The notes beneath the pieces are model-generated. The model saw only the letters and a program-made list of their open reading frames with translations, ran no database searches and was not told where the DNA came from. From Thermoplasmata archaeon (GTDB taxonomy: Archaea; Thermoplasmatota; Thermoplasmata; Thermoplasmatales; GCA-001856825), in contig JAKAUZ010000003.1 of NCBI GenBank assembly GCA_021817415.1, forward strand, positions 1 to 64,000: a stretch of DNA of 64,000 nucleotides. Reading direction: 5' to 3'. How positions within the stretch are numbered: position 1 is the first letter of the stretch; every line of letters begins with the position of its first letter. The translations under genes and the position numbers were made by a program. Positions 1 to 64,000 of this stretch are shown piece after piece.

Positions 1-165
1 CTAATCTTCATCCTTCTTTATGATCAGGAAGGCCTTCTTCCCCAGAAACTCCTTAGGACAGTCAACTTTGGCACCAGATCCAAATTTTGTGACTGTCCTC
101 TCCATGTAAGCCTGAATGTTCTTCACAGTGATCTGGTTCCCTTCCTTTATCTGTACCTTGCGCAC
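1..165 (-). CDS. DUF2080 family transposase-associated protein
   Basis: A 54-residue protein read on the minus strand from a GTG start at 163-165 to a TAG at 1-3. It has the layout of DUF2080 proteins: a short basic N-terminus, then a core with a TVTKFGSGAKV stretch followed by PKEFLGKKAF, matching the usual 'G-x-G/S-x-x-V-x-x-PKE-x-x-GK' pattern and resembling small AbrB-like DNA-binding folds. Members are encoded beside transposases of archaeal insertion sequences; a regulatory or DNA-binding role is likely but unproven. The family assignment is from recalled sequence pattern. Confidence 0.7.
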   Translation of the reverse strand: MRKVQIKEGNQITVKNIQAYMERTVTKFGSGAKVDCPKEFLGKKAFLIIKKDED

Positions 166-200
166 AAATGTATATATACTCAGTATATATTATACTTTCG
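166..200. promoter_or_regulatory. Bidirectional promoter of the insertion sequence
   Basis: Positions 172-190 form a 19-bp near-perfect palindrome (atatatact, centre c, agtatatat). It contains a TATA-like box for each direction and lies between the divergent start codons at 165 (minus) and 203 (plus). One element can serve both genes and could also be a binding site for the DUF2080 protein (inference). Confidence 0.6.
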
Positions 201-202
201 TA

Positions 203-1171
203 ATGAGGATCACCCAGCTGGACTATGAGTATTTCCGTGACTCCATTGAAGAACTCATGTCCCGCTACAGGGAGGAGTTCTCCATACCAGTGACAACAAA
301 CTGGAGGGATTACGAGTTTTTCTACAGGCAGAGGATGAAGGGCATGGCTCTGGAGTTTAGAGCAATGATAGACGAGTCTTCTTCCTTCGTGGTAGAGGAG
401 TTCGGAAGGCCATCTTTGCTGGAAGCAAGGGAGAAGGTCTTCATTATCCTTGTGAAGGAGATATTCCGACTGAGCAACAGGAAGGCAGCTTACCTCCTCC
501 CCCTTCTCGGAATTAGCAAGGACATCAGTTACAAGACCATCGAGAGGCTATATTCCGATCCCCTCGTCCTGATAATATTGAACAACCTCTTCATGAATTC
601 GCTGAAGAGGAAGGGTGTTGCTTCTGTGGATGCATCTGGCGATGGAACAGGTTATTCCCTCACCGTCACGAAGCACTACCGTTCCCTGAGGGAGAGGAAC
701 GGCGAGACAGTCAAGGAAGGCAAGTTCGTCTACTCCTTTGCCCTGATGGATCTGGAAACAAGGATGTATGTTGGATATGCAGTTTCCGTTAAATCGGAGA
801 AGGATGCATATCATAAGGCATTAGAGATGATAGGTAAGATGCGCATAGATCTCAAAAGCATCAGACTGGACAAATATTACTCGGGACAGAGCATCCTCGA
901 AGACTTCAATGAAAACACAATGATATTCCTCATCCCTGAGAGCAACTCCAGGATAAGGGGAAGAAGGAACTGGAGGGAAATAATCAGGCGCTTCATGGAT
1001 GACCCGATGAACTATCTCAGGGAATACTTCAAGAGGAATGCTTCTGAATCAGGCTTTTCATCAGACAAGAGAGCGATGGGAGGCCTGATCTATCAGAGGA
1101 GGAAGGACAGGAAAGAAACATCAGGATTCTGCAAGGGGCTCATCCATAATCTAATGCTTCTACATGGCTAG
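203..1171 (+). CDS. DDE-type insertion sequence transposase
   Basis: A 322-residue protein that should cut and join the ends of the insertion sequence. I chose the ATG at 203 because an upstream in-frame ATG at 116 would start inside the DUF2080 gene and give a hydrophobic leader unlike transposases. Candidate catalytic acids are an Asp in VDASGDGTG (about residue 140) and an Asp in RLDKYYSG (about 225). A basic region with RGRRNWRE follows, and the C-terminus carries SDKRAMGG, where an IS4/IS1182-like transposase would have its third acidic residue. It looks intact. It most resembles archaeal transposases paired with DUF2080 proteins; the exact IS family is not settled. Confidence 0.75.
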   Translation: MRITQLDYEYFRDSIEELMSRYREEFSIPVTTNWRDYEFFYRQRMKGMALEFRAMIDESSSFVVEEFGRPSLLEAREKVFIILVKEIFRLSNRKAAYLLPLLGISKDISYKTIERLYSDPLVLIILNNLFMNSLKRKGVASVDASGDGTGYSLTVTKHYRSLRERNGETVKEGKFVYSFALMDLETRMYVGYAVSVKSEKDAYHKALEMIGKMRIDLKSIRLDKYYSGQSILEDFNENTMIFLIPESNSRIRGRRNWREIIRRFMDDPMNYLREYFKRNASESGFSSDKRAMGGLIYQRRKDRKETSGFCKGLIHNLMLLHG

Positions 1172-1365
1172 GGGACTTCTGTCCCAATATCGTCATAGTA
1201 GTTAAAATTTATATCTCTGGCACTGGCGTTCTTTGCCAGTTTAACTATGTTATTTGGTGATGCTTCCCTAATCTCTCCATTTTTTGATTTGAAAATAACT
1301 TTTATCCAGTCACTTGCGACTCCCAGAATTTTTGCCAAAAATGCAAAAAAGGTGGTCGCAGACAT
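1168..1365 (-). CDS. Small protein of unknown function, probably truncated by the insertion sequence
   Basis: A 65-residue ORF with a hydrophobic N-terminal segment (FFAFLAKILGVASDWI) followed by a charged tail. Its last codons run through the presumed right end of the insertion sequence, and its stop overlaps the transposase stop codon. The simplest reading is that the element inserted into this gene and removed its natural 3' end. No family is recognised. It sits 12 nt after the next upstream small gene on the same strand. Confidence 0.35.
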   Translation of the reverse strand: MSATTFFAFLAKILGVASDWIKVIFKSKNGEIREASPNNIVKLAKNASARDINFNYYDDIGTEVP

Positions 1366-1377
1366 TGATCTTTCCGT

Positions 1378-1605
1378 TTAATCAAATAAAGGTTCCATTT
1401 CTGAGATATCGGTGACTACCCTAAGTGAACCTGGTACAACCGCCCTAACCTCGTCTACCTTAACGTTTTCCGAGCCATCTATCGATTTTACTTCCTTCCC
1501 TTCAAGAAGTAAGGATCCATTGCTACTTATCTCAAATCCTATTCCTTTAAGAATTTCTACCTTATCAAGACCTTCAAACGTTAGCCACAGAAGATTATCC
1601 TTCAT
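1378..1605 (-). CDS. Small hypothetical protein
   Basis: A 75-residue ORF, acidic and without a membrane segment (for example GFEISSNGSLLLEGKEV). The alternating polar and hydrophobic pattern suggests a small beta-rich domain. It lies in a same-strand row of short ORFs downstream of the decayed HsdR remnant. It is not recognised as any family, and because the zone is degraded it may be a fragment rather than a complete gene. Confidence 0.35.
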   Translation of the reverse strand: MKDNLLWLTFEGLDKVEILKGIGFEISSNGSLLLEGKEVKSIDGSENVKVDEVRAVVPGSLRVVTDISEMEPLFD

Positions 1606-1642
1606 TCTTTCATCTCTTTTGGCGTCAATTAATACAACATTA

Positions 1643-1915
1643 CTACCGTATATATATATTTCGTGAGACGGATGCTCTTCTCATTTCCTGACCGTGGGTT
1701 GGAAATTTTAGTTGCCTTGGGCCGAATACAAAAATCCAAGTATCAGCAAACATTTGATCAAGGGATATACTTACAGGCTTGTGGTTCGTTTTGTATTTCT
1801 CAACGCCCATCTCCTTTCTCTGCTCTATCAGACTAAGTATCGTGGCAAAGTATCCAATTCTACCCACAACCAAACCGCCTAGTATAGTGAATATTACTGA
1901 CTCAATTAAATTCAT
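1643..1915 (-). CDS. Small single-pass membrane protein of unknown function
   Basis: A 90-residue ORF with one N-terminal transmembrane segment (VIFTILGGLVVGRIGYFATI) and a basic, polar C-terminal half. The start overlaps the stop of the HsdR remnant by 4 nt, a spacing typical of co-translated genes, though this may be chance in a degraded zone. No family is recognised. Confidence 0.35.
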   Translation of the reverse strand: MNLIESVIFTILGGLVVGRIGYFATILSLIEQRKEMGVEKYKTNHKPVSISLDQMFADTWIFVFGPRQLKFPTHGQEMRRASVSRNIYIR

Positions 1916-2204
1916 TTACTTACCCACTCAAATCCCAGCAGCTTGGTCTGTTTAAGCACTGTCAGAGTGTCATTTTCACGTTTGTCCGGAAGACAACCAC
2001 ATTTCTTTAGTATCTTCTTTATCATGAGCCTTAGCTTTGTCTGAACGCTTTCGCTCTGCGTCCAGTTGATGGTAACGTTATTCCTGACAGTTTGAACCAA
2101 CTCCCTCGCTGTTGTTCTGAGAGTCTTATCTTCCGCACCTGCACAGCACTCTCTTTGTCTGTAAGTGCGTCGTAAAATGCAACTTCATCGTCCTCTAAAA
2201 TAAA
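1912..2204 (-). pseudogene. hsdR: Remnant of type I restriction enzyme subunit R (HsdR), C-terminal end
   Basis: On the minus strand from about 2204 the reading frame gives ILEDDEVAFYDALTDKESAV, characteristic of the HsdR C-terminal (DUF3387) region. After a frameshift near 2136-2142 it continues in another frame as AEDKTLRTTARELVQTVRN and then a stretch containing KLRLMIKKILKK and PDKREND, again matching HsdR. A stop codon lies just before the first segment. Only about 100 residues of a protein usually near 1000 residues remain, in two frames, so this is a dead 3' end. No hsdM or hsdS is seen nearby. Confidence 0.75.
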
Positions 2205-2233
2205 GATTCAAGTTACTACGGTTACTGTGATCA

Positions 2234-2524
2234 CTACTTGTCTTCCTCCAAACCGAGTTGTCTTAAGGTTTCCTTTATCTTACTTTCATATTCTTCATTC
2301 GAAATTGAACCTTCAATTGCATTTATTGTAATCCTCAGTATTTTGAACTTGTTCTGAAGAAAGTTCATCATACCCATGACCTGAGATACCTTACCTAATG
2401 GGACTGTAAATTTAAGACTCACATTGTTCCTATTCTTGCTACTTCGTTCCAAAGATGAAGAGCTTTCGGAAGCCTCTTCTTCTACTAGTCGGGAAAACTC
2501 TGTTGTTGTGGTTACAAAATAATC
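2234..2524 (-). pseudogene. Probable remnant of a DUF499-type ATPase, C-terminal end
   Basis: The frame is open from a TGA near 2524 to the stop at 2234, about 96 residues, with no convincing start. The C-terminal part, with LKFTVPLGKVSQVMGMMNFL and ISNEEYESKIKETLRQLG, resembles from memory the last residues of large DUF499 ATPases, which in archaea often accompany DUF1156 DNA methylases in defence islands. A Ser-rich linker precedes it. The rest of the gene is absent. Its position beside an HsdR remnant fits a decayed defence locus, but the assignment is tentative. Confidence 0.4.
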
Positions 2525-2749
2525 AAGTCAGCCAACCGTATTGCGATTCTTACCTCCCTCGATATCAGGAGAGTTCTAAAAAAGTTCCCCTGCATTATGT
2601 GATAGATTTTGAATTTAGAATAATACCTTGACACTTAGTTGTTCCATTTTAAGTGCTTTGAGGCGTCTCTTGCCTTTACGTTGACTGAAATTGACCCGCT
2701 CCCATGTCTTCTGTGTCTTCCGTCTTGAACTCACATTTGTCAGGGTGAT

Positions 2750-3697
2750 GTGAATGAAACCGCTCCAGTTGAATCAAGAAATCGACAAAATCTCTATACC
2801 TTTCAAGGGCATTTGCCAATAATGAAAAATGACTCCAGGAGTGCAAATTCTGAAAGAAGAAGGAAGAGTAAAGAAAGGACAGAGACTGTCGAAAGCATCT
2901 GCAATTACATTCGTGCTCATCTGGATTCCGAACTGACCCTTGGCACCCTGGAACACGAATTCGGGATGAGCCGTTTCACTCTTCAGAAAACATTCAAGGA
3001 AATAATGGGTATTTCCCCAAGGAAATACATAGAAGAATGCAGGATATACCTGCTTAAACGAAACATTAAGGGAGGAGAATCAATTCCACGAGCAATTTAT
3101 GGGGCGGGATACCAGTCCCAGAGCTGGCTATACGAAGATTCGTCATCCAAACTTGGCATGACTCCCTCAGCCTATAGGAATGGGGGGAAGGGAATTGATA
3201 TTTTTTACCTGACCTCCAAATGTGATCTTGGTTATGTGCTGGTCGCCTCGACTGCCCATGGAATTTGTTCCGTGAATCTTGCTGACGATGAGGGCATGCT
3301 GATTTCGGATCTGAATAAAGAGTTTCCAAAGGCAAACCCGGTAAAGTCAGAGCTGGTGAGGGGAAGTCTTGATGCCATCCTTTCTTATTTCAAGGGGCAA
3401 CTTTTGGCTCTTCCAGTTGACATCGGCGGGACTGAATTCCAGAGGAGGGTCTGGACCGCACTCCTGTCGATTCCTTATGGAGAAACTAGGTCTTACAGCG
3501 ACATAGCCCACGCAATAGGCTCCCCTAATTCAAGCAGGGCAGTAGCAAATGCCTGTGCCCGCAATCCGGTGCCCCTTGTCATCCCTTGCCATCGCGTGAT
3601 CAGGAGGAGCGGAGATCTGGGAGGCTATGGTTTTGGAACTGAGAAAAAAAGGTATCTGATAGAACTGGAAAAAAGCAAAATGGGTCGTCCAAAATGA
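2750..3697 (+). CDS. Ada-like protein: AraC-type HTH plus O6-alkylguanine-DNA alkyltransferase
   Basis: A 315-residue protein that should remove alkyl groups from O6-alkylguanine in DNA by irreversible transfer to a cysteine. After a polar leader of about 40 residues come an AraC-type helix-turn-helix pair (about 45-140; TLGTLEHEFGMSRFTLQKTF, then GISPRKYIEECR), a ribonuclease-H-like domain (about 150-220) and the alkyltransferase domain with the active-site motif PCHRV near residue 278, preceded by ARNPVPLVI. The bacterial Ada N-terminal zinc methylphosphotriester domain is missing, so methyl sensing by that route is not possible. The architecture is bacterial-like and suggests transfer. The start is uncertain; the ATG at 2822 is an alternative and would not affect the domains. 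Confidence 0.85.
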   Translation: MNETAPVESRNRQNLYTFQGHLPIMKNDSRSANSERRRKSKERTETVESICNYIRAHLDSELTLGTLEHEFGMSRFTLQKTFKEIMGISPRKYIEECRIYLLKRNIKGGESIPRAIYGAGYQSQSWLYEDSSSKLGMTPSAYRNGGKGIDIFYLTSKCDLGYVLVASTAHGICSVNLADDEGMLISDLNKEFPKANPVKSELVRGSLDAILSYFKGQLLALPVDIGGTEFQRRVWTALLSIPYGETRSYSDIAHAIGSPNSSRAVANACARNPVPLVIPCHRVIRRSGDLGGYGFGTEKKRYLIELEKSKMGRPK

Positions 3698-3878
3698 TTT
3701 AGACCCCTCCACTGGGCAACCAATTTATTCAATTCTACTCGCAGGCTTCTCATAATTTCAGAGCAAAATTCTGTCGGAACTGTAATTCCCTCGAGACAAG
3801 GAGAATCAAACAGTTATGGTTGGTTCTATCGCGTCAGGATTAAATGAATTCGATTCTTATAAATCAGACTTCATTATT

Positions 3879-4622
3879 TCAAATTAAATCCTGTATGAAT
3901 ATGCAGGATATATTGTCGGACCCATCACGTTCATTGGCCTCTCTTACCAGTGTTTCCGTGATGGAATTGGCTGAGGCATTGCTTCCTACAATCTTTAGAA
4001 TTTGGTCCTCCTCCAGCGCCCCCCAGAGACCGTCTGAAGCGATTAAAATCCTGTCTCCCTTCTTGAGGGTGAAACGTTCGATTTTTACATCAACAGCCTG
4101 TTGTATCCCTATTGCTTTGGCCAGATAGTTCCTTGAAGGATTCTTTCTTAAATCTGATTCTCCAATTTCTCCCTTTTCCAGAAGGCTGAACGCTTCGCTG
4201 TCATCCTTCGTATGGAAGGCTGTTCCATCTGCGTGCAAGATGTAGATTCGGGAATCTCCAACGTTTGCCATGATCAATTCTTCCCTCGAGATTAGTGCCG
4301 TGGAAACGGTTGTCCCCATTGCTCCCTTCAGCTCCATTCCCCTCTTCCAGATCCTTGAGTTTGCTTCCTTCAGTGCAAAGGAGAGCTTTCTTTCGAACTT
4401 GTCTGGAGTTCCTTCCATGTTTGCAAACTCCCTGTCTATGGACTCAATGCAGATCCTGCTTGCCATTTCTCCATTGATCAGACCCCCCATTCCGTCTGCA
4501 ACTGCACAAAGCAGCCACTCAGACGTTCCCTCTTCCACTCTCAACTGATAGAATTTTATGAGCGTGGAATCCTGATTATTCTTCCTGGTTCTTCCTGTGA
4601 TGCTGAGGGACCCGATATCCAT
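3879..4622 (-). CDS. PP2C-family protein serine/threonine phosphatase
   Basis: A 247-residue soluble phosphatase of the PPM/PP2C family (PrpC/Stp1-like), a metal-dependent enzyme acting on phosphoserine and phosphothreonine. The family motifs appear in order: R-x-N-N-Q-D-S near the N-terminus, ADGMGG (metal-binding Asp and Gly), GDSRIY, IASDGLW and DNIS near the C-terminus. All metal-binding aspartates appear present and the length is normal for a minimal PP2C. No kinase partner is adjacent, unlike many bacterial loci. It is transcribed in the same direction as the tag gene upstream. PP2C enzymes are patchy in archaea, so the substrate is unknown. Confidence 0.88.
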   Translation of the reverse strand: MDIGSLSITGRTRKNNQDSTLIKFYQLRVEEGTSEWLLCAVADGMGGLINGEMASRICIESIDREFANMEGTPDKFERKLSFALKEANSRIWKRGMELKGAMGTTVSTALISREELIMANVGDSRIYILHADGTAFHTKDDSEAFSLLEKGEIGESDLRKNPSRNYLAKAIGIQQAVDVKIERFTLKKGDRILIASDGLWGALEEDQILKIVGSNASANSITETLVREANERDGSDNISCIFIQDLI

Positions 4623-4757
4623 AAAAATATATCACAAAAACAATATTTCTATCTATCGTTGCTTTGTCCTTCCTAGATCTATGATCATTAAGTCAGGTCA
4701 ATTGATTGCGATATCTGATGTAGATGCTTGTACCAATGACCTCATAAGATGCCATGC

Positions 4758-5327
4758 TCACCTTGTGAGTTCAGAGTACCTGAAACAATCTATCGTGTGG
4801 TCATTCACAAGCCCCACTGCCTGCATGAACGAGTAGACTATCTTTGTCCCTACAAATGTGAATCCTCTGCTTTCTAGGTCCCTGCTGATCTTGTCAGACT
4901 CAACTGATCTGGAAGGAATATCACTGGACTCCTTCCAGCCATTGACTATTGGGAATCTCCTGTCAGTATTCCATAAGAATGAGTCGAATGATCCAAATTC
5001 CCGTTGCACCTTTAGAAATGCCATTGCATTATTTATTGCGCTTCTTATCTTCAGTTCGTTCCTTATTATTCCAGGATTAGTCATAAGTTCCTTTATCTTG
5101 GTCACGTCATAATCCGCAATTTTCACTGGGTCAAACGAGTCGAAGGCTGCCCTGTAGTTCTCCCTCTTCAGGAGTACCGTTCTCCAGTTGAGGCCAGCCT
5201 GTGCACCTTCGAGTATGATGAACTCAAGCAGCACGGAATCGTCGTGTACGGGTTTCCCCCATTCCAAGTCATGGTAGCTGGTCATAAGCGGGTCGCTCAC
5301 ATTCACCCATGCACATCTATTTTTCAT
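4758..5327 (-). CDS. tag: DNA-3-methyladenine glycosylase I
   Basis: A 189-residue base-excision glycosylase that removes 3-methyladenine from alkylated DNA. The start at 5327 gives an N-terminus MKNRCAWV, close to the family start; longer starts up to 5348 exist. The structural zinc ligands known from E. coli Tag all appear: Cys in RCAWV, His in SYHDLEWG, and the C-terminal HTIDC (His and Cys). The substrate pocket stretch EFIILEGAQAGLNW is present. It is separated from the Ada-like alkyltransferase only by the PP2C gene, so two alkylation-repair activities sit within 3 kb. Tag is mostly bacterial, and horizontal acquisition is plausible. Confidence 0.92.
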   Translation of the reverse strand: MKNRCAWVNVSDPLMTSYHDLEWGKPVHDDSVLLEFIILEGAQAGLNWRTVLLKRENYRAAFDSFDPVKIADYDVTKIKELMTNPGIIRNELKIRSAINNAMAFLKVQREFGSFDSFLWNTDRRFPIVNGWKESSDIPSRSVESDKISRDLESRGFTFVGTKIVYSFMQAVGLVNDHTIDCFRYSELTR

Positions 5328-5427
5328 TTCCATTCTCTTCCACCTCATCCTGACTTGATAAAAATGTTTTCACTAAATGATACGGAATCACATTCATCGC
5401 AATGACACAGTGTGGAAGGGAATCCGA

Positions 5428-5440
5428 AAATTTATAATAT
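5428..5440 (+). promoter_or_regulatory. TATA box for the gene at 5458
   Basis: The sequence tttataata lies about 25 nt before the ATG at 5458, with a purine-rich stretch just upstream as expected for BRE/TATA. The spacing predicts a leaderless transcript. Confidence 0.5.
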
Positions 5441-5457
5441 CACTCAAATTTTAGCTT

Positions 5458-6492
5458 ATGGATGATTTAAGGTTTGAACCCTCCAACGATTTTCTCTGCG
5501 TTATAGAGACTTTCATACCAAACCCGATCCCAGAAAAATACCATGACCTGGTCTATAGTGGTCCCGGAACGCTTTTAAGTGCGGGACTTGCGAACGAAGG
5601 GAATAAATGGTCATTGTTCCTGAACCAGTTCAAGCATCTTAATCCTCACGAGTTATCGGAGATAGTCACGAAGATGAATAATGAGTTCACAAGAAAGGGC
5701 TTCGGGGCCCTTGCGAGATTGAGGGATGGCATCATAGTGGTGGACGTGTCGGAAGAGGTAAACGATCTGCTTAATTCTCTGGCGGAGATCAAGGGGGTCG
5801 TCATCTATTCCTTTTCCCTTCTGGGTTCCAGTAACACCCTGTATGCATTCAAATACCCTGATTCCTCCTCTGAGACTGTTACTAAACTGGTAATGGACAG
5901 GATTGTATTGTCAAGGATACCGATGGACATTCTAAGCCTGGATAATGACAGGGATGAAAGGATCCCGGGATTTTTCAGGTTCAACCAGTTTGGCAACATA
6001 GACCTCACAAAACTCATACTCATCAAGACTGAGTGGAACCTGAATGATGAAGAACTTAAGTCGGAGACAGGAGGTATATTCCAGAATGAGATGACATTCA
6101 TCCCAAAATACCTCGCGATGGATACACCTGCAATTTTTGCCAATCTGCACAACAGGACGGAGAAATCTGGTATCGGGGGAGATGCCCCCTTTACCATAAT
6201 ACAAGAAGGTGATTATGCTAAAGATGTCATATTCGAATACAGGTCGAAGTGGTTTCACGATTTCTTCAGGGATGTGATAAGTAACATCAACGGTTCTTTT
6301 TTTTACTGGGGATATTCGAATGGGAAGGGAGCAGTCAATAATTTTTACATAATGAATAAGAGCATGGAATGGGAATTCCTTGTGGGGCTCAGAAAACACT
6401 GGAATGAAAAATCAAGGTCTAAACATGTGAACAAGGTTGTGTTTGTCAAGAATTTATCGGCCGTCTACGCGGGACTTAATTCACACTCCTGA
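5458..6492 (+). CDS. Hypothetical protein, 344 residues
   Basis: A complete, soluble-looking ORF with good codon use and its own TATA box. I do not recognise a family. It has no signal peptide or membrane segment, no nucleotide-binding loop and no cysteine cluster. Mixed alpha/beta composition and two regions separable at about residue 165 (LSLDNDRDERIPGFFRF) suggest two domains. The second contains FFYWGYSNGKGAVNNFYIMN, rich in aromatic residues. It stands alone, convergent with the 23S rRNA gene. It could be a lineage-specific gene of Thermoplasmatales. Confidence 0.7.
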   Translation: MDDLRFEPSNDFLCVIETFIPNPIPEKYHDLVYSGPGTLLSAGLANEGNKWSLFLNQFKHLNPHELSEIVTKMNNEFTRKGFGALARLRDGIIVVDVSEEVNDLLNSLAEIKGVVIYSFSLLGSSNTLYAFKYPDSSSETVTKLVMDRIVLSRIPMDILSLDNDRDERIPGFFRFNQFGNIDLTKLILIKTEWNLNDEELKSETGGIFQNEMTFIPKYLAMDTPAIFANLHNRTEKSGIGGDAPFTIIQEGDYAKDVIFEYRSKWFHDFFRDVISNINGSFFYWGYSNGKGAVNNFYIMNKSMEWEFLVGLRKHWNEKSRSKHVNKVVFVKNLSAVYAGLNSHS

Positions 6493-6646
6493 CCTTTCGG
6501 TCTCGGAATAACGGCAATGTTTTTTCATTCTAATAGATCAAGAGAGTAGTTTGCTTGAAACTCTGTGATTTTACCTGGCTTCCTTTGCACATGAAGTCCT
6601 ATGACACTATCACCTCATCATTCCGCTAACCTTCTGCACACAAGCC

Positions 6647-6686
6647 ATTGTGAGAACGATAAAACAAAAATAAAAATGCTCACAAT
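6647..6686 (-). terminator. Probable terminator of the 23S rRNA transcript
   Basis: Read on the minus strand, an 8-bp inverted repeat (attgtgag at 6679-6686 and ctcacaat at 6647-6654) encloses a T-rich stretch with runs of five and more T at about 6655-6678. It lies immediately after the 3' arm of the processing helix. T-runs are the usual archaeal termination signal. Confidence 0.55.
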
Positions 6687-6687
6687 C

Positions 6688-6716
6688 AGCAAGGATTAAG
6701 ATTGATGGAGAGAACA
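6688..6716 (-). other. 3' arm of the pre-23S processing helix
   Basis: This segment pairs with 9635-9662 across the 23S gene: the core ggattaagat is repeated exactly in both arms in the pairing orientation, with small bulges on either side, followed by an imperfect extension. Archaeal rRNA precursors are cut in such a helix by the bulge-helix-bulge endonuclease. Confidence 0.7.
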
Positions 6717-9630
<2,914 letters not shown>

Positions 9631-9634
9631 ACAC

Positions 9635-9662
9635 TCCAATCTCTATATCTTAATCCTATGCT
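9635..9662 (-). other. 5' arm of the pre-23S processing helix
   Basis: Partner of 6688-6716. Read on the minus strand it carries agca, a short insert, then ggattaagat, an insert and a partly paired agagattgga. The interrupted pairing fits a bulge-helix-bulge type processing site, though the exact bulges need folding. Confidence 0.65.
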
Positions 9663-9752
9663 GACCTTCATTAATCCAAAATTGGATTTCAGTCCTTCCC
9701 TGATGATATATTCACCAGGTGCACAATGAGCAAAACAACTATAGCAATACAC

Positions 9753-9770
9753 TGTATATATAGATTTCTT
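9753..9770 (-). promoter_or_regulatory. Promoter of the 23S rRNA gene
   Basis: On the minus strand aagaaatc (BRE-like) is followed by ctatatatac, a strong TATA box, about 90 nt before the 5' processing arm. It lies just beyond the stop codon of gins51 (9778-9780), so the rRNA has its own promoter. Confidence 0.65.
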
Positions 9771-9777
9771 ATCAGGT

Positions 9778-10380
9778 TCAGGTCAGCTTTTTTCCTAGTC
9801 CCTGCTTGTTAATTATGTCAGCATATTTTTCCGGTAAAGTAACTATGTCTTCCTTCCTTAAAATAAGTTTGCGTCCCATGATGGAAACGTCTGGGATATC
9901 CTGAAGAATATGGACTATTGAGAATTTTTCTTCCTCTTTTTCTTCTTTCGTGTCAGTCACCTCGGGCTTTTCCGTTTTCTCTTTCTGTTCGTTCTTCTCC
10001 AGTATTATTTCCCCTTTTAGCAGCTCCTCAGAAAAATCAGAAACAGCATTGGAGAGGTTTTCATAAAATATCTGTTCTTCAGGGGTTAATTTCCCCTCTA
10101 TCATCTCCTTGTCACTCAATGCTCTTGCTTGCAATATTTTTGATATCCTCTGTTCCACTATTCGCTTAAGGAATCCTTCTGAGTCCTCCATTTCCTGGTT
10201 AAGCCTTGAGGCGGTCCTCGAATTCTTCTTTATTGTTTCTGTCTCTATTCTTGTCCTTAGGTCATCAAGATAGTTCTTAACGTCCTTATAGAAGGTGGAG
10301 GGAACCTCTGTGAGCTCTATATTCTTTATCTCCAGTCTAACCATTGAATTGAGGAAATTCCTGTTAATGTCCCCTTTCAT
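9778..10380 (-). CDS. GINS complex subunit Gins51
   Basis: A 200-residue subunit of the archaeal GINS complex, which joins MCM and the RecJ/Cdc45-like protein in the replicative helicase. The N-terminal A domain (about 1-120) is helical and charged. A Glu/Lys-rich linker (about 125-152) leads to a C-terminal B domain containing ILQDIPDVSIMGRK and VTLPEKYADIINKQGL, matching the 'QDIP-x-F ... DVVTLP ... A-x-x-L' signature of Gins51. The A-then-B order identifies Gins51 rather than Gins23. It starts 28 nt after the preceding ATPase gene, on the same strand, so it appears to be the last gene of the transfer-machine operon. Confidence 0.85.
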   Translation of the reverse strand: MKGDINRNFLNSMVRLEIKNIELTEVPSTFYKDVKNYLDDLRTRIETETIKKNSRTASRLNQEMEDSEGFLKRIVEQRISKILQARALSDKEMIEGKLTPEEQIFYENLSNAVSDFSEELLKGEIILEKNEQKEKTEKPEVTDTKEEKEEEKFSIVHILQDIPDVSIMGRKLILRKEDIVTLPEKYADIINKQGLGKKLT

Positions 10381-10408
10381 TTGCTGTCTATATATTCTAG
10401 AAATAAAG

Positions 10409-12445
10409 TCATTTCTTTTTTAGTTCCTTTTCTATTCCTTCGCTTACCCTGAGGAAAATATCTGGCAATCGGTTGGTGCCCTTGCCGCTTCCGCTGTACT
10501 CAAAGATCTCGAATCTGCCGGTGATCCCCTCCGTGTCAAGTCTCGTTCTTCCGACATAATGTACCTTTGGGTTGTTTCTTGACATTTCCTTGACTTCCTG
10601 GATTACTACCTTCTTTTCATATGTGTTCAGGTATTTTGCAAACACTTCAAAAACGAAAAATAAATTCTCGCATTCATCGAACAGTTCGAATATCCCTTGC
10701 AGTTTCCCTCTAAGTTCGTCTGAGCTTTGTTCTGTCACAAACTTGTAATTAGATACCGTGAAGCCGCTTTTACCTGGCGAAAAACTGACGGCATCAGTCT
10801 CCCCGCTTAATTGCATGCCTCCAGAGAGCAGGATGAATTTGCGCGGCTCTGAAGGAAATTGAAACTTCTCCCCCATGAAATTGACAAATTCATTCTTGTC
10901 CGGCTCTGTCATCCTGAAAATAATGTAATTTGATATATTCGAAAAGAACATTGCCTCAAGGTTTGATGAAATTCCCTTGAATGACGTTGTCACAAAGAAT
11001 ATTCTCAAACCAAATTTTCTACCTGAAGAAATCATGTCGGAGATGAGCCTAGATTGGTAGTCCTGGGCTTCTTCAAGGAAGAAGAAATAGTTTCCAGTTC
11101 TCCGCGTCGAAAGAAGGAACCATATGTATACTGCAAATATGTTTGACAGTATTCTGGAGTCTTCATAACCTATTATCCCCCTGTCTAAATTGATCAAGAT
11201 CAAGTCGTCTTCGTCCAGCGCCCCGTTCAGAATTCCATTGTCCTCAGGGTTGCAAATATATGACCTGATAAATGGATCCAAAGCTATTCTTCCTAGAGCC
11301 CTTTCCGTCCCTATGATCTCCTCCCTTGGTAGGGTCTCCAGTTCATCCAGGAAATCTCTTGTGCTGTCTTCAGATGCCAGCTCTCTTAATTTGCTTCTGG
11401 AGTCTTCGTTTTTTATTGCATTATAAAAGTCGCTTATCGTAACCTTTTTAACTTCCGTCATGGAATAAATGCCCCTCGAGATCAGGTCCTCCATTCTGGG
11501 GCCCACAAATGACTCCGTGTACTGCATTTCTCTCGTTGATTTCAATATTGAAACGAAATCCTCTGCCACTCTGTAGTTCACTCCTTTGCTCTCACTCGTT
11601 TTCAATACGTTGACGCCTGTACCTGACTGGGGAGAGATTGTGAACTTCTTCGCTTCAATTTTTTCCACCTGCCTTGAAGTATCACCATGAGGGTCTATCA
11701 GAATGACCTTTCCGAGTTTATTCTTGACTATTTCTGATATTATGTTCACAACCATTGTGCTCTTGCCACTCCCGGTCGAGCCAACCAGCAGTGAGTGGAA
11801 ATTTTTCTCATGATCAAGATATATGTCTCCAGCCTTCTTTGTAGTTCCTATCTTTATTCCATTCTGCCCGGACGGGTTCACCTTTGACGGCAGAAAATAG
11901 TTTATTTCCCATATGGCAAGGACTGGGTGATTGAACCCCCATTTAGTTGCTTTAGTGCGGATGGAAGGGCCAGAGAAAATGTGTTTCAGGTACCCTCCTA
12001 GTGCTGCATTCTCGAATTTTGCTATAACTTTCCAACCATGTCTCTCCCTCATCTTCTGGAAGTTTTCGTCAAATACCAACTTGTCATGTTTCTTTGAAGA
12101 TGTGAAATGGTGCGACCTGAAAACAAATTCAATGTAACCTGCCTCTTCCTCATTAAGAAGCTCTGAAATTCTGTCTCCTATGTTTTGTTCTGGTAGGATG
12201 AGAAACCTTGAGTCGCCATTTACCACGATCTTCCTCCCCTTCCTTTTGAAGTCGATTTTATTTCCGATTATGAATCCGCTGCTTTGGAAAACTCCTGCAC
12301 TTTCCTCATTTACGTAGAATCTGGACGGGCAACCCTTCTCCTTTAAAAATAGCAATTTCAGCACCTTGCCGCTTTTGAGATATGAAATTAGAAATGGATT
12401 TCCCTGAACGATTCGTGTGGAACTCTCAATCCTTGCGTAAGCCAT
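10409..12445 (-). CDS. VirD4/HerA-like DNA-transfer ATPase
   Basis: A 678-residue P-loop ATPase of the FtsK/HerA/VirB4-VirD4 superfamily. Walker A is GSTGSGKST (222-230), followed by a strand with LIDPHGD (249-255), typical of DNA-pumping ATPases that bind the next subunit. Walker B is FFFLEEAQ (454-461), and a polar VTTSFKG segment (485-491) is a sensor-like motif. The 200 N-terminal residues form a separate domain without obvious membrane segments, so if it is the coupling protein it lacks the usual anchor. The start overlaps the VirB4-like gene by 20 nt. It may be a second VirB4 or a CedB/HerA-type pump rather than a true VirD4. Confidence 0.75.
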   Translation of the reverse strand: MAYARIESSTRIVQGNPFLISYLKSGKVLKLLFLKEKGCPSRFYVNEESAGVFQSSGFIIGNKIDFKRKGRKIVVNGDSRFLILPEQNIGDRISELLNEEEAGYIEFVFRSHHFTSSKKHDKLVFDENFQKMRERHGWKVIAKFENAALGGYLKHIFSGPSIRTKATKWGFNHPVLAIWEINYFLPSKVNPSGQNGIKIGTTKKAGDIYLDHEKNFHSLLVGSTGSGKSTMVVNIISEIVKNKLGKVILIDPHGDTSRQVEKIEAKKFTISPQSGTGVNVLKTSESKGVNYRVAEDFVSILKSTREMQYTESFVGPRMEDLISRGIYSMTEVKKVTISDFYNAIKNEDSRSKLRELASEDSTRDFLDELETLPREEIIGTERALGRIALDPFIRSYICNPEDNGILNGALDEDDLILINLDRGIIGYEDSRILSNIFAVYIWFLLSTRRTGNYFFFLEEAQDYQSRLISDMISSGRKFGLRIFFVTTSFKGISSNLEAMFFSNISNYIIFRMTEPDKNEFVNFMGEKFQFPSEPRKFILLSGGMQLSGETDAVSFSPGKSGFTVSNYKFVTEQSSDELRGKLQGIFELFDECENLFFVFEVFAKYLNTYEKKVVIQEVKEMSRNNPKVHYVGRTRLDTEGITGRFEIFEYSGSGKGTNRLPDIFLRVSEGIEKELKKK

Positions 12446-14030
12446 TGACTATTCTCATCTCCTCCGGATTTGACCTGATTCTCAATATAGAATTGTATCC
12501 CGGCATCTTCAGCATGGCAAGAGAATCTTTCCCGTTAAAGCCCGCACCATTTCTGAGGAAGTCATCAAGTTTCTCGTCAATGTTGTAAAATTCTGCCATC
12601 TCCCTTGTTATGTTCTGGTGTTTTAACAAAACGTGTATTGAGCAGTTTTCGAGGACAGAAACGGTAGATTTTGATCTGGTGAAATCGTTTGCGGACTGTG
12701 ATATGAGGATCATTGATACGTTTCCATGCCTCGCGTGTCTCAGGTATCTCTCCAGGGTGCCGACGGTATCATCCTGCAATAGATAATGTGCCTCGTCTAT
12801 CACGAGATTCGTAATGTCTGAGTCATGCGATCTCATAATCAGATCTAAAGAGAGCAGCATGTAGAACGGTAGCAACCTCTTAGGCACATTCCCCAGATTC
12901 ATCACGATGTCTCCAGTGAGGTCTGGGTTTTCTCCAGAAATGAACTTCCTTAACGACCCTTCAAATAGTGGTGAAATAATGTTGTAAGTTTCAATTCTTT
13001 GTTTCCTGATATAATCCTGTAGGAATTGCAGGTTCTCCCCCTTCTCATACATTATAGTAAGTGCTGTGTCTATCACCCCTCTATCTTCTGTTTTTAATTC
13101 AAAAAGTGACATCAGCAGGGCCAGAGAGCGATCTACATTTTCCTTTACCGTAAGAAATTCCACCTTTTCAAGCATGCTCATTTTTAGGTTCATTAGATCC
13201 ACATTAGTTGAACCAAGTGCCTCTCCAAGGCTTTTGTACTCATCAAGTGGGTCGATGATCTTTATTCTGACCTTCCTTGACACTTTTTCCCTAAACATGG
13301 TAGTCTTGACGAAGAAGGATTTCCCAAAACCGGTCATTCCAACGACCAATTCGTGTGAAGAAGGAAATTTGCTCCTTTCAATGAATACGGGGGCATTTGT
13401 CAATTCGTCAATCCCATAAAATGTCCCCCCACTTTGGAAAAGGTACCCGTTATTAAAAGGAATTATGTGTGCCGCAGAGGCAACATTCAAGTATATTCCA
13501 TCCAATTTGCCCTCTATTATTTGATTCCTGACCCTGCTATCGCAAGATATCTTAACCACAGGCCTTACTCCAATGTTCCTGAGATAGTTGATAGATAATT
13601 TCTTCGTACGTCTGAGTTTAATTGGTTCCCCCCGTATGAAATAAGCCATGGAATACTTCACAATGGTTTCTTTCCCTGATGCAACGTCCTCCTTCAATCT
13701 ATTGAGGTTATCCAGCATTATCTTATGATTCTCTGTCTCCCTGTCACCAATTCTCTGCTTTCCAGTAAGATTCAGGAAGAGTTTCTCCAATTCCCTATTC
13801 AGCAAATTCCAGGTGTTTCTTTCAGGAACAGGATGTATCTGTATTATCTGTCCCACCTGTGGATTTTCAGTCGCCAATTTAAGCTTGAAATTATCCCTCA
13901 GTTCGAATGGCATATCTTTGATTTCAATGTACGTTATCGCCTTGCCTTTCCTGACTAAGTAATCTTCCTTCTGGAACGACTTTATGACGGTGCTAGATTG
14001 AGCTTCCAATATATTCTTCCTCCTCTTCAC
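12426..14030 (-). CDS. VirB4-like type IV secretion ATPase
   Basis: A 534-residue VirB4/TraC-like ATPase expected to power pilus assembly or DNA movement at the membrane. Walker A is GMTGFGKS (231-238), Walker B is LVIDEAH (409-415), and an arginine-containing LRHARHG with LISQSAND follows as in VirB4 proteins. The 220-residue N-terminal part corresponds to the VirB4 N-domain. It overlaps the upstream VirB3/PrgI-like gene by 38 nt and the downstream ATPase by 20 nt, so translation is probably coupled. VirB3-like and VirB4 genes are adjacent or fused in many type IV secretion systems, supporting the call. Confidence 0.8.
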   Translation of the reverse strand: MKRRKNILEAQSSTVIKSFQKEDYLVRKGKAITYIEIKDMPFELRDNFKLKLATENPQVGQIIQIHPVPERNTWNLLNRELEKLFLNLTGKQRIGDRETENHKIMLDNLNRLKEDVASGKETIVKYSMAYFIRGEPIKLRRTKKLSINYLRNIGVRPVVKISCDSRVRNQIIEGKLDGIYLNVASAAHIIPFNNGYLFQSGGTFYGIDELTNAPVFIERSKFPSSHELVVGMTGFGKSFFVKTTMFREKVSRKVRIKIIDPLDEYKSLGEALGSTNVDLMNLKMSMLEKVEFLTVKENVDRSLALLMSLFELKTEDRGVIDTALTIMYEKGENLQFLQDYIRKQRIETYNIISPLFEGSLRKFISGENPDLTGDIVMNLGNVPKRLLPFYMLLSLDLIMRSHDSDITNLVIDEAHYLLQDDTVGTLERYLRHARHGNVSMILISQSANDFTRSKSTVSVLENCSIHVLLKHQNITREMAEFYNIDEKLDDFLRNGAGFNGKDSLAMLKMPGYNSILRIRSNPEEMRIVNGLRKD

Positions 14031-14574
14031 TCACTTTCCTGTAAGTAAGGCCAGCAGCACCTACTGACTTCTCGAAATCCTCTGAATGATTTTTCTTTAC
14101 GGCGATGAAATAAGCGTCAACGTAAAATTCCTCTTCGTTGAATAGACTATCATATTCCCCCCTTCCAACAATATATCTTTCGACCGGGAATCTGTAGGGG
14201 AACCTTATGAGAAGAAGATCATTTTTGAAATTGTTCAGCAGGGTGATCCATTGTTCAAGTATCCCCTTATCCTGGGGTTCAGAGAAGCTGAAAGTCATGG
14301 TAAACAGTTCGTAAAGATCGTATTCCTTGCTTAAAGTGGTAAGTATAACTTCCTCTCCACCCTTTATTTTCTTGAAGAGATACTCATCGAGGAAATCATC
14401 CCCGATGCGTAGCAGTAATACAGGAGCTAATAAAGTGACTACTGCACCCCACATTCCGAAAATAAAAAGGGATATTATCAGAATTCCAGCCAGCAGGAGA
14501 GCTCTGAATAATATAGCATCACTCAGTGGCCCTATTTTCAGGGAGCTCGTCTTGAACTTAAGAAGTCTTGTCAT
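13993..14574 (-). CDS. VirB3/PrgI-like membrane protein of the transfer operon
   Basis: A 193-residue protein. Two closely spaced membrane segments (ILFRALLLAGILIISLFIF and WGAVVTLLAPVLLLRI) lie at about 20-57, preceded by a short basic tail and followed by about 135 cytoplasmic residues. The two-segment start with a 'DDFLDEYLF' turn fits PrgI/VirB3 proteins, which anchor VirB4. The remaining domain may correspond to part of the VirB4 N-domain. It is encoded between the VirB6-like gene (1-nt overlap) and the VirB4-like gene. Sequence similarity is weak, so the call rests on topology and order. Confidence 0.6.
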   Translation of the reverse strand: MTRLLKFKTSSLKIGPLSDAILFRALLLAGILIISLFIFGMWGAVVTLLAPVLLLRIGDDFLDEYLFKKIKGGEEVILTTLSKEYDLYELFTMTFSFSEPQDKGILEQWITLLNNFKNDLLLIRFPYRFPVERYIVGRGEYDSLFNEEEFYVDAYFIAVKKNHSEDFEKSVGAAGLTYRKVSEEEEEYIGSSI

Positions 14575-15698
14575 CAGGATGCCTTCCCTAACGTGGAAGA
14601 ATGTGAATTATCTTCGTGAAAAAGTGGTTCCTTTGGATTTCCATTTGCAATTGGTTTGAAAAACATTGATTCGGAGTAACTCTGCTGCTTGGTGCTTGAG
14701 AGCCTATCCGAAAATTGTCTGATCGTTCCAGAGGTCTCTTTTTTTGAAGCCGAAATCTGACTGATCAGCTGAGCTCCTCCGCCATAAGCAGTAGTCGCTG
14801 CAGTCATTGCCGTTCTGTAGCCTGTTTTGGCATAACTCATTGACTTTTGGGCAGCGGTTGAGACAGATTGACCGAGAAATAGTCCTGCAATCTTTGAGGA
14901 ACCAGATTTAGACAAAAGTATAGGAATAGCGTCTGTCAGCGCCAGGAAACCCAATGTCAACATGCTGTTATTTTTGACATAAGTTGATAGAATCAGGGGA
15001 AAGGCCATCAGAACTGGGGCAAATACGGAATCAATGAATATATCCCAGCTTCTCTTAGCAAGCTCCTGTGTCTGTGGAAGTAAGTAGAAAATGGAGAAGA
15101 TTGGAAGAATGATGGGAAATGTGTAAAGAATCGCCAGTCTGAATGCAAGGTAGATTAGGAGGAAAAGCATAAGAAAAATGAATATAACAAGAATCAGGAA
15201 ACTTACATCGGCGCCAGCACTACCACCGAGTTGTAAGCCTCCCAGAATGTTGTTACCATTTGCAAAATTGTGATTGCTCCCCCCATAGGTCCAAAGAGTG
15301 GAATATATGATTCCTGCCAAGAATATCAAGTCCTCTGCCAGAAAGAAGGCCAGGTTTGAAACAATAATTATAAGTAGAATTTTAATCCAAATATGTTTCA
15401 GATTGTACCCCAGATTCAGGCTGCTGTTCAAAAGTATTAATATCCCAAGTGCCACCAGTATCAGCGTCAGTACCGGGTCATATATCTGGAATAATGTGTA
15501 ATAGTAAAGATACTGCACCCCGCTTCCAAGAGTTCCCGAGGTGATATTGGGGTATGCTTCACCTGGGCGCAATAGATCCCTAGATATGAACTGGTTATAG
15601 AGTGAGACGAGTATTGGCCTTGCTGCCAGGACTACTGCAGAAATAACGTAGCCTAGAGCCTTGACTATTGCTGATACTATTGTCCCAACGATATCCAT
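14574..15698 (-). CDS. VirB6/TrbL/CedA-like polytopic membrane protein
   Basis: A 374-residue membrane protein with about seven or eight transmembrane segments between residues 5 and 290, a loop rich in Gly and Asn (GGSNHNFANGNNILGG) at about 145, and an 80-residue cytoplasmic tail rich in Ser, Thr and Lys. A pair of long helices after residue 165 (VSFLILVIFIFLMLFLLIYL) and a conserved-looking RSWDIFIDSVFAPVL stretch fit the VirB6/TrbL type, the membrane channel core of type IV secretion and of the archaeal Ced/Ted importers. It follows the pilin gene after 12 nt. The family call is by topology and context. Confidence 0.65.
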   Translation of the reverse strand: MDIVGTIVSAIVKALGYVISAVVLAARPILVSLYNQFISRDLLRPGEAYPNITSGTLGSGVQYLYYYTLFQIYDPVLTLILVALGILILLNSSLNLGYNLKHIWIKILLIIIVSNLAFFLAEDLIFLAGIIYSTLWTYGGSNHNFANGNNILGGLQLGGSAGADVSFLILVIFIFLMLFLLIYLAFRLAILYTFPIILPIFSIFYLLPQTQELAKRSWDIFIDSVFAPVLMAFPLILSTYVKNNSMLTLGFLALTDAIPILLSKSGSSKIAGLFLGQSVSTAAQKSMSYAKTGYRTAMTAATTAYGGGAQLISQISASKKETSGTIRQFSDRLSSTKQQSYSESMFFKPIANGNPKEPLFHEDNSHSSTLGKAS

Positions 15699-15710
15699 AT
15701 CAGATCTTCG

Positions 15711-16055
15711 CTATCCGACCACTATGAAATGCACCACTGCGTAGAGCACTCCGCTGATCGCCATCACGAAAAGTACGGTACCGATTAAGGCGTCCTTGGT
15801 CCTCTCCTTTGCATCTGCCTTTCTGTCAAGGTCCTTGGAAAAGTACCCGACCGCTATAGGAACCCACAAGATGGCAATTATAAGCCCAGAAACTCCCGCC
15901 ACCAATCCAAATGCTCTTTGTACGATGCCATTTATTTGAGTGGAGTTATTAGTAACAGCTGGTGCTTTTATGTCCAAATTCGCCTGGCCATGCACAATTG
16001 TAACAGGCATAGAGACTGCTAATACTGCTATTAGCAGTATGCTTAACATTTTCAT
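15711..16055 (-). CDS. VirB2/TrbC-like pilin
   Basis: A 114-residue protein expected to form a conjugation-type pilus. The ATG at 16055 is chosen over the upstream start at 16088 because a purine-rich Shine-Dalgarno stretch (gaggagggg) precedes it and it gives a clean signal peptide (SILLIAVLAVSMPVTIVHG) with cleavage likely after HG or HGQA. The mature part has a polar N-terminus, a first membrane helix (GLVAGVSGLIIAILWVPIAV), a basic loop (DLDRKADAKERTKDA) and a second helix (GTVLFVMAISGVLYAVVHFI). Two helices joined by a short basic cytoplasmic loop is the VirB2 topology and unlike archaeal type IV pilins with class III signals. First gene of the operon. Confidence 0.7.
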   Translation of the reverse strand: MKMLSILLIAVLAVSMPVTIVHGQANLDIKAPAVTNNSTQINGIVQRAFGLVAGVSGLIIAILWVPIAVGYFSKDLDRKADAKERTKDALIGTVLFVMAISGVLYAVVHFIVVG

Positions 16056-16063
16056 GTTCACTG

Positions 16064-16112
16064 CCCCTCCTCGGACGTAATGGTGCACTTGTATTAAAAT
16101 TTTATTCTCGTC
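16064..16112 (-). promoter_or_regulatory. Promoter and ribosome-binding site of the pilin operon
   Basis: On the minus strand an A/T-rich TATA-like stretch (aataaaattttaatac, about 16091-16107) precedes a strong SD-like gaggagggg (16064-16072) ending 8 nt before the ATG at 16055. A clear SD is notable in a window where most first genes look leaderless. Confidence 0.55.
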
Positions 16113-16127
16113 ACTTGAGAGTATAAA

Positions 16128-16138
16128 AGATTATAAAC
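16128..16138 (+). promoter_or_regulatory. TATA box for the zinc-finger gene and top6 operon
   Basis: The plus-strand gattataaacg lies about 20-25 nt before the start codon at 16152 or 16158, giving a divergent promoter pair with the pilin operon in only about 100 bp. Confidence 0.45.
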
Positions 16139-16151
16139 GTAGAATAAATAA

Positions 16152-16346
16152 TTGGAAGTGGAAGAAAAGTGCGACGTAACAGGGTGCATCAACCCAAAAT
16201 TTAAGACTGTGAGTCGTAAGGAAGCTGATAAGCTATTCTCACTGGGAACTTCAAAGACAAAAGTCCACCTATGCAAAGAGCATTACAAGAAGTTCAAGAA
16301 GGAAACAAAGGAAGACAGGAAGATTGAGAGGCTGAACTGGGTCTAA
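16152..16346 (+). CDS. Small zinc-finger-like protein
   Basis: A 64-residue basic protein from a TTG at 16152 (a GTG at 16158 is equally possible). Potential zinc ligands are KCDVTGC at the N-terminus and HLCKEH in the middle, giving a C-x4-C ... C-x2-H pattern. The C-terminus is a highly charged helix. It is likely a nucleic-acid or protein-binding zinc module. It lies between the divergent pilin operon and the regulator-top6 operon, 29 nt before the latter. No named family is recognised. Confidence 0.6.
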   Translation: MEVEEKCDVTGCINPKFKTVSRKEADKLFSLGTSKTKVHLCKEHYKKFKKETKEDRKIERLNWV

Positions 16347-16375
16347 GTATATTAGTTAATTGATTATATTCTCAT

Positions 16376-17149
16376 ATGAGAAATATTCTTGAGCTGAGAG
16401 ATAAAGGGGCATTTACCAGGGTCCTCGTACTGATTGAACTGCTCAAGGGGAAAAAGAGATTAAAGGAAATTTCCAGTTCACTGAATATAACTCCTCAGGG
16501 AACGTCGTTATACATCAAGAATCTCCAAAAAGAAGGACTGGTTGACAAAAAACTTGATCCAACCACTCACGGAGTTGCCTTTATTCAGAAGTTTCTTGCC
16601 AATCTGTCAAATTTCGTGGATGAAGCCTACGGAGAGACTGGAATTATATCAAGTTGCGAGGCGATCGCCTCAGGGAAGATCAACAAAAAAGACAGAGTGT
16701 TCCTAAGAATGGAAGATGGAATGCTTATCGCATCCAAGGATGTAAAATCATCATCCTCTGGAATCTCGACGCAAGATGCAGCAAAGGGGGATCCACTCAT
16801 AGTCAGTAATCTCGAAGGAATCATCGAAGTCAAAAGAGGATATTTCTACTTCCTCCACGTAGACATCTCCGATTATCATAATGACGAAAAATTGAGGAGA
16901 ATTAAAAAATTCGTTGAAAAAAATGATATTACCGTTATAGGCTCATTTGGAATAACAGCAAAAACATTTTGCGATAGGGCAAATTTAGGCTCCAATATAC
17001 TTGCGCCTGTTGAGACATGCATTGAAGGATCGGTCAAGGGGATGAATTCTTTGCTGGTGTACTCCCAGGAAATGGCAAGCTTTTTCTTCCAGAAAATGGC
17101 AGCAAATGTAAATAAATACAGAATTAATCCCAAATCCGTTGAAATATGA
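16376..17149 (+). CDS. Winged-helix transcriptional regulator of the top6 operon
   Basis: A 257-residue protein with an N-terminal winged helix-turn-helix (about 10-65; KEISSSLNITPQGTSLYIKN) and a long C-terminal domain of about 180 residues that is probably a ligand-binding or dimerisation module (GSFGITAKTFCDRANLGSNI). It resembles a conserved archaeal family of predicted regulators found across Euryarchaeota. Its stop overlaps the start of top6B by 4 nt (ATGA), so the two are co-translated. Its target and effector are unknown. Confidence 0.7.
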   Translation: MRNILELRDKGAFTRVLVLIELLKGKKRLKEISSSLNITPQGTSLYIKNLQKEGLVDKKLDPTTHGVAFIQKFLANLSNFVDEAYGETGIISSCEAIASGKINKKDRVFLRMEDGMLIASKDVKSSSSGISTQDAAKGDPLIVSNLEGIIEVKRGYFYFLHVDISDYHNDEKLRRIKKFVEKNDITVIGSFGITAKTFCDRANLGSNILAPVETCIEGSVKGMNSLLVYSQEMASFFFQKMAANVNKYRINPKSVEI

Positions 17150-18915
17150 AACAGGTAATCCCGGAAAGAAAAGCTGTAAGCATCTCAGAATTCTTTGACA
17201 AGAATAAGCAGATGCTGGGTTTTGACTCCCCGCAAAAAGCTCTGTTTATGACTGTAAAAGAGGCGGTAGACAACTCTCTAGACGCCTGCGGAGACTTTGG
17301 CATAATGCCTGAAATTACCGTGGTAGTTGAGAATGTTGAGAACGATAAATTTAGGGTGACCGTCGCTGACAATGGTCCTGGAATCCCGAGAAGGGAAGTT
17401 GCTGATTCCTTTGGAAAAATGCTCTACGGTTCCCGTTTTCATATTGTGAGACAGACTAGGGGCCAACAGGGGTTAGGGATTTCGGCCGCCATAATGTACG
17501 CCCAGAAGACTACAGGCCAGCCAACAGAAATCTGGACAAAAACAAAAGATGACCTAACCGGATTTCATTTTGTTATGGAAATAAACATAAAAAGGAATGA
17601 GCCAGACGTACACAAAGTTGAACCTTTTGTTTGGAATGTTGAAACAGGGCTCAGGATTTCTCTTATTTTGAAAGGGAAGTTGGTTTCCGGGAAGCAGTCA
17701 GTGGAGGAATACATCAGGGAAACAGCAATTGCAAACCCCCACGCTACATTCCATCTCTCTCTCCCGGATAAGAAAATAGACCTGATCAGAAGCGTGAATG
17801 AGAGCCCCGTCATTCCTGTTGCAGTCAAGCCACACCCACATGGAGTGGAGCTGGGCGAGCTGATGTCCATATTCAGGGAAAACGAGGATGCGCCGATTGA
17901 AAAGGTGCTGTCTGAGAATTTTTCCAGGGTGACTTCGCAGACAGCAAAGGAGATAATAGGGCTGGCAAACCTCAAGTCTGCAAAAATATCATCGATGACC
18001 CAGAAGGAATTTGAGATTCTGTGGAACGTAATGAGAAACTACCAGTTCATGGAACCCAATAAGGAATGCCTTTCTCCTATTGGTGAGGAGGCGCTTTACA
18101 AGAGCGTATCAAATGCTTTCGATGATCTTCACCCTGCTTACTTCTCGATGCCGGTGACTAAGGGGCCATTCGTTTTTTCTGGGCATCCATTCACCATAGA
18201 AGCCATTGCTGTCTATGGTGGGAATATACCAAAAGAAGAGCCAGTAAAGGTTATGAGATTCGCAAACAGGGTCCCCCTTCTATATCAACCAGGTAGTTGT
18301 GCGATTACCAAGGCAATTTCGACCGTAGCGTGGAACCAATATGGATTGTCGCAACCTGTGAAGGACCAGCTCCCAATTGGACCGGTAATAATTGTTGTTC
18401 ACATTGCCAGCACAAAGATCCCCTACACGTCCGAGGCAAAAGAAGCCATTGCCCCTGTTCCTGAGATACTTGAAGCACTTGATATCGTGCTAAAGGGAAT
18501 TGGAAGACAGATCAGGGCAATGAGGAGGAAAGAGGAGCACAAAAGTCACATCGAAGAGAAATTCTCCCTTATAGAGCAAATCCTGCCTGCCATAGGTTCC
18601 AAGGCTGCATCAATACTAAAACTGGAAGAACCAGATATCCGTCCCATCATCTCAAAAGTCATGGGAGTGATTGCTTTCAGGGAAGAGGAGGGAAAACTTA
18701 CAGTGACTAACTTCACAGAGACTCAAAAGAGCTTTGCTGTAGTCCTAAAGGGGGAGAGAGAAGAAAGGGAAAATGTGAAGAACCTTAGGCCTTTTGAAAA
18801 AATAACGCTGAGATTCTCAAGAGAAATGATTGATTCGTCAGAAATTTATGCCGGACTTCCTGATAAACTTCTCCTTGGAGCTTATTCTTTGCCGGAGGTG
18901 TTCAAGAATGAATGA
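17146..18915 (+). CDS. top6B: DNA topoisomerase VI subunit B
   Basis: A 589-residue ATPase subunit of the type IIB topoisomerase that relaxes and decatenates DNA during replication. The GHKL (Bergerat) fold motifs are present: the N-box with VDNSLDA (41-47), DNGPGIP (75-81) and GQQGLGIS (106-113). They are followed by the H2TH insert and the transducer domain with a Lys-containing SCAITKAIS segment. Length is at the short end for the family, which can carry an extra C-terminal domain. It overlaps top6A by 8 nt (ATGAATGA). Confidence 0.97.
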   Translation: MKQVIPERKAVSISEFFDKNKQMLGFDSPQKALFMTVKEAVDNSLDACGDFGIMPEITVVVENVENDKFRVTVADNGPGIPRREVADSFGKMLYGSRFHIVRQTRGQQGLGISAAIMYAQKTTGQPTEIWTKTKDDLTGFHFVMEINIKRNEPDVHKVEPFVWNVETGLRISLILKGKLVSGKQSVEEYIRETAIANPHATFHLSLPDKKIDLIRSVNESPVIPVAVKPHPHGVELGELMSIFRENEDAPIEKVLSENFSRVTSQTAKEIIGLANLKSAKISSMTQKEFEILWNVMRNYQFMEPNKECLSPIGEEALYKSVSNAFDDLHPAYFSMPVTKGPFVFSGHPFTIEAIAVYGGNIPKEEPVKVMRFANRVPLLYQPGSCAITKAISTVAWNQYGLSQPVKDQLPIGPVIIVVHIASTKIPYTSEAKEAIAPVPEILEALDIVLKGIGRQIRAMRRKEEHKSHIEEKFSLIEQILPAIGSKAASILKLEEPDIRPIISKVMGVIAFREEEGKLTVTNFTETQKSFAVVLKGEREERENVKNLRPFEKITLRFSREMIDSSEIYAGLPDKLLLGAYSLPEVFKNE

Positions 18916-19978
18916 GAAACTAAAGGATTTGGTGAAGAAAATATACGATGAAATGGCAGCAGGACAGGTGCCAAAAGTTGAGTTGAAATCCAGGAATAAG
19001 GAAAATATTGTGTTTGACAATTTATCTGGGGTCTGGAAATATGGAAATAACATTGTTAGCAGATATGCGTCCAAAGCAAGTTCTGCAAAAAGCATCCTGA
19101 AAATGCTTTACATCATGGACTTCATTGATGAAATGGATGCTGGTGGAAAGACCTCAACTCTGAGAGAGATGTATTATATCTCCGAGGGATGGAATCTGGG
19201 GAAGTTTGAGAGCCAGGATGAGTCTGACCTGATGACCGAGGATCTGGAGGTGATAACGAGCCTTCTAAGGGAGGAGATGAGGCTCAGGCCTGAAGAGAGC
19301 GGTGCTTCGGTTATTGGAAACATCACCCTGAAGGAAATGAACAGGAAAGGTGAATGGAAGAGACTTAACTGCAGGGATGATGTGGGGGATGCTGGTTACA
19401 CAATACCCTACAATGTTGAGCCCGAGAAAATACAATTTGAGTCACATGACGTTGATTTTGTGCTGGCAATCGAAACAGGAGGTATGTTTGACAGACTTGT
19501 TGAAAATAGGTTTGACGAAAAGATGAGAAGTCTTCTCGTTCACGTGAAGGGACAGCCTTCTAGGAGCACCAAGAGATTGATCAACAGATTAAACAAAGAG
19601 CTGAACGTTCCCATAGTGGTATTCACGGATGGGGACCCTTGGAGCTTCAGGATATTTGCTTCAATTGCCTATGGCGCAATAAAGACCGCGCACATATCCG
19701 ATATTCTGGCAACACCGAGTTCCGAGTTTGTTGGGATCACTGCCACCGACATCACGAGATATGATCTCCCTACAGATAAGCTGAGTGATAAGGACGTAGA
19801 GGCACTAAATGCAGAATTGGAAGACCCTAGATTTAACATTCCATTCTGGAAGGGGGAGATAACTGAAATGCTGAGACTTGGAAGAAAGGCTGAACAACAG
19901 GCGCTCGCCAAGTATGGCCTTGATTTCGTTACCGACAAATACCTTCCGGAAAAACTGAGAGAGATTGGGACTATATGA
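18908..19978 (+). CDS. top6A: DNA topoisomerase VI subunit A
   Basis: A 356-residue catalytic subunit homologous to Spo11. The ATG at 18908 is chosen because it overlaps the top6B stop and avoids a 26-residue leader read from inside top6B. The 5Y-CAP domain carries the active-site tyrosine in the REMYY motif (86-90). The Toprim domain carries the Glu in AIETGGMFDRL and the DxD in FTDGDPW. All catalytic residues appear present. Downstream, an MFS transporter starts within its stop codon (ATGA). Confidence 0.97.
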   Translation: MNEKLKDLVKKIYDEMAAGQVPKVELKSRNKENIVFDNLSGVWKYGNNIVSRYASKASSAKSILKMLYIMDFIDEMDAGGKTSTLREMYYISEGWNLGKFESQDESDLMTEDLEVITSLLREEMRLRPEESGASVIGNITLKEMNRKGEWKRLNCRDDVGDAGYTIPYNVEPEKIQFESHDVDFVLAIETGGMFDRLVENRFDEKMRSLLVHVKGQPSRSTKRLINRLNKELNVPIVVFTDGDPWSFRIFASIAYGAIKTAHISDILATPSSEFVGITATDITRYDLPTDKLSDKDVEALNAELEDPRFNIPFWKGEITEMLRLGRKAEQQALAKYGLDFVTDKYLPEKLREIGTI

Positions 19979-21126
19979 AGAGAGTCCCCATTATCGTCCT
20001 CGCAGCCCTTGCCGGTTTTTTCGCTCTGGGGGACAGATATGCAATTTCGGTGATGTATACCCAGTTCATGACAAATTATGGAATAAGTTCAAAAGTCATA
20101 TTTTCAATCCTTTTCTCATCATTCTACATCGGCTACACCATAATGCAAATACCTGGAGGAAAGCTTTCTGAGAGATTTGGCCCTGCAAGAATATCAGGGA
20201 TTTCCCTCGTTCTATGGTCTATATTCCTATTACTGCTGACGGAGGAGAGATCCTTTGGGGAGGCAGTGGTTCTCGCATTTCTTATGGGCTTATCCCAGGG
20301 GCCGATATTCCCATCCATCATGTTCCTTGTAAGACTGCATTACGACGACGAAGAATATGGTAAGGCAACTGGGTATGTTTCATTCCTTGCAGATATGTCA
20401 CCAGCCGTGGTGCCGTTTGTTGCATTTTCACTGTTCAAGTTGGAGCCAGTCCTCATCTTTCCAATCGCGATCTTCGTAGTTGCGGGAATAATAACTGGGA
20501 CGATCCTCACATTCCTGAAGACAGAATTCAAAAAGATAGAGCAAAAAGCCAGATGGTCAATTCTGCGGAACCCTAATTTGTGGATATTTGGAGTTACATT
20601 TTTTCTCTATGACTTCCTCTTCTACGTCTTCCTGACATGGTATCCATCATTTCTTGTCGACAGATATGGAATTGAGCAAGGGAACTTTGTGTTCTATTCT
20701 GCCCCCTGGATCCTGATGGGTTTTACCGCCATCATCTCAGGCTACATTTTAGATAGAGCCAAAAGAGATGCAGTTATAACTGTGGCATCCTATTTCGTCC
20801 TTTTCTTCTCCATGATTTCGATCGCATTCTTCCATAACCAGTACATCTTCCTCATAATGGTGACAGTGATCTTATCTCTCCTTAATCCAATTCTTCTCTC
20901 TTCGTGGAGATATTCTACAAGGTTAGCTGGAAAAGATAGCTCGGCACTTGTTGGCGGATGGATGAATTCATGGGGGAATCTTGGTGGCATTGCGGCCCCT
21001 TTTGCCACTGCCTCCATTGCATCGCTTGTTGGACTCAACTCAATGTTCCTTTATTTCTCGTTTCTTTCGCTTATTGCAGGAATTTTATGGATACTCCTTA
21101 AGGTGAGACCTTATGAGAAGAGTTGA
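19975..21126 (+). CDS. Major facilitator superfamily transporter
   Basis: A 383-residue membrane protein with 11-12 predicted transmembrane segments. The loop after helix 2 has GGKLSERFGPAR, the MFS signature between helices 2 and 3, and a related GYILDRAKRDA occurs in the second half. This is typical of small-molecule importers or exporters; the substrate cannot be told. It is translationally coupled to top6A (4-nt overlap) and overlaps taw2 by 14 nt, so it is embedded in an operon of DNA and tRNA genes with no obvious functional link. Confidence 0.88.
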   Translation: MKRVPIIVLAALAGFFALGDRYAISVMYTQFMTNYGISSKVIFSILFSSFYIGYTIMQIPGGKLSERFGPARISGISLVLWSIFLLLLTEERSFGEAVVLAFLMGLSQGPIFPSIMFLVRLHYDDEEYGKATGYVSFLADMSPAVVPFVAFSLFKLEPVLIFPIAIFVVAGIITGTILTFLKTEFKKIEQKARWSILRNPNLWIFGVTFFLYDFLFYVFLTWYPSFLVDRYGIEQGNFVFYSAPWILMGFTAIISGYILDRAKRDAVITVASYFVLFFSMISIAFFHNQYIFLIMVTVILSLLNPILLSSWRYSTRLAGKDSSALVGGWMNSWGNLGGIAAPFATASIASLVGLNSMFLYFSFLSLIAGILWILLKVRPYEKS

Positions 21127-21922
21127 TCTATATGACAAGATATCCACCATTACAGGTATTCCTGAGAAGGACCTTCCCCGAAATTTCCAGATTATAGGTA
21201 AATCTATCATTATAAACTTTAGGAATAATTCTCCTGAAAATAAAGGGAAAATTGCCAAAGCTTATCTGGCTACCCTGAAATTATGGTCTGTTTACGAAAT
21301 TGGCAGAATTGATGACGCTATGAGGATTCCTTCCACAGAACTGTTGGCAGGGGTGAGAACCCCGATGACTAACGTGGAGGACGGAATAATCTACAGATTT
21401 GACCCGTCTGTTATCATGTTTTCAAAGGGAAACAAATTTGAACGCCACAGATTGACAGGAAAGGTGAGGTTGGGAGAAACAGTAGTTGATATGTTTGCAG
21501 GAATTGGATACTTCTCAATCCCGATAGCGCCCAGGGTCAAAAGAATATACTCCTGCGAAATAAATCCGGTGTCGTTCCACTATTTAATAATGAACAAGAA
21601 ACTGAACCACGCGGAGAATCTCTTCCCGTACTTTGGAAATTCCGGCGACTTTCCATATGAGAATGTCGCTGATAGAGTCATAATGGGTCACTTTGATTCG
21701 CTCCAGTTCCTGGCCAAAGCCTTCAGGATTCTCAAAAATGAGGGAACAATCCACCTGCACGCAGCCGAAAGAAGAAATAGCGAGCTAATAGGGAGGAAAC
21801 TGGATCAACTGAAGGAGGTCGTCAAGTATGAGTCCAGAAAGGTAAAAAGCTATTCCCCTTCTACAAACCACATGGTATACGATATTTATGTCAATAAAAA
21901 TAAATGCAAGTCTGACCAGTAA
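21113..21922 (+). CDS. taw2: tRNA-Phe wybutosine pathway aminocarboxypropyltransferase Taw2
   Basis: A 269-residue SAM-binding enzyme of the Trm5/TYW2 family. In the archaeal wyosine pathway Taw2 transfers the aminocarboxypropyl group of SAM to the tricyclic base at position 37 of tRNA-Phe. The motif I region reads VVDMFAGIGYFSIPIA, motif II contains SCEINP, and the usual Trm5 'NLP' is replaced by DRVIMGHFDS, which marks Taw2 rather than Trm5. The C-terminal NHMVYDIYV strand fits. It may start before the MFS stop. A tRNA-Phe gene lies at 33915-33987, not adjacent. Confidence 0.82.
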   Translation: MRRVDLYDKISTITGIPEKDLPRNFQIIGKSIIINFRNNSPENKGKIAKAYLATLKLWSVYEIGRIDDAMRIPSTELLAGVRTPMTNVEDGIIYRFDPSVIMFSKGNKFERHRLTGKVRLGETVVDMFAGIGYFSIPIAPRVKRIYSCEINPVSFHYLIMNKKLNHAENLFPYFGNSGDFPYENVADRVIMGHFDSLQFLAKAFRILKNEGTIHLHAAERRNSELIGRKLDQLKEVVKYESRKVKSYSPSTNHMVYDIYVNKNKCKSDQ

Positions 21923-22145
21923 TGGGCTGTCATTTGTCCACATTTATCCTCTATCTATCATCCATTTCCATTGGCTTAAGGCTAACAATTCCCTTCTTTT
22001 TCTAATTTGTACCTGGACCCCCCGAATTTTCAATCGAGCCATTTTCGACGCTGTTCTAAATGTTATGTGAATATTGCACAAGGTTAATGAAAAAGGAATT
22101 ACGAGATAACAAACACATATATTTCTAATGAAACGATCATGGTGT

Positions 22146-23288
22146 ATGCCCTCCATCTCTGATTTGCTTAAGAAACAAGAAAATCTAAGAAGATCTGTGG
22201 TTCCCCTGCAACCATCCGAGAACGTTATGACCAGGAATGCCACAATGGCGCTATCTTCAGATTTCAACCACAGGTATTCTCTCAGCATGGATTCTGAGTA
22301 CAGGGGAAGTAAGATGGACAACGCTTATGCGGGCACAAGATTTTCAGAGGAATTGATTGAGAGAACAGAGAAACTTGCAGCATTGTCATTTAAAATGGAT
22401 TTTGCTGATGTGAGGCCAATTTCAGGACATCTTGCTGCAATGCAAGTTTTGGGAAATTTGTTAAAGAAAGGAGACAGTTTCCTTTACATCCCGCAGGAAT
22501 GGGGTGGATATGACGGCTACGAGTCCATTTATCTTCCAAGAATGTTCGGCCTCAAGGGAAGAAAATTTCCAATGAAGAACTGGAAGATAGATTACGAAAA
22601 ATTGGGCGGGATTGAAACTGACTATGCCGCCCTGGTTCTGGGAGCCAGCGTCTTCTTCCATCCATATGACCTGAAAAAATTAAGGAAGTTTTTCCCAGAT
22701 TCATTGATCCTTTATGATGCATCCCACGTTCTGGGGCTATTGTCTCAAGGATTATTCCAGAAAGACCTGGACCTGGTGGATATCCTGTATGGTAGCACCC
22801 ATAAGAATTTCCCGGGTCCGCAAGGGGGCATTATAATCGGCAAGGGTGAGTTTGAGAACAAGATAAAGGAACAAGTCATCTGGAAATATTACGATAATTT
22901 TCATCTGGCGAGGATAGCTGCACTGGGAATTTCCTTTGAGTTTCTAGAGAGAAGTGATTATGGCGTGCGTTGCATCAAGAACACAGAGGCACTGATCAAG
23001 ACTCTTCGGGAGTTTCAGGTACATTTTGTGAATGAACCAGAGGTAACCGAAAGTTGCATGTTCATGCTCGATCACGAGAATCCCGCAGAGTTGTCAAGAA
23101 AACTGGAGAGACACCACATATTGATCGACAGGATCGGGCGGGTTGGCCTCAATGAGGCAACAATGAGGGGGTTGAGGCCCCAAGAAATGAAAGTCATAGG
23201 TGGCGTAATAAAGAAGGTAATCTACGGGGAGAAATTTCACTCTGCTACGATTCTGAGGCCAGTTCTGGACAAAATGAATGACTTATGA
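22146..23288 (+). CDS. glyA: Serine hydroxymethyltransferase-like PLP enzyme
   Basis: A 380-residue PLP enzyme of the glycine hydroxymethyltransferase family, which interconverts serine and glycine with a pterin one-carbon carrier. N-terminal PLQPSENVMT matches the 'L-I-A-S-E-N' region; NAYAGTRF matches the 'N-K-Y-A-E-G' substrate loop; the PLP lysine lies in GSTHKNFPGPQGG, preceded by the cofactor-binding DASH motif. It is shorter and more divergent than bacterial GlyA, as in other archaea. A TATA-like acatatattt at about 22109 favours the start at 22146; an ATG at 22128 also exists. The glycine cleavage T protein gene is about 9 kb away. Confidence 0.82.
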   Translation: MPSISDLLKKQENLRRSVVPLQPSENVMTRNATMALSSDFNHRYSLSMDSEYRGSKMDNAYAGTRFSEELIERTEKLAALSFKMDFADVRPISGHLAAMQVLGNLLKKGDSFLYIPQEWGGYDGYESIYLPRMFGLKGRKFPMKNWKIDYEKLGGIETDYAALVLGASVFFHPYDLKKLRKFFPDSLILYDASHVLGLLSQGLFQKDLDLVDILYGSTHKNFPGPQGGIIIGKGEFENKIKEQVIWKYYDNFHLARIAALGISFEFLERSDYGVRCIKNTEALIKTLREFQVHFVNEPEVTESCMFMLDHENPAELSRKLERHHILIDRIGRVGLNEATMRGLRPQEMKVIGGVIKKVIYGEKFHSATILRPVLDKMNDL

Positions 23289-23336
23289 TAACGGTCCATT
23301 GCAAAACATTTTTACATAACGCTGGAATTCAGGGGC

Positions 23337-24536
23337 ATGGCCATGAATAATCCCCTTAACAAGAAGTTTTCAGATCTGGCTGGGACGATGAAACCGTCAG
23401 CTATAAGAATGCTTCTCAGGGTTACAGAGAGCCCGGACATTATATCCTTTGGAGGCGGACTGCCAAACCCTGAATCGTTCCCGCTGGAAGAGTTGAAAGA
23501 AATCTTCGAGGAGCAGCTGAAAATTAATGGAAAGAAGATGCTGCAATACGGGGCTACAGAAGGCCTGAAATCCCTGAACAGGGCACTCGCTGAAAGAATG
23601 AGGATCAAGGAAGACATTGACTGTTTGCCCGAAGAAATTCTCCAGACCACCGGGTCGCAGGAGGCACTGTACATGCTTGGAAAGATATTTGCGAATCCGG
23701 GTGAGTACGTTATAAGCGAGGCGCCGACATACACGGGAACTATCACTGCCCTTAGGGCTTCCAACATCAACATGATCGGAGTTCCTATGGATGATGATGG
23801 AATCATTGTGGATGAACTGAGGAAAACGTTGAAGGACTACCCTGATCCCAGATTCATATACGTGATTCCGAATTTCCAGAATCCAACGGGCATTACAATG
23901 AGCTATGAAAGGAGGAGAGAGCTGCTGGAGATAGCGAGTGAGAGAGGTATAATCATCATAGAGGATGATCCTTATGGAAATCTCAGGTTCGAAGGTAGCA
24001 AGATTCCATCAATCAAGTCTATGGACAGAGATGGGAGCGTCGTCTACCTCAGTACGTTCTCTAAGGTACTCGCACCTGGATTCAGGCTTGGGTATGTGAT
24101 AGCAACCAAGGACATCGTGGAGAAGTTGAATCTCGCAAAACAGGCAGTGGACCTTGCATCCAGTACCATTTCGGAATACATTGCAGAAGGATATGTTACG
24201 AAGGGGTATATGGACAGGCAGATACCGAAGATCATCTCCCTTTACAGGCATAAGAGAGATATGATGATAGAATCATTTGAAGAATACTTCCCGGGTGACG
24301 TAGAGTATACCAGGCCTAAGGGGGGTATGTTCACTTGGGTGACAAAGAAGGGGGCGAATACGGACAAACTGTTCCAGAAGGCCATGGAGATGAAGGTAGC
24401 TTATGTCGTCGGTTCGGCATTTTATTTTGACGAAAGCAATCACGAATCAATGAGACTGAATTTCACATACAGCACCGATGAGGACATTGTTGAAGGTGTG
24501 AAGAGACTAGCAGAAGTGTTTAGAAGATACACCTAA
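23337..24536 (+). CDS. Class I/II aminotransferase (2-aminoadipate/aromatic type)
   Basis: A 399-residue fold-type I PLP aminotransferase. Cofactor-binding motifs are present: NPTGIT with the Asn and IIIEDDPYGN with the Asp and Tyr, the PLP-binding lysine in STFSKVLAPGFRLGYV, and the substrate-carboxylate Arg in the C-terminal MRLNFTYS. Such archaeal enzymes of the LysN/ARAT-like group act on 2-aminoadipate, aromatic or branched amino acids; the substrate cannot be assigned from sequence. It stands alone 48 nt after glyA on the same strand and may be co-transcribed with it. Confidence 0.85.
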   Translation: MAMNNPLNKKFSDLAGTMKPSAIRMLLRVTESPDIISFGGGLPNPESFPLEELKEIFEEQLKINGKKMLQYGATEGLKSLNRALAERMRIKEDIDCLPEEILQTTGSQEALYMLGKIFANPGEYVISEAPTYTGTITALRASNINMIGVPMDDDGIIVDELRKTLKDYPDPRFIYVIPNFQNPTGITMSYERRRELLEIASERGIIIIEDDPYGNLRFEGSKIPSIKSMDRDGSVVYLSTFSKVLAPGFRLGYVIATKDIVEKLNLAKQAVDLASSTISEYIAEGYVTKGYMDRQIPKIISLYRHKRDMMIESFEEYFPGDVEYTRPKGGMFTWVTKKGANTDKLFQKAMEMKVAYVVGSAFYFDESNHESMRLNFTYSTDEDIVEGVKRLAEVFRRYT

Positions 24537-24589
24537 AAACATGATAACATTCTTAAAGGAAAGAATAGATAAGGAAAAAGTGGCTGGAC

Positions 24590-25894
24590 GTGCCGTTATT
24601 TAGAAGAAGTACTGACAAGACAACTGCACCGCGCAGTATAAAGGCAGTAGTTGACTCTTTCTCCTCTGCTTACGCCCATGCAAAGAACGTAGAAAAGGAC
24701 GGGAAAAAAGAGGAGGCCGTTACCTTATATAAAAAAGCACTTGATTCTCTAGCGAACCTTAATGCTGACCAAGTCCCTGAAACAGAGAGAAAAAATATTT
24801 CTGACATTTTATATTCAATCAGCAATACTCTAGTCATGCTTGAAAATATTGAACTGTCTAGATCGAGTTTTGAACTTGCTTTAAAGTTTGATCCGTCAAA
24901 CTCTAAGGGAATTTATTCGTATGCTAAACTTTTTCTTGAGAGAGGAGAAGATACACTTTCCCTTGAAAAGTTACTGAAGGAGGCGATTGAGGGTAATCCA
25001 GGCAGCGATGAACTTCAGGTTGCGCTAGGAGAAGTTTATGAAAGAAATGGTAAGAGGGAAGATGCCATAAACGCTTATAATAAGGCCCTTGAACTAAATC
25101 CGAACAACGCGGAGATAGCAGAAAGACTGATGAACTTCTATGAAGGAGATGAAATAAGTCAGAAAAAATATTTGGAATTACTTAGGAAAACTGGAGATAG
25201 AGAGAGGATCCTTGAAGCGTACATCCACATGATAAATGAGGGGAGGCTCGAGATGCTCGAAGAGGCAAAGAACGTCCTCCCTAATGAGCCCAGGTTATAT
25301 TCAATAGAGGCAAAGATGCTGATAGATGATGGAAAAATTGATCTGGCCAAGGCAAAGATCAAGGAAATTCTTTCAATGGACCCGGACAGCGTCGAGGGAA
25401 ATATGCTGGAGGAATACATTGAGGTGCTGGATAGCATATCACCGGAAGAACAACCTATTGAACTTAGAATATCAAAAATGATAAATAAGGGGAATATTGG
25501 TGATGCTATTGAGATCGCAAGGAAAGCTGGCCTAAGTAACGAGGACATTTTCTTTATCGCATTAAATGGGGGGGATTACGATTATTCGCTCAAACTTGCA
25601 TCATCTTTTCATAATCCAACTGCCTACAGATGTCTCGTTCTAGCGGAAACTGATGTCGATGAAGCGGAAAGGGAAATGAATGCATACGTTGCAAACAACC
25701 AGAAGGATCCGTTTGCGTGGGTGGTAAAGAGCATTATCGCAGATTACAAGGGAAACGAGTTAGGCACCAGGAATTTCCTGAATATGGCACTAAGACTGGA
25801 ACCAAAAATACTCAAGGAGAACTATATAGGAAGATTCAAGAATTTCAAGGATGAGGATTGGTTCAACCAGTTAAAGAAGCAGATACTCCCTTAA
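24590..25894 (+). CDS. Tetratricopeptide-repeat protein
   Basis: A 434-residue soluble protein starting with GTG at 24590. It is made of TPR-like helical hairpins: clear units include AHAKNVEKDGKKEEAVTLYK (about 24-55), ALGEVYERNGKREDAINAYN (about 145-178, followed by KALELNPNN) and weaker ones further on. A role as a protein-interaction scaffold is expected; no enzymatic domain is visible. Its 3' end overlaps the 3' end of the convergent prs gene by 24 nt, which restricts where transcription of either can end. Confidence 0.82.
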   Translation: MPLFRRSTDKTTAPRSIKAVVDSFSSAYAHAKNVEKDGKKEEAVTLYKKALDSLANLNADQVPETERKNISDILYSISNTLVMLENIELSRSSFELALKFDPSNSKGIYSYAKLFLERGEDTLSLEKLLKEAIEGNPGSDELQVALGEVYERNGKREDAINAYNKALELNPNNAEIAERLMNFYEGDEISQKKYLELLRKTGDRERILEAYIHMINEGRLEMLEEAKNVLPNEPRLYSIEAKMLIDDGKIDLAKAKIKEILSMDPDSVEGNMLEEYIEVLDSISPEEQPIELRISKMINKGNIGDAIEIARKAGLSNEDIFFIALNGGDYDYSLKLASSFHNPTAYRCLVLAETDVDEAEREMNAYVANNQKDPFAWVVKSIIADYKGNELGTRNFLNMALRLEPKILKENYIGRFKNFKDEDWFNQLKKQILP

Positions 25895-26737
25895 CTTTGA
25901 AGAGACCAAATTGGAAACACTCATTTTTGAGAATGGCCCCTCGATTGTATCAGTGGTAATTATCTCATCGACAAAACCAGTGTACTTTGATGTTCCGCCA
26001 ACAAACAACCCGTGAACGCAATATACGTTAATTTTAGAAGCACCTTTCTCCTTCAATATTTTGGATGCCTCGAGTACCGTGCCTCCCGTAGATATAAGGT
26101 CGTCCACCAGTGCAACTTTCTTCCCCTTGATTTGGAAATCATCCGGTACCTCGATTTTGACTTTTGTATCTGAAATCCTTGTTTTCATCAGCGCTATCGT
26201 CTCCAGGCCAGAAACTCTACCCACGTTCTTGGCCTCCTCCATAAATCCTCCGTCTGGAGAGACTACAAGATCATTCTCGTCCTTCTTTACCTGTTCCCCC
26301 AGGATTGATTCAGCCCTGATCTCTGCCCCCTTGTCCTTCAGAAACACGAGCCCCTCTGGAGAGTGCATGTTCACAACGAATATCTTTTCAAACCTGCTGT
26401 ATAGCAGCTCTGAAATTACTTTTGCGCTGATCGCTTCATAAGGTTGAAACATGGAGTCCTGTCTTGCATATCCAAAATAGGGCACCACCAGTATCTGCCT
26501 CTTCGCTCCTGCGTTTTTGATTGCGTCGTGAGTGAGTAGTATATCTATTATACTTTGGTCCGGGTAAGTATTTCCCACTAGGATTGCCTCTGAAAACTGC
26601 TCTTCCATCTTAACATACAGTTCACCGTCCGCAAATCTTCTCCTAGTAACTCTTGCCATGGGGATTTGAATTGCAGAGGATAATTTCGAGGTGAGCCCTT
26701 CGGTATATGAGGTAGGAACTATTCTCACAGAGGTCAA
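25871..26737 (-). CDS. prs: Ribose-phosphate pyrophosphokinase (PRPP synthase)
   Basis: A 288-residue enzyme making PRPP from ribose 5-phosphate and ATP for nucleotide, histidine and tryptophan synthesis. The ATP-binding flexible loop has RRFADGEL near 35-42, a YARQD motif follows, the pyrophosphate loop is VSPDGG, and the PRPP signature is VALVDDLISTGGT. It is about 30 residues shorter than bacterial Prs, as in the structurally studied Thermoplasma enzyme. It runs convergent to the TPR gene and 36 nt after the aTrm56-HD gene lying downstream of it on the same strand is separately promoted or co-transcribed. Confidence 0.95.
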   Translation of the reverse strand: MTSVRIVPTSYTEGLTSKLSSAIQIPMARVTRRRFADGELYVKMEEQFSEAILVGNTYPDQSIIDILLTHDAIKNAGAKRQILVVPYFGYARQDSMFQPYEAISAKVISELLYSRFEKIFVVNMHSPEGLVFLKDKGAEIRAESILGEQVKKDENDLVVSPDGGFMEEAKNVGRVSGLETIALMKTRISDTKVKIEVPDDFQIKGKKVALVDDLISTGGTVLEASKILKEKGASKINVYCVHGLFVGGTSKYTGFVDEIITTDTIEGPFSKMSVSNLVSSKLREYLLL

Positions 26738-26773
26738 ACACTGTCCAGTTAAAAAACTCTATTCGATATCTTT

Positions 26774-27787
26774 TTATTGATTTAATTTCAGTATAACGTC
26801 AATGTTGTAGCCACATTTCTTTTGGAGGTACACATCCAGTTTTTTCAATCTAATTGCTTCATCTCCCAGCCCCTTCTGTCTGTAGTCCTCCATTATTTCT
26901 TCCACCCTTGTCACCCTTGTGCCCTTCAGGAGAGTATCTGAATGGCATACTATTTTCTCTTCAGTAGTCCTGGGTATATAATCCATGTCCGGGAGATGGA
27001 AATGTCTTGCGGTCTTTTTAAGAAGCCCTGCCCCCACGTGAGTACTGCAGAACCTGGCAATCCTCTCGTCGTATCCTTCCTTTCTCAAAATTGAGTAACC
27101 TTCGGCACCATGTGCTATCCCCATTGTGACAGTCTTTCCTATATCGTGGAGGAGCGCACCCGCCTCGAGCAATCGCAGGTCGACCTCGCACCCTTCTGAC
27201 ATCTTTCCGGCAACTTTTGCGCACATTACGGAGTGTGCTATAAGGTTCTCATCCGCACCATATTTCCTCAGCAAGTCAAGGCATTCTTCTCTTCCCGGAA
27301 TCCTGAGAACCTTCTTGCCTCTTGCTTGAGGAACTATTTTCAGCTCTCCCTCCAATTTCCTCTTCCTGCCCAGATGTTCCAGGAATATGGCAAGGGCGGA
27401 GACCTCTGAGTGAGGCTGGTTCTCAACTGCAATGTTGTAATCGACGATTTCATAGACATCCCTGGGAACTTTTTCAGCTCCCACCACAATCAGTATATTC
27501 TCATTCCTCCGGATTTCCCCAATTTTCCGCTGGTATGGTATACCGTACATTGTGAGGTGGACTTTTATGCCGTCGAATGTCTTCATTTCCTCTTTCAGTG
27601 AGTGGAATTCGATTTTGAACTCTCCTCCGAATTTCTCAGTAACTTTTTCTATGGTGTGCCTGAGCTTCTGATCTTCCTTATCCACTACAATTTTATCCGC
27701 ACCAAATGCTCTCGATACCAGGGCGACGTGTGTGGTTATCCGCTTATCTCTTTCGGGTCTGTGCCCGATTCTCATCACTGTTAACAA
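26774..27787 (-). CDS. trm56: tRNA (cytidine-56 2'-O)-methyltransferase aTrm56 fused to an HD domain
   Basis: A 337-residue two-domain protein. Residues 1 to about 150 form the SPOUT methylase aTrm56, which methylates the ribose of C56 in tRNA: the start MRIGHRPERDKRITTHVAL, the middle LTMYGIPYQ and the knot region with VVGAEKVPRDVYE are all characteristic. Residues from about 165 form an HD hydrolase domain with LLHDIGKT as the HD dyad and upstream and downstream histidines (AHSVMCAKVAG, FCSTHVGAGL). In many archaea these are separate proteins. The upstream gene on the same strand ends at the adjacent base (27788), so the pair is an operon. Confidence 0.88.
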   Translation of the reverse strand: MLTVMRIGHRPERDKRITTHVALVSRAFGADKIVVDKEDQKLRHTIEKVTEKFGGEFKIEFHSLKEEMKTFDGIKVHLTMYGIPYQRKIGEIRRNENILIVVGAEKVPRDVYEIVDYNIAVENQPHSEVSALAIFLEHLGRKRKLEGELKIVPQARGKKVLRIPGREECLDLLRKYGADENLIAHSVMCAKVAGKMSEGCEVDLRLLEAGALLHDIGKTVTMGIAHGAEGYSILRKEGYDERIARFCSTHVGAGLLKKTARHFHLPDMDYIPRTTEEKIVCHSDTLLKGTRVTRVEEIMEDYRQKGLGDEAIRLKKLDVYLQKKCGYNIDVILKLNQ

Positions 27788-28276
27788 CTATATTCTCTCC
27801 ACCTTCATTCCCTTGATTGTGAGGGTCTTGCTTCTTTTGATCATGACCCTTAAGTAGGTAGAGGTGACGTTGAGCTTTTCCTGAATCTCTGCTATGTACT
27901 GTATCCCATTTGAAATGAGATCCTCTATTTTCTTGCTGAAATCTTCAATTGCCTTGTCGTCCAAGGACGCAACATAGATCACATCTGCTGTTTCTTCTGT
28001 CAAAATCAAAATGTTGATCTGGATCGAAGTGTAATAGTTGTGGTATACTTTCTTCGGCCCCTTTGGAGTTGAACTCCATTGAGATTCTATGAATTTTATC
28101 TTTTCAAGGTATCTCAATATTTCTATTGCCTCAGTACCGAGTTTCTCAACTACCTCTTCCTCGCTGAGCCATTTTTCGTTCAGCATTTTGAGCAGAGACC
28201 TTTTCACTTCGGTATTCGATATCGTAAAAACTGTGACTAATTCACCCACATCATTAACTACTTTGATTTTATTCAT
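27788..28276 (-). CDS. Winged-helix (ArsR-like) regulator
   Basis: A 162-residue protein with a predicted N-terminal winged helix (about 22-75; EEEVVEKLGTEAIEILRYLEKI) and a C-terminal segment of about 60 residues that contains another possible helix-turn-helix (EIQEKLNVTSTYLRVMIKRS). The two DNA-binding-like regions flank a strand-rich centre. It resembles archaeal predicted regulators with ArsR-type folds. It is directly upstream of trm56-HD with no gap. The regulated genes are unknown. Confidence 0.65.
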   Translation of the reverse strand: MNKIKVVNDVGELVTVFTISNTEVKRSLLKMLNEKWLSEEEVVEKLGTEAIEILRYLEKIKFIESQWSSTPKGPKKVYHNYYTSIQINILILTEETADVIYVASLDDKAIEDFSKKIEDLISNGIQYIAEIQEKLNVTSTYLRVMIKRSKTLTIKGMKVERI

Positions 28277-28486
28277 AAACTATCCCTAATGCGACGGCGC
28301 CTTAAATATTTTAACAATTTGCGGATTTGTTGTTATATTCTAAACATTTTTTAATTTTGAGGATAGTTCTAGGCCATCGTTTTTTCAACGCCGGAACAAA
28401 GGTTCATTCTCTAACTGCTCAAATGGGGAGATAAAAAAACAGACCACCTTGTCAAAGGTTAAAATAACGAATAATGATTAGGACGC

Positions 28487-29497
28487 GTGTCTGTTGTAGC
28501 GCAGTACAAGTCGCAAGTGGACGAGGAGCTCGGGAGATTCTTTACTGGAAGAGAGCTGGGCAAGGATGGAATCGAGCTTCGGGTCATTTCCGCTCTGAAA
28601 GAATTCACTATGAGAGGAGGTAAAAGGGTTCGACCTCTTTTTATGATACTCGGGTACTGGCTGAACTCTGATATTGATGAGAGAATCATAAGAGCCTCAA
28701 TTAGCCTGGAACTGATGCAATCCTACCTCCTGATTCATGATGACATAATTGATCAGAGCCCGACGAGGAGAGGCGGGCCTTCCTTCCATAAGATGTGGAA
28801 TTATGAAGAAAGAATGAATGAAGGAATATCAATTGTGGCAGCTGATCTGGCAGATGCATATTCACACGAAATTCTTCTTTCGAATGATTTCCCGCCTGAA
28901 AATCTTAACAGGGCAATGATGGCAATGTCAGAAACGGTCGAAATGACGGGGATTGGCCAGTTGATGGATATCACAATGCCTCTCAAAGATAAAGTGACTC
29001 TGGGTGAGGTGACGAAAGTACACGTCATGAAAACCGCTCATTACACAGTAAATGGACCTATGAAGATGGGGGCGTATTTGTCTGGCTATCCCAATGTCGG
29101 ACTCATTGACCATTATGGCATCCCTCTCGGCATTGCATTCCAGATTCAGGATGACATTCTCGGGATGTATGGTGATGAAAAGACTCTGGGGAAGCCGGTG
29201 ACCAGCGACTTTGAAGAAGGGAAGATGACACACCTGATTCTAAATGCATTCGATCTGGCAAGTGAAAATGACATAAAATTCATAAAAAAATTTCTAGGCA
29301 AACCTGGCATCAGCCAAAGTGATTTTGAAGAAGTGAGAAATATAATAAAGTCGTCTGGAGCCCTTGCCAAAACCAAGGAACTAGCGTTGAGTTATTATAA
29401 CAAGGCGATTTCCTCTATCCCGGAGCTGACAGATGATTCAATGAAAGTCAAGGAACTGGAAGAGATGGCCAAAAGAATGGTCGATAGGATCAATTAG
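28487..29497 (+). CDS. idsA: Geranylgeranyl diphosphate synthase type polyprenyl synthase
   Basis: A 336-residue trans-prenyltransferase making C20 or similar isoprenyl diphosphates for archaeal membrane lipids. The first Asp-rich motif is HDDIID followed by TRRGGPSFH, and the second is QIQDDILGMYGDEKTLGKP. GGKRVRP, the diphosphate-binding stretch, is near residue 45. The residues before the first motif (LMQSYLLIH) control chain length and fit a GGPP-type product, but quinone side-chain lengths cannot be excluded. The start is GTG at 28487, with an A/T-rich gttaaaataac about 30 nt upstream. Its end overlaps the UbiD gene by 4 nt, convergent. Confidence 0.92.
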   Translation: MSVVAQYKSQVDEELGRFFTGRELGKDGIELRVISALKEFTMRGGKRVRPLFMILGYWLNSDIDERIIRASISLELMQSYLLIHDDIIDQSPTRRGGPSFHKMWNYEERMNEGISIVAADLADAYSHEILLSNDFPPENLNRAMMAMSETVEMTGIGQLMDITMPLKDKVTLGEVTKVHVMKTAHYTVNGPMKMGAYLSGYPNVGLIDHYGIPLGIAFQIQDDILGMYGDEKTLGKPVTSDFEEGKMTHLILNAFDLASENDIKFIKKFLGKPGISQSDFEEVRNIIKSSGALAKTKELALSYYNKAISSIPELTDDSMKVKELEEMAKRMVDRIN

Positions 29498-30732
29498 TCC
29501 CTCACAAACTTCCTTCCGCCACCGAGCGGCATCGTAGCGTCCATTCCCATTTTTGAGGTTATGTTGTCCTTATAGCTGCTTGGATCAAGGGAAGACCCCC
29601 TTTCATTCTTGACAATGATTCCTCTATCTGCCTGGAACCTGGTAGCCAGTGCCCACTCCACATCATTATCATTGTAGATATCAATGTCTTTATCCACCAC
29701 TATTACCCTCTTCAGGCTCTTGTGCCCCCTGAAGGACGCTTCAACAGTTTTTCTGAAATCGTCACTGGATGCTTTTTGGATTTTTACGACTCCGTGTAAC
29801 CAGCTTGCACCGCCTTCGGGGAGCCTCACGTCGATCACATTTACACCCTCCTTCCTGATCTCGTTAAATATGGTAGGTTCCCTGGGAAGACCCATCAGGT
29901 TGAAGTGCTCTAAAGTTGCAGGTACCAGAGCGTGGTAAATTGGGTCCTTGACCGTTTCAACTGATTCGAAGAATATTTGGGGCTGGTTTTCCTGTATGTC
30001 ATAAGTGCCAGTGACATCCTTGAACGGACCTTCCCTTTCCTTGTGAGAGGAGAAGACCGCATTTATGACATATTCTGAATGTGATGGCACCATTATACCA
30101 TTGGCACTCCTGGAGAAAGTCATGTCTTTGCCTTTCGATTTCCTGTACAATGAATTCGCCACGGCCGACTCGTCTCTTTCAAAGGGAATGCTGGTTGCAG
30201 AGGCAAGCAAAAACTCTAGGGGGGAACCTATGACAATGGAAACCTTCAATTCTTCTCCGTGATCAATGCTTTCATTATACATCCTGAAAAGGTCCCTGGG
30301 GACAAGCCTTACGAGTCCTTCCTGACTGTTTCTTACCCACACCCTGTGAATGGAAAGATTTCTCTTCCTACCCTTCTCCGCCACAAATATGCCTGACGTA
30401 ATGTAATAGCCTGCGTCTCCCTTGTAGAACTGACACGTCGGTACCTCATCCATCCCGACCTTCTCGGTAAATAATTTCTCGCCCTCCTTAATGGGAGAGG
30501 CATCATTCAGGGAATCCTGGTATATCTTGAGGAATTCCTGTCGGTCCATCCTCAACTCCCTGTAAATTCTCTCCCTGCTTGCCCAGAGATTAACAAAAGC
30601 CCTTTTCCCCTCAAGGTTGGTTAGAAGTACTGGCCTCTCTTTGTATTTTAAAGAGATATCAGTGACCTCTAGCTTCCTTGATACCTCGGTTTCGATCACA
30701 ATCATCTCTTCGTCGATGAAATTATGTAACAT
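29494..30732 (-). CDS. UbiD-family prenyl-FMN-dependent decarboxylase
   Basis: A 412-residue protein of the UbiD superfamily, reversible (de)carboxylases using prenylated FMN on aromatic or unsaturated acids. Family features include a CQFYKGDAGYYITSGI strand region, then VWVRNSQEGLVRLVPRDL, GSPLEFLLASATSIPFERDE with the conserved Arg/Glu, EREGPFKDVTGTYD (the E-R-E type segment) and the C-terminal WALATRFQADRG. It is convergent with the GGPP synthase. A role in quinone or isoprenoid metabolism is possible; no UbiX prenyltransferase gene is in the window. It starts 28 nt after aspS on the same strand. Confidence 0.88.
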   Translation of the reverse strand: MLHNFIDEEMIVIETEVSRKLEVTDISLKYKERPVLLTNLEGKRAFVNLWASRERIYRELRMDRQEFLKIYQDSLNDASPIKEGEKLFTEKVGMDEVPTCQFYKGDAGYYITSGIFVAEKGRKRNLSIHRVWVRNSQEGLVRLVPRDLFRMYNESIDHGEELKVSIVIGSPLEFLLASATSIPFERDESAVANSLYRKSKGKDMTFSRSANGIMVPSHSEYVINAVFSSHKEREGPFKDVTGTYDIQENQPQIFFESVETVKDPIYHALVPATLEHFNLMGLPREPTIFNEIRKEGVNVIDVRLPEGGASWLHGVVKIQKASSDDFRKTVEASFRGHKSLKRVIVVDKDIDIYNDNDVEWALATRFQADRGIIVKNERGSSLDPSSYKDNITSKMGMDATMPLGGGRKFVRD

Positions 30733-30759
30733 CCCCGCCCCCTCGTTTCGACTGGAACT

Positions 30760-32037
30760 TCATGGAGTAATCCTTGTCCTGTCTCTTGGGAATAGTGTGG
30801 CTTCCCTTATGTTCTGCAGGTTCAGCAGCACCATTGTCAGTCTTTCTAGCCCAATTGCCCATCCTGCATGCGGTGGCATGCCATACTGGAAGGCCTTGAT
30901 ATAAAATTCGAACGATTCCACATTCAGCCCCTTTGCTTCCAGATTCTTTATGAGAATTTCAGGATTGTGCACCCTCTGCGCCCCACTTGTAATCTCGACT
31001 TCGCCAAATTGTAAATCGAACCCTCTTGAATATTTTTCATCAAAAGGCTGAACATAGAAAGGTTTCAATTTCCTGGGCCATCTGGTGATAAAGTAAAATT
31101 CATTCAATCCTTCGCCTATTGCCTTGAGGGCAGGTGTTGATAGATCCTCTCCATCGTCTACCTTTATTCCTTTGTCGTTTGCGATTTTAACGCATTCGGC
31201 ATAGCTAATCTTCTTGAAGGAGTAATCAGTTTTTGGAGACGTTATTCCAAGAAGCTCCAACTCCTTAGAGTTCTCCTCGATAACCATCTTTGAACTCACC
31301 TTGATTACTTCTTCAAGGACTCTCATCGCCTCTTCGTCGTCGACAAAACTCATCTCAATATCTATGGAGGTAAATTCATTAAGATGCCGTGTTGTATTGT
31401 GTTCCTCAGCCCTGAAGGCGGGTGCAATTTCAAATACCCTGTCAAATCCTGCTGACATCATGATTTCCTTGTAGAGCTGGGGACTTTGACTCAAATATGC
31501 ACTCCTATCAAAGTATTTGACAGGAAACAACTCTGTGCCTCCTTCCGTAGCAGCTGCTACTATTTTTGGCGTCCGGACTTCGATGAATCCATTCTGATGG
31601 AAATATTGCCTGACCGCCCTTGATATGGTGTCCTGTACCTTGAAAATGGAAAGTATCTTTGGCTTTCTTAGATCCAGAAATCTGTTTTCGAGCCTGGTTT
31701 CAATATCAGAATCCACCATGTCCACAACCCCCAAAGGAAGAGGTGCAAGGGATTTATTCAGGATTTTGAACTTATTCACCTGTATCTCGTAACCTTGTTT
31801 TGCCTGACTTTCAACCGCTTTGCCTTTAGCTTCAATGACACTCTCCCTAGAAAGAGTTCTTAACTCTTCAAAAATAGATGCGTTTTCTTTCTTAGCCACT
31901 ACGCACTGTACGTGCCCAGAGACATCTCTCAGGTCTATGAATGCGATCGAACCGCCTGTTCTAATCGCCTGTACCCATCCCTTGACCTCCACTTCAGTGT
32001 TCAAATGATTCTTAACTTCTGCTGCAAGGACTCTCAT
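30760..32037 (-). CDS. aspS: Aspartyl-tRNA synthetase, archaeal type
   Basis: A 425-residue class IIb aminoacyl-tRNA synthetase charging tRNA-Asp. The N-terminal OB-fold anticodon-binding domain (about 1-105) contains [20 protein letters not shown]. The catalytic domain has motif 2 with [15 protein letters not shown] and motif 3 with [11 protein letters not shown]. The length is that of the short archaeal/eukaryal form without the bacterial insertion domain. Whether it also charges tRNA-Asn cannot be told. Confidence 0.96.
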
Positions 32038-32108
32038 TTCATCCTATAATTAATTTCATACATATAACATAATAGCAAGAAATAGATATTTGCTGGCAAT
32101 ACAGGTGT

Positions 32109-32651
32109 GTGCGAATAGGAGTGCTTGACATTCAGGGAGATGTTTCTGAACATGTTAATATCTTATCATCTCTGGGAGCAGATCCCGTCAGGATCAGGAA
32201 AAGCCCAGATCTGGAAAATGTTGATGGACTGATATTGCCTGGAGGAGAGAGCACCGTTATTGGAAAAGTCATGAAAGAACGAGGCCTTGTTGAATTGATA
32301 ATGAAGAAAAAGCTTCCTGTGATGGGTACCTGTGCAGGACTCATATTGATGTCAGAGAACGTAGATGGAGGAAAAGGCCTCCTTCCTCTGTTGGACATTG
32401 AAGTAAAGAGAAACGGTTATGGGAGTCAGAGGGAAAGTTTTGAAACAGACTTAAACATTGAAGGAATTGGCCAATTCCACGGAGTTTTCATAAGGGCACC
32501 AATAATTGTGAAGGTCAAAAAAGGTAGGGTGTTGTCTCAATATGAAAATTCTCCGATAATTGTCTCCGAAGGGAAACATCTGGGAATGACCTTTCACCCT
32601 GAAATATTTGGAGACGGAAGGATTCACAGAATGTTCATTGATTCAATATAG
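32109..32651 (+). CDS. pdxT: Pyridoxal 5'-phosphate synthase glutaminase subunit
   Basis: A 180-residue class I glutamine amidotransferase that supplies ammonia to PdxS for PLP synthesis. The nucleophile lies in VMGTCAGLIL, the oxyanion loop in LPGGESTVIGK, and the His/Glu pair in MTFHPEIFGDGRIH, with IGQFHGVFIRAP before it. The start is a GTG at 32109 with no room for an SD site, so it is probably leaderless. The partner pdxS is not in the window. Many PLP enzymes (glyA, aminotransferase) are nearby. Confidence 0.94.
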   Translation: MRIGVLDIQGDVSEHVNILSSLGADPVRIRKSPDLENVDGLILPGGESTVIGKVMKERGLVELIMKKKLPVMGTCAGLILMSENVDGGKGLLPLLDIEVKRNGYGSQRESFETDLNIEGIGQFHGVFIRAPIIVKVKKGRVLSQYENSPIIVSEGKHLGMTFHPEIFGDGRIHRMFIDSI

Positions 32652-32736
32652 AAATTTGAAGAATTTATTTATTCCTATGTCCTCATACCTATTTCAGTAC
32701 GATCACAGGTAAAGAAGGAATGGAATTAGAAGAATT

Positions 32737-33807
32737 TTACACCATTCTTGGTTTTGATAAGAGACATTTTCCTTCGGTCTTACCAGTCGAAACCACGACA
32801 TTCATCCCAACTTTTAAGTCGGAATCAAAATATCCAAGACCAATCCCCTTGGAAAGAGATGGAGAGAATGTTCCGGAAGTCAGGATACCAACCTCCTTAC
32901 CGTTCAATTTCACGATTGATCCATTTCTCGGAATCACCTTGTCTTCTGCCACAACTCCCCTGAACCTTCTTTTTATGTTGTCTTTCCTTATTTCAAGATT
33001 TTTCTTCCCGATGAAATCATGATCCCAGTCCAGTATCCAAGATACCCCGGCTTCAATTGGGTCTCTGTCTTCATTGAAATCCTGTCCCGAAAGCAGGAGT
33101 CCTTTCTCCATCCTAAGTGTATCTCTGGCTCCAAGACCAATCGGTTTCACATTCGCATTGCTCAACAGTTTTTTCCATGTGGCCACAGCGTATTCATTGG
33201 GAATGATAAATTCGAATCCCTCCTCACCGGTGTATCCGGTACTGGATACAATGGTTGCATCTTCTAATCCCGGTGATGGATACATTTCAGAGACGTTTGT
33301 CAGGGCGAAATGGTCAAGATTGTTTGCTTCCGGATGCAAATTTTTCATCACTTCGTGGGAGAGGGGACCCTGAAGTGCAAGGCATGACATTTTTGATGAA
33401 ATGTTGGAGATTTTTACCTTGAAATCCTTCTTGTTCTTTACAAGCCAAGCATATATCTTGTCTGTCGTAGCTGCATTTGGTACGACTAAGAACTTTTCTT
33501 CACTGATCTTGTTTGCAATAGTATCGTCTATCATTGCAGCATTTTCATTCAGGTATGCAGAATAAATTGCTTTCCCAATCCTTGATTTTGATAGATCAGT
33601 TGGAAGGAGATAGGAAAGGAAGTCCTGTGCATCTTTTCCTTCGATCATTATGTCTCCCATATGAGAAACGTCAAACAATCCTGCCTTCTGTCTAACTTGC
33701 CTGTGTTCCTCTATTATGCTGGAATACTGGATTGGCATTTCCCAGCCGTGAAAATCTACCATCTTTGCATTAAGTTTAACATGTTCTTCAAACAATGAGG
33801 TCCTCAT
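32737..33807 (-). CDS. gcvT: Glycine cleavage system aminomethyltransferase (T protein)
   Basis: A 356-residue folate-dependent enzyme that takes the aminomethyl group from lipoylated H protein and releases ammonia. The N-terminus has MVDFHGWEMPIQYSSIIEEH, the centre LALQGPLSHEVM and SSTGYTGEEGFEF, and the C-terminal barrel LLSGQDFNEDRDPIEAGVSW. These are the diagnostic family stretches, including the folate-binding Asp/Glu. No gcvH or gcvP is nearby. It stands alone, divergent from tRNA-Phe. Confidence 0.93.
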   Translation of the reverse strand: MRTSLFEEHVKLNAKMVDFHGWEMPIQYSSIIEEHRQVRQKAGLFDVSHMGDIMIEGKDAQDFLSYLLPTDLSKSRIGKAIYSAYLNENAAMIDDTIANKISEEKFLVVPNAATTDKIYAWLVKNKKDFKVKISNISSKMSCLALQGPLSHEVMKNLHPEANNLDHFALTNVSEMYPSPGLEDATIVSSTGYTGEEGFEFIIPNEYAVATWKKLLSNANVKPIGLGARDTLRMEKGLLLSGQDFNEDRDPIEAGVSWILDWDHDFIGKKNLEIRKDNIKRRFRGVVAEDKVIPRNGSIVKLNGKEVGILTSGTFSPSLSKGIGLGYFDSDLKVGMNVVVSTGKTEGKCLLSKPRMV

Positions 33808-33914
33808 GATTCATGATTACAGCTGTGTTAATAACGTTAGTCTTGCACTCGAAATTAAGGGGGGCGGGGGATGTTAAAGTATTTCTAATGGATGGTTATA
33901 AACGAAAGAAGCAA

Positions 33915-33987
33915 GCCGCGATAACTCAGCTGGGAGAGTGCAAGCCTGAAGAGCTTGAAGTCGCCGGTTCGATCCCGGCTCGCGGCA
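33915..33987 (+). tRNA. tRNA-Phe (GAA)
   Basis: A 73-nt intronless cloverleaf. The acceptor stem gccgcga pairs perfectly with tcgcggc and the discriminator is A at 33987. The D arm contains agctgggaga. The anticodon stem caagc/gcttg encloses the loop ctgaaga with anticodon GAA. The T arm is ccggttcgatcccgg. CCA is not encoded. It is the natural substrate for Taw2 and Trm56 encoded in the same window. Confidence 0.96.
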
Positions 33988-34036
33988 TGGATGCACATTT
34001 CAACAAGGCTCAATCCCATGTGGACTTTGGCAATTC

Positions 34037-35449
34037 TCACGTGACATCTCGTTCATGTGGAAGGTTAAACTGTGCCTTTCCCTTTACCTTCTCTTCACCG
34101 AGCGAATAAACGAATCCTCCACCAATAGCTGCCCATACAAACACTGCCAAAACACCGTAACTCACCGGGAATTTTATTGGAACTATTGAATAATAAAGCG
34201 TCACAAGAAAGATCAGTGTTGATGCAAATGGTATTATCAAATGCTTCACAATATTGAACTCTCCAATTTTCCTGAAAAAAACACTCAGGGAAATATTCGC
34301 AAGAATATGCACGATCAGATATCCTACAGTTACACCAGTCAGCTCTATGACGAATGCGTTGAACGGGCCCATCCAGAAAGCCATTGGAACTGAAAGCAGG
34401 ACAGCAACTGTTGCATCAACCGCAATTGCCACATGTGGTGTTCCGTGCTTCAAGTTGATGGAAGAAAGTCTTTTAGGGAGGATCACTCCATCCCTGGCCA
34501 TTGCATACATTCCCCTGATTCCAGCATTGAAATAAGAAAGACCCAGATTGAGGAAACTGTTGATCCCGAAGATGACTATCACCGCTGCTCCCGCCAATCC
34601 AAGATAGGTTCTAGCCTCAATTACTCCAGGGATCAGTTCATTTCCGAACCCAGACATATCAGAAGTCCCCCAACCGATTGCAAGGGCATATGCAGAAAGA
34701 AGGATTGTGACTCCAGCTAGCAATACCGATATAATCACTGCCTTTCCTATCGTCTTACGTGGACCTTTTGCCTCTTCCCCCAGGATAACCGGAGAACCTG
34801 CTCCAGCGAAAGAAGTGATTGAAAAGATCATCCCGAGCGCAACTCCAGACATTCCACCTGGAGCAAATTTCGGGGTAAATACGAGCAGGGTGTTGGAAGT
34901 TCCAGACTTAGCTATGACAAATACGCTGAAAAAAATCATTATTGAAATTTCAGCCAAACCAGTTATTATGCTATACTTAAGCGACGGTTTAATTCCCCAA
35001 TAAGACATTCCAGCGACAAACATTATCAGCACCAGACTTAAAACTATCCATGAATACGCAGGTAGCATCATTCCGGTGATCAACTGGAAGGCAGCAGGCA
35101 CAAATATCGCACCAAAGAAAAGTGCTGCATTCGGGGTTACAAGTGTCGTATAGAGTAAATAGATCCATCCAGTGAAAAGTCCGGCTCTCGGACCAAGACC
35201 ATGGCCAACAAAGCTGTAGTATCCACCGCTGCTGGCAATCTTTTTTGAGAATTGGAAAATTGTATTTATTGTCAAGAATGTGAGTATAAAGGCAAGAAGG
35301 AATGCAAGTGGCATCGAGGCCAGCGCAAATATGGCTGCAGTTGTAATAAGCGCTATCATGTCCATGAGAGGTGCAATGGCGGTCAGACTCTGGAATATCA
35401 ATCCAAAAATCCCAATCGAATTCTTTCGCAGGTGGGAAAGATCAGACAT
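34037..35449 (-). CDS. APC-family amino acid permease
   Basis: A 470-residue membrane protein with about 12 transmembrane segments. The N-terminal segment contains GLIFQSLTAIAPLMDMI, and the next helices include SSGGYYSFVGHGLGPRAGLF, the consensus of the APC superfamily (substrate-binding glycine stretch). The Gly-rich SFAGAGSPVILGEEAKGPRK at about 215-235 is also family-typical. It probably imports amino acids by proton symport; the specific substrate is unknown. It ends 50 nt after tRNA-Phe on the opposite strand. Confidence 0.9.
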   Translation of the reverse strand: MSDLSHLRKNSIGIFGLIFQSLTAIAPLMDMIALITTAAIFALASMPLAFLLAFILTFLTINTIFQFSKKIASSGGYYSFVGHGLGPRAGLFTGWIYLLYTTLVTPNAALFFGAIFVPAAFQLITGMMLPAYSWIVLSLVLIMFVAGMSYWGIKPSLKYSIITGLAEISIMIFFSVFVIAKSGTSNTLLVFTPKFAPGGMSGVALGMIFSITSFAGAGSPVILGEEAKGPRKTIGKAVIISVLLAGVTILLSAYALAIGWGTSDMSGFGNELIPGVIEARTYLGLAGAAVIVIFGINSFLNLGLSYFNAGIRGMYAMARDGVILPKRLSSINLKHGTPHVAIAVDATVAVLLSVPMAFWMGPFNAFVIELTGVTVGYLIVHILANISLSVFFRKIGEFNIVKHLIIPFASTLIFLVTLYYSIVPIKFPVSYGVLAVFVWAAIGGGFVYSLGEEKVKGKAQFNLPHERDVT

Positions 35450-35778
35450 TCAACTTGTAATGCGACTCGATATAAATGTATAAGTAGTCAAATTTGCCAA
35501 GCATTTGACTTAATCTTTCAGAAGAATTTAGAAGAACAAACTGCGAATTTCAAAAGGATGCACAAGCTGGAGTCCATCTTTTCTTTGAAGGTCCCATAGA
35601 TTGCCATTGGCTAAGGTAAACAACTCTGGGATCGATGGTAACGTAATCCTGAAATCAAAAATGGAGAGTGGAAGATGATAATCTATAGTCACAATCTATA
35701 TGGAAGGCATTGAGTGCCAACATCCAGATTAAGGCGAGATAAAACCATCAATCTGAGTCAACCAGATATCACATAAGG
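35450..35778. other. Intergenic region, 329 bp, no gene seen
   Basis: The stretch lies between the start of the permease gene and the end of the NifX-like gene, both on the minus strand. Candidate permease promoter elements lie in the first 50 bp (minus-strand tatatcgag and acttatacat-like A/T stretches around 35470-35485). No ORF with coding character, tRNA or convincing structured element was found. Confidence 0.4.
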
Positions 35779-36129
35779 TCACTCATACTCGGCATATACT
35801 TCTGGTTCCAGCTCGTCTGTCAGGTCCAGAGAATCGATTTTCTCGACAAATTCCTCCAGCTCATTGAATGGTGACACAATGTATTTGATCCTTCCCTGTG
35901 ACATCCTGTAGGAACCTGGGCACATGCCACCGCTTTTAACCGCAAGTGCATCAACCTTCAATCTAATAATCGTAGCAGTTGCGATCTCTTTTCCTCCAGG
36001 AACTCTCTCAAATCCGGGATTCTCGTACTGCTCTATCTCCTTGCTCTCGGTATCAACCACACTGATGACCTCTCCCAAGTCAAGTGGAGAGAGAACATTA
36101 TCTTTGGTATGGACGACTGCCACTTTCAT
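35779..36129 (-). CDS. NifX/NifB-like dinitrogenase iron-molybdenum cofactor domain protein
   Basis: A 116-residue protein of the NifX/NafY/MTH1175 fold, which binds or carries metal clusters. The start at 36129 (MKVAVVHTKDNVLSPLDLGE) matches the family start; the same frame is open upstream to 36318, but that extension has no family similarity and would overlap coaD. Other typical parts are GKEIATATIIRLKVDALAV and GGMCPGSYRM with a single Cys. An acidic tail follows. Archaea without nitrogenase carry several such proteins with unknown clients. Confidence 0.78.
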   Translation of the reverse strand: MKVAVVHTKDNVLSPLDLGEVISVVDTESKEIEQYENPGFERVPGGKEIATATIIRLKVDALAVKSGGMCPGSYRMSQGRIKYIVSPFNELEEFVEKIDSLDLTDELEPEVYAEYE

Positions 36130-36265
36130 AACACTGAGGCCAAATCTGAAATTTAAGTGTGATGTTTTAACCTCAACTAAATCATTCCCAGTATTCCAGT
36201 ATAAAATGAGCAATACATCAAGGATGGAGGAATAGTAGTGATTATTAGCCCAGTAATATTCAAGA

Positions 36266-37225
36266 ATGATGAAAGTCCTGCTTGGGGGTACGTTCAGTTT
36301 CCTGCATAAAGCCCACAAGGAAATGATTGAAAGAGGCAGCAGAATAGGCGACCTTTATATTGGATTGACAGGCAACAATTTTGAAAGAATCAAGAATTAT
36401 CAAGTCCCACCCTATGACATTAGAAAGAAAAAACTTGAGAACTACCTGCAGGAGAGAGGAATCGAGGCCAAGATATCTCAATTAAATGATCAATACGGTT
36501 CCACATTGGAAAGGGAATTCGACGCGATGGTGATAAGCAACGAGACGTTCGATTTTGCTGCCAAAATTAATTTTATAAGAAAGAGCAGGGGTATCAGACC
36601 ACTGGCATTAGAAAATATTGGAACGGTCCTGGGAGATGATTATCTGCCAATAAAGTCGGAAAGAATTTCAAAAGGGGTTATCAATGAAAATGGAGAGAGA
36701 CTGACCCCTATTAGACTGGGAATTGCAAGTAAAAACCCAGAAAAAATAAAGGGACTAGAGAACTTCGCAATTAAATGGTTTAAGAATTATGAAATACACA
36801 AGTTCGAGGGAGGAGGAAAAACTGAACAGCCATTCGGAAACGAGATACTGTCAGGAGCAATTGAAAGGCTCAAATCAGTTCCCCAGGATTTTGATTTTGC
36901 ATTCGGCATAGAAGCTGGGGTCACATCTGTCAAAGGGCATTATTCAGATGTTCACACCACAGCCATCAGGGACATAAGCGGTTACGTAACGTATGGATTC
37001 TCTAGCGGTCTTCCACTGGATGGGAACCTAATTCAACTGTTGAAGAACGGCTTGAATTTGGAGGAGGCAACGGACTTCCTCGTTTCCGCTCAAAAATCGG
37101 GTGAAAGCAAGGGTGCGATTTACCATTTCTCGCAAGGAAAAATGGAAAGGTGGGAAGTGGTCTACGAATCTATTTTTTCTGCATTCGTTGAAAGACTTGC
37201 ATCGACTATCCCAAGAAAAAGCTAA
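36266..37225 (+). CDS. coaD: Phosphopantetheine adenylyltransferase fused to a DUF84 nucleotide triphosphatase
   Basis: A 319-residue two-domain protein. Residues 1 to about 145 form an archaeal-type phosphopantetheine adenylyltransferase for coenzyme A synthesis, with the nucleotidyltransferase motif GGTFSFLHKAHK (the HxxH signature) and a C-terminal KSERISKGVI resembling the ISST/R motif region. Residues from about 148 form a DUF84 domain (inosine/xanthosine triphosphatase, YjjX-like): LGIASKNPEKIKGLE, then FAFGIEAGV and GAIYHFSQGKMER. DUF84 enzymes hydrolyse non-canonical purine triphosphates. The gene overlaps the following class II amidotransferase gene by 4 nt at the 3' end, convergent. 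The fusion is not the usual arrangement. Confidence 0.85.
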   Translation: MMKVLLGGTFSFLHKAHKEMIERGSRIGDLYIGLTGNNFERIKNYQVPPYDIRKKKLENYLQERGIEAKISQLNDQYGSTLEREFDAMVISNETFDFAAKINFIRKSRGIRPLALENIGTVLGDDYLPIKSERISKGVINENGERLTPIRLGIASKNPEKIKGLENFAIKWFKNYEIHKFEGGGKTEQPFGNEILSGAIERLKSVPQDFDFAFGIEAGVTSVKGHYSDVHTTAIRDISGYVTYGFSSGLPLDGNLIQLLKNGLNLEEATDFLVSAQKSGESKGAIYHFSQGKMERWEVVYESIFSAFVERLASTIPRKS

Positions 37226-37875
37226 AGGACGTGAGGGACCGTTCCCTTGGTTGGGTATTCCTTGACGTGACCATTTCTATAAACCACAAGAGTCTGATTC
37301 TCTATTTCGAACCATTTACCATCCATTACCTCTGTTGAAACAGTAAATCTATCATTTTCCAGCCTGTAAAAAAGGGTGTAGTAACCCCTGTCTTCCCTGA
37401 CCTCCCTGTATGCGACAGCAAAAGACCCATCAGTCATAATGAAGTTCAAGCTGGTGAAGTTCATTGTTCTGACATTTTCAATAGCTTCAGGGAAACTCTT
37501 GAAAATCATCTTGAAGTACTGTGAACTGTCACTGGACTTCTCATTCCCGAGTTCCTTGATGGTCCCATTGTGAGCAAACGACATCATTCCTCTGAGGAGG
37601 GGTTGAGTGTTGTTTATCGTCTTCGATGATGAACTTATTTTCCTCGCATGAGCAATGAGAGTCTCACCGAACAATTCATTTTCACCAATAACCGGGCGTT
37701 CAGCATTTTCGGGAGGAATGCTCTTCTTAACATATACCTGATTCTTAGTGTAAACTGCGTACCCGAATCCATCGGTGTGAGGTGCCTTATTTCCTCTGTA
37801 TGCCATCTCGTAAACGAAATCCAGGTAAGGTGACAGATCTGAATTCCTGCCTGTTGTGAGGAGCATCCTGCACAT
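37222..37875 (-). CDS. Class II glutamine amidotransferase-like protein
   Basis: A 217-residue N-terminal nucleophile hydrolase of the YafJ/Gat-II type. The start at 37875 puts the catalytic Cys at position 2 (MCRMLL), as required after Met removal; an upstream ATG at 37896 would bury it. Other family marks are ADGFGY-like HTDGFGYAVY, TLIAHARKISSSS and MMSFAHNGTIK (glutamine-binding Arg and Asn). There is no second domain, so it is a stand-alone glutaminase-like protein whose acceptor is unknown. It overlaps the coaD-DUF84 gene by 4 nt. Confidence 0.85.
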   Translation of the reverse strand: MCRMLLTTGRNSDLSPYLDFVYEMAYRGNKAPHTDGFGYAVYTKNQVYVKKSIPPENAERPVIGENELFGETLIAHARKISSSSKTINNTQPLLRGMMSFAHNGTIKELGNEKSSDSSQYFKMIFKSFPEAIENVRTMNFTSLNFIMTDGSFAVAYREVREDRGYYTLFYRLENDRFTVSTEVMDGKWFEIENQTLVVYRNGHVKEYPTKGTVPHVL

Positions 37876-38022
37876 ATCATATGATAATATACGCATTAAA
37901 AACCTTAACTGACTTTCAATGTAAGCCGAAAAATGGCTATGGAAGAGCTCTTTTCAGGGGAAGGATCAAGTTGCAAAGATGGGCATGCAATAAATTATTA
38001 ACAATATTCATATGAGGAAGCA

Positions 38023-39057
38023 ATGAATAATATAGACCCCGTCATCGCCGGGGAAATTAGATCTCTAAGACAGAATACCGAGAGGAGCGAACGTACGGAT
38101 TTTGTAACTACCTATACTGAAAGGGAATACCTGAATGGGAGGACAAGAGAGGAGAGAGTGTTGATCTTGAGAACGAGGGGGTGCAGCTGGTTCTATCATT
38201 CAGGGTGCTCAATGTGCGGCTTTTATGAAGATACAAACCCTAGAATTGGAAAAAAAGAGGTAGTAGCCCAGATAGAACAATTCATGAAACAATACCCCAA
38301 GGGAGAAGTTCTGAAAATATTCACATCAGGCTCATTTTTTGACCCGGTTGAAATAGACAAGGAGATACAGGTCCCCATTATAGAGAAAATTCTAACGGGA
38401 TATGATTTTCTAATAGTGGAAAGCAGGCCGGAATATGTAGAGAAAATTGCGCCCGCTCTGGAAAAATTTGCTGGAAGGCTCCAGGTCGCCATGGGTATGG
38501 AAAGTACAAATTCAGAAATGCTCAAATTTTCCATAAATAAGAATTATACTTTCGATGATTTTAAAAAAGCTGCAGAAACACTGCACGCGAAATCCATTTC
38601 CGTTCGTGCATATCTTTTGCTCAAACCTCCCTATGTAAAAGAAAATGAGGCAATACAGGACACAGTAAAATCTGCGAGGGAAGTAGCGCAGTTTGCGGAT
38701 TTCATTTCCATAAACCCGCTGAATGTCCAGCGAGGGACTCTGGTAGAAAAAATGTACAAGGAAGGTAACTACAGACCTCCTTGGCTGTGGAGCGTCAGGG
38801 AGGTGCTCCTGTCATTGAAGGATCTAAATGTGCCCGTCGTTTCACTTATCAGCGGTTCAGGGAAGAAGAGAGGGGCGCACAATGGTCACGAATGTGACAA
38901 GAAGTTCTCCAATGGAATCAGAAAGTACAGCGAGACTTTGAATTTTGATTACCTTGAAGATTTAACCTGTGAGTGCAGGGAAATGTGGAGTAGATTTACT
39001 GAAGTCGAGGGCAAAATACCAACAGAGCTTAACGAGGTGGTATTCAGTGATTTCTGA
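38023..39057 (+). CDS. raSEA: Archaeosine synthesis radical SAM protein RaSEA
   Basis: A 344-residue radical SAM protein of the type that, with ArcS, converts preQ0-lysine in tRNA position 15 into archaeosine. Near residue 55 the sequence RTRGCSWFYHSGCSMCGFY holds three cysteines spaced C-x7-C-x2-C, wider than the usual C-x3-C-x2-C. Further marks are FTSGSFFDP, VAMGMESTN and LLLKPPYV. The C-terminal part has HNGHECDKKF and LTCECREMW, extra Cys and His that may bind metal. ArcS is not seen in the window. The coding region is followed within 5 nt by a DHH nuclease gene. Confidence 0.82.
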   Translation: MNNIDPVIAGEIRSLRQNTERSERTDFVTTYTEREYLNGRTREERVLILRTRGCSWFYHSGCSMCGFYEDTNPRIGKKEVVAQIEQFMKQYPKGEVLKIFTSGSFFDPVEIDKEIQVPIIEKILTGYDFLIVESRPEYVEKIAPALEKFAGRLQVAMGMESTNSEMLKFSINKNYTFDDFKKAAETLHAKSISVRAYLLLKPPYVKENEAIQDTVKSAREVAQFADFISINPLNVQRGTLVEKMYKEGNYRPPWLWSVREVLLSLKDLNVPVVSLISGSGKKRGAHNGHECDKKFSNGIRKYSETLNFDYLEDLTCECREMWSRFTEVEGKIPTELNEVVFSDF

Positions 39058-39061
39058 TGCC

Positions 39062-40402
39062 ATGGATCTCATCAAGAACGCAAAGAAATTAGTAATATAC
39101 TCTCATCACGACTCAGACGGAATTGCCTCTGCTGCCATAGCTGTTTTTGTCGCAAAGAGGCTGGGATTGAATTACGAGTTGAGAATTAAAAACCAACTGG
39201 ATCCGCTAGAATTCAGTGATACAGAAGACGTCTATTGGTTCAATGACATGGGCTCTTCCAAGACAGGCGAAATGAGAAAAGTCTCTGCAGTGATAACAGA
39301 CCATCACAACCCTGCGATTCTGGAATCGCACATCACCAACAATGGCAATAACATCTACCAATTCAACCCTCATCTTGAAGGTCTTGATGGAAGTATTTCA
39401 CAATCTGGATCCACGACCACATTCCTATTCTCAATGAATCTTCTCCCCGAAGTCTTTGCGATTTCCCATTTGCCGGTGATCGGTTCAGTTGGAGACCTCC
39501 ACGACAAGAAATTTACAAGACTTGTTGACATGGACAGGCAGGTAATGCTTCTAGCGAATGAAAATGGTCTGGTAGAAATGAAAAATGATATCAGGTATTT
39601 TGGGAGGAGTTCTAAACCTATCTCCTACATGATAAGGTTTGGTAATGACCCGAAGATCAACTCGTTGTACGATCGCCCAGATGAGGTATACAGGTTCTTT
39701 GAAAGTCTCGGAATAGACAGGAGGTCTGCAAATTCAACCAGATGGGTCGATTTGAAGGAGCAAGAGAGGGAGAACATAATCAACGAACTCAAGCACAGGC
39801 TTGAAAATGAGGGTGGAGAGGTAGCAAGGCTCACCGGGGAGGTTTATGAGATCAAATCAGAACCTGTCACTTCCATTCTGAAGGACGCAAGAGACTTCTC
39901 ATCGATAATAAATGCCACCTCCAGAAAATCACATCCAGAGGTGGGAATACGGCTATGCCTATTCGAACGTGGGCCAACTCTTGACGAGGCCATGCAGCTA
40001 TATAACAATCATACAGAAACGCTGCGAAAGGCATCGAAGATTCTTGACGGGATGAATGAGAGCGTCATGGGGTTGATTCATTATTATGACTTCGGTTCAA
40101 ATCTCGAAAACAATATTACCGGTACTATAGCGACCAGGATCATCACACACAAAAGATTGCCTCGAAAGTCAATAGTGATAGTGATGGCGAATCTGGAAGG
40201 GAGCAAGAAAATTTCAGGAAGGATTTCTCCTTTACTATCCGAAGTACTTGATCTTTCACTGATATTCAGGGAAGCAGCTGAGAGCGTAGGTGGATCAGGA
40301 GGGGGTCATAGAAATGCAGCAGGCGCCCTTATAAGTATGGGAAAAGAGAAAGAATTCGTTAGCAACGTAAATAAAATAGTGGAAAAGATAATTACTCCCT
40401 GA
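39062..40402 (+). CDS. RecJ-like DHH-family single-strand nuclease or phosphoesterase
   Basis: A 446-residue enzyme of the DHH/DHHA1 superfamily, related to archaeal RecJ-like proteins. DHH motif I is YSHHDSDGIASAA, motif III ITDHHN, and a later GSVGDLHD lies in the DHH domain; the C-terminal DHHA1 domain has VGGSGGGHRNAAGA. Archaeal relatives act as 5'-3' or 3'-5' ssDNA/RNA exonucleases or as Cdc45-like GINS partners. I chose the ATG at 39062, 4 nt after the RaSEA stop; a GTG at 39047 is an alternative. The 3' end overlaps the convergent aldehyde dehydrogenase gene by 11 nt. Gins51 is encoded elsewhere in the window. Confidence 0.88.
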   Translation: MDLIKNAKKLVIYSHHDSDGIASAAIAVFVAKRLGLNYELRIKNQLDPLEFSDTEDVYWFNDMGSSKTGEMRKVSAVITDHHNPAILESHITNNGNNIYQFNPHLEGLDGSISQSGSTTTFLFSMNLLPEVFAISHLPVIGSVGDLHDKKFTRLVDMDRQVMLLANENGLVEMKNDIRYFGRSSKPISYMIRFGNDPKINSLYDRPDEVYRFFESLGIDRRSANSTRWVDLKEQERENIINELKHRLENEGGEVARLTGEVYEIKSEPVTSILKDARDFSSIINATSRKSHPEVGIRLCLFERGPTLDEAMQLYNNHTETLRKASKILDGMNESVMGLIHYYDFGSNLENNITGTIATRIITHKRLPRKSIVIVMANLEGSKKISGRISPLLSEVLDLSLIFREAAESVGGSGGGHRNAAGALISMGKEKEFVSNVNKIVEKIITP

Positions 40403-41942
40403 CTATGGTTTGGGCCTGCTCTCTGAGGAACTGTGGAAGGTAGTAGAAAGAACCCGTCCCTTTTCCAGTGGTCCCGCTCATCTTCCATCCTACAAATGGC
40501 TGAGATCCAACCATCGCTCCCGTTGAACCTCCTCTTCGTCTGTTAGCATAGACCACTCCCACTTCTGCATTCTTAAAGTAGTAATCTATTTCCTTCCTGT
40601 CCTCGCTGAAAATCCCACCCGTAAGTCCATATTCACTCATGTTTATGAACTGCACCGCTTCATGGAGCGATCTGACCGGCTTAATTGCAAGGATGGGAAG
40701 GAATAATTCTACCCTTTCTATATTTGGGTCGTTTACATTGTCCAGTATCGTATTTTCAACGTAGTACCCATCCATTTTCTTGATTGAACCTCCATAAAGT
40801 ATCTTCTGATCTGGCACCGTCTTCATAACCTCCTGGAACTTCACGTAAGCATCCTTGTTGACCACTGGTCCCGTAAATGTTCCTTTCTTTCTCGGGTCGT
40901 CCACGGATAGTTTGGACGTAAATTCAACAAGTTTTTTCTTGAATATGTCGTATATTGGCTCTTCGATAAGGGCGAGACTACATGCAGAGCACTTCTGGCC
41001 AGAATATCCGAAGGCCGATCTGGCCACTCCTTCCACTGCCTTGTCAATGTCGCACTTTGCAGTCACGACAATGGTGTCCTTGCCACCCATCTCAGTAACC
41101 ATGACTTTGGGTCTCTTTTCCTGCGCTTCCTTGAATATTTTCATCCCGATGTCCCTGCTCCCAGTAAATACAACCCCTTCCACGTAGTCATTCGTGTAAA
41201 GTGCTCTGCCTACCCTCCCCCCAGAACCTGAGAGATATATGAGGTTCTCCTTTGGCACCCCGGCCGCATGCAGCAGTTCTATGAATTTGTATGAAGAGAG
41301 TGGGATATCAGAGGAAGGCTTCAAAATCACGCTGTTCCCAACAACTAGGGGGCCGCTTACCATGCCCGCAGTTATCGAGAAGAAATTGAATGGAGAGATG
41401 ACAAGAATCACTCCGTAGGGCTTCATCACGCTCTTCGAATCCTCTCCATAGTAAGCTGTTCCAGTGAACTTAATATACCCCTCATTGCTGATGAGCTGTT
41501 GGGCATAGTACCTCATGAAATCAATCGTCTCATCAACGTCCCCCATTGCTTCATATCTGTTCTTACCATTTTCATAACTCAAAACAGCAGCAAATTCAAA
41601 TTTTCTTTCAGACAACATGTCAGCTGCGGCAAGGAATATCCTGGCCCTGGCGAGATAACCTAATTCAAACCACTTCTTGTAACTCTTGTGTGCGATTTCT
41701 GCTGCCCTCTCTGATGTCTCCTTCGAAGACATCTGGAAAGTACCGAGGTTTGTTTTTCCATCCAGGGGTGAAACATGGAACAATTTGTCCTTTTCGTATA
41801 CCTCTTCAACAACAAGGTTGGGGTATTCAACATTGAACCATTTTTCAACAGTCTTCAGAGCCTTCTCATATTCAGTATGAAATTTTTCTTCATTTCCACT
41901 TTCTGTCATTTTAATATAGGTATTTTCATTATCAAAGGGCAT
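40392..41942 (-). CDS. Aldehyde dehydrogenase, 1-pyrroline-5-carboxylate dehydrogenase type
   Basis: A 516-residue NAD(P)-dependent aldehyde dehydrogenase. The catalytic Cys lies in FGYSGQKCSACSLALI, a form seen in glutamate-semialdehyde (PutA/RocA-type) enzymes, with the active-site Glu in EMGGKDTIVV and the cofactor stretch GVVFTGSRDIG. NPEN-type FNFFSITAGM near 190 carries the conserved Asn. The likely reaction is oxidation of L-glutamate 5-semialdehyde to glutamate in proline breakdown. No proline dehydrogenase is adjacent. It stands as a single gene. Confidence 0.87.
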   Translation of the reverse strand: MPFDNENTYIKMTESGNEEKFHTEYEKALKTVEKWFNVEYPNLVVEEVYEKDKLFHVSPLDGKTNLGTFQMSSKETSERAAEIAHKSYKKWFELGYLARARIFLAAADMLSERKFEFAAVLSYENGKNRYEAMGDVDETIDFMRYYAQQLISNEGYIKFTGTAYYGEDSKSVMKPYGVILVISPFNFFSITAGMVSGPLVVGNSVILKPSSDIPLSSYKFIELLHAAGVPKENLIYLSGSGGRVGRALYTNDYVEGVVFTGSRDIGMKIFKEAQEKRPKVMVTEMGGKDTIVVTAKCDIDKAVEGVARSAFGYSGQKCSACSLALIEEPIYDIFKKKLVEFTSKLSVDDPRKKGTFTGPVVNKDAYVKFQEVMKTVPDQKILYGGSIKKMDGYYVENTILDNVNDPNIERVELFLPILAIKPVRSLHEAVQFINMSEYGLTGGIFSEDRKEIDYYFKNAEVGVVYANRRRGGSTGAMVGSQPFVGWKMSGTTGKGTGSFYYLPQFLREQAQTIVRE

Positions 41943-42306
41943 GTTCCTTAATCAAAAATTCATTAATAACGTTATCACAAGAAATTGAACGAACTGGTAA
42001 ATCCAAACTTTTTTAAGTCTTCCTAATTGGTCGGTCATTCTTAAAGATCAGACAAGGGAAAATACAACTCCAGGTTCTCTCCCATAACTCTTTGTAAAGA
42101 CCACCGCAAGTATTACTCTTCCAAAATCCAGAAATGTAAAAGTATAATACAAATCCCTATCTTTGACCTTTCATCATGTTATTGATTATTCCTCAATTCC
42201 GCATTTGAAAATTTTTGTCTCTACACACTCCCGCCGCCCAGTCAGTATATAGGGAAAATTCATTAATTCATATATCATAAAAATAGGAAGGAGATGAAAG
42301 GAGACA
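41943..42306. other. Intergenic region, 364 bp, with promoter elements only
   Basis: It lies between two divergent genes. The plus-strand end contains tatatcataaa about 30 nt before 42307 and an SD-like aaaggaga just before the ATG. The minus-strand side has A/T-rich stretches near 41960-41990. No coding ORF or structured RNA was found in the middle. Confidence 0.4.
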
Positions 42307-42891
42307 ATGAACAGAAAATCGGTGCTGGTCATAATCGTAATTCTGATAATGCTGGCGGGAGCACTGATATCTGGATTAGCATACACTAATTCTCGTACAT
42401 TTAACCTGACTCTTGTGGTATCTCCGGTAAATTCTGGAAATGGGTCAAGCGATCAATTTGCATTCTATGTTCTGTCAAATGGGAAACTGACCTCTTCCTC
42501 CGACATAGTTTTGCCTTCCAATACACTGATAGAAGTCACTATATTTGAACACGATCCTGGTCCTTCACCACCATTCGTAGATTATGCACAGAATGTCCTG
42601 GGCACCCAGATGAATAGAATTATTCTGTTCAACAAAGTGCTCGGAGTGACTTCTGCAAATGAGGTGCCCAATCAGGGTCAAGGAAGATATGTCATGCAAG
42701 TGAACTCTTCTGATATTTCTGACACTTTCTCAATAAGCAATGGAGTGAACATCCCGATACCTCCCTCTTCCATAGTGATTGGTTACATAACCTTCAATTC
42801 CCCGGGCACGTACAGTTGGGGAGATATGTGCAACTGTGGTCCATCTATGTATGTGCAGGGAGAAATGTACGGTACCATAACTGTGCAGTGA
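42307..42891 (+). CDS. Membrane-anchored cupredoxin-like protein
   Basis: A 194-residue exported protein with an N-terminal signal anchor (VLVIIVILIMLAGALISGLA). The rest is beta-rich and Ser/Asn-rich, and its last segment (FNSPGTYSWGDMCNCGPSMY, then VQGEMYGTITV) has the layout of a cupredoxin C-terminal copper loop before the final strand. Usual type-1 sites need two His, a Cys and a Met, and CuA needs two Cys and His plus Met. Here the loop has C-x-C and two Met but no His; one His is upstream in IFEHDPG. It may be a divergent copper protein, analogous to sulfocyanin, or a cupredoxin fold that lost copper. Likely function is extracellular electron transfer or copper handling (inference). 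Confidence 0.55.
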   Translation: MNRKSVLVIIVILIMLAGALISGLAYTNSRTFNLTLVVSPVNSGNGSSDQFAFYVLSNGKLTSSSDIVLPSNTLIEVTIFEHDPGPSPPFVDYAQNVLGTQMNRIILFNKVLGVTSANEVPNQGQGRYVMQVNSSDISDTFSISNGVNIPIPPSSIVIGYITFNSPGTYSWGDMCNCGPSMYVQGEMYGTITVQ

Positions 42892-43187
42892 GTGACGGTT
42901 CTGACAAGTTGTCTACTGCGACACGAGTAGCTTTGGGTATGACAGATTTTCAAGGATATTTCTTGGGTGCGGTATGCAATGATTACAGAGTTATGATAAA
43001 TTCATTTGGAAGTTTCTCCCCGGTCAACGTTTTCTGACCATACTAAACAATTTCAAACCGGCATGCATGGCGATGAAAGTTATGTTGCCAGTTGGAGAAT
43101 CAGAGTGGTATTGAGCAATCATCAACCAGCAATTGGCTGCTTGAGCATGTAATTTTTATTCTTGTTAAATATCGGGTAAAGGTAGAA

Positions 43188-44198
43188 TTGAGAAAAGGAT
43201 ACCTCACGGTAGATGGCCTTGGAAGATTTGAAGGTGAGTTATTAGGTTACGAAACAGGGGCATCTGGTGAATTAGTTTTTACAACTTCTCCTTCAGGGTA
43301 CATAAAATCTATCACTGACCCAAGCTACAGGGGGCAGATTTTGGTATTCTCATTTCCATATATCGGTGCTTATGAAATTGATGAGACCGGTGAAAGCAAG
43401 ATGCCGCAGGTCAGAGGGGTCGTGGTAAACAATGTCCCAGCCTCCCTAAGAGAGGAACTATCTGACTACCTGAAAGTGCATCGAATACCGGGCATTGAAT
43501 TCAGTGGTACCAGGGAAGTTATAGATTTCCTCAGAATCAACGGCAACAGGATTGGGGCAATAGGGGATGCAAATGCCGCCGGTAATCCATACGAGTTCAA
43601 TCTCGTCAATGAAGTAGTTGGCGAAAGATACACTCTGGGAAACCATTCGGGCAATAGAATTCTGCTGGTCGATCTTGGCGTAAAGGGAAATATAATTAAT
43701 TTCCTGAAGAATTACCAGATAACAGTAATACCATACACGGAATTCGGGCGAATCAATATCAATGATTTTGATGGAATTATTGTATCCAATGGCCCGGGAG
43801 ATCCATCTCATCCCGGTCTTGAGGGTTTCAGGAAAAAACTTGGGGAAGAGATTGGAAGGAAGCCTTTGCTGGGAATATGCCTGGGGCATCAACTTATTGC
43901 GCTCTCCCTTGGTATGAGAACCCAGAAGATGAAATTTGGTCACAGGAGTATCAACCATCCTGTCCGGGACACAAGGAACGGCAAAATCGGGATAACGACG
44001 CATAATCATGGGTTTGCAGTCGTGTTTGAAAACAATGGGAGCGCCGAAGAAAGATTCATTTCACTGAACGACGGGAGTAATGAGGGGATCATGGGGGACA
44101 ATTTCCTGACAGTCCAGTTTCATCCGGAAGGGGGACCAGGACCAATGGACGAATTAGGCATTTTTGAGGAATTCAGGAGAATGGTCAACCATGGGTGA
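43188..44198 (+). CDS. carA: Carbamoyl-phosphate synthase small subunit
   Basis: A 336-residue glutaminase subunit supplying ammonia for carbamoyl phosphate in pyrimidine and arginine synthesis. The amidotransferase nucleophile is in LGICLGHQLIAL and the His/Glu in VQFHPEGGPGP. The N-terminal domain has RGQILVFSFPYIGAYEID. No ATG fits: the TTG at 43188 is chosen because it matches the family N-terminus (RKGYLTVDGLGRFEG) and lies about 25 nt after the TATA-like ttaaatat (43164-43172). A TTG at 43092 would add 32 unrelated residues. The stop overlaps carB by 8 nt. Confidence 0.93.
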   Translation: MRKGYLTVDGLGRFEGELLGYETGASGELVFTTSPSGYIKSITDPSYRGQILVFSFPYIGAYEIDETGESKMPQVRGVVVNNVPASLREELSDYLKVHRIPGIEFSGTREVIDFLRINGNRIGAIGDANAAGNPYEFNLVNEVVGERYTLGNHSGNRILLVDLGVKGNIINFLKNYQITVIPYTEFGRININDFDGIIVSNGPGDPSHPGLEGFRKKLGEEIGRKPLLGICLGHQLIALSLGMRTQKMKFGHRSINHPVRDTRNGKIGITTHNHGFAVVFENNGSAEERFISLNDGSNEGIMGDNFLTVQFHPEGGPGPMDELGIFEEFRRMVNHG

Positions 44199-47151
44199 AC
44201 TCCCCAAAAAAGTACTACTGATCGGGTCAGGCCCAATAATGATAGGGCAATCTGCAGAATTCGACTATTCAGGTAACCAGGCAATAAAGGCACTTCTTTC
44301 AGAAGGAGTCGAAGTAGTGGTGGTGAATTCTAATCCTGCCACCATCCAGACAGACAAGATAGATGGGGTTATACCTGTGATGGCCCCATTGAATGTGGAG
44401 AATCTAAGGGAGATCATAGCCAAGGAAAGACCAGATGCCATTCTCGGTACATTTGGAGGGCAGACTGGGTTGAACCTTGTAACGGAATTATGGAAAACAG
44501 GGATTCTTGATGAAATGGAGGTCAGGGTACTGGGTACTCCTCCGGAATCTATTGAGATAAGTGAAGACAGGCTGAAATTCAAGGAAAGGATAGACGAACT
44601 GGGAGAACCGGTAATCGATTCACGTTACTGCTCAACAGTCCAGGAAGCGGTTCAATACGCCAAGCAATCAGGTCTTCCAATGGTGATAAGACCATCATTC
44701 ACGTTAGGTGGCTCTGGTGGTGGAATCGCCCGCGACATCAATGAGCTGAGATCGATAGTGGAAAGAGGACTGGAGCTTTCCAAAGTTAATGGAGTTTTGC
44801 TGGAGAAGTCAGTTATTGGCTGGAACGAGCTCGAGGTTGAGGTTGTAAGGGATTCTAGAGGGAACAAGATTGCTGTCTGCACAATGGAGAATGTGGACCC
44901 AATGGGTGTCCATACCGGTGACAGCGTTGTAGTTACGCCATTTCTAACGCTGAATGACATGAATTTCCAGAAAATAAGGAGGTCTGCGTTGAAGATCGCA
45001 GAGGGAATCGGAATAATTGGGGCATGCAATGTTCAATTTGCATTTAATAATGACACAGGAGAATATTATGTGATAGAGGTTAATCCGCGATTGTCCAGGT
45101 CATCTGCACTCGCTTCCAAGGCAACAGGATATCCCATTGCTAGAGTAGCGGCACTCATTGCGCTGGGAAAGAATCTGGATGAGATAGAGAATAATGTCAC
45201 AGGTGAGAGGAATTCAGCAAGGGAACCGGCAATAGATTATGTTGTTGTCAAATCACCAGTCTGGCCAATAGAAAAATTCCAGGACGCAGATTTCAGGCTA
45301 GGAACCCAGATGAAAAGTACGGGCGAAGTTATGTCAATAGGCAAGTCGTTGAGTCAGGCATTCAGAAAAATGCTCCGATCAACAGGTGTCTTATACAGGA
45401 AGGAAACATTCAACGAATCATTGCTGGAAATTCCAAATCCAAGCAGGATGTTGCAAATATACATGGCCAGCATGCGCGGATACACAGTAGAAAAAATCTC
45501 CAAACTGACGGGGTGGAATACCTTATTTGTTGACGAATTGATAAGAGCTTTCGGGACCGAACAGGAAGAAAACGGCTTCTCAATCGTCGACACCTGTGCA
45601 GGAGAATTCGACGTCAAAACGCCTTACTACTATGGATCTTCCCAGGGAAAGAAAATAGGGGGAGATGTCCTGGTGATAGGAAGCGGCCCCATAACAATCG
45701 GTCAGGGGATAGAATTCGATTACAGCTGTGTCCATGCTTCAAAAGTATTGAGAAAGATGGGGGAAAAAGTTGTAATGCTTAATGACAACCCGGAGACAGT
45801 CTCAACAGATTTCGACGAAAGCGACTACCTTGTCTTTGACCCCGTGGACTTTTCAACAGTATCGAACATTATCAGAAATTCAGAGATAAAGACGGTGATT
45901 CCCTGGTTCGGGGGGCAGAGACCCATAAACATTCTCAATGAACTGAAAAGGACGTTTGGTGATGCTATACGGATCCCGGGAACAGACATAGAGGTGGTGG
46001 ACGTCCTTGAGGACAGGGAGAAATTTGCAAGGTTGATGAACGAGATGAAAATCCCTTATCCGAAATTTACATACTCGACCAAGAAGGATCTCCACGAAAC
46101 TGCAAAAAAGATCGGTTTTCCCGTAATAGTCAGGCCTTCTTACACAATCTCTGGATCTCACATGGCGATACTCAAGGGGGAGGAGGATCTTGAAGAATTC
46201 CTTGGATTCCAGGGGAGATTTGTGGAACAATTCCTCGTCGAAAAATACCTTGAGGACTCACAGGAGGCTGAAATTGACGCTGTATCCGATGGATACGAAG
46301 TTTTCATTCCAGGAATAATAGAGCACGTGGAAGAAGCAGGGATTCATTCGGGGGATTCTACGAGCATATTTCCAGCAATCAACATCCACAATCACACTCA
46401 GGAAACCATGAAGGAATATACAAGAATGATATGCAAGAGGCTGAAGATAAAGGGCCCACTGAACATACAGTTTGCAGTCAAGAACGATACGGTCTACATC
46501 ATTGAAATAAACCCAAGATCTTCAAGGACTTTCCCATTTATATCAAAGATAACAGGGATCAATCTTGCAGAAATGGCGACTGAGGTTCTTGTCACGGGGA
46601 AGATTCCACCCATCAATAGCAGTTCTAATATGACAGGCGTAAAATTTCCAATATTCCCATTTGACAAGATCACTAATTCTGACGTCATTTTGGGCCCTGA
46701 AATGAAAAGCACCGGAGAGGTAATTGGGATCGGGACCAATCTCAAAGAAGCGCTAATGAAGGGATATCAGGCAGCGGGTTTCGACATTTCAAAGGAAGGG
46801 GTGATAATCACGATACCCGGTTCTAGGAGGAATGAATTCCTTGGGATAATGAAAATGATAAGCAATGCAGGCAAGGTCATTTACAGTACGTCTGGCACTT
46901 ACGATTATCTAAAGCAATATGGAATCAACTCAATCAAGATAAAGAAAATCTATGAAGGGAGCCTAAACAGCCTTGACATACTGAAGCAGGGGAACATTGC
47001 AGCGGTGCTTAACATACTCTCAGATAATTACAGATCAGAAAGTGACGGGAAAACCATGAGGAGGGCCTGCTATGATAAAAAAGTGCTTTATCTTGGTACC
47101 AAGACGCAGGCGGCAGTATTTGCGGATGTCCTTACAAAAAACAGGAATTGA
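44191..47151 (+). CDS. carB: Carbamoyl-phosphate synthase large subunit
   Basis: A 986-residue synthetase with two ATP-grasp halves: the first begins LLIGSGPIMIGQSAEFDYSG, the second VLVIGSGPITIGQGIEFDYS (about residue 505). Other hallmarks are the carboxy-phosphate site residues in SFTLGGSGGGIA and PSYTISGSHMAI. The ATG at 44191 overlaps the carA stop. The C-terminal allosteric (MGS-like) domain is present but short (about 110 residues), and the protein is some 80 residues shorter than E. coli CarB, so allosteric control may differ. Confidence 0.96.
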   Translation: MGELPKKVLLIGSGPIMIGQSAEFDYSGNQAIKALLSEGVEVVVVNSNPATIQTDKIDGVIPVMAPLNVENLREIIAKERPDAILGTFGGQTGLNLVTELWKTGILDEMEVRVLGTPPESIEISEDRLKFKERIDELGEPVIDSRYCSTVQEAVQYAKQSGLPMVIRPSFTLGGSGGGIARDINELRSIVERGLELSKVNGVLLEKSVIGWNELEVEVVRDSRGNKIAVCTMENVDPMGVHTGDSVVVTPFLTLNDMNFQKIRRSALKIAEGIGIIGACNVQFAFNNDTGEYYVIEVNPRLSRSSALASKATGYPIARVAALIALGKNLDEIENNVTGERNSAREPAIDYVVVKSPVWPIEKFQDADFRLGTQMKSTGEVMSIGKSLSQAFRKMLRSTGVLYRKETFNESLLEIPNPSRMLQIYMASMRGYTVEKISKLTGWNTLFVDELIRAFGTEQEENGFSIVDTCAGEFDVKTPYYYGSSQGKKIGGDVLVIGSGPITIGQGIEFDYSCVHASKVLRKMGEKVVMLNDNPETVSTDFDESDYLVFDPVDFSTVSNIIRNSEIKTVIPWFGGQRPINILNELKRTFGDAIRIPGTDIEVVDVLEDREKFARLMNEMKIPYPKFTYSTKKDLHETAKKIGFPVIVRPSYTISGSHMAILKGEEDLEEFLGFQGRFVEQFLVEKYLEDSQEAEIDAVSDGYEVFIPGIIEHVEEAGIHSGDSTSIFPAINIHNHTQETMKEYTRMICKRLKIKGPLNIQFAVKNDTVYIIEINPRSSRTFPFISKITGINLAEMATEVLVTGKIPPINSSSNMTGVKFPIFPFDKITNSDVILGPEMKSTGEVIGIGTNLKEALMKGYQAAGFDISKEGVIITIPGSRRNEFLGIMKMISNAGKVIYSTSGTYDYLKQYGINSIKIKKIYEGSLNSLDILKQGNIAAVLNILSDNYRSESDGKTMRRACYDKKVLYLGTKTQAAVFADVLTKNRN

Positions 47152-47302
47152 ATTTATCCCAATGTTATCAACGCTGCCCTTGAGTTCATAGTTAGGAAAA
47201 TGCCAGCGTTAGTTTCGTACCATTAATATCTTTTATTGCCCTTAGAATATTTCAATGAATGATTATATCTGCGGTTGTGATTACCTAAATGGCGATGGAA
47301 CT

Positions 47303-47704
47303 ATGTCTAAACTATCTATAGTAATTTTTAGCGGGACAGTCGATAAACTGCTTTCCGCTGGGGTTTTGTCACAGGCCGCTGCAGCCATGGGGACGGAAGT
47401 GGAAGTTTTTGTAACCTTCTGGGGGTTGCTAAGTTTCACCAAGGGAGAAAAGAAAATGATCATGCCCAAGGAATTTGAGGCGATGGGACCTGCACTGATG
47501 GAAGGAATGAAGAGGGAACACGTGAAGTCGTGGTATGAAATGCTGAAGGAAGCAAAAGAGTTCGGGGCAAAAATATATGCATGCTCTATGGCGGCAGGTG
47601 TAATGAATATAAAGAGGGAAGATCTTGACCCAATCGTGGACGACATGGTTGGAGCAGCGAAATTCCTGGCAGACGCAGAAGGCGGACAGATGCTATTTAT
47701 ATGA
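47303..47704 (+). CDS. DsrE/DsrF-like sulfur carrier protein
   Basis: A 133-residue member of the DsrE superfamily. MSKLSIVIFSGTVDKLLSAG matches the family start (MxxKLxIxxxSGTxDKLxxA), followed by VEVFVTFWGLLSFTKG and a central ACSMAAGVMNI with the conserved Cys in a predicted thiol-relay loop. The start at 47303 fits the family; an upstream ATG at 47255 adds 16 residues with a C-x-C (ICGC). It heads a three-gene set with TusA and sulfide:quinone oxidoreductase-like genes, separated by 11 and 19 nt. Related proteins carry persulfide sulfur. Confidence 0.82.
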   Translation: MSKLSIVIFSGTVDKLLSAGVLSQAAAAMGTEVEVFVTFWGLLSFTKGEKKMIMPKEFEAMGPALMEGMKREHVKSWYEMLKEAKEFGAKIYACSMAAGVMNIKREDLDPIVDDMVGAAKFLADAEGGQMLFI

Positions 47705-47715
47705 GGTGATCTGAG

Positions 47716-47949
47716 ATGACAGAAGCAACTATTATCGACTCAAGGGGCTCGGCATGTCCTGGCCCGATTACTGACCTGGCAAGGGCATACAGGAACTCAA
47801 AAGTTGGAGATCTTCTGGAACTCTGGGCGACAGACAAAGGAGTCCAGGCCGACACGGCAGCATGGGCCAAGAAAACGGGGAATGAGATTCTAGAAGTGAA
47901 AGTTGATCCAGACAAGATTGTGGTAAAAATCAAGATCAACAAAAGATGA
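47716..47949 (+). CDS. TusA/SirA-like sulfurtransferase
   Basis: A 77-residue TusA-family protein with the signature SACPGPI, where the Cys (residue 14) carries persulfide sulfur. The remaining pattern (LLELWATDKGVQADTAAWAKK) is that of the canonical two-layer alpha/beta fold. It lies 11 nt after the DsrE-like gene and 19 nt before the quinone-oxidoreductase-like gene, so the three are almost certainly co-transcribed. DsrE plus TusA plus a sulfide oxidising enzyme is a known sulfur-trafficking grouping in archaea and bacteria. Confidence 0.9.
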   Translation: MTEATIIDSRGSACPGPITDLARAYRNSKVGDLLELWATDKGVQADTAAWAKKTGNEILEVKVDPDKIVVKIKINKR

Positions 47950-47968
47950 AAGAGGAACAGGATATAAC

Positions 47969-49153
47969 ATGGAAAAGGTCTTGATTATAGGTGGCGGTGG
48001 AGGAGGGCTGATTCTTGCGAACCATCTCCCCAGGAAGGATTTTGACGTAACAGTAATAGACAAGGACGAATACCACTATTACCAGCCATGGTTCCTTTAC
48101 GTTGCGTTCCAGGGGTCGAGACGAAAAATATGGAAGCCGATAGCTTCACTCCTGAAGCCGGGGATCAGATTCGTCAAAGATGAAATAAGCGAGATAAATC
48201 TGGATGAAAGAAAGGTATACGGTACAAGAAAAACAACTTACGACTACGATAAGATAATTATTGCCACCGGAACAAGTCCCGATCCAGACTCGATACCCGG
48301 TTTAAGGGAAATATACAATGAATACGGAGATTACCACAGCAACGTTCAAAATTCCCTGAAACTCTGGGAGCATATAAAGAACTTTAAGGGGGGGACAGTA
48401 GCACTTGGACAGGCAGGTCCAGTGTGCAAATGCCCGCCATCACTGCTTGAAGGTGCATTCCAGCTGGAAGAATATCTGAAGAAAAAGAATCTTAAGGACA
48501 AGACAAAGATCAAGTTCTTCACTCCATTCCCAAGGGCCTATCCCGCAGAGCAAATGAACAAGGTAGTGGAACCCATGGTAGAGGAGAGGGGAATAGAAGT
48601 GATGACATTCTTCGACGTCGACACAATTGACACGAAGAACAAAGTGATAAGTTCGATCGAGGGGGACAGCATCAATTATGACCTGCCAATCATAGTCCCT
48701 CCCTGCAAGGGAACAAAGATCAGAATTGTTCCAGAGAAAGTCAAGAATCCTGACAGGTTCATAATCACAGATAAAAAGACCATGAGGATAGAGGGATATG
48801 ACAATGCGTTTGCAATCGGGGACGTAAACACCGTTCCAACCTCCAAGACAGGAGTGACCGCGCATCTGGAAGCACAGGTAGTTTCAAACCTACTGCAGGG
48901 AGTGTACGATGAATTCACTGGAAGGATTAACTGTCCGTTCGACACCGCTTATGGCAAAGCGACGTTTGTGATTGCTGATTATGAAAACCCAGTTGTTCCT
49001 TATCCCCCGACCAGGATCAAACACATCATGAAGATGTCAATGGCAAGGATATATTGGATGACCCTCAAGGGACAGGCTGACCCAATTTTTGATTATTATT
49101 TTGATTTTACAAACCCGAAGAAACTGAATGAGAAATACGCCACAGAGGCGTAA
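47969..49153 (+). CDS. Sulfide:quinone oxidoreductase-like flavoprotein
   Basis: A 394-residue FAD protein of the SQR/type II NADH-dehydrogenase family. The N-terminal dinucleotide-binding motif is GGGGGGLILANHL with DKDEYHYYQPWFLYVAF. A second FAD segment, IIIATGTSPDPDSIPG, follows, then AIGDVNTVPTSKTG near 300. Cysteines in QAGPVCKCPPSLLEGA and PPCKGTK are placed like the catalytic Cys pair of sulfide:quinone oxidoreductases. The C-terminal region is amphipathic, as in membrane-associated SQRs. With DsrE and TusA upstream it probably oxidises sulfide or persulfide into the quinone pool. Confidence 0.85.
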   Translation: MEKVLIIGGGGGGLILANHLPRKDFDVTVIDKDEYHYYQPWFLYVAFQGSRRKIWKPIASLLKPGIRFVKDEISEINLDERKVYGTRKTTYDYDKIIIATGTSPDPDSIPGLREIYNEYGDYHSNVQNSLKLWEHIKNFKGGTVALGQAGPVCKCPPSLLEGAFQLEEYLKKKNLKDKTKIKFFTPFPRAYPAEQMNKVVEPMVEERGIEVMTFFDVDTIDTKNKVISSIEGDSINYDLPIIVPPCKGTKIRIVPEKVKNPDRFIITDKKTMRIEGYDNAFAIGDVNTVPTSKTGVTAHLEAQVVSNLLQGVYDEFTGRINCPFDTAYGKATFVIADYENPVVPYPPTRIKHIMKMSMARIYWMTLKGQADPIFDYYFDFTNPKKLNEKYATEA

Positions 49154-49163
49154 TTCTCTCTTT

Positions 49164-49520
49164 TTATTCACCAAGAATTTCCTTTGCGGCACTGATTGGC
49201 ACGACACAGATCATTTTCATGTCTGTAGTCGCATTAATCGTATGGTACTCATTTCCAGGTATGAAAAGAAAACTATCCTTTGATACCTCAAACTTTTTAG
49301 CGCCGATGGTCGCAGTTCCTTTCCCCTCAATTACGTAGATCTCATGTTCATACTCGTGGCTGTGAGCAGGCGTACTCCCCCAGGCCTTTACAGTGATAAG
49401 CCTCATTGAAAAATTTGGTGCACCATCCTTGTGTGTGATAAGCCACCTAATCTTCCCTCCCCCCTGGAGGTCCTTTTCCTCAATCTCGTCAAATTTCCTG
49501 GCATAACCTTGAACAGTCAC
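49164..49520 (-). CDS. Cupin-domain protein
   Basis: A 118-residue single-domain cupin. Motif 1 is SHEYEHEIYVIEGKGTATIG (H-x-H-type pattern giving metal ligands His, His and Glu) and motif 2 PGNEYHTINATTD with the third His. Such small cupins bind a metal and act as sugar-nucleotide, oxidoreductase or sensing proteins; the substrate is not predictable. It is convergent with the SQR-like gene, 10 nt apart. Confidence 0.85.
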   Translation of the reverse strand: MTVQGYARKFDEIEEKDLQGGGKIRWLITHKDGAPNFSMRLITVKAWGSTPAHSHEYEHEIYVIEGKGTATIGAKKFEVSKDSFLFIPGNEYHTINATTDMKMICVVPISAAKEILGE

Positions 49521-49637
49521 ATACAGACATCCGGTCTATCCTTAAATGATTTATGTGTGTGCGAAACGTTAAAAAAGAGGATAAAGGCAACAGACACTGG
49601 ACAGGGTGTCAAGCCAGCAAGAGTAAATAGTGTCTGG

Positions 49638-50162
49638 TCACTCTTTCTTCGTGGTCCTTTCAGGATTGGGCCATTCCCACAATCTCTCCCTGAAATTGTT
49701 CCGTTTGTTTGATGCCAGGGCAATGAAAAAGAGGAATGAAGATAGACGATTCATGTACTGGGGAATGAGATCATTAATTTTCCTGCTAAGTTTCAGTTCG
49801 ATGAGCCTTCTTTCCGCCCTCCTGGTAACGGCCCTCGATAGTTGCAATGAGGAGGATGTTTTTGACCCTCCCGGTATAACAAATAGTTTGATTTCTCCTA
49901 TCTCTTTCTGGTAGGCCTTGATCTTGTCCTCTAGCCAGGAGACTCCATCCGCTCTGAGACATCTCCCTTGCCCTTCAGTCAGTATTTCCTCACCAAGTGC
50001 AAAAAGATCCCTCTGCACAGTGTAAATATCATTTCTAATGTCTTCAAATTCGCAATCCGACCAGCTGACCCCTAACTGGGATATCAGTTCGTCCAGTGTT
50101 CCCTCCCATTCCATCAGTTGATCACTCTTGCTGACTCTCTGTCCTGTGGACGTATCTGTCAT
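49638..50162 (-). CDS. PduO-type ATP:cob(I)alamin adenosyltransferase
   Basis: A 174-residue enzyme converting cob(I)alamin to adenosylcobalamin. The start at 50162 (MTDTSTGQRV) is chosen over 50189 for its family-like N-terminus. Typical stretches are MEWEGTLDELISQLG, FALGEEILTEGQGRC, FVIPGGSKTSSSLQLSR, AVTRRAERRLIEL and MNRLSSFLFFIALASN with the conserved Arg and Asn. The family includes a well-studied Thermoplasma enzyme. No B12-dependent mutase is seen in the window. A C/D box sRNA lies just upstream on the opposite strand. Confidence 0.9.
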   Translation of the reverse strand: MTDTSTGQRVSKSDQLMEWEGTLDELISQLGVSWSDCEFEDIRNDIYTVQRDLFALGEEILTEGQGRCLRADGVSWLEDKIKAYQKEIGEIKLFVIPGGSKTSSSLQLSRAVTRRAERRLIELKLSRKINDLIPQYMNRLSSFLFFIALASNKRNNFRERLWEWPNPERTTKKE

Positions 50163-50302
50163 TCCCTTGTCTCCTCTTCCGCTGTACACAAAATTTCATC
50201 CAAATCTGGTATATTTGTTTTGGGAATAAAATTCACATAATTCAGACTTAAATATTCAATTTGCTGTAGTTAGATTTCTATGTTAGAACCGGTTTAGCAT
50301 CA

Positions 50303-50364
50303 GAGCAGGATGATGACATCAGCCTTAACTGATGATGATGAATGACAGGCAGTCTGATCTGCTC
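50303..50364 (+). ncRNA. C/D box sRNA guiding 2'-O-methylation
   Basis: All elements are in order in 62 nt. The terminal stem gagcag (50303-50308) pairs with ctgctc (50359-50364). Box C is ATGATGA (50310-50316), then a 12-nt guide catcagccttaa, D' box CTGA (50329-50332), 2-nt spacer, C' box ATGATGA (50335-50341), a 12-nt guide atgacaggcagt and D box CTGA (50354-50357). The 12-nt spacing on both sides is the constrained spacing of archaeal C/D RNPs. By the N+5 rule the targets are the residues opposite C in guide 1 and G in guide 2. It lies between protein genes; a TATA-like cttaaatat is about 45 nt upstream. Confidence 0.88.
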
Positions 50365-50373
50365 ACAATAAGC

Positions 50374-50904
50374 TCAGAATACCCTTCTGTTCAGGAACTG
50401 CATGAGGGTACGGAAATCACCACCTCTCAAAGCGCTATCGAACGCTTTGAAGAGTTCGGTGGAATCATCAGCATTTGCAAGTTCGTAAATCCGGACTAGG
50501 ATATTCTGCTGTCTTGTGATCAGCTTTCTGAGTTCCAGCTCTATGGCAGATATCTGTTCATTTGTATCCCTTAGCTCTCTTATGAGCTCCTCCAGATCTT
50601 CGTAGTTATCCTTGATGTCTTCTTTCCCTCCCTCGAAGTTGGATATATTTTCAATAAACTGTAATAAAGATAGCAAAGGTGCATTGGCACGGTAAAGTAT
50701 CCTCTGAGGACCTTCCTCTGAGTTTATCTTTCCCACCCTGTACACCAGCCCGTTGTTTTCCAGAAGTTTTAGGTGTTTTGCAATGAGTTGCTGGGAAGTC
50801 CCGACTGAACGTGCTAGCTCAAATGTATAAGAAGGCCTGATAGACAGTATGCTGAGCATCTTCCTTCGAATGTCATTATCTATCAGGTCCAGCAAATCGG
50901 TCAT
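50374..50904 (-). CDS. ArsR-like winged-helix regulator downstream of hsp20
   Basis: A 176-residue protein with a winged-helix domain at the N-terminus (about 8-75; LARSVGTSQQLIAKHLKLLENNGLVYRVG and a wing). A coiled-coil helix follows (about 95-140; DLEELIRELRDTNEQISAIE), probably for dimerisation. It begins 2 nt after the hsp20 stop and is thus co-transcribed with it. The arrangement resembles archaeal heat-shock regulators such as Phr, which repress hsp20 and other heat-shock genes; the identity is inferred from context. Confidence 0.75.
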   Translation of the reverse strand: MTDLLDLIDNDIRRKMLSILSIRPSYTFELARSVGTSQQLIAKHLKLLENNGLVYRVGKINSEEGPQRILYRANAPLLSLLQFIENISNFEGGKEDIKDNYEDLEELIRELRDTNEQISAIELELRKLITRQQNILVRIYELANADDSTELFKAFDSALRGGDFRTLMQFLNRRVF

Positions 50905-50906
50905 AT

Positions 50907-51446
50907 TTATGAGATGGGAATCTTCTTCCCTTTACTTTTCTTTGGGGATGCCTTTTTGACAATTATGTCCAGTACTCCATTGGAATACGTTGCCTTTATG
51001 TTTTCCTGATCAACTTCCTCCTCCAGCTCTATTTCTTTGTAGTATTTTCTGTCATTTTTATCTACCTTCACCACTAGTGAGCTGTTTTGCACGTCGAGTG
51101 AGATATCACTTTTGTCGACTCCCGGTATCTCCATCGTTATATCGAGTTCGTTTTCCCTTTCTTGAATATCCGTGACAGGTTCCCTGTATTCCGGACTTGG
51201 TAAGCTTGAATACTCCTTCGGAACGTTACCGAATTCCTGGAACACCGGTTTGCCATCGGGACCTACCCTGTACGTAAACCCGTAAACGTATGATCCAGGT
51301 TGCCCCTTCAGACTCTCCATTTCATCGAACGTATCGAACCACCTTTCGAACATTCTCCTGTATTCCCTGTCGGCATTTTCAAGGAAGTCATAGATGCTGT
51401 CCCAAACTTCGTCATCATCCTTTTTCCTTATTCTTCGTATTCCCAT
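50907..51446 (-). CDS. hsp20: Small heat shock protein, Hsp20/alpha-crystallin
   Basis: A 179-residue chaperone that holds unfolding proteins. The alpha-crystallin domain runs from about 88 to 165 and shows ELDITMEIPGVDKSDI and NGVLDI(I)VKK (the N-G-V-L motif); the C-terminal tail carries the I-x-I motif in KKIPIS. The N-terminal region is charged and aromatic-rich (YRRMFERWFDTFDEME). The ATG has a strong SD-like ggaggt 7 nt upstream. It is the first gene of a two-gene operon with the regulator at 50374. Confidence 0.94.
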   Translation of the reverse strand: MGIRRIRKKDDDEVWDSIYDFLENADREYRRMFERWFDTFDEMESLKGQPGSYVYGFTYRVGPDGKPVFQEFGNVPKEYSSLPSPEYREPVTDIQERENELDITMEIPGVDKSDISLDVQNSSLVVKVDKNDRKYYKEIELEEEVDQENIKATYSNGVLDIIVKKASPKKSKGKKIPIS

Positions 51447-51453
51447 GTTATCT

Positions 51454-51506
51454 ACCTCCGGTTACCAACCTATTGTTGTGTAGTAATTACTTTCGAGTAT
51501 ATTAAC
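51454..51506 (-). promoter_or_regulatory. hsp20 promoter with palindromic operator candidate
   Basis: On the minus strand a TATA-like gttaatatac (51497-51506) is followed after 5 nt by the perfect 10-bp palindrome agtaattact (51482-51491), close to the expected transcription start, and later by ggaggt (51454-51459) before the ATG. A repressor bound at the palindrome would block initiation, the mode known for Phr-type regulators. Confidence 0.55.
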
Positions 51507-51587
51507 ATTTCTTGCACAGGCAGCTTAGCTCTCCGTGCTGTTCTATTGCCCGAGGTCAATCGAATCCAGTAAAAAAGGTCGTTAAAT

Positions 51588-53009
51588 TCAGACGAACCCG
51601 TTTCGGACCAGACTTTCAATGGTCTTCTTTCCGACTCTCTTGCTGGCAAGTAAAAGAATTGAGGGTACTACCACTATGGCACTTCCAATCGTTGCAACTT
51701 CGGCAAACAGGATGGGGCTGTCAGTCACATAGGTCACTCCAATTATGATGGACGACACCACCATTGCTATTATGAGGGGCAATGCCAGAGCCATTTGCCT
51801 AAGGTTGTATTGTCCGGGCATCAGCATATCCTCCTTTATCTGTACTGGAGAAAGGAATGCGGAAAGATAAATCGTCATTATGAGCAATGATGGAAATACA
51901 CATAACAGTACTAACCCATATCCAAGCGCCCCTGGAAACCCGTAATAAGCAAGGATGAAATTCGACACGGCGATCGGCGACAAGAGGACCAAAAAAGAGA
52001 GGACTCTAGCCCCAATCGCTATTCTCAGATACCGGACAGGACCAACTGACAGGAATCCCAACCACAGTCTTTCGTTCGCCAAGACGCCCATCGAAACGAA
52101 CATCACTATGATTATTGAATATTCAGAAAGAATCACAGATAGCACGTGAAACAAGGATTTTGAGATCATGGTCTGAACTATAAGGAAATAAACGATCCCC
52201 AGAATCACGGTCACAAACAATCCGTTCCTCAACTGAAATCGTCCAGATCTGTAGGAAGAACCTCCTCCAATGGTATTCATTCTCCCTGAAATCTCTACTA
52301 TATTGAAATGTTCCGAAAATATTGCTCCAACAGAGGATAATCGAGCAAAGTTTCTGTTGTTCTTGACGTCCTTTGAAGTGGAAAGCGACATTCTTTTCAT
52401 CAAGTCCAGGTCAACTCTCATGAGTGACCTGAAAGCCAAAGGGGTTGTTACTAGCGCCAGGACGGATGCAGTCAGAGCAGAAGTTACAGGATGCCCAGTG
52501 AAAATCGCAGCCGGTGAATACTGGAGCCCAAGAAGTGATGACAATGACCACGCTGCAAGGCCAATTGCAATAGGAAATCTCCATTTAAAGTTCAAGGCAT
52601 AAGTTGCTGGTCCAAGAGAGGTGGCTGAAAGTGCGGTGGCTATGATAACCACTATGGCAGAAATGAAGACGGTCTTCAGATAACCTGCCATGTAAACATA
52701 AAGATAGAATATCATCAACCCAAAACTTAGAAACTGTACCAGGTACAGAGAAATCGCAAGATCAACCCGCTTAATTGGCATCGTAAATAGATAGTCCTTG
52801 TCTGATTTCAGCACCGCTATCCCTCCATTCAGGGTGGGCAGTGCGAGAACGAAAGCGGTGATTGCTGGCCCATAGTACAAGGAAAATGTGCTTGCACCCG
52901 AACTGACACGATCAAACAGAATGACATAAAAGCCCATCAGAACTAGGAGGATGAGAATTGATTTAGAAAATCTTGATACAATTACGAATCTGATGACTTT
53001 ACCCAACAT
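51588..53009 (-). CDS. ABC exporter membrane protein
   Basis: A 473-residue membrane protein with about 12 transmembrane segments (for example [48 protein letters not shown]). It is larger than usual ABC-2 permeases and has two halves of similar topology, like fused permease domains. It overlaps the ATPase gene by 11 nt and is certainly its partner. No signature identifies the substrate. A few charged residues precede the last helix; the C-terminus is basic ([10 protein letters not shown]). Confidence 0.7.
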
Positions 53010-53736
53010 TTACAAGCATCCTCGCTACGACGCTCTCAATTGGCTCATCCTCATGTCCTAGCTTCTTTAAATCCATCAGGGTACCGGACCACATCACCGC
53101 CCCGTGAGATATCATTATCACCTTGTCTGCAAGCCTCCCTGCAACCCCCATGATGTGAGTCGACACAAGTTGAGTGGAATTCAAACCGTTGAGGTAGGAG
53201 ATCACGTTCTCCTGTGTCGGGATATCTAGGTAATTAAGAGGTTCATCCAGGAAGATGACAGGAGGGTCGTGAATTATCGATAGGGCAAGTGCAAGTTTTT
53301 GGAGATTCCCCCTTGAAAGCCTGCCGACCTTTGCTTTTTCATATTCCCTCAGTTTCAGCATGTCAATGAGTTTGTCCGTTTTCAGTGCAACGTCTTCTAT
53401 GCCTCTCAACGCTCCTATGTACTCTAGATTCTCCCTTACACTCAGGGTCCTGTAGGGGGATGCATCTTCAGGCAGATAGCCAATAATTCTTCTGGCCTCT
53501 TCAGACGTTGGTTCCATGTTGCCGATCTTAGCTTCGCCAAGGTCGGGAGTCAGGAGGCCTACCAGAATCTTAAGCGTCGTAGATTTTCCAGCACCGTTTG
53601 GTCCCAGCAAGGCACATCTTTCACCAGGTTCAAGCCTGAAACTAAGATTTTTCAGGGCGACAACGTTTCCATATTTCTTGGTCACATTACTTACCTCAAT
53701 GGATGGGGCAACTTGATTGTTCGTCACGGTAATCAT
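52999..53736 (-). CDS. ABC transporter ATP-binding protein
   Basis: A 245-residue nucleotide-binding subunit. Walker A is GPNGAGKST, the Q-loop lies after GYLPED, the signature is [12 protein letters not shown] (degenerate from LSGGQ) and Walker B is [14 protein letters not shown]-loop and His in VSTHIMG follow. The order of features fits DrrA-type exporter ATPases. It is the first gene of a two-gene operon with the large membrane protein at 51588. Confidence 0.9.
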
Positions 53737-53855
53737 CTCTCTGAGATTCCAACCCCAACCATGGAAACATATAGGATTATTATTGCAATCCTACCCATTC
53801 CATAGTGGGAATCTATTGTTGGACCAGTATATCACGATATATGAGATTGTTGGTC

Positions 53856-55658
53856 TCAGAGATCACCGAGATACCCATCACGCTTGTGGATTGCAGTGTC
53901 ATATTCTACGACCGCAAGAATCAACGAAAGGTGACTGAGTGCCTGCGGGTAGTTCCCCAAGTATCTTTTTGTTCCAAAATCTATCTCTTCTGGGAGGAGG
54001 CCAAGAGAATTCTCCAGTTTGATGATCTTATTCAAGCCCTTGAACGCCTTTTCTAGGTCTCCCCTGATTATTAGGTTCCTTATGTACCAGAACGAAAGCA
54101 TGAGGAACGCATTATCATCACCGCCGAGACCATCCTCAGATGTATATCTCTTGAAGAAGAACTCCTCCCGCATAAGTTTTTCAACAATGGAATCCAGTGT
54201 TCTCGAGTAAGTTGGATCATTTATATCTGAAAAACCTATAAGTGGGAGTCTCAGCAGTGAAGCATCCACATCCTCAGAACCATAACTTTGCGAATAGTAT
54301 CCTTCCTTGCTTATTCCCTTTGAATTTACTTCATCCTTCACATCCTTTGCCTCCGCCTCGTATCTCATCGAAAGATCATTCATGCCAAGGTATGATGACA
54401 GCCACGATAAATCCTTGAAGGCCCTCCACGCTGCCACTTTTGAATAGACGTAATTCTTCTTCGGTCCTCTTATCTCCCAGATGGATGAATCCGGTTCTCT
54501 CCAGATCTGCGACAGTAAGTTTCCAACTGAAAGTATTTTTTCAAGTGCATGAAGGTTGAGGAATCCCCCATTTCCCATCAATATCCTGAGGCCGTGAATG
54601 AGGGACGCGAATTGGTCAATCTGGAGCTGGCCGTATGCAGCATTGCCGTACCTGACTGGCCTGGAATCAAGATACCCTGATAGGTCAGTTTCAATCTCAT
54701 TTATCGGAGCAGCATCATTGATTGAATATACAGAAAAAAGCCTTCCGTCTTTCTCATACCTGTCAATGATGGAAAGATAGAACTTCATGGCCTCTTCGAT
54801 GTATCCTACCCTGGTCATTGCCTCTATAACGAATGCGGTATCCCTGATCCACATGTACCTGTAGTCCCAGTTCCTCCCCCCTCCTATTGTTTCCGGGAGG
54901 GATGTTGTGGGGGATGCAACCATGAATCCTGTAGGTTCAAAAAAAAGCCCCTTCATCAGTAACAGAGACCTGTTGACACTCTCATAGAAAATCCCCTGGT
55001 ACTTTGATCTTGACAGCCAATCCTTCCAGAAAAATCTCGTCTCTCGCAATCTTCTTTCGCTGCTGAAATTTCGCAATGAGAATGCGGTATCGAGATTGTA
55101 TGCAGCCACCAACCATTTTTCCTCCCCAGGTTTGACTCTCACCTTTCCCTGAAAAGTGCTTCCCACTCTTTCGAGATGAAAGTCGGTAGCAAGGAACTCG
55201 GACCTGCCCCCAGTACCTATTAGGTAACCAACATTCTTGAACTCTTTGAAATCCTTCCTTTCCTCCTTCAGAAATGGTGCGAAAGTGACTTCTAGTTCTA
55301 AACTGTCTAGAGATTTAATCATCCTGTGGATCTCTGAAAAATATACTGCTGGATGATTTGTCATTGGAAGGAAATCTATAATGGTCAGGACATTTTCACC
55401 TTTCGAATGGAAGTTGGTCCTTAGTACGTTTGTATCGGGTTCGTACTCCTGCCTGCTCTCATAGCTTTCCAGTAGTGGTGTTATCGAAAAAAAACCGCCC
55501 CTATTACTGTCAAGCAATGATACAAAGGTGGGCAGTGAGTCAAAATTTGGGAAGCAGGCAAAATCAATTGTCCCATCAGTGGAAACAAGAGCAGCAGTTC
55601 TATTGTTAAGCAACACTCCGTGAGATTCTATACTCCGGTACCCTTGATCTTTTAACAC
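53856..55658 (-). CDS. Glycoside hydrolase family 15 enzyme (glucoamylase/trehalase type)
   Basis: A 600-residue protein. The N-terminal beta-sandwich domain (about 1-220) starts with GVLLNNRTAALVSTDGTIDF. The (alpha/alpha)6 barrel includes TTSLPETIGGGRNWDYRYMW, then IRDTAFVIEAM, and IWEIRGPKKNYVYSK, where the Glu is the usual catalytic acid. The second catalytic position, normally Glu in GG-E-x-AF, reads GGDDNAF here. GH15 enzymes from Thermoplasma hydrolyse trehalose or glucans. It has no signal peptide, so it works in the cytoplasm. It stands alone, with its start facing the PadR gene. Confidence 0.88.
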   Translation of the reverse strand: MLKDQGYRSIESHGVLLNNRTAALVSTDGTIDFACFPNFDSLPTFVSLLDSNRGGFFSITPLLESYESRQEYEPDTNVLRTNFHSKGENVLTIIDFLPMTNHPAVYFSEIHRMIKSLDSLELEVTFAPFLKEERKDFKEFKNVGYLIGTGGRSEFLATDFHLERVGSTFQGKVRVKPGEEKWLVAAYNLDTAFSLRNFSSERRLRETRFFWKDWLSRSKYQGIFYESVNRSLLLMKGLFFEPTGFMVASPTTSLPETIGGGRNWDYRYMWIRDTAFVIEAMTRVGYIEEAMKFYLSIIDRYEKDGRLFSVYSINDAAPINEIETDLSGYLDSRPVRYGNAAYGQLQIDQFASLIHGLRILMGNGGFLNLHALEKILSVGNLLSQIWREPDSSIWEIRGPKKNYVYSKVAAWRAFKDLSWLSSYLGMNDLSMRYEAEAKDVKDEVNSKGISKEGYYSQSYGSEDVDASLLRLPLIGFSDINDPTYSRTLDSIVEKLMREEFFFKRYTSEDGLGGDDNAFLMLSFWYIRNLIIRGDLEKAFKGLNKIIKLENSLGLLPEEIDFGTKRYLGNYPQALSHLSLILAVVEYDTAIHKRDGYLGDL

Positions 55659-55760
55659 TGTAGGTTAACTGAACATTCTTTTAAATACTTTTCAACCCTC
55701 ATATTGGCGATGGCGATGAAGATGCAAATAGTAAATTGGGGATGATTCTCTTAGTATCAT

Positions 55761-55785
55761 TATCGATTACGATATCGTTATATAG
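55761..55785 (+). promoter_or_regulatory. PadR promoter with inverted-repeat operator candidate
   Basis: The stretch tatcgattacgata (55761-55774) has tatcg/cgata arms with a 4-nt centre, and it overlaps the perfect palindrome cgatatcg (55770-55777). It ends in the TATA box gttatatag (55777-55785), about 20 nt before the start codon at 55804. An autorepressor bound here would cover the TATA box. Confidence 0.5.
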
Positions 55786-55803
55786 AGACTTGAAATCACG
55801 GTT

Positions 55804-56340
55804 ATGGAATCTGAAGAGGGTCGATGGAGCAGGGGAATAGTATTCTTCATAATACTGACTATGGCCCGAGACGGTCCTATATATGGAAACCAGGTAGCAA
55901 ACCTGATTTATGAGAGAACGAATGGTGCGTGGAAACCTAGTGCTGGCTCCATATACCCGGCATTAGATAGGTTGGCCAGGAGAGGCTTGATTGAACGATA
56001 CGAAGAGGGAGGCAAGGCTATGTATAAGCTTACAGATAAAGGCCTCTCTCTGATAAAAAAGATTGGAGAAGGGCACCTAGACAACTCGCCTATGATGAAG
56101 TTCATGGGAAAGTTGTGGATGGACGTCATGAATCCGGAAGCAAAGGCCAGATTCTTGCTGAACTCGATACAGAACGTGGGCTCCTCTCTTGAAACCAACC
56201 TGAAGAATATCCATTCCGGGTTCAGGAATGAGAAGGAATACGAAGTGTTCCTGATGACATTTGAGCTTGAACTCGAAAGGCTGACCAAGATCCTCTCAGA
56301 TGCGAGAAAGGAACTTCTACAATCAAAAGAGGTGATATGA
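55804..56340 (+). CDS. PadR-family transcriptional regulator
   Basis: A 178-residue PadR-like repressor with an N-terminal winged helix (about 12-85; ILTMARDGPIYGNQVANLIY, SIYPALDRLARRGLIERYEE, YKLTDKGLSLI) and a C-terminal helical dimerisation part. Regulators of this kind control neighbouring ABC drug exporters and dissociate on ligand binding. Its stop overlaps the start of the ABC ATPase gene by 4 nt, so it heads a three-gene operon. Confidence 0.9.
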   Translation: MESEEGRWSRGIVFFIILTMARDGPIYGNQVANLIYERTNGAWKPSAGSIYPALDRLARRGLIERYEEGGKAMYKLTDKGLSLIKKIGEGHLDNSPMMKFMGKLWMDVMNPEAKARFLLNSIQNVGSSLETNLKNIHSGFRNEKEYEVFLMTFELELERLTKILSDARKELLQSKEVI

Positions 56341-57338
56341 TGAATGGAACCATTATAGAGACAAAAAATTTGACAAAGATATACAATGGGAAAATAAAGG
56401 CGGTTTCTGACCTGAATTTGGAAGTGAAGGAGGGGGAGATCTACGGACTTGCTGGACCCAACGGAGCTGGAAAGACTACGACAATTAACATGCTGATAAC
56501 ACGGATCTCACCGACTGGAGGCGAAGCCATCGTGGGCGGATATGACATTGTCAAGAATTCCCTTGACGTTCGCAGGTTAATAGGTGTGGTCCCGCAAGAC
56601 TTTACCGCGGATGAGGACCTCACAGGAAGGGAGAACATGATGATGGTATCCCAGTTTTATGATGTACCAAGGCAGAAGGCACAAGAAAATTCCAACACTC
56701 TCTTCAAGCTCGTCGATCTGGAAGAAGCAGCTGACAGACTTGTAAGGACATATTCAGGAGGAATGAGGAAGAGGCTCGAACTGATCCTCGGTCTGGTCCA
56801 TGAACCCAGAATTCTATTCCTTGATGAACCAACTCTAGGCCTTGATGTGCAGACAAGGACACAGATGTGGAACTATGTTAAGGAGATACAGACCAGACTG
56901 AACGTCACTATAATTCTTACGTCCCACTACTTGGAAGAAATAGACGAGCTTGCTGATAGGGTCTCTATAATTGACCATGGAAAGGTTCTGATAACAGGGA
57001 GTCCCGAGGAACTAAAGGGCTCCCTCAATGGTGATATAGTGACCGTTACGTTGACAGATCAGAAGAGCGCAGAGCTGATGAAGACCATGCAGGGAATTGT
57101 AGAAGTAAATGAGGTTGGTCCCAACACTTTAAGAATAAAGGTCGCAAGTGCCGATGAATCTCTTCCAAAAATTATAAATTTCATATCACAGCACAGCCTC
57201 TCTATCACGAAGCTGACCGTCCAGAAACCAACACTGGACGAAGTGTTCCTTGAATATACTGGAAAGACTATTCGGGAAGCAGAGGGAGGAGATGAAGCGA
57301 GGAAGCTTGCGATGAACATGAGGAGGGCGAGACAATGA
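56337..57338 (+). CDS. ABC exporter ATP-binding protein, DrrA-like
   Basis: A 333-residue ATPase. Walker A is GPNGAGKTT, the signature TYSGGMRKRLE, Walker B ILFLDEPTLGLD, the H-loop LTSHYLEE, followed by a C-terminal domain of about 110 residues (VTVTLTDQKS onward) typical of DrrA/NodI exporters. Two adjacent start codons exist (56337 and 56340); an SD-like gaggtga precedes them. It is coupled to the PadR gene before it and to the permease after it (4-nt overlaps at both sides), so it is probably an inducible drug or lipid exporter. Confidence 0.93.
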   Translation: MMNGTIIETKNLTKIYNGKIKAVSDLNLEVKEGEIYGLAGPNGAGKTTTINMLITRISPTGGEAIVGGYDIVKNSLDVRRLIGVVPQDFTADEDLTGRENMMMVSQFYDVPRQKAQENSNTLFKLVDLEEAADRLVRTYSGGMRKRLELILGLVHEPRILFLDEPTLGLDVQTRTQMWNYVKEIQTRLNVTIILTSHYLEEIDELADRVSIIDHGKVLITGSPEELKGSLNGDIVTVTLTDQKSAELMKTMQGIVEVNEVGPNTLRIKVASADESLPKIINFISQHSLSITKLTVQKPTLDEVFLEYTGKTIREAEGGDEARKLAMNMRRARQ

Positions 57339-58153
57339 GCGGGTTATGGCCACTGACAGTCAGGGAGTTGAAGAAGTGGGTGAGGAACCCGACATTCTTT
57401 TTCACAGGCCTGATCCAGCCAATTTTCTGGATAGCACTCTTCGGGAGCGCCTTCGACATAACAAAGTTCTTCAGCGGGCCAGAAGGTGGTTTGGCGGCGA
57501 GTTACATACTTGACGGAGCTCCGAACTACATTACTTACATCGTGGGTGGCGTCCTCACGACCATGGGCCTATTCACTGCCATGTTTGCGGGTACCCAGAT
57601 CATATTAGACAGGAGTCTCGGACCAATGGGGAGATTCCTTTCCTCTCCAATAAGGAGAAGTTCCATAGTGTTCTCAAAAATCATATCCTCTGTAATCAGA
57701 ATACTGCCGCAGGCAGTAATTCTGGTCGTGGCTGCATACCTCATCCCAAATGGACTGAAGTTCCCCCATGGATTCACGGTAATTGATGCACTGATAATGA
57801 CGACTGCAATAATACTGATAGCATTCATATTCTCATCCATATTCAGCGTGATAGCCACCAGGATGACAAATATGCAGTCTATATTTGGCATAGTGAATCT
57901 GGTGAATCTGCCATTGATGTTTGTGAGCTATGCAATGTTTTCAAGGCAGATGATGGCAAACTGGCTTGGGGACGTCGCACAGTACAATCCTGTCTCATGG
58001 TCAGCGGAAGCAATAAGGACAGTGATAATAAACGGAAATCTGACCTCTTCTCAATGGGTCCAGGAAGGGAGGTGGCTTGGGGCTCTTGCGGCACTCGCTG
58101 CAGGTCTTCTCTTGATGACTTACTACCTGGTTGAGAAGGAAATTAGGGACTAA
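57335..58153 (+). CDS. ABC-2 type permease, DrrB-like
   Basis: A 272-residue permease with six transmembrane segments. It starts with a short basic stretch (RELKKWVRNPTFFFTGLIQP), then GVLTTMGLFTAMFAG, and has RSLGPMGRFLSSPIRRS, the cytoplasmic coupling helix, typical of ABC-2 exporters. The last segments include ARMTNMQSIFGIVNLVNLPLMF-like residues. It completes the padR-ATPase-permease operon. Confidence 0.9.
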   Translation: MSGLWPLTVRELKKWVRNPTFFFTGLIQPIFWIALFGSAFDITKFFSGPEGGLAASYILDGAPNYITYIVGGVLTTMGLFTAMFAGTQIILDRSLGPMGRFLSSPIRRSSIVFSKIISSVIRILPQAVILVVAAYLIPNGLKFPHGFTVIDALIMTTAIILIAFIFSSIFSVIATRMTNMQSIFGIVNLVNLPLMFVSYAMFSRQMMANWLGDVAQYNPVSWSAEAIRTVIINGNLTSSQWVQEGRWLGALAALAAGLLLMTYYLVEKEIRD

Positions 58154-58227
58154 AGGAAGATGGGGTAGTCAGAATGATTACCTCTATCTGATATTTTATT
58201 GAGACAAAAATGATCTAATGATTGATG

Positions 58228-58300
58228 AATCCACAATGGAGGGCTAACATTAGCAATGGGTGTGAACCATGAAAGAAGGATCATGGTTTCACTGTGGATT
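58228..58300 (+). other. 73-nt intergenic three-way-junction-like structure
   Basis: A closing stem aatccaca (58228-58235) pairs exactly with tgtggatt (58293-58300). Inside are a small hairpin gcta-acat-tagc (58243-58254) and a long arm gtgaaccatga (58262-58272) pairing with tcatggtttcac (58281-58292), one unpaired base, loop aagaagga. The whole region between the ABC permease and the isochorismatase-like gene has no coding ORF. It may be a small structured RNA or a remnant of an element with inverted repeats. The pairing is symmetric, so the strand is not certain. Confidence 0.5.
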
Positions 58301-58431
58301 TAATGTAAAACTAGATCAACCACTACTGCAAAGCCAGGAAATGGCAATCTATATTAATGAAACAATGGGACGAAATTTAAACTTCTCACAAAGATAGAAA
58401 AATTAATCAATGAAACATTCCATCAATACTT

Positions 58432-58989
58432 ATGTTTGCAAATTATGAAAAAATGATAGACTTTACAAAGGGCGCAATAATTGTATGGGATGTTCAGGAG
58501 GCTCTGGTCTCAAGAATTTTCAACAGAGAGGAATTTGTTTCAAATCTACAGAAAATTATCAAAAGCGGAAGAGAAAAAGGAGTACCTATTCTCTACACAC
58601 GCATCACCCCATTACCCGAGAAATTTGAGTCGCCGCTAAGGAAGAATTCAGGGATGAGTAGGTTTGAGCCAGGAGACATAATAAAGGAAGTATACCCGAT
58701 CGAGGGAGAAATGGTAATTAACAAGAATACCGCAAGCATCTTCGTTGGAACAAATTTTGAGCTCCTAGCCAGGAATTATGGCATAACCACACTATTCCTG
58801 ACTGGAATTGCAACAGAAATGGGTATAGAAACCACTGCAAGGCACTCGCTTGCACTCGGAATACTGCCTGTAATAATAGCAGACGCGGTGTCATCGATGG
58901 ATAAAGAAGCGCACGAAAGAAGTTTGTTGAATATGGGGAAGCTGATGCCAGTCCTGAAAACTGAAAATTTCTTAAAAATGCTCAAATAG
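58432..58989 (+). CDS. Isochorismatase-like hydrolase lacking the usual cysteine
   Basis: A 185-residue member of the isochorismatase/nicotinamidase superfamily. The catalytic Asp is in [10 protein letters not shown], the Lys in [10 protein letters not shown] and a C-terminal [19 protein letters not shown] corresponds to the 'T-x-x-C-V' region, but the nucleophilic Cys is Gly here (TEMGIE). Amidases of the family need the Cys; isochorismatases proper (vinyl-ether hydrolysis) and several proteins of unknown role have Gly. So an amidase role is unlikely. The start is preceded by A/T-rich sequence (tcaatact), and it stands alone between two non-coding stretches. Confidence 0.78.
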
Positions 58990-59474
58990 GATGGTATGGC
59001 CCGCAGTGACAACTCAGTTAAAGAAGACGATCCATTCAATGTTATTTAATTGTAACCTTATTTAGCGGTTGATTATCCAACACTGTCAATGGAGCTATCA
59101 TCCATCGGAAGGATAAATTGAGTGGATATGGATCGAGTCCTCAAGAAGGGGGGACTCTCGTGTTAAGGTGCGAATTTCAAACTCTGAAGTTTCTCGCTAC
59201 CGAAACTGCATTCTTCAATGGGCGTGATTTCTTGATACCGGAACTGGGTCCCCCTACGCCTAGATGTATAGGTGATACAGGTTTCCTGTTGAGGCTGTCT
59301 ATATGAGCATAAGGATAGAAAAATCCTGTAGAACTTTAAAGAGAGGACAGAATGATTCCAGTCTTTTAAAAAAACAATTTCTTGCAACATTCTCCATGCC
59401 CCCCCAAAACCTTATGGGTGCGTTTATAAGGGATTTATAGTGTTCAAATCAGGACTCAGATTTCAGATCGACAG
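58990..59474. other. Non-coding stretch, 485 bp, with small hairpins
   Basis: No ORF here shows coding character on either strand. Seen: a hairpin with gagtcc/ggactc arms (59135-59157), and ccttat/ataagg arms around the TATA-like tttataagg near 59412-59433. The sequence could contain an unrecognised small RNA or degraded mobile sequence. Confidence 0.35.
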
Positions 59475-59657
59475 TTAAGCTGACGGGCCAGTTCTTTTCA
59501 CTTCTAGGTATGGGAGAATGCCCGTTAGGATCAGGAATATGGCGCTACCAAAAGTTACAAAGGGAGGACCAAAAGCATCAATCAGTAATCTTGTCATGTC
59601 CACAATGGCTGCGATTATATCTTTAAGAAAAGAAAGCGAAGCCTTACTTATGTCCAC
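59475..59657 (-). CDS. Small single-pass membrane protein candidate
   Basis: A 60-residue ORF starting with GTG at 59657. It has an amphipathic helix (DISKASLSFLKDIIAAIVDM) then a hydrophobic segment (PFVTFGSAIFLILTGILPYL) and a basic end (EVKRTGPSA). A TATA-like ttcttaaaaac lies about 24 nt upstream, giving a leaderless start. Small size, no homologue known to me and a degraded neighbourhood keep confidence low. Confidence 0.4.
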   Translation of the reverse strand: MDISKASLSFLKDIIAAIVDMTRLLIDAFGPPFVTFGSAIFLILTGILPYLEVKRTGPSA

Positions 59658-59832
59658 GGCTTTGTAGTTTTTAAGAAATTCTATAGTTAAATTCCGATTT
59701 TTGTAGTTTAATTGTTTCCTGTTAGAAAGCCTGTTATCTTGACTTAGTTCGTGCAGTAGATGAAGACTAGAGAAATTTTAAAATGACGGATTGATCAATA
59801 AAATATAAAATAAAAGAATGAATTCTTTGGTA

Positions 59833-60459
59833 TCACTTTGTGCTCCACATCAAGAACATGGCGAAGGAAAACGTGACAGGAAAGCTGTTCTCATTGTTTA
59901 TATAGAATGCATAGTTTGGTTCACTTATCGGTATGCTAAATGATGCCCCGGTCGAAGCAGTTGCGTTTAACAGAAGAGTAAGGTTGTAGACGCTGCTATT
60001 CACAGAGCCAATTGTTCCAGGACTTGCAACCGCCGGTGAAATAAAGAATAAAGTCGTATTGTTAACTGGGTTGATCTCTCTCACAAAGAACATATCCGTT
60101 TTAGCATCGACAGTTATTGTGTAGTTGTAGAACAACATATTCGTCGAGATTCCGTATTTTTGTTCCGCAATACCAAGCACAAGGTTCACTTTTGAATAAT
60201 TTCCATCCGATGATTTCAAACTTGATTCGAGCTCAGAAAGCGTCAGGTTCAGGTTAGTTTCATTTGTTCTCAACTAATCGATCGTAGTATTCTGTCCTGA
60301 AATTATTCTATCCTTGGAGAATAGCTCATTGTTCAATGCAGAAATCCTTGTATTCTGAGATACAAGGGATAAGTAGTTGTATGCCAGTCCTGCGGACAGT
60401 AGTATAATCGCTACTATGAAAACAGTTATAACGGTCTTAGAAACTTTTGATTTTTCCAT
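59833..60459 (-). pseudogene. Membrane-anchored extracellular protein interrupted by an in-frame TAG
   Basis: Residues 1-61 form a signal anchor (VITVFIVAIILLSAGLAYNY) and the start of a coiled coil (RISALNNELFSKDRI). A TAG at 60274-60276 interrupts the frame. It continues in the same frame immediately as LRTNETNLNLTLSELES, then about 120 residues rich in Asn, Ser and Thr with beta-strand character (NNTTLFFISPAVASPG) ending FAMFLMWSTK. The reading before and after the stop fits one protein of about 208 residues, so a recent CAG-to-TAG change is likely. An alternative is a TTG restart at 60273. No known family. Confidence 0.6.
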
Positions 60460-60999
60460 TTAATCACTCCACGTTACTGATGCAGTATGTTCAATACCAT
60501 AAACATATCTTGCATGAGATTTCATGATATTATTCGAAAGTTGCAATATGCCGTTTGTATTGAGATATTGAGAACTGCTATTCGTCAGGGAGTTTCTGGT
60601 TTCGAGATATTCTATCACGTCCGTCTTTTTTTTGCCTCATTCTCAACTTGGTTCCCAAAACTTGTAGTGTTGAACGTCATGTTGAGACACTGGGACCAGT
60701 TCAGAGGCTGGTTCCGGAGAAACACTCGATCCGGTTATTTTCATATTTGTTAGGCATATATTTATCTGAAACAGTGTGTGAGATGCTTCTTTCCTGTTAT
60801 ATCCGGGAATGATAACTTTGAATTCTTGAACATCTGAAAATTAATTGATGGTGTGTTAAACTGTAACTCTTTCTCAATTCTGCATAATATGTAGGTCAAG
60901 ATCTTCCAAGGTGAGGAAGCGCTATAACGCATTATTTCGTAACTAGGAGGTCGAAATGATGGAGGGTTCAAAAACATGCGGGTGGAGCTACGATCCCTA
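60460..60999. other. Non-coding stretch, 540 bp
   Basis: It lies between the interrupted membrane-protein gene and tRNA-Arg. ORFs present (for example 60487-60753) have no recognised family and no start signals. Near 60730-60780 A/T-rich sequence is found. It may hold decayed mobile DNA, but nothing specific can be supported. Confidence 0.3.
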
Positions 61000-61074
61000 C
61001 GGGCGCAAGGGGATTTGAACCCCTGACCTACGGCTTAGGAGGCCGTTGCCCTATCCAAACTAGGCCATGCGCCC
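61000..61074 (-). tRNA. tRNA-Arg (CCU)
   Basis: A 75-nt intronless cloverleaf on the minus strand. The acceptor gggcgca pairs with tgcgccc, the discriminator is G at 61000. The D arm contains ggcctagtttggat. The anticodon stem acggc/gccgt encloses the loop ctcctaa with anticodon CCT, reading AGG. The T arm is aggggttcaaatcccct. No CCA is encoded. AGG is a frequent arginine codon in the window's genes. Confidence 0.96.
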
Positions 61075-61163
61075 TCAACACAGGGTATGTTTTCCACATT
61101 TTAACTGTTACGCAATGACTCAAAGTTTTTACACTTCACACTCATATAGATGTGTGATTTAGT

Positions 61164-62135
61164 ATGTCGTTACCGAAGGTTTCTGTAATTGGGGCCGGAC
61201 AGGTTGGCTCCATGGTTGCTGAGCATCTTGCCATAAAGGAACTTGCCGATGTATACCTATTCGATGTGGTGGATGGCGCAGCAAAAGGTAAAAGTCTTGA
61301 CATGATGGAAGCAATGCCTCACTGGAAATCTGACTCAACTCTGGAAGGATACACGGTGGGACCAAACGGAGAGAACTATGAGAATCTGAAAGAATCAAAA
61401 ATTATAGTGATAACTGCAGGTCTAGCAAGAAAGCCTGGTATGAGCAGGGATGACCTGTTGTACAAGAATGTGGATATAGTAAAGAGTGCGGCCGAAAACG
61501 TCAAGAAATACAGTCCAAACTCAATAATAATCGTGGTCACGAATCCGATGGACATAATGACTTACACTGCTTACAGGATCATAGGTCCTGAAAAATACAG
61601 GATAATGGGAATGGGAGGGACTCTGGATAGCGGAAGATTCAGGACTTTTGTCGCCAAGGAACTGGGGGTCTCTGTGGATGATGTAACAGCATTCGTGGTT
61701 GGCGGGCATGGAGACGACATGATCCCATTTGTGAGATACTGTTCCGTGGGCGGAATTCCACTCACCGAGCTTCTCTCAAAGGAAAAGATAGACGCAATAC
61801 TCGCAAGGACAAGAAACGGTGGAGGGGAGATTGTGTCATACCTCAAGACAGGATCAGCATATTTCGCCCCTGGAATTTCAATAACAGTGATGATTGAATC
61901 TATACTTAAGGACAAGAAGAGAGTGGTGACAGCACCTGCATTTCTGACCGGAGACACAGGAAAGCACTATGGAGTGGAAGGATTCTTTGTTGGAGTACCT
62001 GTAAAAATCGGAAAGAATGGAGTGGAAGAAATCTATAAGCTAAGTTTCCAACCAGAGGAAAGAAAACTCTGGGATATAACTGCAGCCCACGTAAAAGAGA
62101 GCGTAGAAAAAGTAAACGCCTACCTACACATTTGA
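61164..62135 (+). CDS. mdh: Malate dehydrogenase, LDH-like type
   Basis: A 323-residue NAD(P)-dependent enzyme interconverting malate and oxaloacetate. The Rossmann motif GAGQVGSMVAEHL is at the N-terminus, with LFDVVDG providing the Asp that favours NAD. The substrate loop LARKPGMSRDDL carries the Arg typical of malate rather than lactate, and the catalytic His is in VVGGHGDDMIP. It matches archaeal MDH of the LDH-like group. Its end overlaps the convergent DtxR-like gene by 12 nt. Confidence 0.95.
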   Translation: MSLPKVSVIGAGQVGSMVAEHLAIKELADVYLFDVVDGAAKGKSLDMMEAMPHWKSDSTLEGYTVGPNGENYENLKESKIIVITAGLARKPGMSRDDLLYKNVDIVKSAAENVKKYSPNSIIIVVTNPMDIMTYTAYRIIGPEKYRIMGMGGTLDSGRFRTFVAKELGVSVDDVTAFVVGGHGDDMIPFVRYCSVGGIPLTELLSKEKIDAILARTRNGGGEIVSYLKTGSAYFAPGISITVMIESILKDKKRVVTAPAFLTGDTGKHYGVEGFFVGVPVKIGKNGVEEIYKLSFQPEERKLWDITAAHVKESVEKVNAYLHI

Positions 62136-62516
62136 TTTTACTTCTCTTTCTTTCATTTTTATTACGAAATTCTTCAGTCTGAATGCTAGGTCGTCGTCTA
62201 TCAAATGCTCAAATACGCACGCTTTTTCATAGGCCGTCTTTTCGTCGCATCCCATCATCACGAATAGCTGATAGATGGATTCTTCCTTCTCGCTCAAATT
62301 CGCAAGCAGTTTCTTCCCTTTTTCTGAAAGGGTCATCCCCCTATATTTCTCGTAGTTTATAAGTCCATCATCCGCCAGCTTTCTCAGCATTTGTGAAACT
62401 GAGGCAGGCGTTACCTTTAGATATTCCGCTATTTCCAGAGGTCGTGCGTACCCGTGCAATTTTATAAAATAGTCGATAGCTTCCAAATATTTTTCCCTAT
62501 CTTCTCTGCCTTTCAC
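62124..62516 (-). CDS. DtxR/MntR-family metal-responsive regulator
   Basis: A 130-residue regulator. Residues 8-65 form the winged helix (RPLEIAEYLKVTPASVSQML then RKLADDGLINYE), and the rest (ACVFEHLIDDDLAFRL with EKTAYEKAC) corresponds to the DtxR metal-binding and dimerisation domain with candidate Cys, Glu and His ligands; the C-terminal SH3-like domain of bacterial DtxR is absent, as in MntR. It should respond to Fe or Mn. It is divergent from the transketolase genes. Confidence 0.87.
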   Translation of the reverse strand: MKGREDREKYLEAIDYFIKLHGYARPLEIAEYLKVTPASVSQMLRKLADDGLINYEKYRGMTLSEKGKKLLANLSEKEESIYQLFVMMGCDEKTAYEKACVFEHLIDDDLAFRLKNFVIKMKEREVKSNV

Positions 62517-62609
62517 ATACCTAAATTATTAAGGTTATATTAAGTTGTTTTATATTCACATTATAATATGTAATATATTTAGCTGTTCAGATTAGATAAA
62601 ATAAATACA
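62517..62609. promoter_or_regulatory. Divergent regulator/transketolase promoter region
   Basis: This 93-bp A/T-rich gap contains a near-palindrome cctaaattattaagg (62520-62534) just upstream of the regulator start, and attataatatgtaatatat further right as a TATA candidate for the transketolase gene. The palindrome is the most likely DtxR-type operator (inference). Confidence 0.4.
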
Positions 62610-63458
62610 ATGAAACAGTATATCGGAACCGTGCAAGAGGCTTTGGATATAGTTCATATTAAGGAAAAAGCCAAGGAAGTCAGAAAGCTGATTATAAGGA
62701 TGACATATGAGGCGAAGAGCGGTCATCCCGGGGGATCCTTGAGTGCAGCAGATATTCTTACTTACCTTTATTTCAGGGAAATGAATGTAGACCCAAGGAA
62801 TCCAGACTGGGCGGACAGGGATAGATTCGTTCTCTCAAAGGGGCACGCTTCCCCTGGATTGTACGCCGTACTGGCACTTAAGGGCTTCTTTCCAATTGAT
62901 CATCTCATGACTTTCAGGAAACTCGGTTCTGACCTACAGGGCCATGTGACCAGACACGTCCCCGGGGTGGACATGACTGCTGGGTCTCTGGGGCAGGGGC
63001 TTGGAAATGCTATAGGCATGGCACTTGCGGCAAGACTTGATGGAAAGAGCTACAGGGTTTTTGCAATGATAGGGGACGGGGAGAGCAATGAAGGGAGCAT
63101 ATGGGAGGCTGCACTTTCAGCTAACCACTGGAAACTTTCCAATCTGATTGTATTCCTCGACAGGAACATGATACAGCTGGACGGTTTTACAGAGAGCATA
63201 CTTGCTCTAGGTGACTTAGAGGAAAAATTCAGATATTTCGGCTGGGCGACCAGGACCATTGACGGGCATTCTATGGAGGAAATAGCTGAAGTTCTGGATT
63301 GGGCTAAATATCAAAACGGGCCCAAGATGATAATTGCCAAAACGGTAAAGGGCAAGGGGGTAAGTTTTATGGAAAACAATCCCGATTACCACGGCAAGCC
63401 TCCGCCTGACGAAAAGAAATTTGAGCAAGCATTGAAGGAAATTGAGGAGGGTTTCTAG
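62610..63458 (+). CDS. tktA: Transketolase, N-terminal (TPP-binding) subunit
   Basis: A 282-residue N-terminal half of a split transketolase, which moves two-carbon units between sugar phosphates. It binds the thiamine diphosphate pyrophosphate and magnesium: SGHPGGSLSAADIL with the His, the GDGESNEGSIWEAA motif with the metal-binding Asp and downstream Asn, and LDRNMIQLDGFTE. DRFVLSKGHASPGLYA is also canonical. The C-terminal subunit starts 1 nt past its stop. Archaea commonly encode the two halves separately. Confidence 0.95.
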   Translation: MKQYIGTVQEALDIVHIKEKAKEVRKLIIRMTYEAKSGHPGGSLSAADILTYLYFREMNVDPRNPDWADRDRFVLSKGHASPGLYAVLALKGFFPIDHLMTFRKLGSDLQGHVTRHVPGVDMTAGSLGQGLGNAIGMALAARLDGKSYRVFAMIGDGESNEGSIWEAALSANHWKLSNLIVFLDRNMIQLDGFTESILALGDLEEKFRYFGWATRTIDGHSMEEIAEVLDWAKYQNGPKMIIAKTVKGKGVSFMENNPDYHGKPPPDEKKFEQALKEIEEGF

Positions 63459-64000
63459 ATGGTTACGGGAAATCTTACATGGCTTCCAAATTTAATCAAT
63501 TCCGTGGAAAGAAAGAGCCAGAGGGAGGCCTACGGTAACGCTTTAGAAAAACTGGGGGTAGATAGGAATGTCGTCGTACTGGATGCAGACCTATCAACTT
63601 CCACCCATACAACAATTTTCCAGAAAAAATATCCCGACAGGTTCTTCAACATGGGCATTTCGGAAAACAACATGATGGCAGTGGCATCGGGATTGGCTAA
63701 CAGCGGCAAAAATGTATTCGCCTCTTCATTTGCTGTTTTTGCTACCGGCAGGTCCTATGACTTCGTAAGGCAAAGTGTGTGCTATGCTGACAGCAATGTG
63801 AAGATCGTCGCGACTCACGCTGGGCTGACGGTTGGCGAGGACGGGGCCACGCATCAGATTATAGAGGATATGGGGCTCATGACGGGTCTTCCAAACATGA
63901 AAGTTCTTTGTCCTGCCGACGCGATGGAAACAGAAGAGATAATAGGATACATATATGAAAACAGGGGACCTTTTTATGTCCGGCTGTCAAGGGAAAAAAT
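63459..64000 (+). CDS. tktB: Transketolase, C-terminal (pyrimidine-binding) subunit, cut by the window end
   Basis: The first 180 residues of the second half of a split transketolase, open to the last base. VVVLDADLSTSTHTT and NMGISENNMMAVASGLA are the hallmark stretches, the latter with the catalytic Glu that activates the TPP aminopyrimidine. THAGLTVGEDGATHQ follows, then the start of the pyrimidine-binding fold. The ATG at 63459 follows the stop of the first subunit directly, so translation is coupled. Confidence 0.95.
   Translation, partial: MVTGNLTWLPNLINSVERKSQREAYGNALEKLGVDRNVVVLDADLSTSTHTTIFQKKYPDRFFNMGISENNMMAVASGLANSGKNVFASSFAVFATGRSYDFVRQSVCYADSNVKIVATHAGLTVGEDGATHQIIEDMGLMTGLPNMKVLCPADAMETEEIIGYIYENRGPFYVRLSREK

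Follow-up and report, generated by a model that had tools for sequence, protein, structure and literature searches.

The Ced and Ted systems of archaea import or exchange DNA by means of a pilin, VirB6 and VirB4, without a relaxase (PMC9905601, PMC11868833). Within the open-licence literature, Ced and Ted, both of Crenarchaeota, are the only domesticated archaeal type IV secretion systems (T4SSs) described as serving DNA exchange, and VirB3 has been stated to be absent from archaea (PMC11868833). Genes for type II/IV pili, and pili, are reported for the acid-mine-drainage plasmas, including Iplasma (PMC3750248). For Cuniculiplasma, of the same archaeal order as the genome considered here, a VirD4-like protein, VirB4 and membrane proteins were listed in 2016, as components only, with no assignment of VirB2, VirB3 or VirB6 and no synteny or distribution (PMC5155288). 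We found no earlier description of the machine reported below in the open-licence literature.

The window (the whole stretch of 64,000 nucleotides that was analysed) derives from a member of the Thermoplasmatales, in the family of 'I-plasma', and a first-pass annotation had proposed that it encodes a T4SS-like machine composed of VirB2, VirB6, VirB3, VirB4 and VirD4; the comparisons below bear out this composition. The reading we prefer, with a probability of about 0.62, is that the five genes encode a reduced T4SS of ancestral origin, inherited with the chromosome, by which DNA passes between adjacent cells of these wall-less archaea. The features of the locus are as follows.

16091..16099, minus strand: putative TATA-like element TTTTAATAC, upstream of the pilin gene, read by eye
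15711..16055, minus strand: VirB2-like pilin precursor of 114 aa, with a signal peptide followed by two hydrophobic helices
14574..15698, minus strand: VirB6-like polytopic channel protein of 374 aa, assigned by predicted fold
13993..14574, minus strand: VirB3/PrgI-like protein of 193 aa, with a two-helix hairpin and an alpha/beta domain
12426..14009, minus strand: VirB4 ATPase, assigned by NCBIfam and PDB profile matches
10409..12445, minus strand: VirD4/TrwB-type coupling ATPase (HerA-FtsK superfamily) of 678 aa, without TM helices
9778..10380, minus strand: gins51 (GINS A domain followed by the B domain), 28 nt past the ATPase gene; a neighbour, probably outside the machine
6709..9634, minus strand: 23S rRNA gene (Rfam RF02540, 2783 bits), just downstream of gins51; context
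16152..21126, plus strand: divergent block encoding a small zinc-finger-like protein, an HTH protein, top6B, top6A and an MFS transporter, in an order kept across the family

All six minus-strand genes are open reading frames in the order and at the positions first proposed, and their coordinates in the window reproduce exactly the 12- and 28-nt gaps and the 1- and 20-nt overlaps. A further overlap of 38 nt between the VirB3 and VirB4 genes holds if VirB4 starts at the GTG at 14030, which is possible, but is reduced to 17 nt with the TTG at 14009, which we prefer because both the relatives and a GGAGG site point there. The pilin start likewise appears better placed at the ATG at 16055, which gives the same 114-aa product as in the relatives, than at the GTG at 16088, as judged from the relatives' alignment and a GGAGG at 16070-16066. 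The six-gene order, together with the divergent top6BA upstream, is found again in 10 further genomes of the family, with protein identities of 24-75%, and is far from chance, and the 23S rRNA gene adjoins gins51 in every family contig of sufficient length. We note that the small conserved zinc-finger-like protein encoded beside the machine (window 16152-16346) is also found near a VirD4-type gene in another family (L063:2850-3044; L072:9604-9801), and that the pdxT- and gcvT-like genes of the window (32109-33807), which are 16 kb away from the operon, have counterparts near the machine in family f3 (L033; L034).

The pilin has a signal peptide, called by eye, and matches the T4SS_pilin model PF18895 with an E-value of 4e-5, just below the Pfam cut-off. 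Of 18 orthologues, 15 match the same model (best 1.7e-8) and 14 match the NCBIfam mollicute-ICE pilin NF045849 (best 2.5e-7), so that by profile the protein qualifies as the VirB2 pilin of a T4SS in the broad sense. In family f4, pilin-domain proteins form tandem arrays upstream of the VirB6 gene (L037:12826-17685, L038:1926-5678), several of them with about 200-300 additional N-terminal residues. The pilin frame of I-plasma (L026:6802-7147) is interrupted by a one-base difference in a G run, which may be an assembly error.

The protein in the VirB6 position has no Pfam, NCBIfam or significant PDB match by sequence. Its AlphaFold2 model has a pLDDT of about 85 over residues 1-265, and a Foldseek search of the whole PDB returns TrwI/VirB6 of R388 as all of its best five matches (probability 0.92-0.99), with the sixth at 0.16. 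The E-values are modest (0.06-0.2), and the weight therefore rests on five of five unprompted matches being the same protein. The predicted structure now supports its identity as VirB6 and with it the presence of a T4SS channel.

The 193-aa VirB3-like protein has two TM helices that form a hairpin. In hhalign comparisons it matches its positional equivalents in two other families with an E-value of 4.8e-8 over 178 columns, and more weakly those of a third family (4.3e-5 over 101 columns). Among the equivalents in two other families, four of eight weakly match PF12666 (PrgI), the best at 0.0023. Two relatives of other genera encode this domain and VirB4 as one polypeptide, with the VirB3-like part at the N-terminal end (residues 3-152 and 29-162); in one of these fusions a CagE_TrbE_VirB domain follows at 248-384. 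A 639-aa protein of genome G035 (a single contig of 1,564,906 bases), with two N-terminal TM helices and an N-terminus free of profile matches, looks like a VirB3-VirB4 fusion too. The AlphaFold model of the window protein is of low confidence (pLDDT 63) and gave no meaningful match in a PDB fold search. Profile homology and these natural fusions nonetheless support the assignment as VirB3, which speaks against the stated absence of this component from archaea.

The VirB4 protein matches the NCBIfam models conju_CD1110 (1.3e-32) and VirB4_plasma (2e-23), both under their equivalog cut-offs, and the PDB profile of VirB4 4ag5 (1.9e-8), and by these matches can be taken as the VirB4 ATPase of a broadly defined T4SS. 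The VirD4-type protein matches DUF87 (1.2e-13) and, marginally, TrwB_AAD_bind, at 20.8 bits against a cut-off of 20.5; the latter domain is clear in the sister-genus orthologue (32.8 bits) and in homologues from other families (33.6 and 54 bits). With TrwB_AAD_bind at or above its cut-off throughout these proteins, a VirD4/TrwB coupling protein is indicated, for which no TM helix or anchor is predicted. Against the CedB model, whose equivalog cut-off is 700, VirB4 scores 16.9 bits (E 0.002) and the VirD4-type ATPase 36.6 bits. The VirD4-type ATPase scores about equally with the CedB and CD1110 models, and its place within the HerA/FtsK superfamily is therefore not fixed. In two other loci (L060:6175-8157, L061:561-2540) a VirD4/CedD-like ATPase gene directly adjoins an apparent archaellum operon.

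The block and its divergent top6BA are present in 11 genomes of the family, the window's and that of I-plasma (ATMD01000002) included. In a twelfth genome, gins51 and the last part of the ATPase gene lie close to the end of a contig, and three genomes have neither the machine nor gins51, a shared absence that suggests assembly gaps. Across the order, the pilin is found in 93 of 117 genomes and VirB6 in 92 (27 of 33 genera; about 80% of genomes), and the two genes are almost always neighbours by their coordinates. In a sample of 390 genomes of the phylum, those with VirB6 are 44 from the order and 19 from a single further family of the same class. Presence is patchy in family f4, where the machine is missing even from a complete genome (G021). 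Values of dN/dS among close relatives are 0.055-0.22 for the machine genes, which are under purifying selection, and 0.13 for gins51. Trees of the machine and of the flanking Top6/HTH proteins have their deep splits in common, with supported differences within genus g2; the same trees give the machine proteins a rate of evolution about 2-3 times that of their Top6/HTH neighbours. Both the homology of the parts and their vertical inheritance are shown.

Could the locus be a recently integrated conjugative plasmid or ICE? The VirB4 protein has distant relatives on conjugative and mollicute plasmids, but the best of the plasmid matches listed are just 21-25% identical, and the G+C content of the operon (0.42) is close to that of the window (0.43). 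No relative of the locus was found in IMG/VR, and neither of the two relaxase families searched, PF03432 and PF08751, is found in the genome, which is 89% complete. Because archaeal conjugative plasmids too are reported to be without recognisable relaxases (PMC9905601), this absence alone cannot separate the explanations. The locus is, however, common to the whole family, and its deep tree splits track the host; the mobile, patchy presence of a conjugative plasmid or ICE is not seen. Recent integration is already contradicted by these observations and seems to us scarcely credible, and the original view of the block as chromosomal and unlike a newly arrived plasmid stands. Purifying selection, a host-like deep phylogeny and the lack of an IMG/VR relative or of either relaxase family therefore point to an ancestral, domesticated machine.

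For gins51, a special link to the machine had been suggested. Its product matches Sld5 (E 8e-4) and Gins51_C (0.018), both below the cut-offs, and NCBIfam Gins23 (2.7e-13), also below cut-off; the A-then-B domain order of GINS51 is present, as read from these weak matches. One could propose that the operon and gins51 work as one unit, with GINS either loading a helicase onto the DNA that arrives by transfer or helping to produce the strand that is transferred. The genes share a strand, and the gap between the ATPase gene and gins51 is 28-29 nt in eight of 11 genomes, and in a ninth the two overlap by 20 nt (genera g1/g2); co-transcription in these two genera is plausible. The gap widens, however, to 169 and 266 nt in genus g3, and gins51 has different neighbours in four genomes of other families (L065-L068). 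Moreover, G004 of genus g2 is colinear with the window over most of the roughly 48 kb between 9.8 and 58 kb, and g3, the most distant genus, over about 24 kb, from gins51 to 33.8 kb. With the whole region colinear across the family, adjacency to gins51 is the default state, and for this reason we rejected conserved adjacency as evidence for a link. An upstream ATGA start for gins51 in genus g2 was likewise rejected, as a stop interrupts it in L021. The special link is thus not upheld, a shared functional unit is improbable, and gins51 is probably an ordinary neighbour rather than a part of the machine. Improbable to a slightly greater degree is the broader idea of an ancestral DNA-exchange machine with VirB3 that is carried by most Thermoplasmatales and, in the family of the window, is tied to replication by being co-expressed with gins51; if true, such an ancestral exchange machine would explain gene exchange in wall-less acidophiles.

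For the five-gene machine itself, intercellular DNA exchange is the likeliest function by homology to conjugation and to Ced/Ted, and it is by analogy with these that we infer DNA as the substrate, the direction of transfer and the formation of a pilus. A plausible scenario, modelled on the homologues, is that the pilin would be exported, lose its signal peptide and be pulled into a narrow conduit or a contact pilus. The membrane pore would be formed by VirB6, beneath which the VirB3-like protein would hold VirB4, the source of power for building the pilus and for passage. Single-stranded DNA would be carried to the channel, or taken from it, by the soluble VirD4-type ATPase. Since there is no recognised relaxase, the substrate may be chromosomal DNA from host repair nucleases, used for recombination.

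The main rival is a T4SS-derived adhesion or contact pilus, or a protein-secretion device, that no longer moves DNA. The missing relaxase families would fit such a device, and the long N-terminal extensions of the f4 array pilins could be large domains suited to adhesion. Patescibacteria offer a parallel, with chromosomal T4SSs that are mostly without a relaxase and apparently not used for conjugation (PMC12102498). The coupling ATPase is also not universal: among the four families examined it is encoded next to the machine only in that of the window, and many f4 and f6 genomes are without a strong homologue, so that a DNA-specific role may not be universal. Set against this is the TrwB/VirD4-type coupling ATPase that, in the window's family, is encoded in the operon and is itself under purifying selection. 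In addition, the machine of family f6 adjoins genes reading as trm1, UbiA and GGGP synthase, and the VirD4 gene of family f3 adjoins UbiA and GGGP synthase genes (names by eye), a correspondence that suggests that the link between VirD4 and the machine is old. We consider loss of DNA transfer unlikely, if a serious contender, and keep DNA exchange as the preferred reading. If the machine moves DNA, the principle of Ced and Ted reaches beyond their own archaeal phylum to an order of acidophiles, and supplies a mechanism by which genes could be exchanged among them.

Comparability with Ced and Ted was part of the original proposal, and it survives in that the machines may work alike; membership in either group is not shown, and the models nearest to the VirB4 and the pilin are those of conjugative elements of Firmicutes and mollicutes, not CedB and CedA1. 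Ted, of the Thermoproteales, shares with this locus a pilin with a signal peptide, VirB6-like and VirB4-like proteins, a nearby HerA-like gene and a chromosomal location (PMC9905601). It belongs to another phylum, and the block here differs in having a VirB3-like protein, in encoding its coupling ATPase within the operon and in being without a ParA/MinD or Rad50 gene. Ced, of the Sulfolobales, has a pilin, a VirB6-like protein and two VirB4/HerA-like ATPases (CedB, CedD), and no relaxase, as here (PMC11868833), but the VirB4 of the window falls well short of the CedB equivalog score and the block contains no Ups pilus gene. The T4SSs of Patescibacteria are similarly lineage-wide and chromosomal, with VirB2/3/4/6, mostly no relaxase, and pilin arrays (PMC12102498). 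They belong, however, to bacterial epibionts in which no VirB3-VirB4 fusions were found, whereas fusions are present in this archaeal order; the fusion arrangement is also known from other bacterial systems. By profile scores the closest systems for the VirB4 and the pilin are the minimal ones of monoderms rather than Ced: the two proteins score best with models from mollicute ICEs (Mbov_0395/0397-type) and Firmicutes ICEs (CD1110-type) of the MPF_FATA class. Unlike monoderm ICEs, the machine described here is chromosomal, vertically inherited and without a recognised relaxase, and all of its sequence scores are under the curated equivalog cut-offs. The T4SSs of monoderm ICEs nevertheless have the same reduced set of VirD4, VirB4, VirB6 and a VirB3-like protein (PMC12857230), and the hosts of the mollicute ICEs, like the archaea considered here, are wall-less.

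Follow-up and report, generated by a model that had tools for sequence, protein, structure and literature searches.

A double-guide C/D box sRNA gene of a Thermoplasmata archaeon with a predicted 16S C1402 guide that covaries with 16S position 1404

The sRNA element occupies the gap between two minus-strand genes in the window, by which the whole 64-kb stretch of DNA analysed is meant, and lies 9 nt from the stop codon of one of them, a 176-aa gene (Table 1). This neighbour looks like an ArsR-type regulator, its fold being named by eye. The next gene beyond it encodes an HSP20-like protein, and together the two genes span 50374-51446 on the minus strand. In relatives of the same family the sRNA locus was examined 13 times, and in all 13 homologues of both genes adjoin the sRNA. 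The sequence TTAAATAT at 50248-50255 could be a candidate TATA box; a scan for sigma-70-type promoters and terminators, which is the wrong model for archaea, gave hits at chance level only.

The host genome, a 2.03-Mb assembly of 88 contigs with 89% completeness, is archaeal, as the window holds an archaeal 23S gene, and it encodes both fibrillarin (173.6 bits) and a Nop-domain protein, Nop5 (105 bits). The 23S gene lies at 6709-9634 on the minus strand without an adjoining 16S gene, and the 16S and 5S genes are on other contigs (G000:C2 and G000:C69), which suggests that the rRNA genes of the host are unlinked. Several tRNA genes are repeated, often at contig ends (tRNA-Cys at L031, L035 and L040, tRNA-Arg at L042 and L043), and these may be contig-end repeats or assembly contamination.

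Table 1. Features of the sRNA element and of the adjoining gene (window coordinates).
Feature	Position	Strand	Remark
Terminal stem, 5' arm GAGCAGG	50303..50309	+	pairs with 50358-50364, 7 pairs including one G-U
Box C (RUGAUGA), ATGATGA here	50310..50316	+	sequence
D' guide CATCAGCCTTAA	50317..50328	+	predicted target 16S G902 (own 16S position 845)
Box D' (CUGA), CTGA here	50329..50332	+	sequence
Box C' (UGAUGA), TGATGA here	50336..50341	+	sequence
D guide ATGACAGGCAGT	50342..50353	+	predicted target 16S C1402 (own 16S position 1346)
Box D (CUGA), CTGA here	50354..50357	+	sequence
Terminal stem, 3' arm TCTGCTC	50358..50364	+	pairs with 50303-50309
Gene of an ArsR-like HTH protein (fold assigned by eye)	50374..50904	-	ORF; tail-to-tail with the sRNA

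Direct reading of the letters confirmed the layout given in the initial annotation: a terminal stem, boxes C, D', C' and D and two guide spacings of exactly 12 nt each are all present, with 3 nt between D' and C'. The core of the stem is formed by GAGCAG (50303-50308) and CTGCTC (50359-50364), and the wobble G50309-U50358 adds a further pair. A strict pattern (RTGATGA, 10-13 nt, CTGA, 2-9 nt, TGATGA, 10-13 nt, CTGA) and a loose one were run over both strands of the window, and each matched at 50303-50364 only. In 150 dinucleotide shuffles of the window, the mean number of matches per shuffle was 0.0 for the strict pattern, 0.04 for the loose pattern and 0.0 for the loose pattern with a stem of at least 5 pairs. 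With one match of the strict pattern in the window and none in the shuffles, the earlier judgement that such a layout is very unlikely to arise by chance holds. The folding energy of the element is unremarkable (z -0.47), as expected for a kink-turn RNA. A search of Rfam at gathering cut-offs listed nothing at 50303-50364.

Archaeal guides are 10-12 nt long, and the methylated nucleotide lies opposite the fifth guide base before box D or D' (PMC7994747). Both guides were scanned against the organism's own 23S, 16S and 5S rRNA and 50 tRNA matches. The D' guide forms 8 contiguous Watson-Crick pairs (guide positions 3-10) at 16S position 845 (GCAAGGCUGA), while at 16S position 1346 (ACCGCCUGUCA) the D guide forms Watson-Crick pairs at 10 of its 12 positions, including a contiguous run of 8, and has an A-C mismatch at guide position 3 (C1400). 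With the numbering anchored on the primer sites in standard use at 907 and 1392, we take these positions to be E. coli G902 and C1402; G902 is located at the base of the helix 27 tetraloop and C1402 in helix 44, at the decoding centre. The initial annotation had proposed to look for at least 9 bp of complementarity under the N+5 rule. This length is reached by the D guide if non-contiguous pairs are counted, and the D' guide falls short of it, so that a prediction within this genome would be inconclusive. Moreover, 143 of 400 shuffled D' guides and 86 of 400 shuffled D guides found at least 8 contiguous pairs somewhere in the stable RNAs. Guide-target complementarity in the own genome alone is thus not significant, and therefore relatives were compared.

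The D half of the element (TGATGANNGACRGGCNNNCTGA, at most one mismatch) was found in 97 of the 117 genomes of the order, at least one of them (G042) being spurious, and in 47 of the 51 good-quality genomes. The D' half (TGATGANNTCAGCCTTNNCTGA, at most one mismatch) was present in 59 of 101 genomes, the own genome counted, and reversed-pattern controls gave 0 for either half. Without any mismatch, the complete two-guide pattern occurred in 54 of the 117 genomes. D-half matches in G157 and G231 are not preceded by a C/D' half and appear fortuitous. Under loosened box patterns, the full box order was observed in all 61 of the 61 parsed loci, which are a subset of the D-half matches, some sharing a genome, with the G042 locus (L268) excluded beforehand. 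The boxes, on whose conservation in related genomes the initial annotation had made its reading partly depend, are thus kept across the order. The terminal stem is kept as well while its letters vary: among 46 distinct flank pairs it has a mean of 5.5 bp, compared to 3.2 bp with swapped flanks, and the highest mean among 1000 flank swaps was 4.0 bp.

Covariation between the D guide and 16S rRNA was analyzed with a 16S pattern that left position 1404 open and a guide pattern that left guide position 7 open (A or G), so that agreement between the two was not forced. The guide pattern fixed positions 4-6 and 8-10, and conservation at these positions is therefore partly selected. Among the 70 genomes with 16S, U1404 was accompanied by A at guide position 7 in 21 genomes and C1404 by G in 40. 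Guide position 7 thus matches 1404 in 61 of 61 genomes after dropping G042 and in 61 of 62 with it; this sole discordant genome was dropped since its D-half match (L268) has no boxes and is not a C/D RNA. Eight C1404 genomes that have no guide match stand outside the 61/61 count. Three of the 73 16S-pattern matches were judged spurious by eye, namely the second matches of G111 and G072 and the sole match of G114. Two further 16S-pattern matches were rejected because the DNA that holds them contains no 16S 3' end: that of G360, which with CCTGTC and a GACGGGC guide had appeared as a counter-example at phylum level, and that of G122. The helix 44 partner of 1404 changes too, with A1497 in all 21 U1404 genomes, so that U1404-A1497 stands in place of C1404-G1497; A1497 was read by script in 17 genomes and by eye in the four of genus g19, where the neighbouring bases differ. 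The U1404 position of the own genome is L001:2848 (own 16S position 1348), and those of the relatives lie in L196-L264 and L299-L304. Outside the order, U1404-A1497 was also seen in a further six genomes of the class (families f7 and f18), with no matching guide among those found.

On a tree built from 36 near-full 16S sequences, position 1404 changes five times (bootstrap range 5 to 5). When the two columns were masked, five changes each were obtained for 1404 and guide position 7. These coincide in 5 of 5 independent pairs, for which a sign test yields p 0.0625, the lowest value that five pairs allow. The lineages with a change are the own family, f3/g6, f6/g16, f6/g19 and f6/g9. Pairing with 16S was seen for guide positions 4-7, 9 and 10 in all 61 genomes and for position 8 in 60 of 61. 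C1402 was the best or tied-best site in the whole 16S for 33 of the 34 genomes with near-full 16S; in the exception, G002, a U-G wobble at guide position 8 brings the contiguous run down to 4 pairs. The complementarity of the D guide to 16S at the N+5 position is established by this covariation. The expectation that the two guides specify two 2'-O-methylation sites in rRNA or tRNA is supported and can now be narrowed down to 16S G902 and C1402 as the predicted sites, both by the N+5 rule and C1402 also by covariation.

The D' guide has a more varied history. It is kept in many lineages and is unrelated in several others, and helix 27 differs in part of the latter (GCAAGACUGA in genera g11, g25 and g9, GCAAGGUUGA in f3); in genus g13 the D' guide is unrelated, yet helix 27 has no such change. 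Replacement of the D' guide in several lineages indicates that the G902 site is dispensable, and since this guide is lost in places and helix 27 altered in some, the C1402 function appears to be the steadier one. Beyond the order, the TCAGCCTT guide was found in C/D architecture in named records of Thermococcus, Aciduliprofundum, Archaeoglobaceae, Bathyarchaeota and Vulcanisaeta. Several other TCAGCCTT matches in named records are bacterial or have no second half, and are probably due to chance.

From these comparisons we consider it highly probable that the element is the gene of a double-guide archaeal C/D box sRNA directing 16S 2'-O-methylation at G902 and C1402, both methylations being predicted. 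We infer that the locus is transcribed, that an RNP assembles and that both sites are methylated. The transcript would fold into a kink-turn at C/D and a k-loop at C'/D' and bind L7Ae, Nop5 and fibrillarin; the D' guide would then direct methylation of 16S G902 and the D guide that of 16S C1402. One might object that a box arrangement with an ordinary fold energy (z -0.47) and a score under the Rfam cut-offs is a functionless product of chance or decay. Such arrangements did not arise in any of the 150 shuffles, boxes, guides and a compensating stem are conserved across the order, and conservation and covariation together refute this explanation, to which we assign a negligible probability.

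The two remaining alternatives concern one guide each. The D guide might methylate position 2120 of 23S rRNA instead of, or besides, 16S C1402, and in the own genome the 23S site indeed has the better contiguous score (8.5 versus 8.0, a G-U pair counting half). Against this, 16S C1402 gives the highest Watson-Crick total for the D guide among all own stable RNAs (10/12), and the guide tracks 16S 1404 in five independent lineages, which makes a 23S target quite improbable. That the D guide alone is active, with the D' guide as a decaying relic of an ancient guide for G902, is also unlikely, if less so: it would account for a D' match of just 8 contiguous pairs and for the unrelated D' guides of several lineages, some of them with an altered helix 27. 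The TCAGCCTT core, however, persists with at most one mismatch in the 59 of 101 genomes mentioned above and is also present in Thermococcus, Archaeoglobaceae, Bathyarchaeota and Vulcanisaeta, which speaks for ongoing selection in the lineages that retain it. A double-guide sRNA with predicted targets at both G902 and C1402 is therefore the reading we prefer.

As to its meaning, we tentatively propose that in Thermoplasmata the pair 1404-1497 may have switched between C1404-G1497 and U1404-A1497 at least five times, with the C1402 guide following each time. This might represent a coevolution with three partners, namely two rRNA bases and a trans-acting guide, and would imply strong selection for Cm1402. 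As the same RNA pairs with helix 27 in many lineages, it may also hold helices 27 and 44 together during assembly of the small subunit. The C1402 guide can be traced through an archaeal order in which changes of the target act as repeated tests of the guide, so that the target identity of a predicted guide emerges from evolution, independently of biochemistry. Cultured relatives would be the place to probe how important Cm1402 is, and how important the 1404-1497 pair, which is usually conserved. The element itself is ordinary in kind and well supported; its notable aspect is the repeated coevolution of a guide with the decoding centre.

In its anatomy, the element does not differ from other archaeal C/D box sRNAs, with which it shares RUGAUGA and CUGA boxes, internal C'/D' boxes, 12-nt guides, a terminal stem and the N+5 rule. 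Among Rfam families, sR60 (RF01309), an archaeal C/D RNA, comes closest, below threshold with 29.1 bits versus a cut-off of 50 (E 2.7e-5). Like the element described here, sR60 and the Thermococcus RNAs carry a D' guide with a TCAGCCU core that points in the same register at G902. Their D guide is GGGAGUGACGGA, in contrast to ATGACAGGCAGT here, and by its register would be read as directed to U1406, four nt from C1402. As the D guide differs and the cut-off is not reached, the element was filed as an archaeal C/D box sRNA and not as sR60. In the Thermococcus loci L129, L138, L151 and L163 the G902 guide is kept beside a D guide GGGAGUGACGGA (GGGAGUGACGCA in L138) that would point to U1406. Other second guides (ACTCTGGCAGT or a ATCAACCG core) were seen beside the G902 guide in Archaeoglobaceae (L131, L149, L165 and L169) and Bathyarchaeota (L118, L125 and L166), which indicates that the G902 guide has had different partners.

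In archaeal 16S rRNA, the densest cluster of conserved predictions is described for helices 3, 18 and 27, and predictions in helix 44 are sparse, E. coli A1408 and G1494 rather than C1402 being named in the part of that survey drawn on here (PMC4644070). Methylation of the nucleotide itself is on record for bacteria, eukaryotes and Pyrococcus abyssi: Table 2 of PMC11542601 gives P. abyssi Cm1369 as the counterpart of Cm1402 in E. coli, Cm1639 in yeast and Cm1703 in human, and the same nucleotide is Cm1645 (AtU43) in Arabidopsis (PMC11542601). The likeness to the eukaryotic snoRNA guides for 18S Cm1639, Cm1703 and Cm1645 thus lies in the site (PMC11542601). In E. coli, the same nucleotide, 16S Cm1402, is made by RsmI, which is a protein enzyme and not a guide RNA (PMC11542601). 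In the literature searched (open-licence papers), no description of a guide that covaries with U1404-A1497 was found. The kind of system to which the element belongs is known, while the covariation between target and guide is new.
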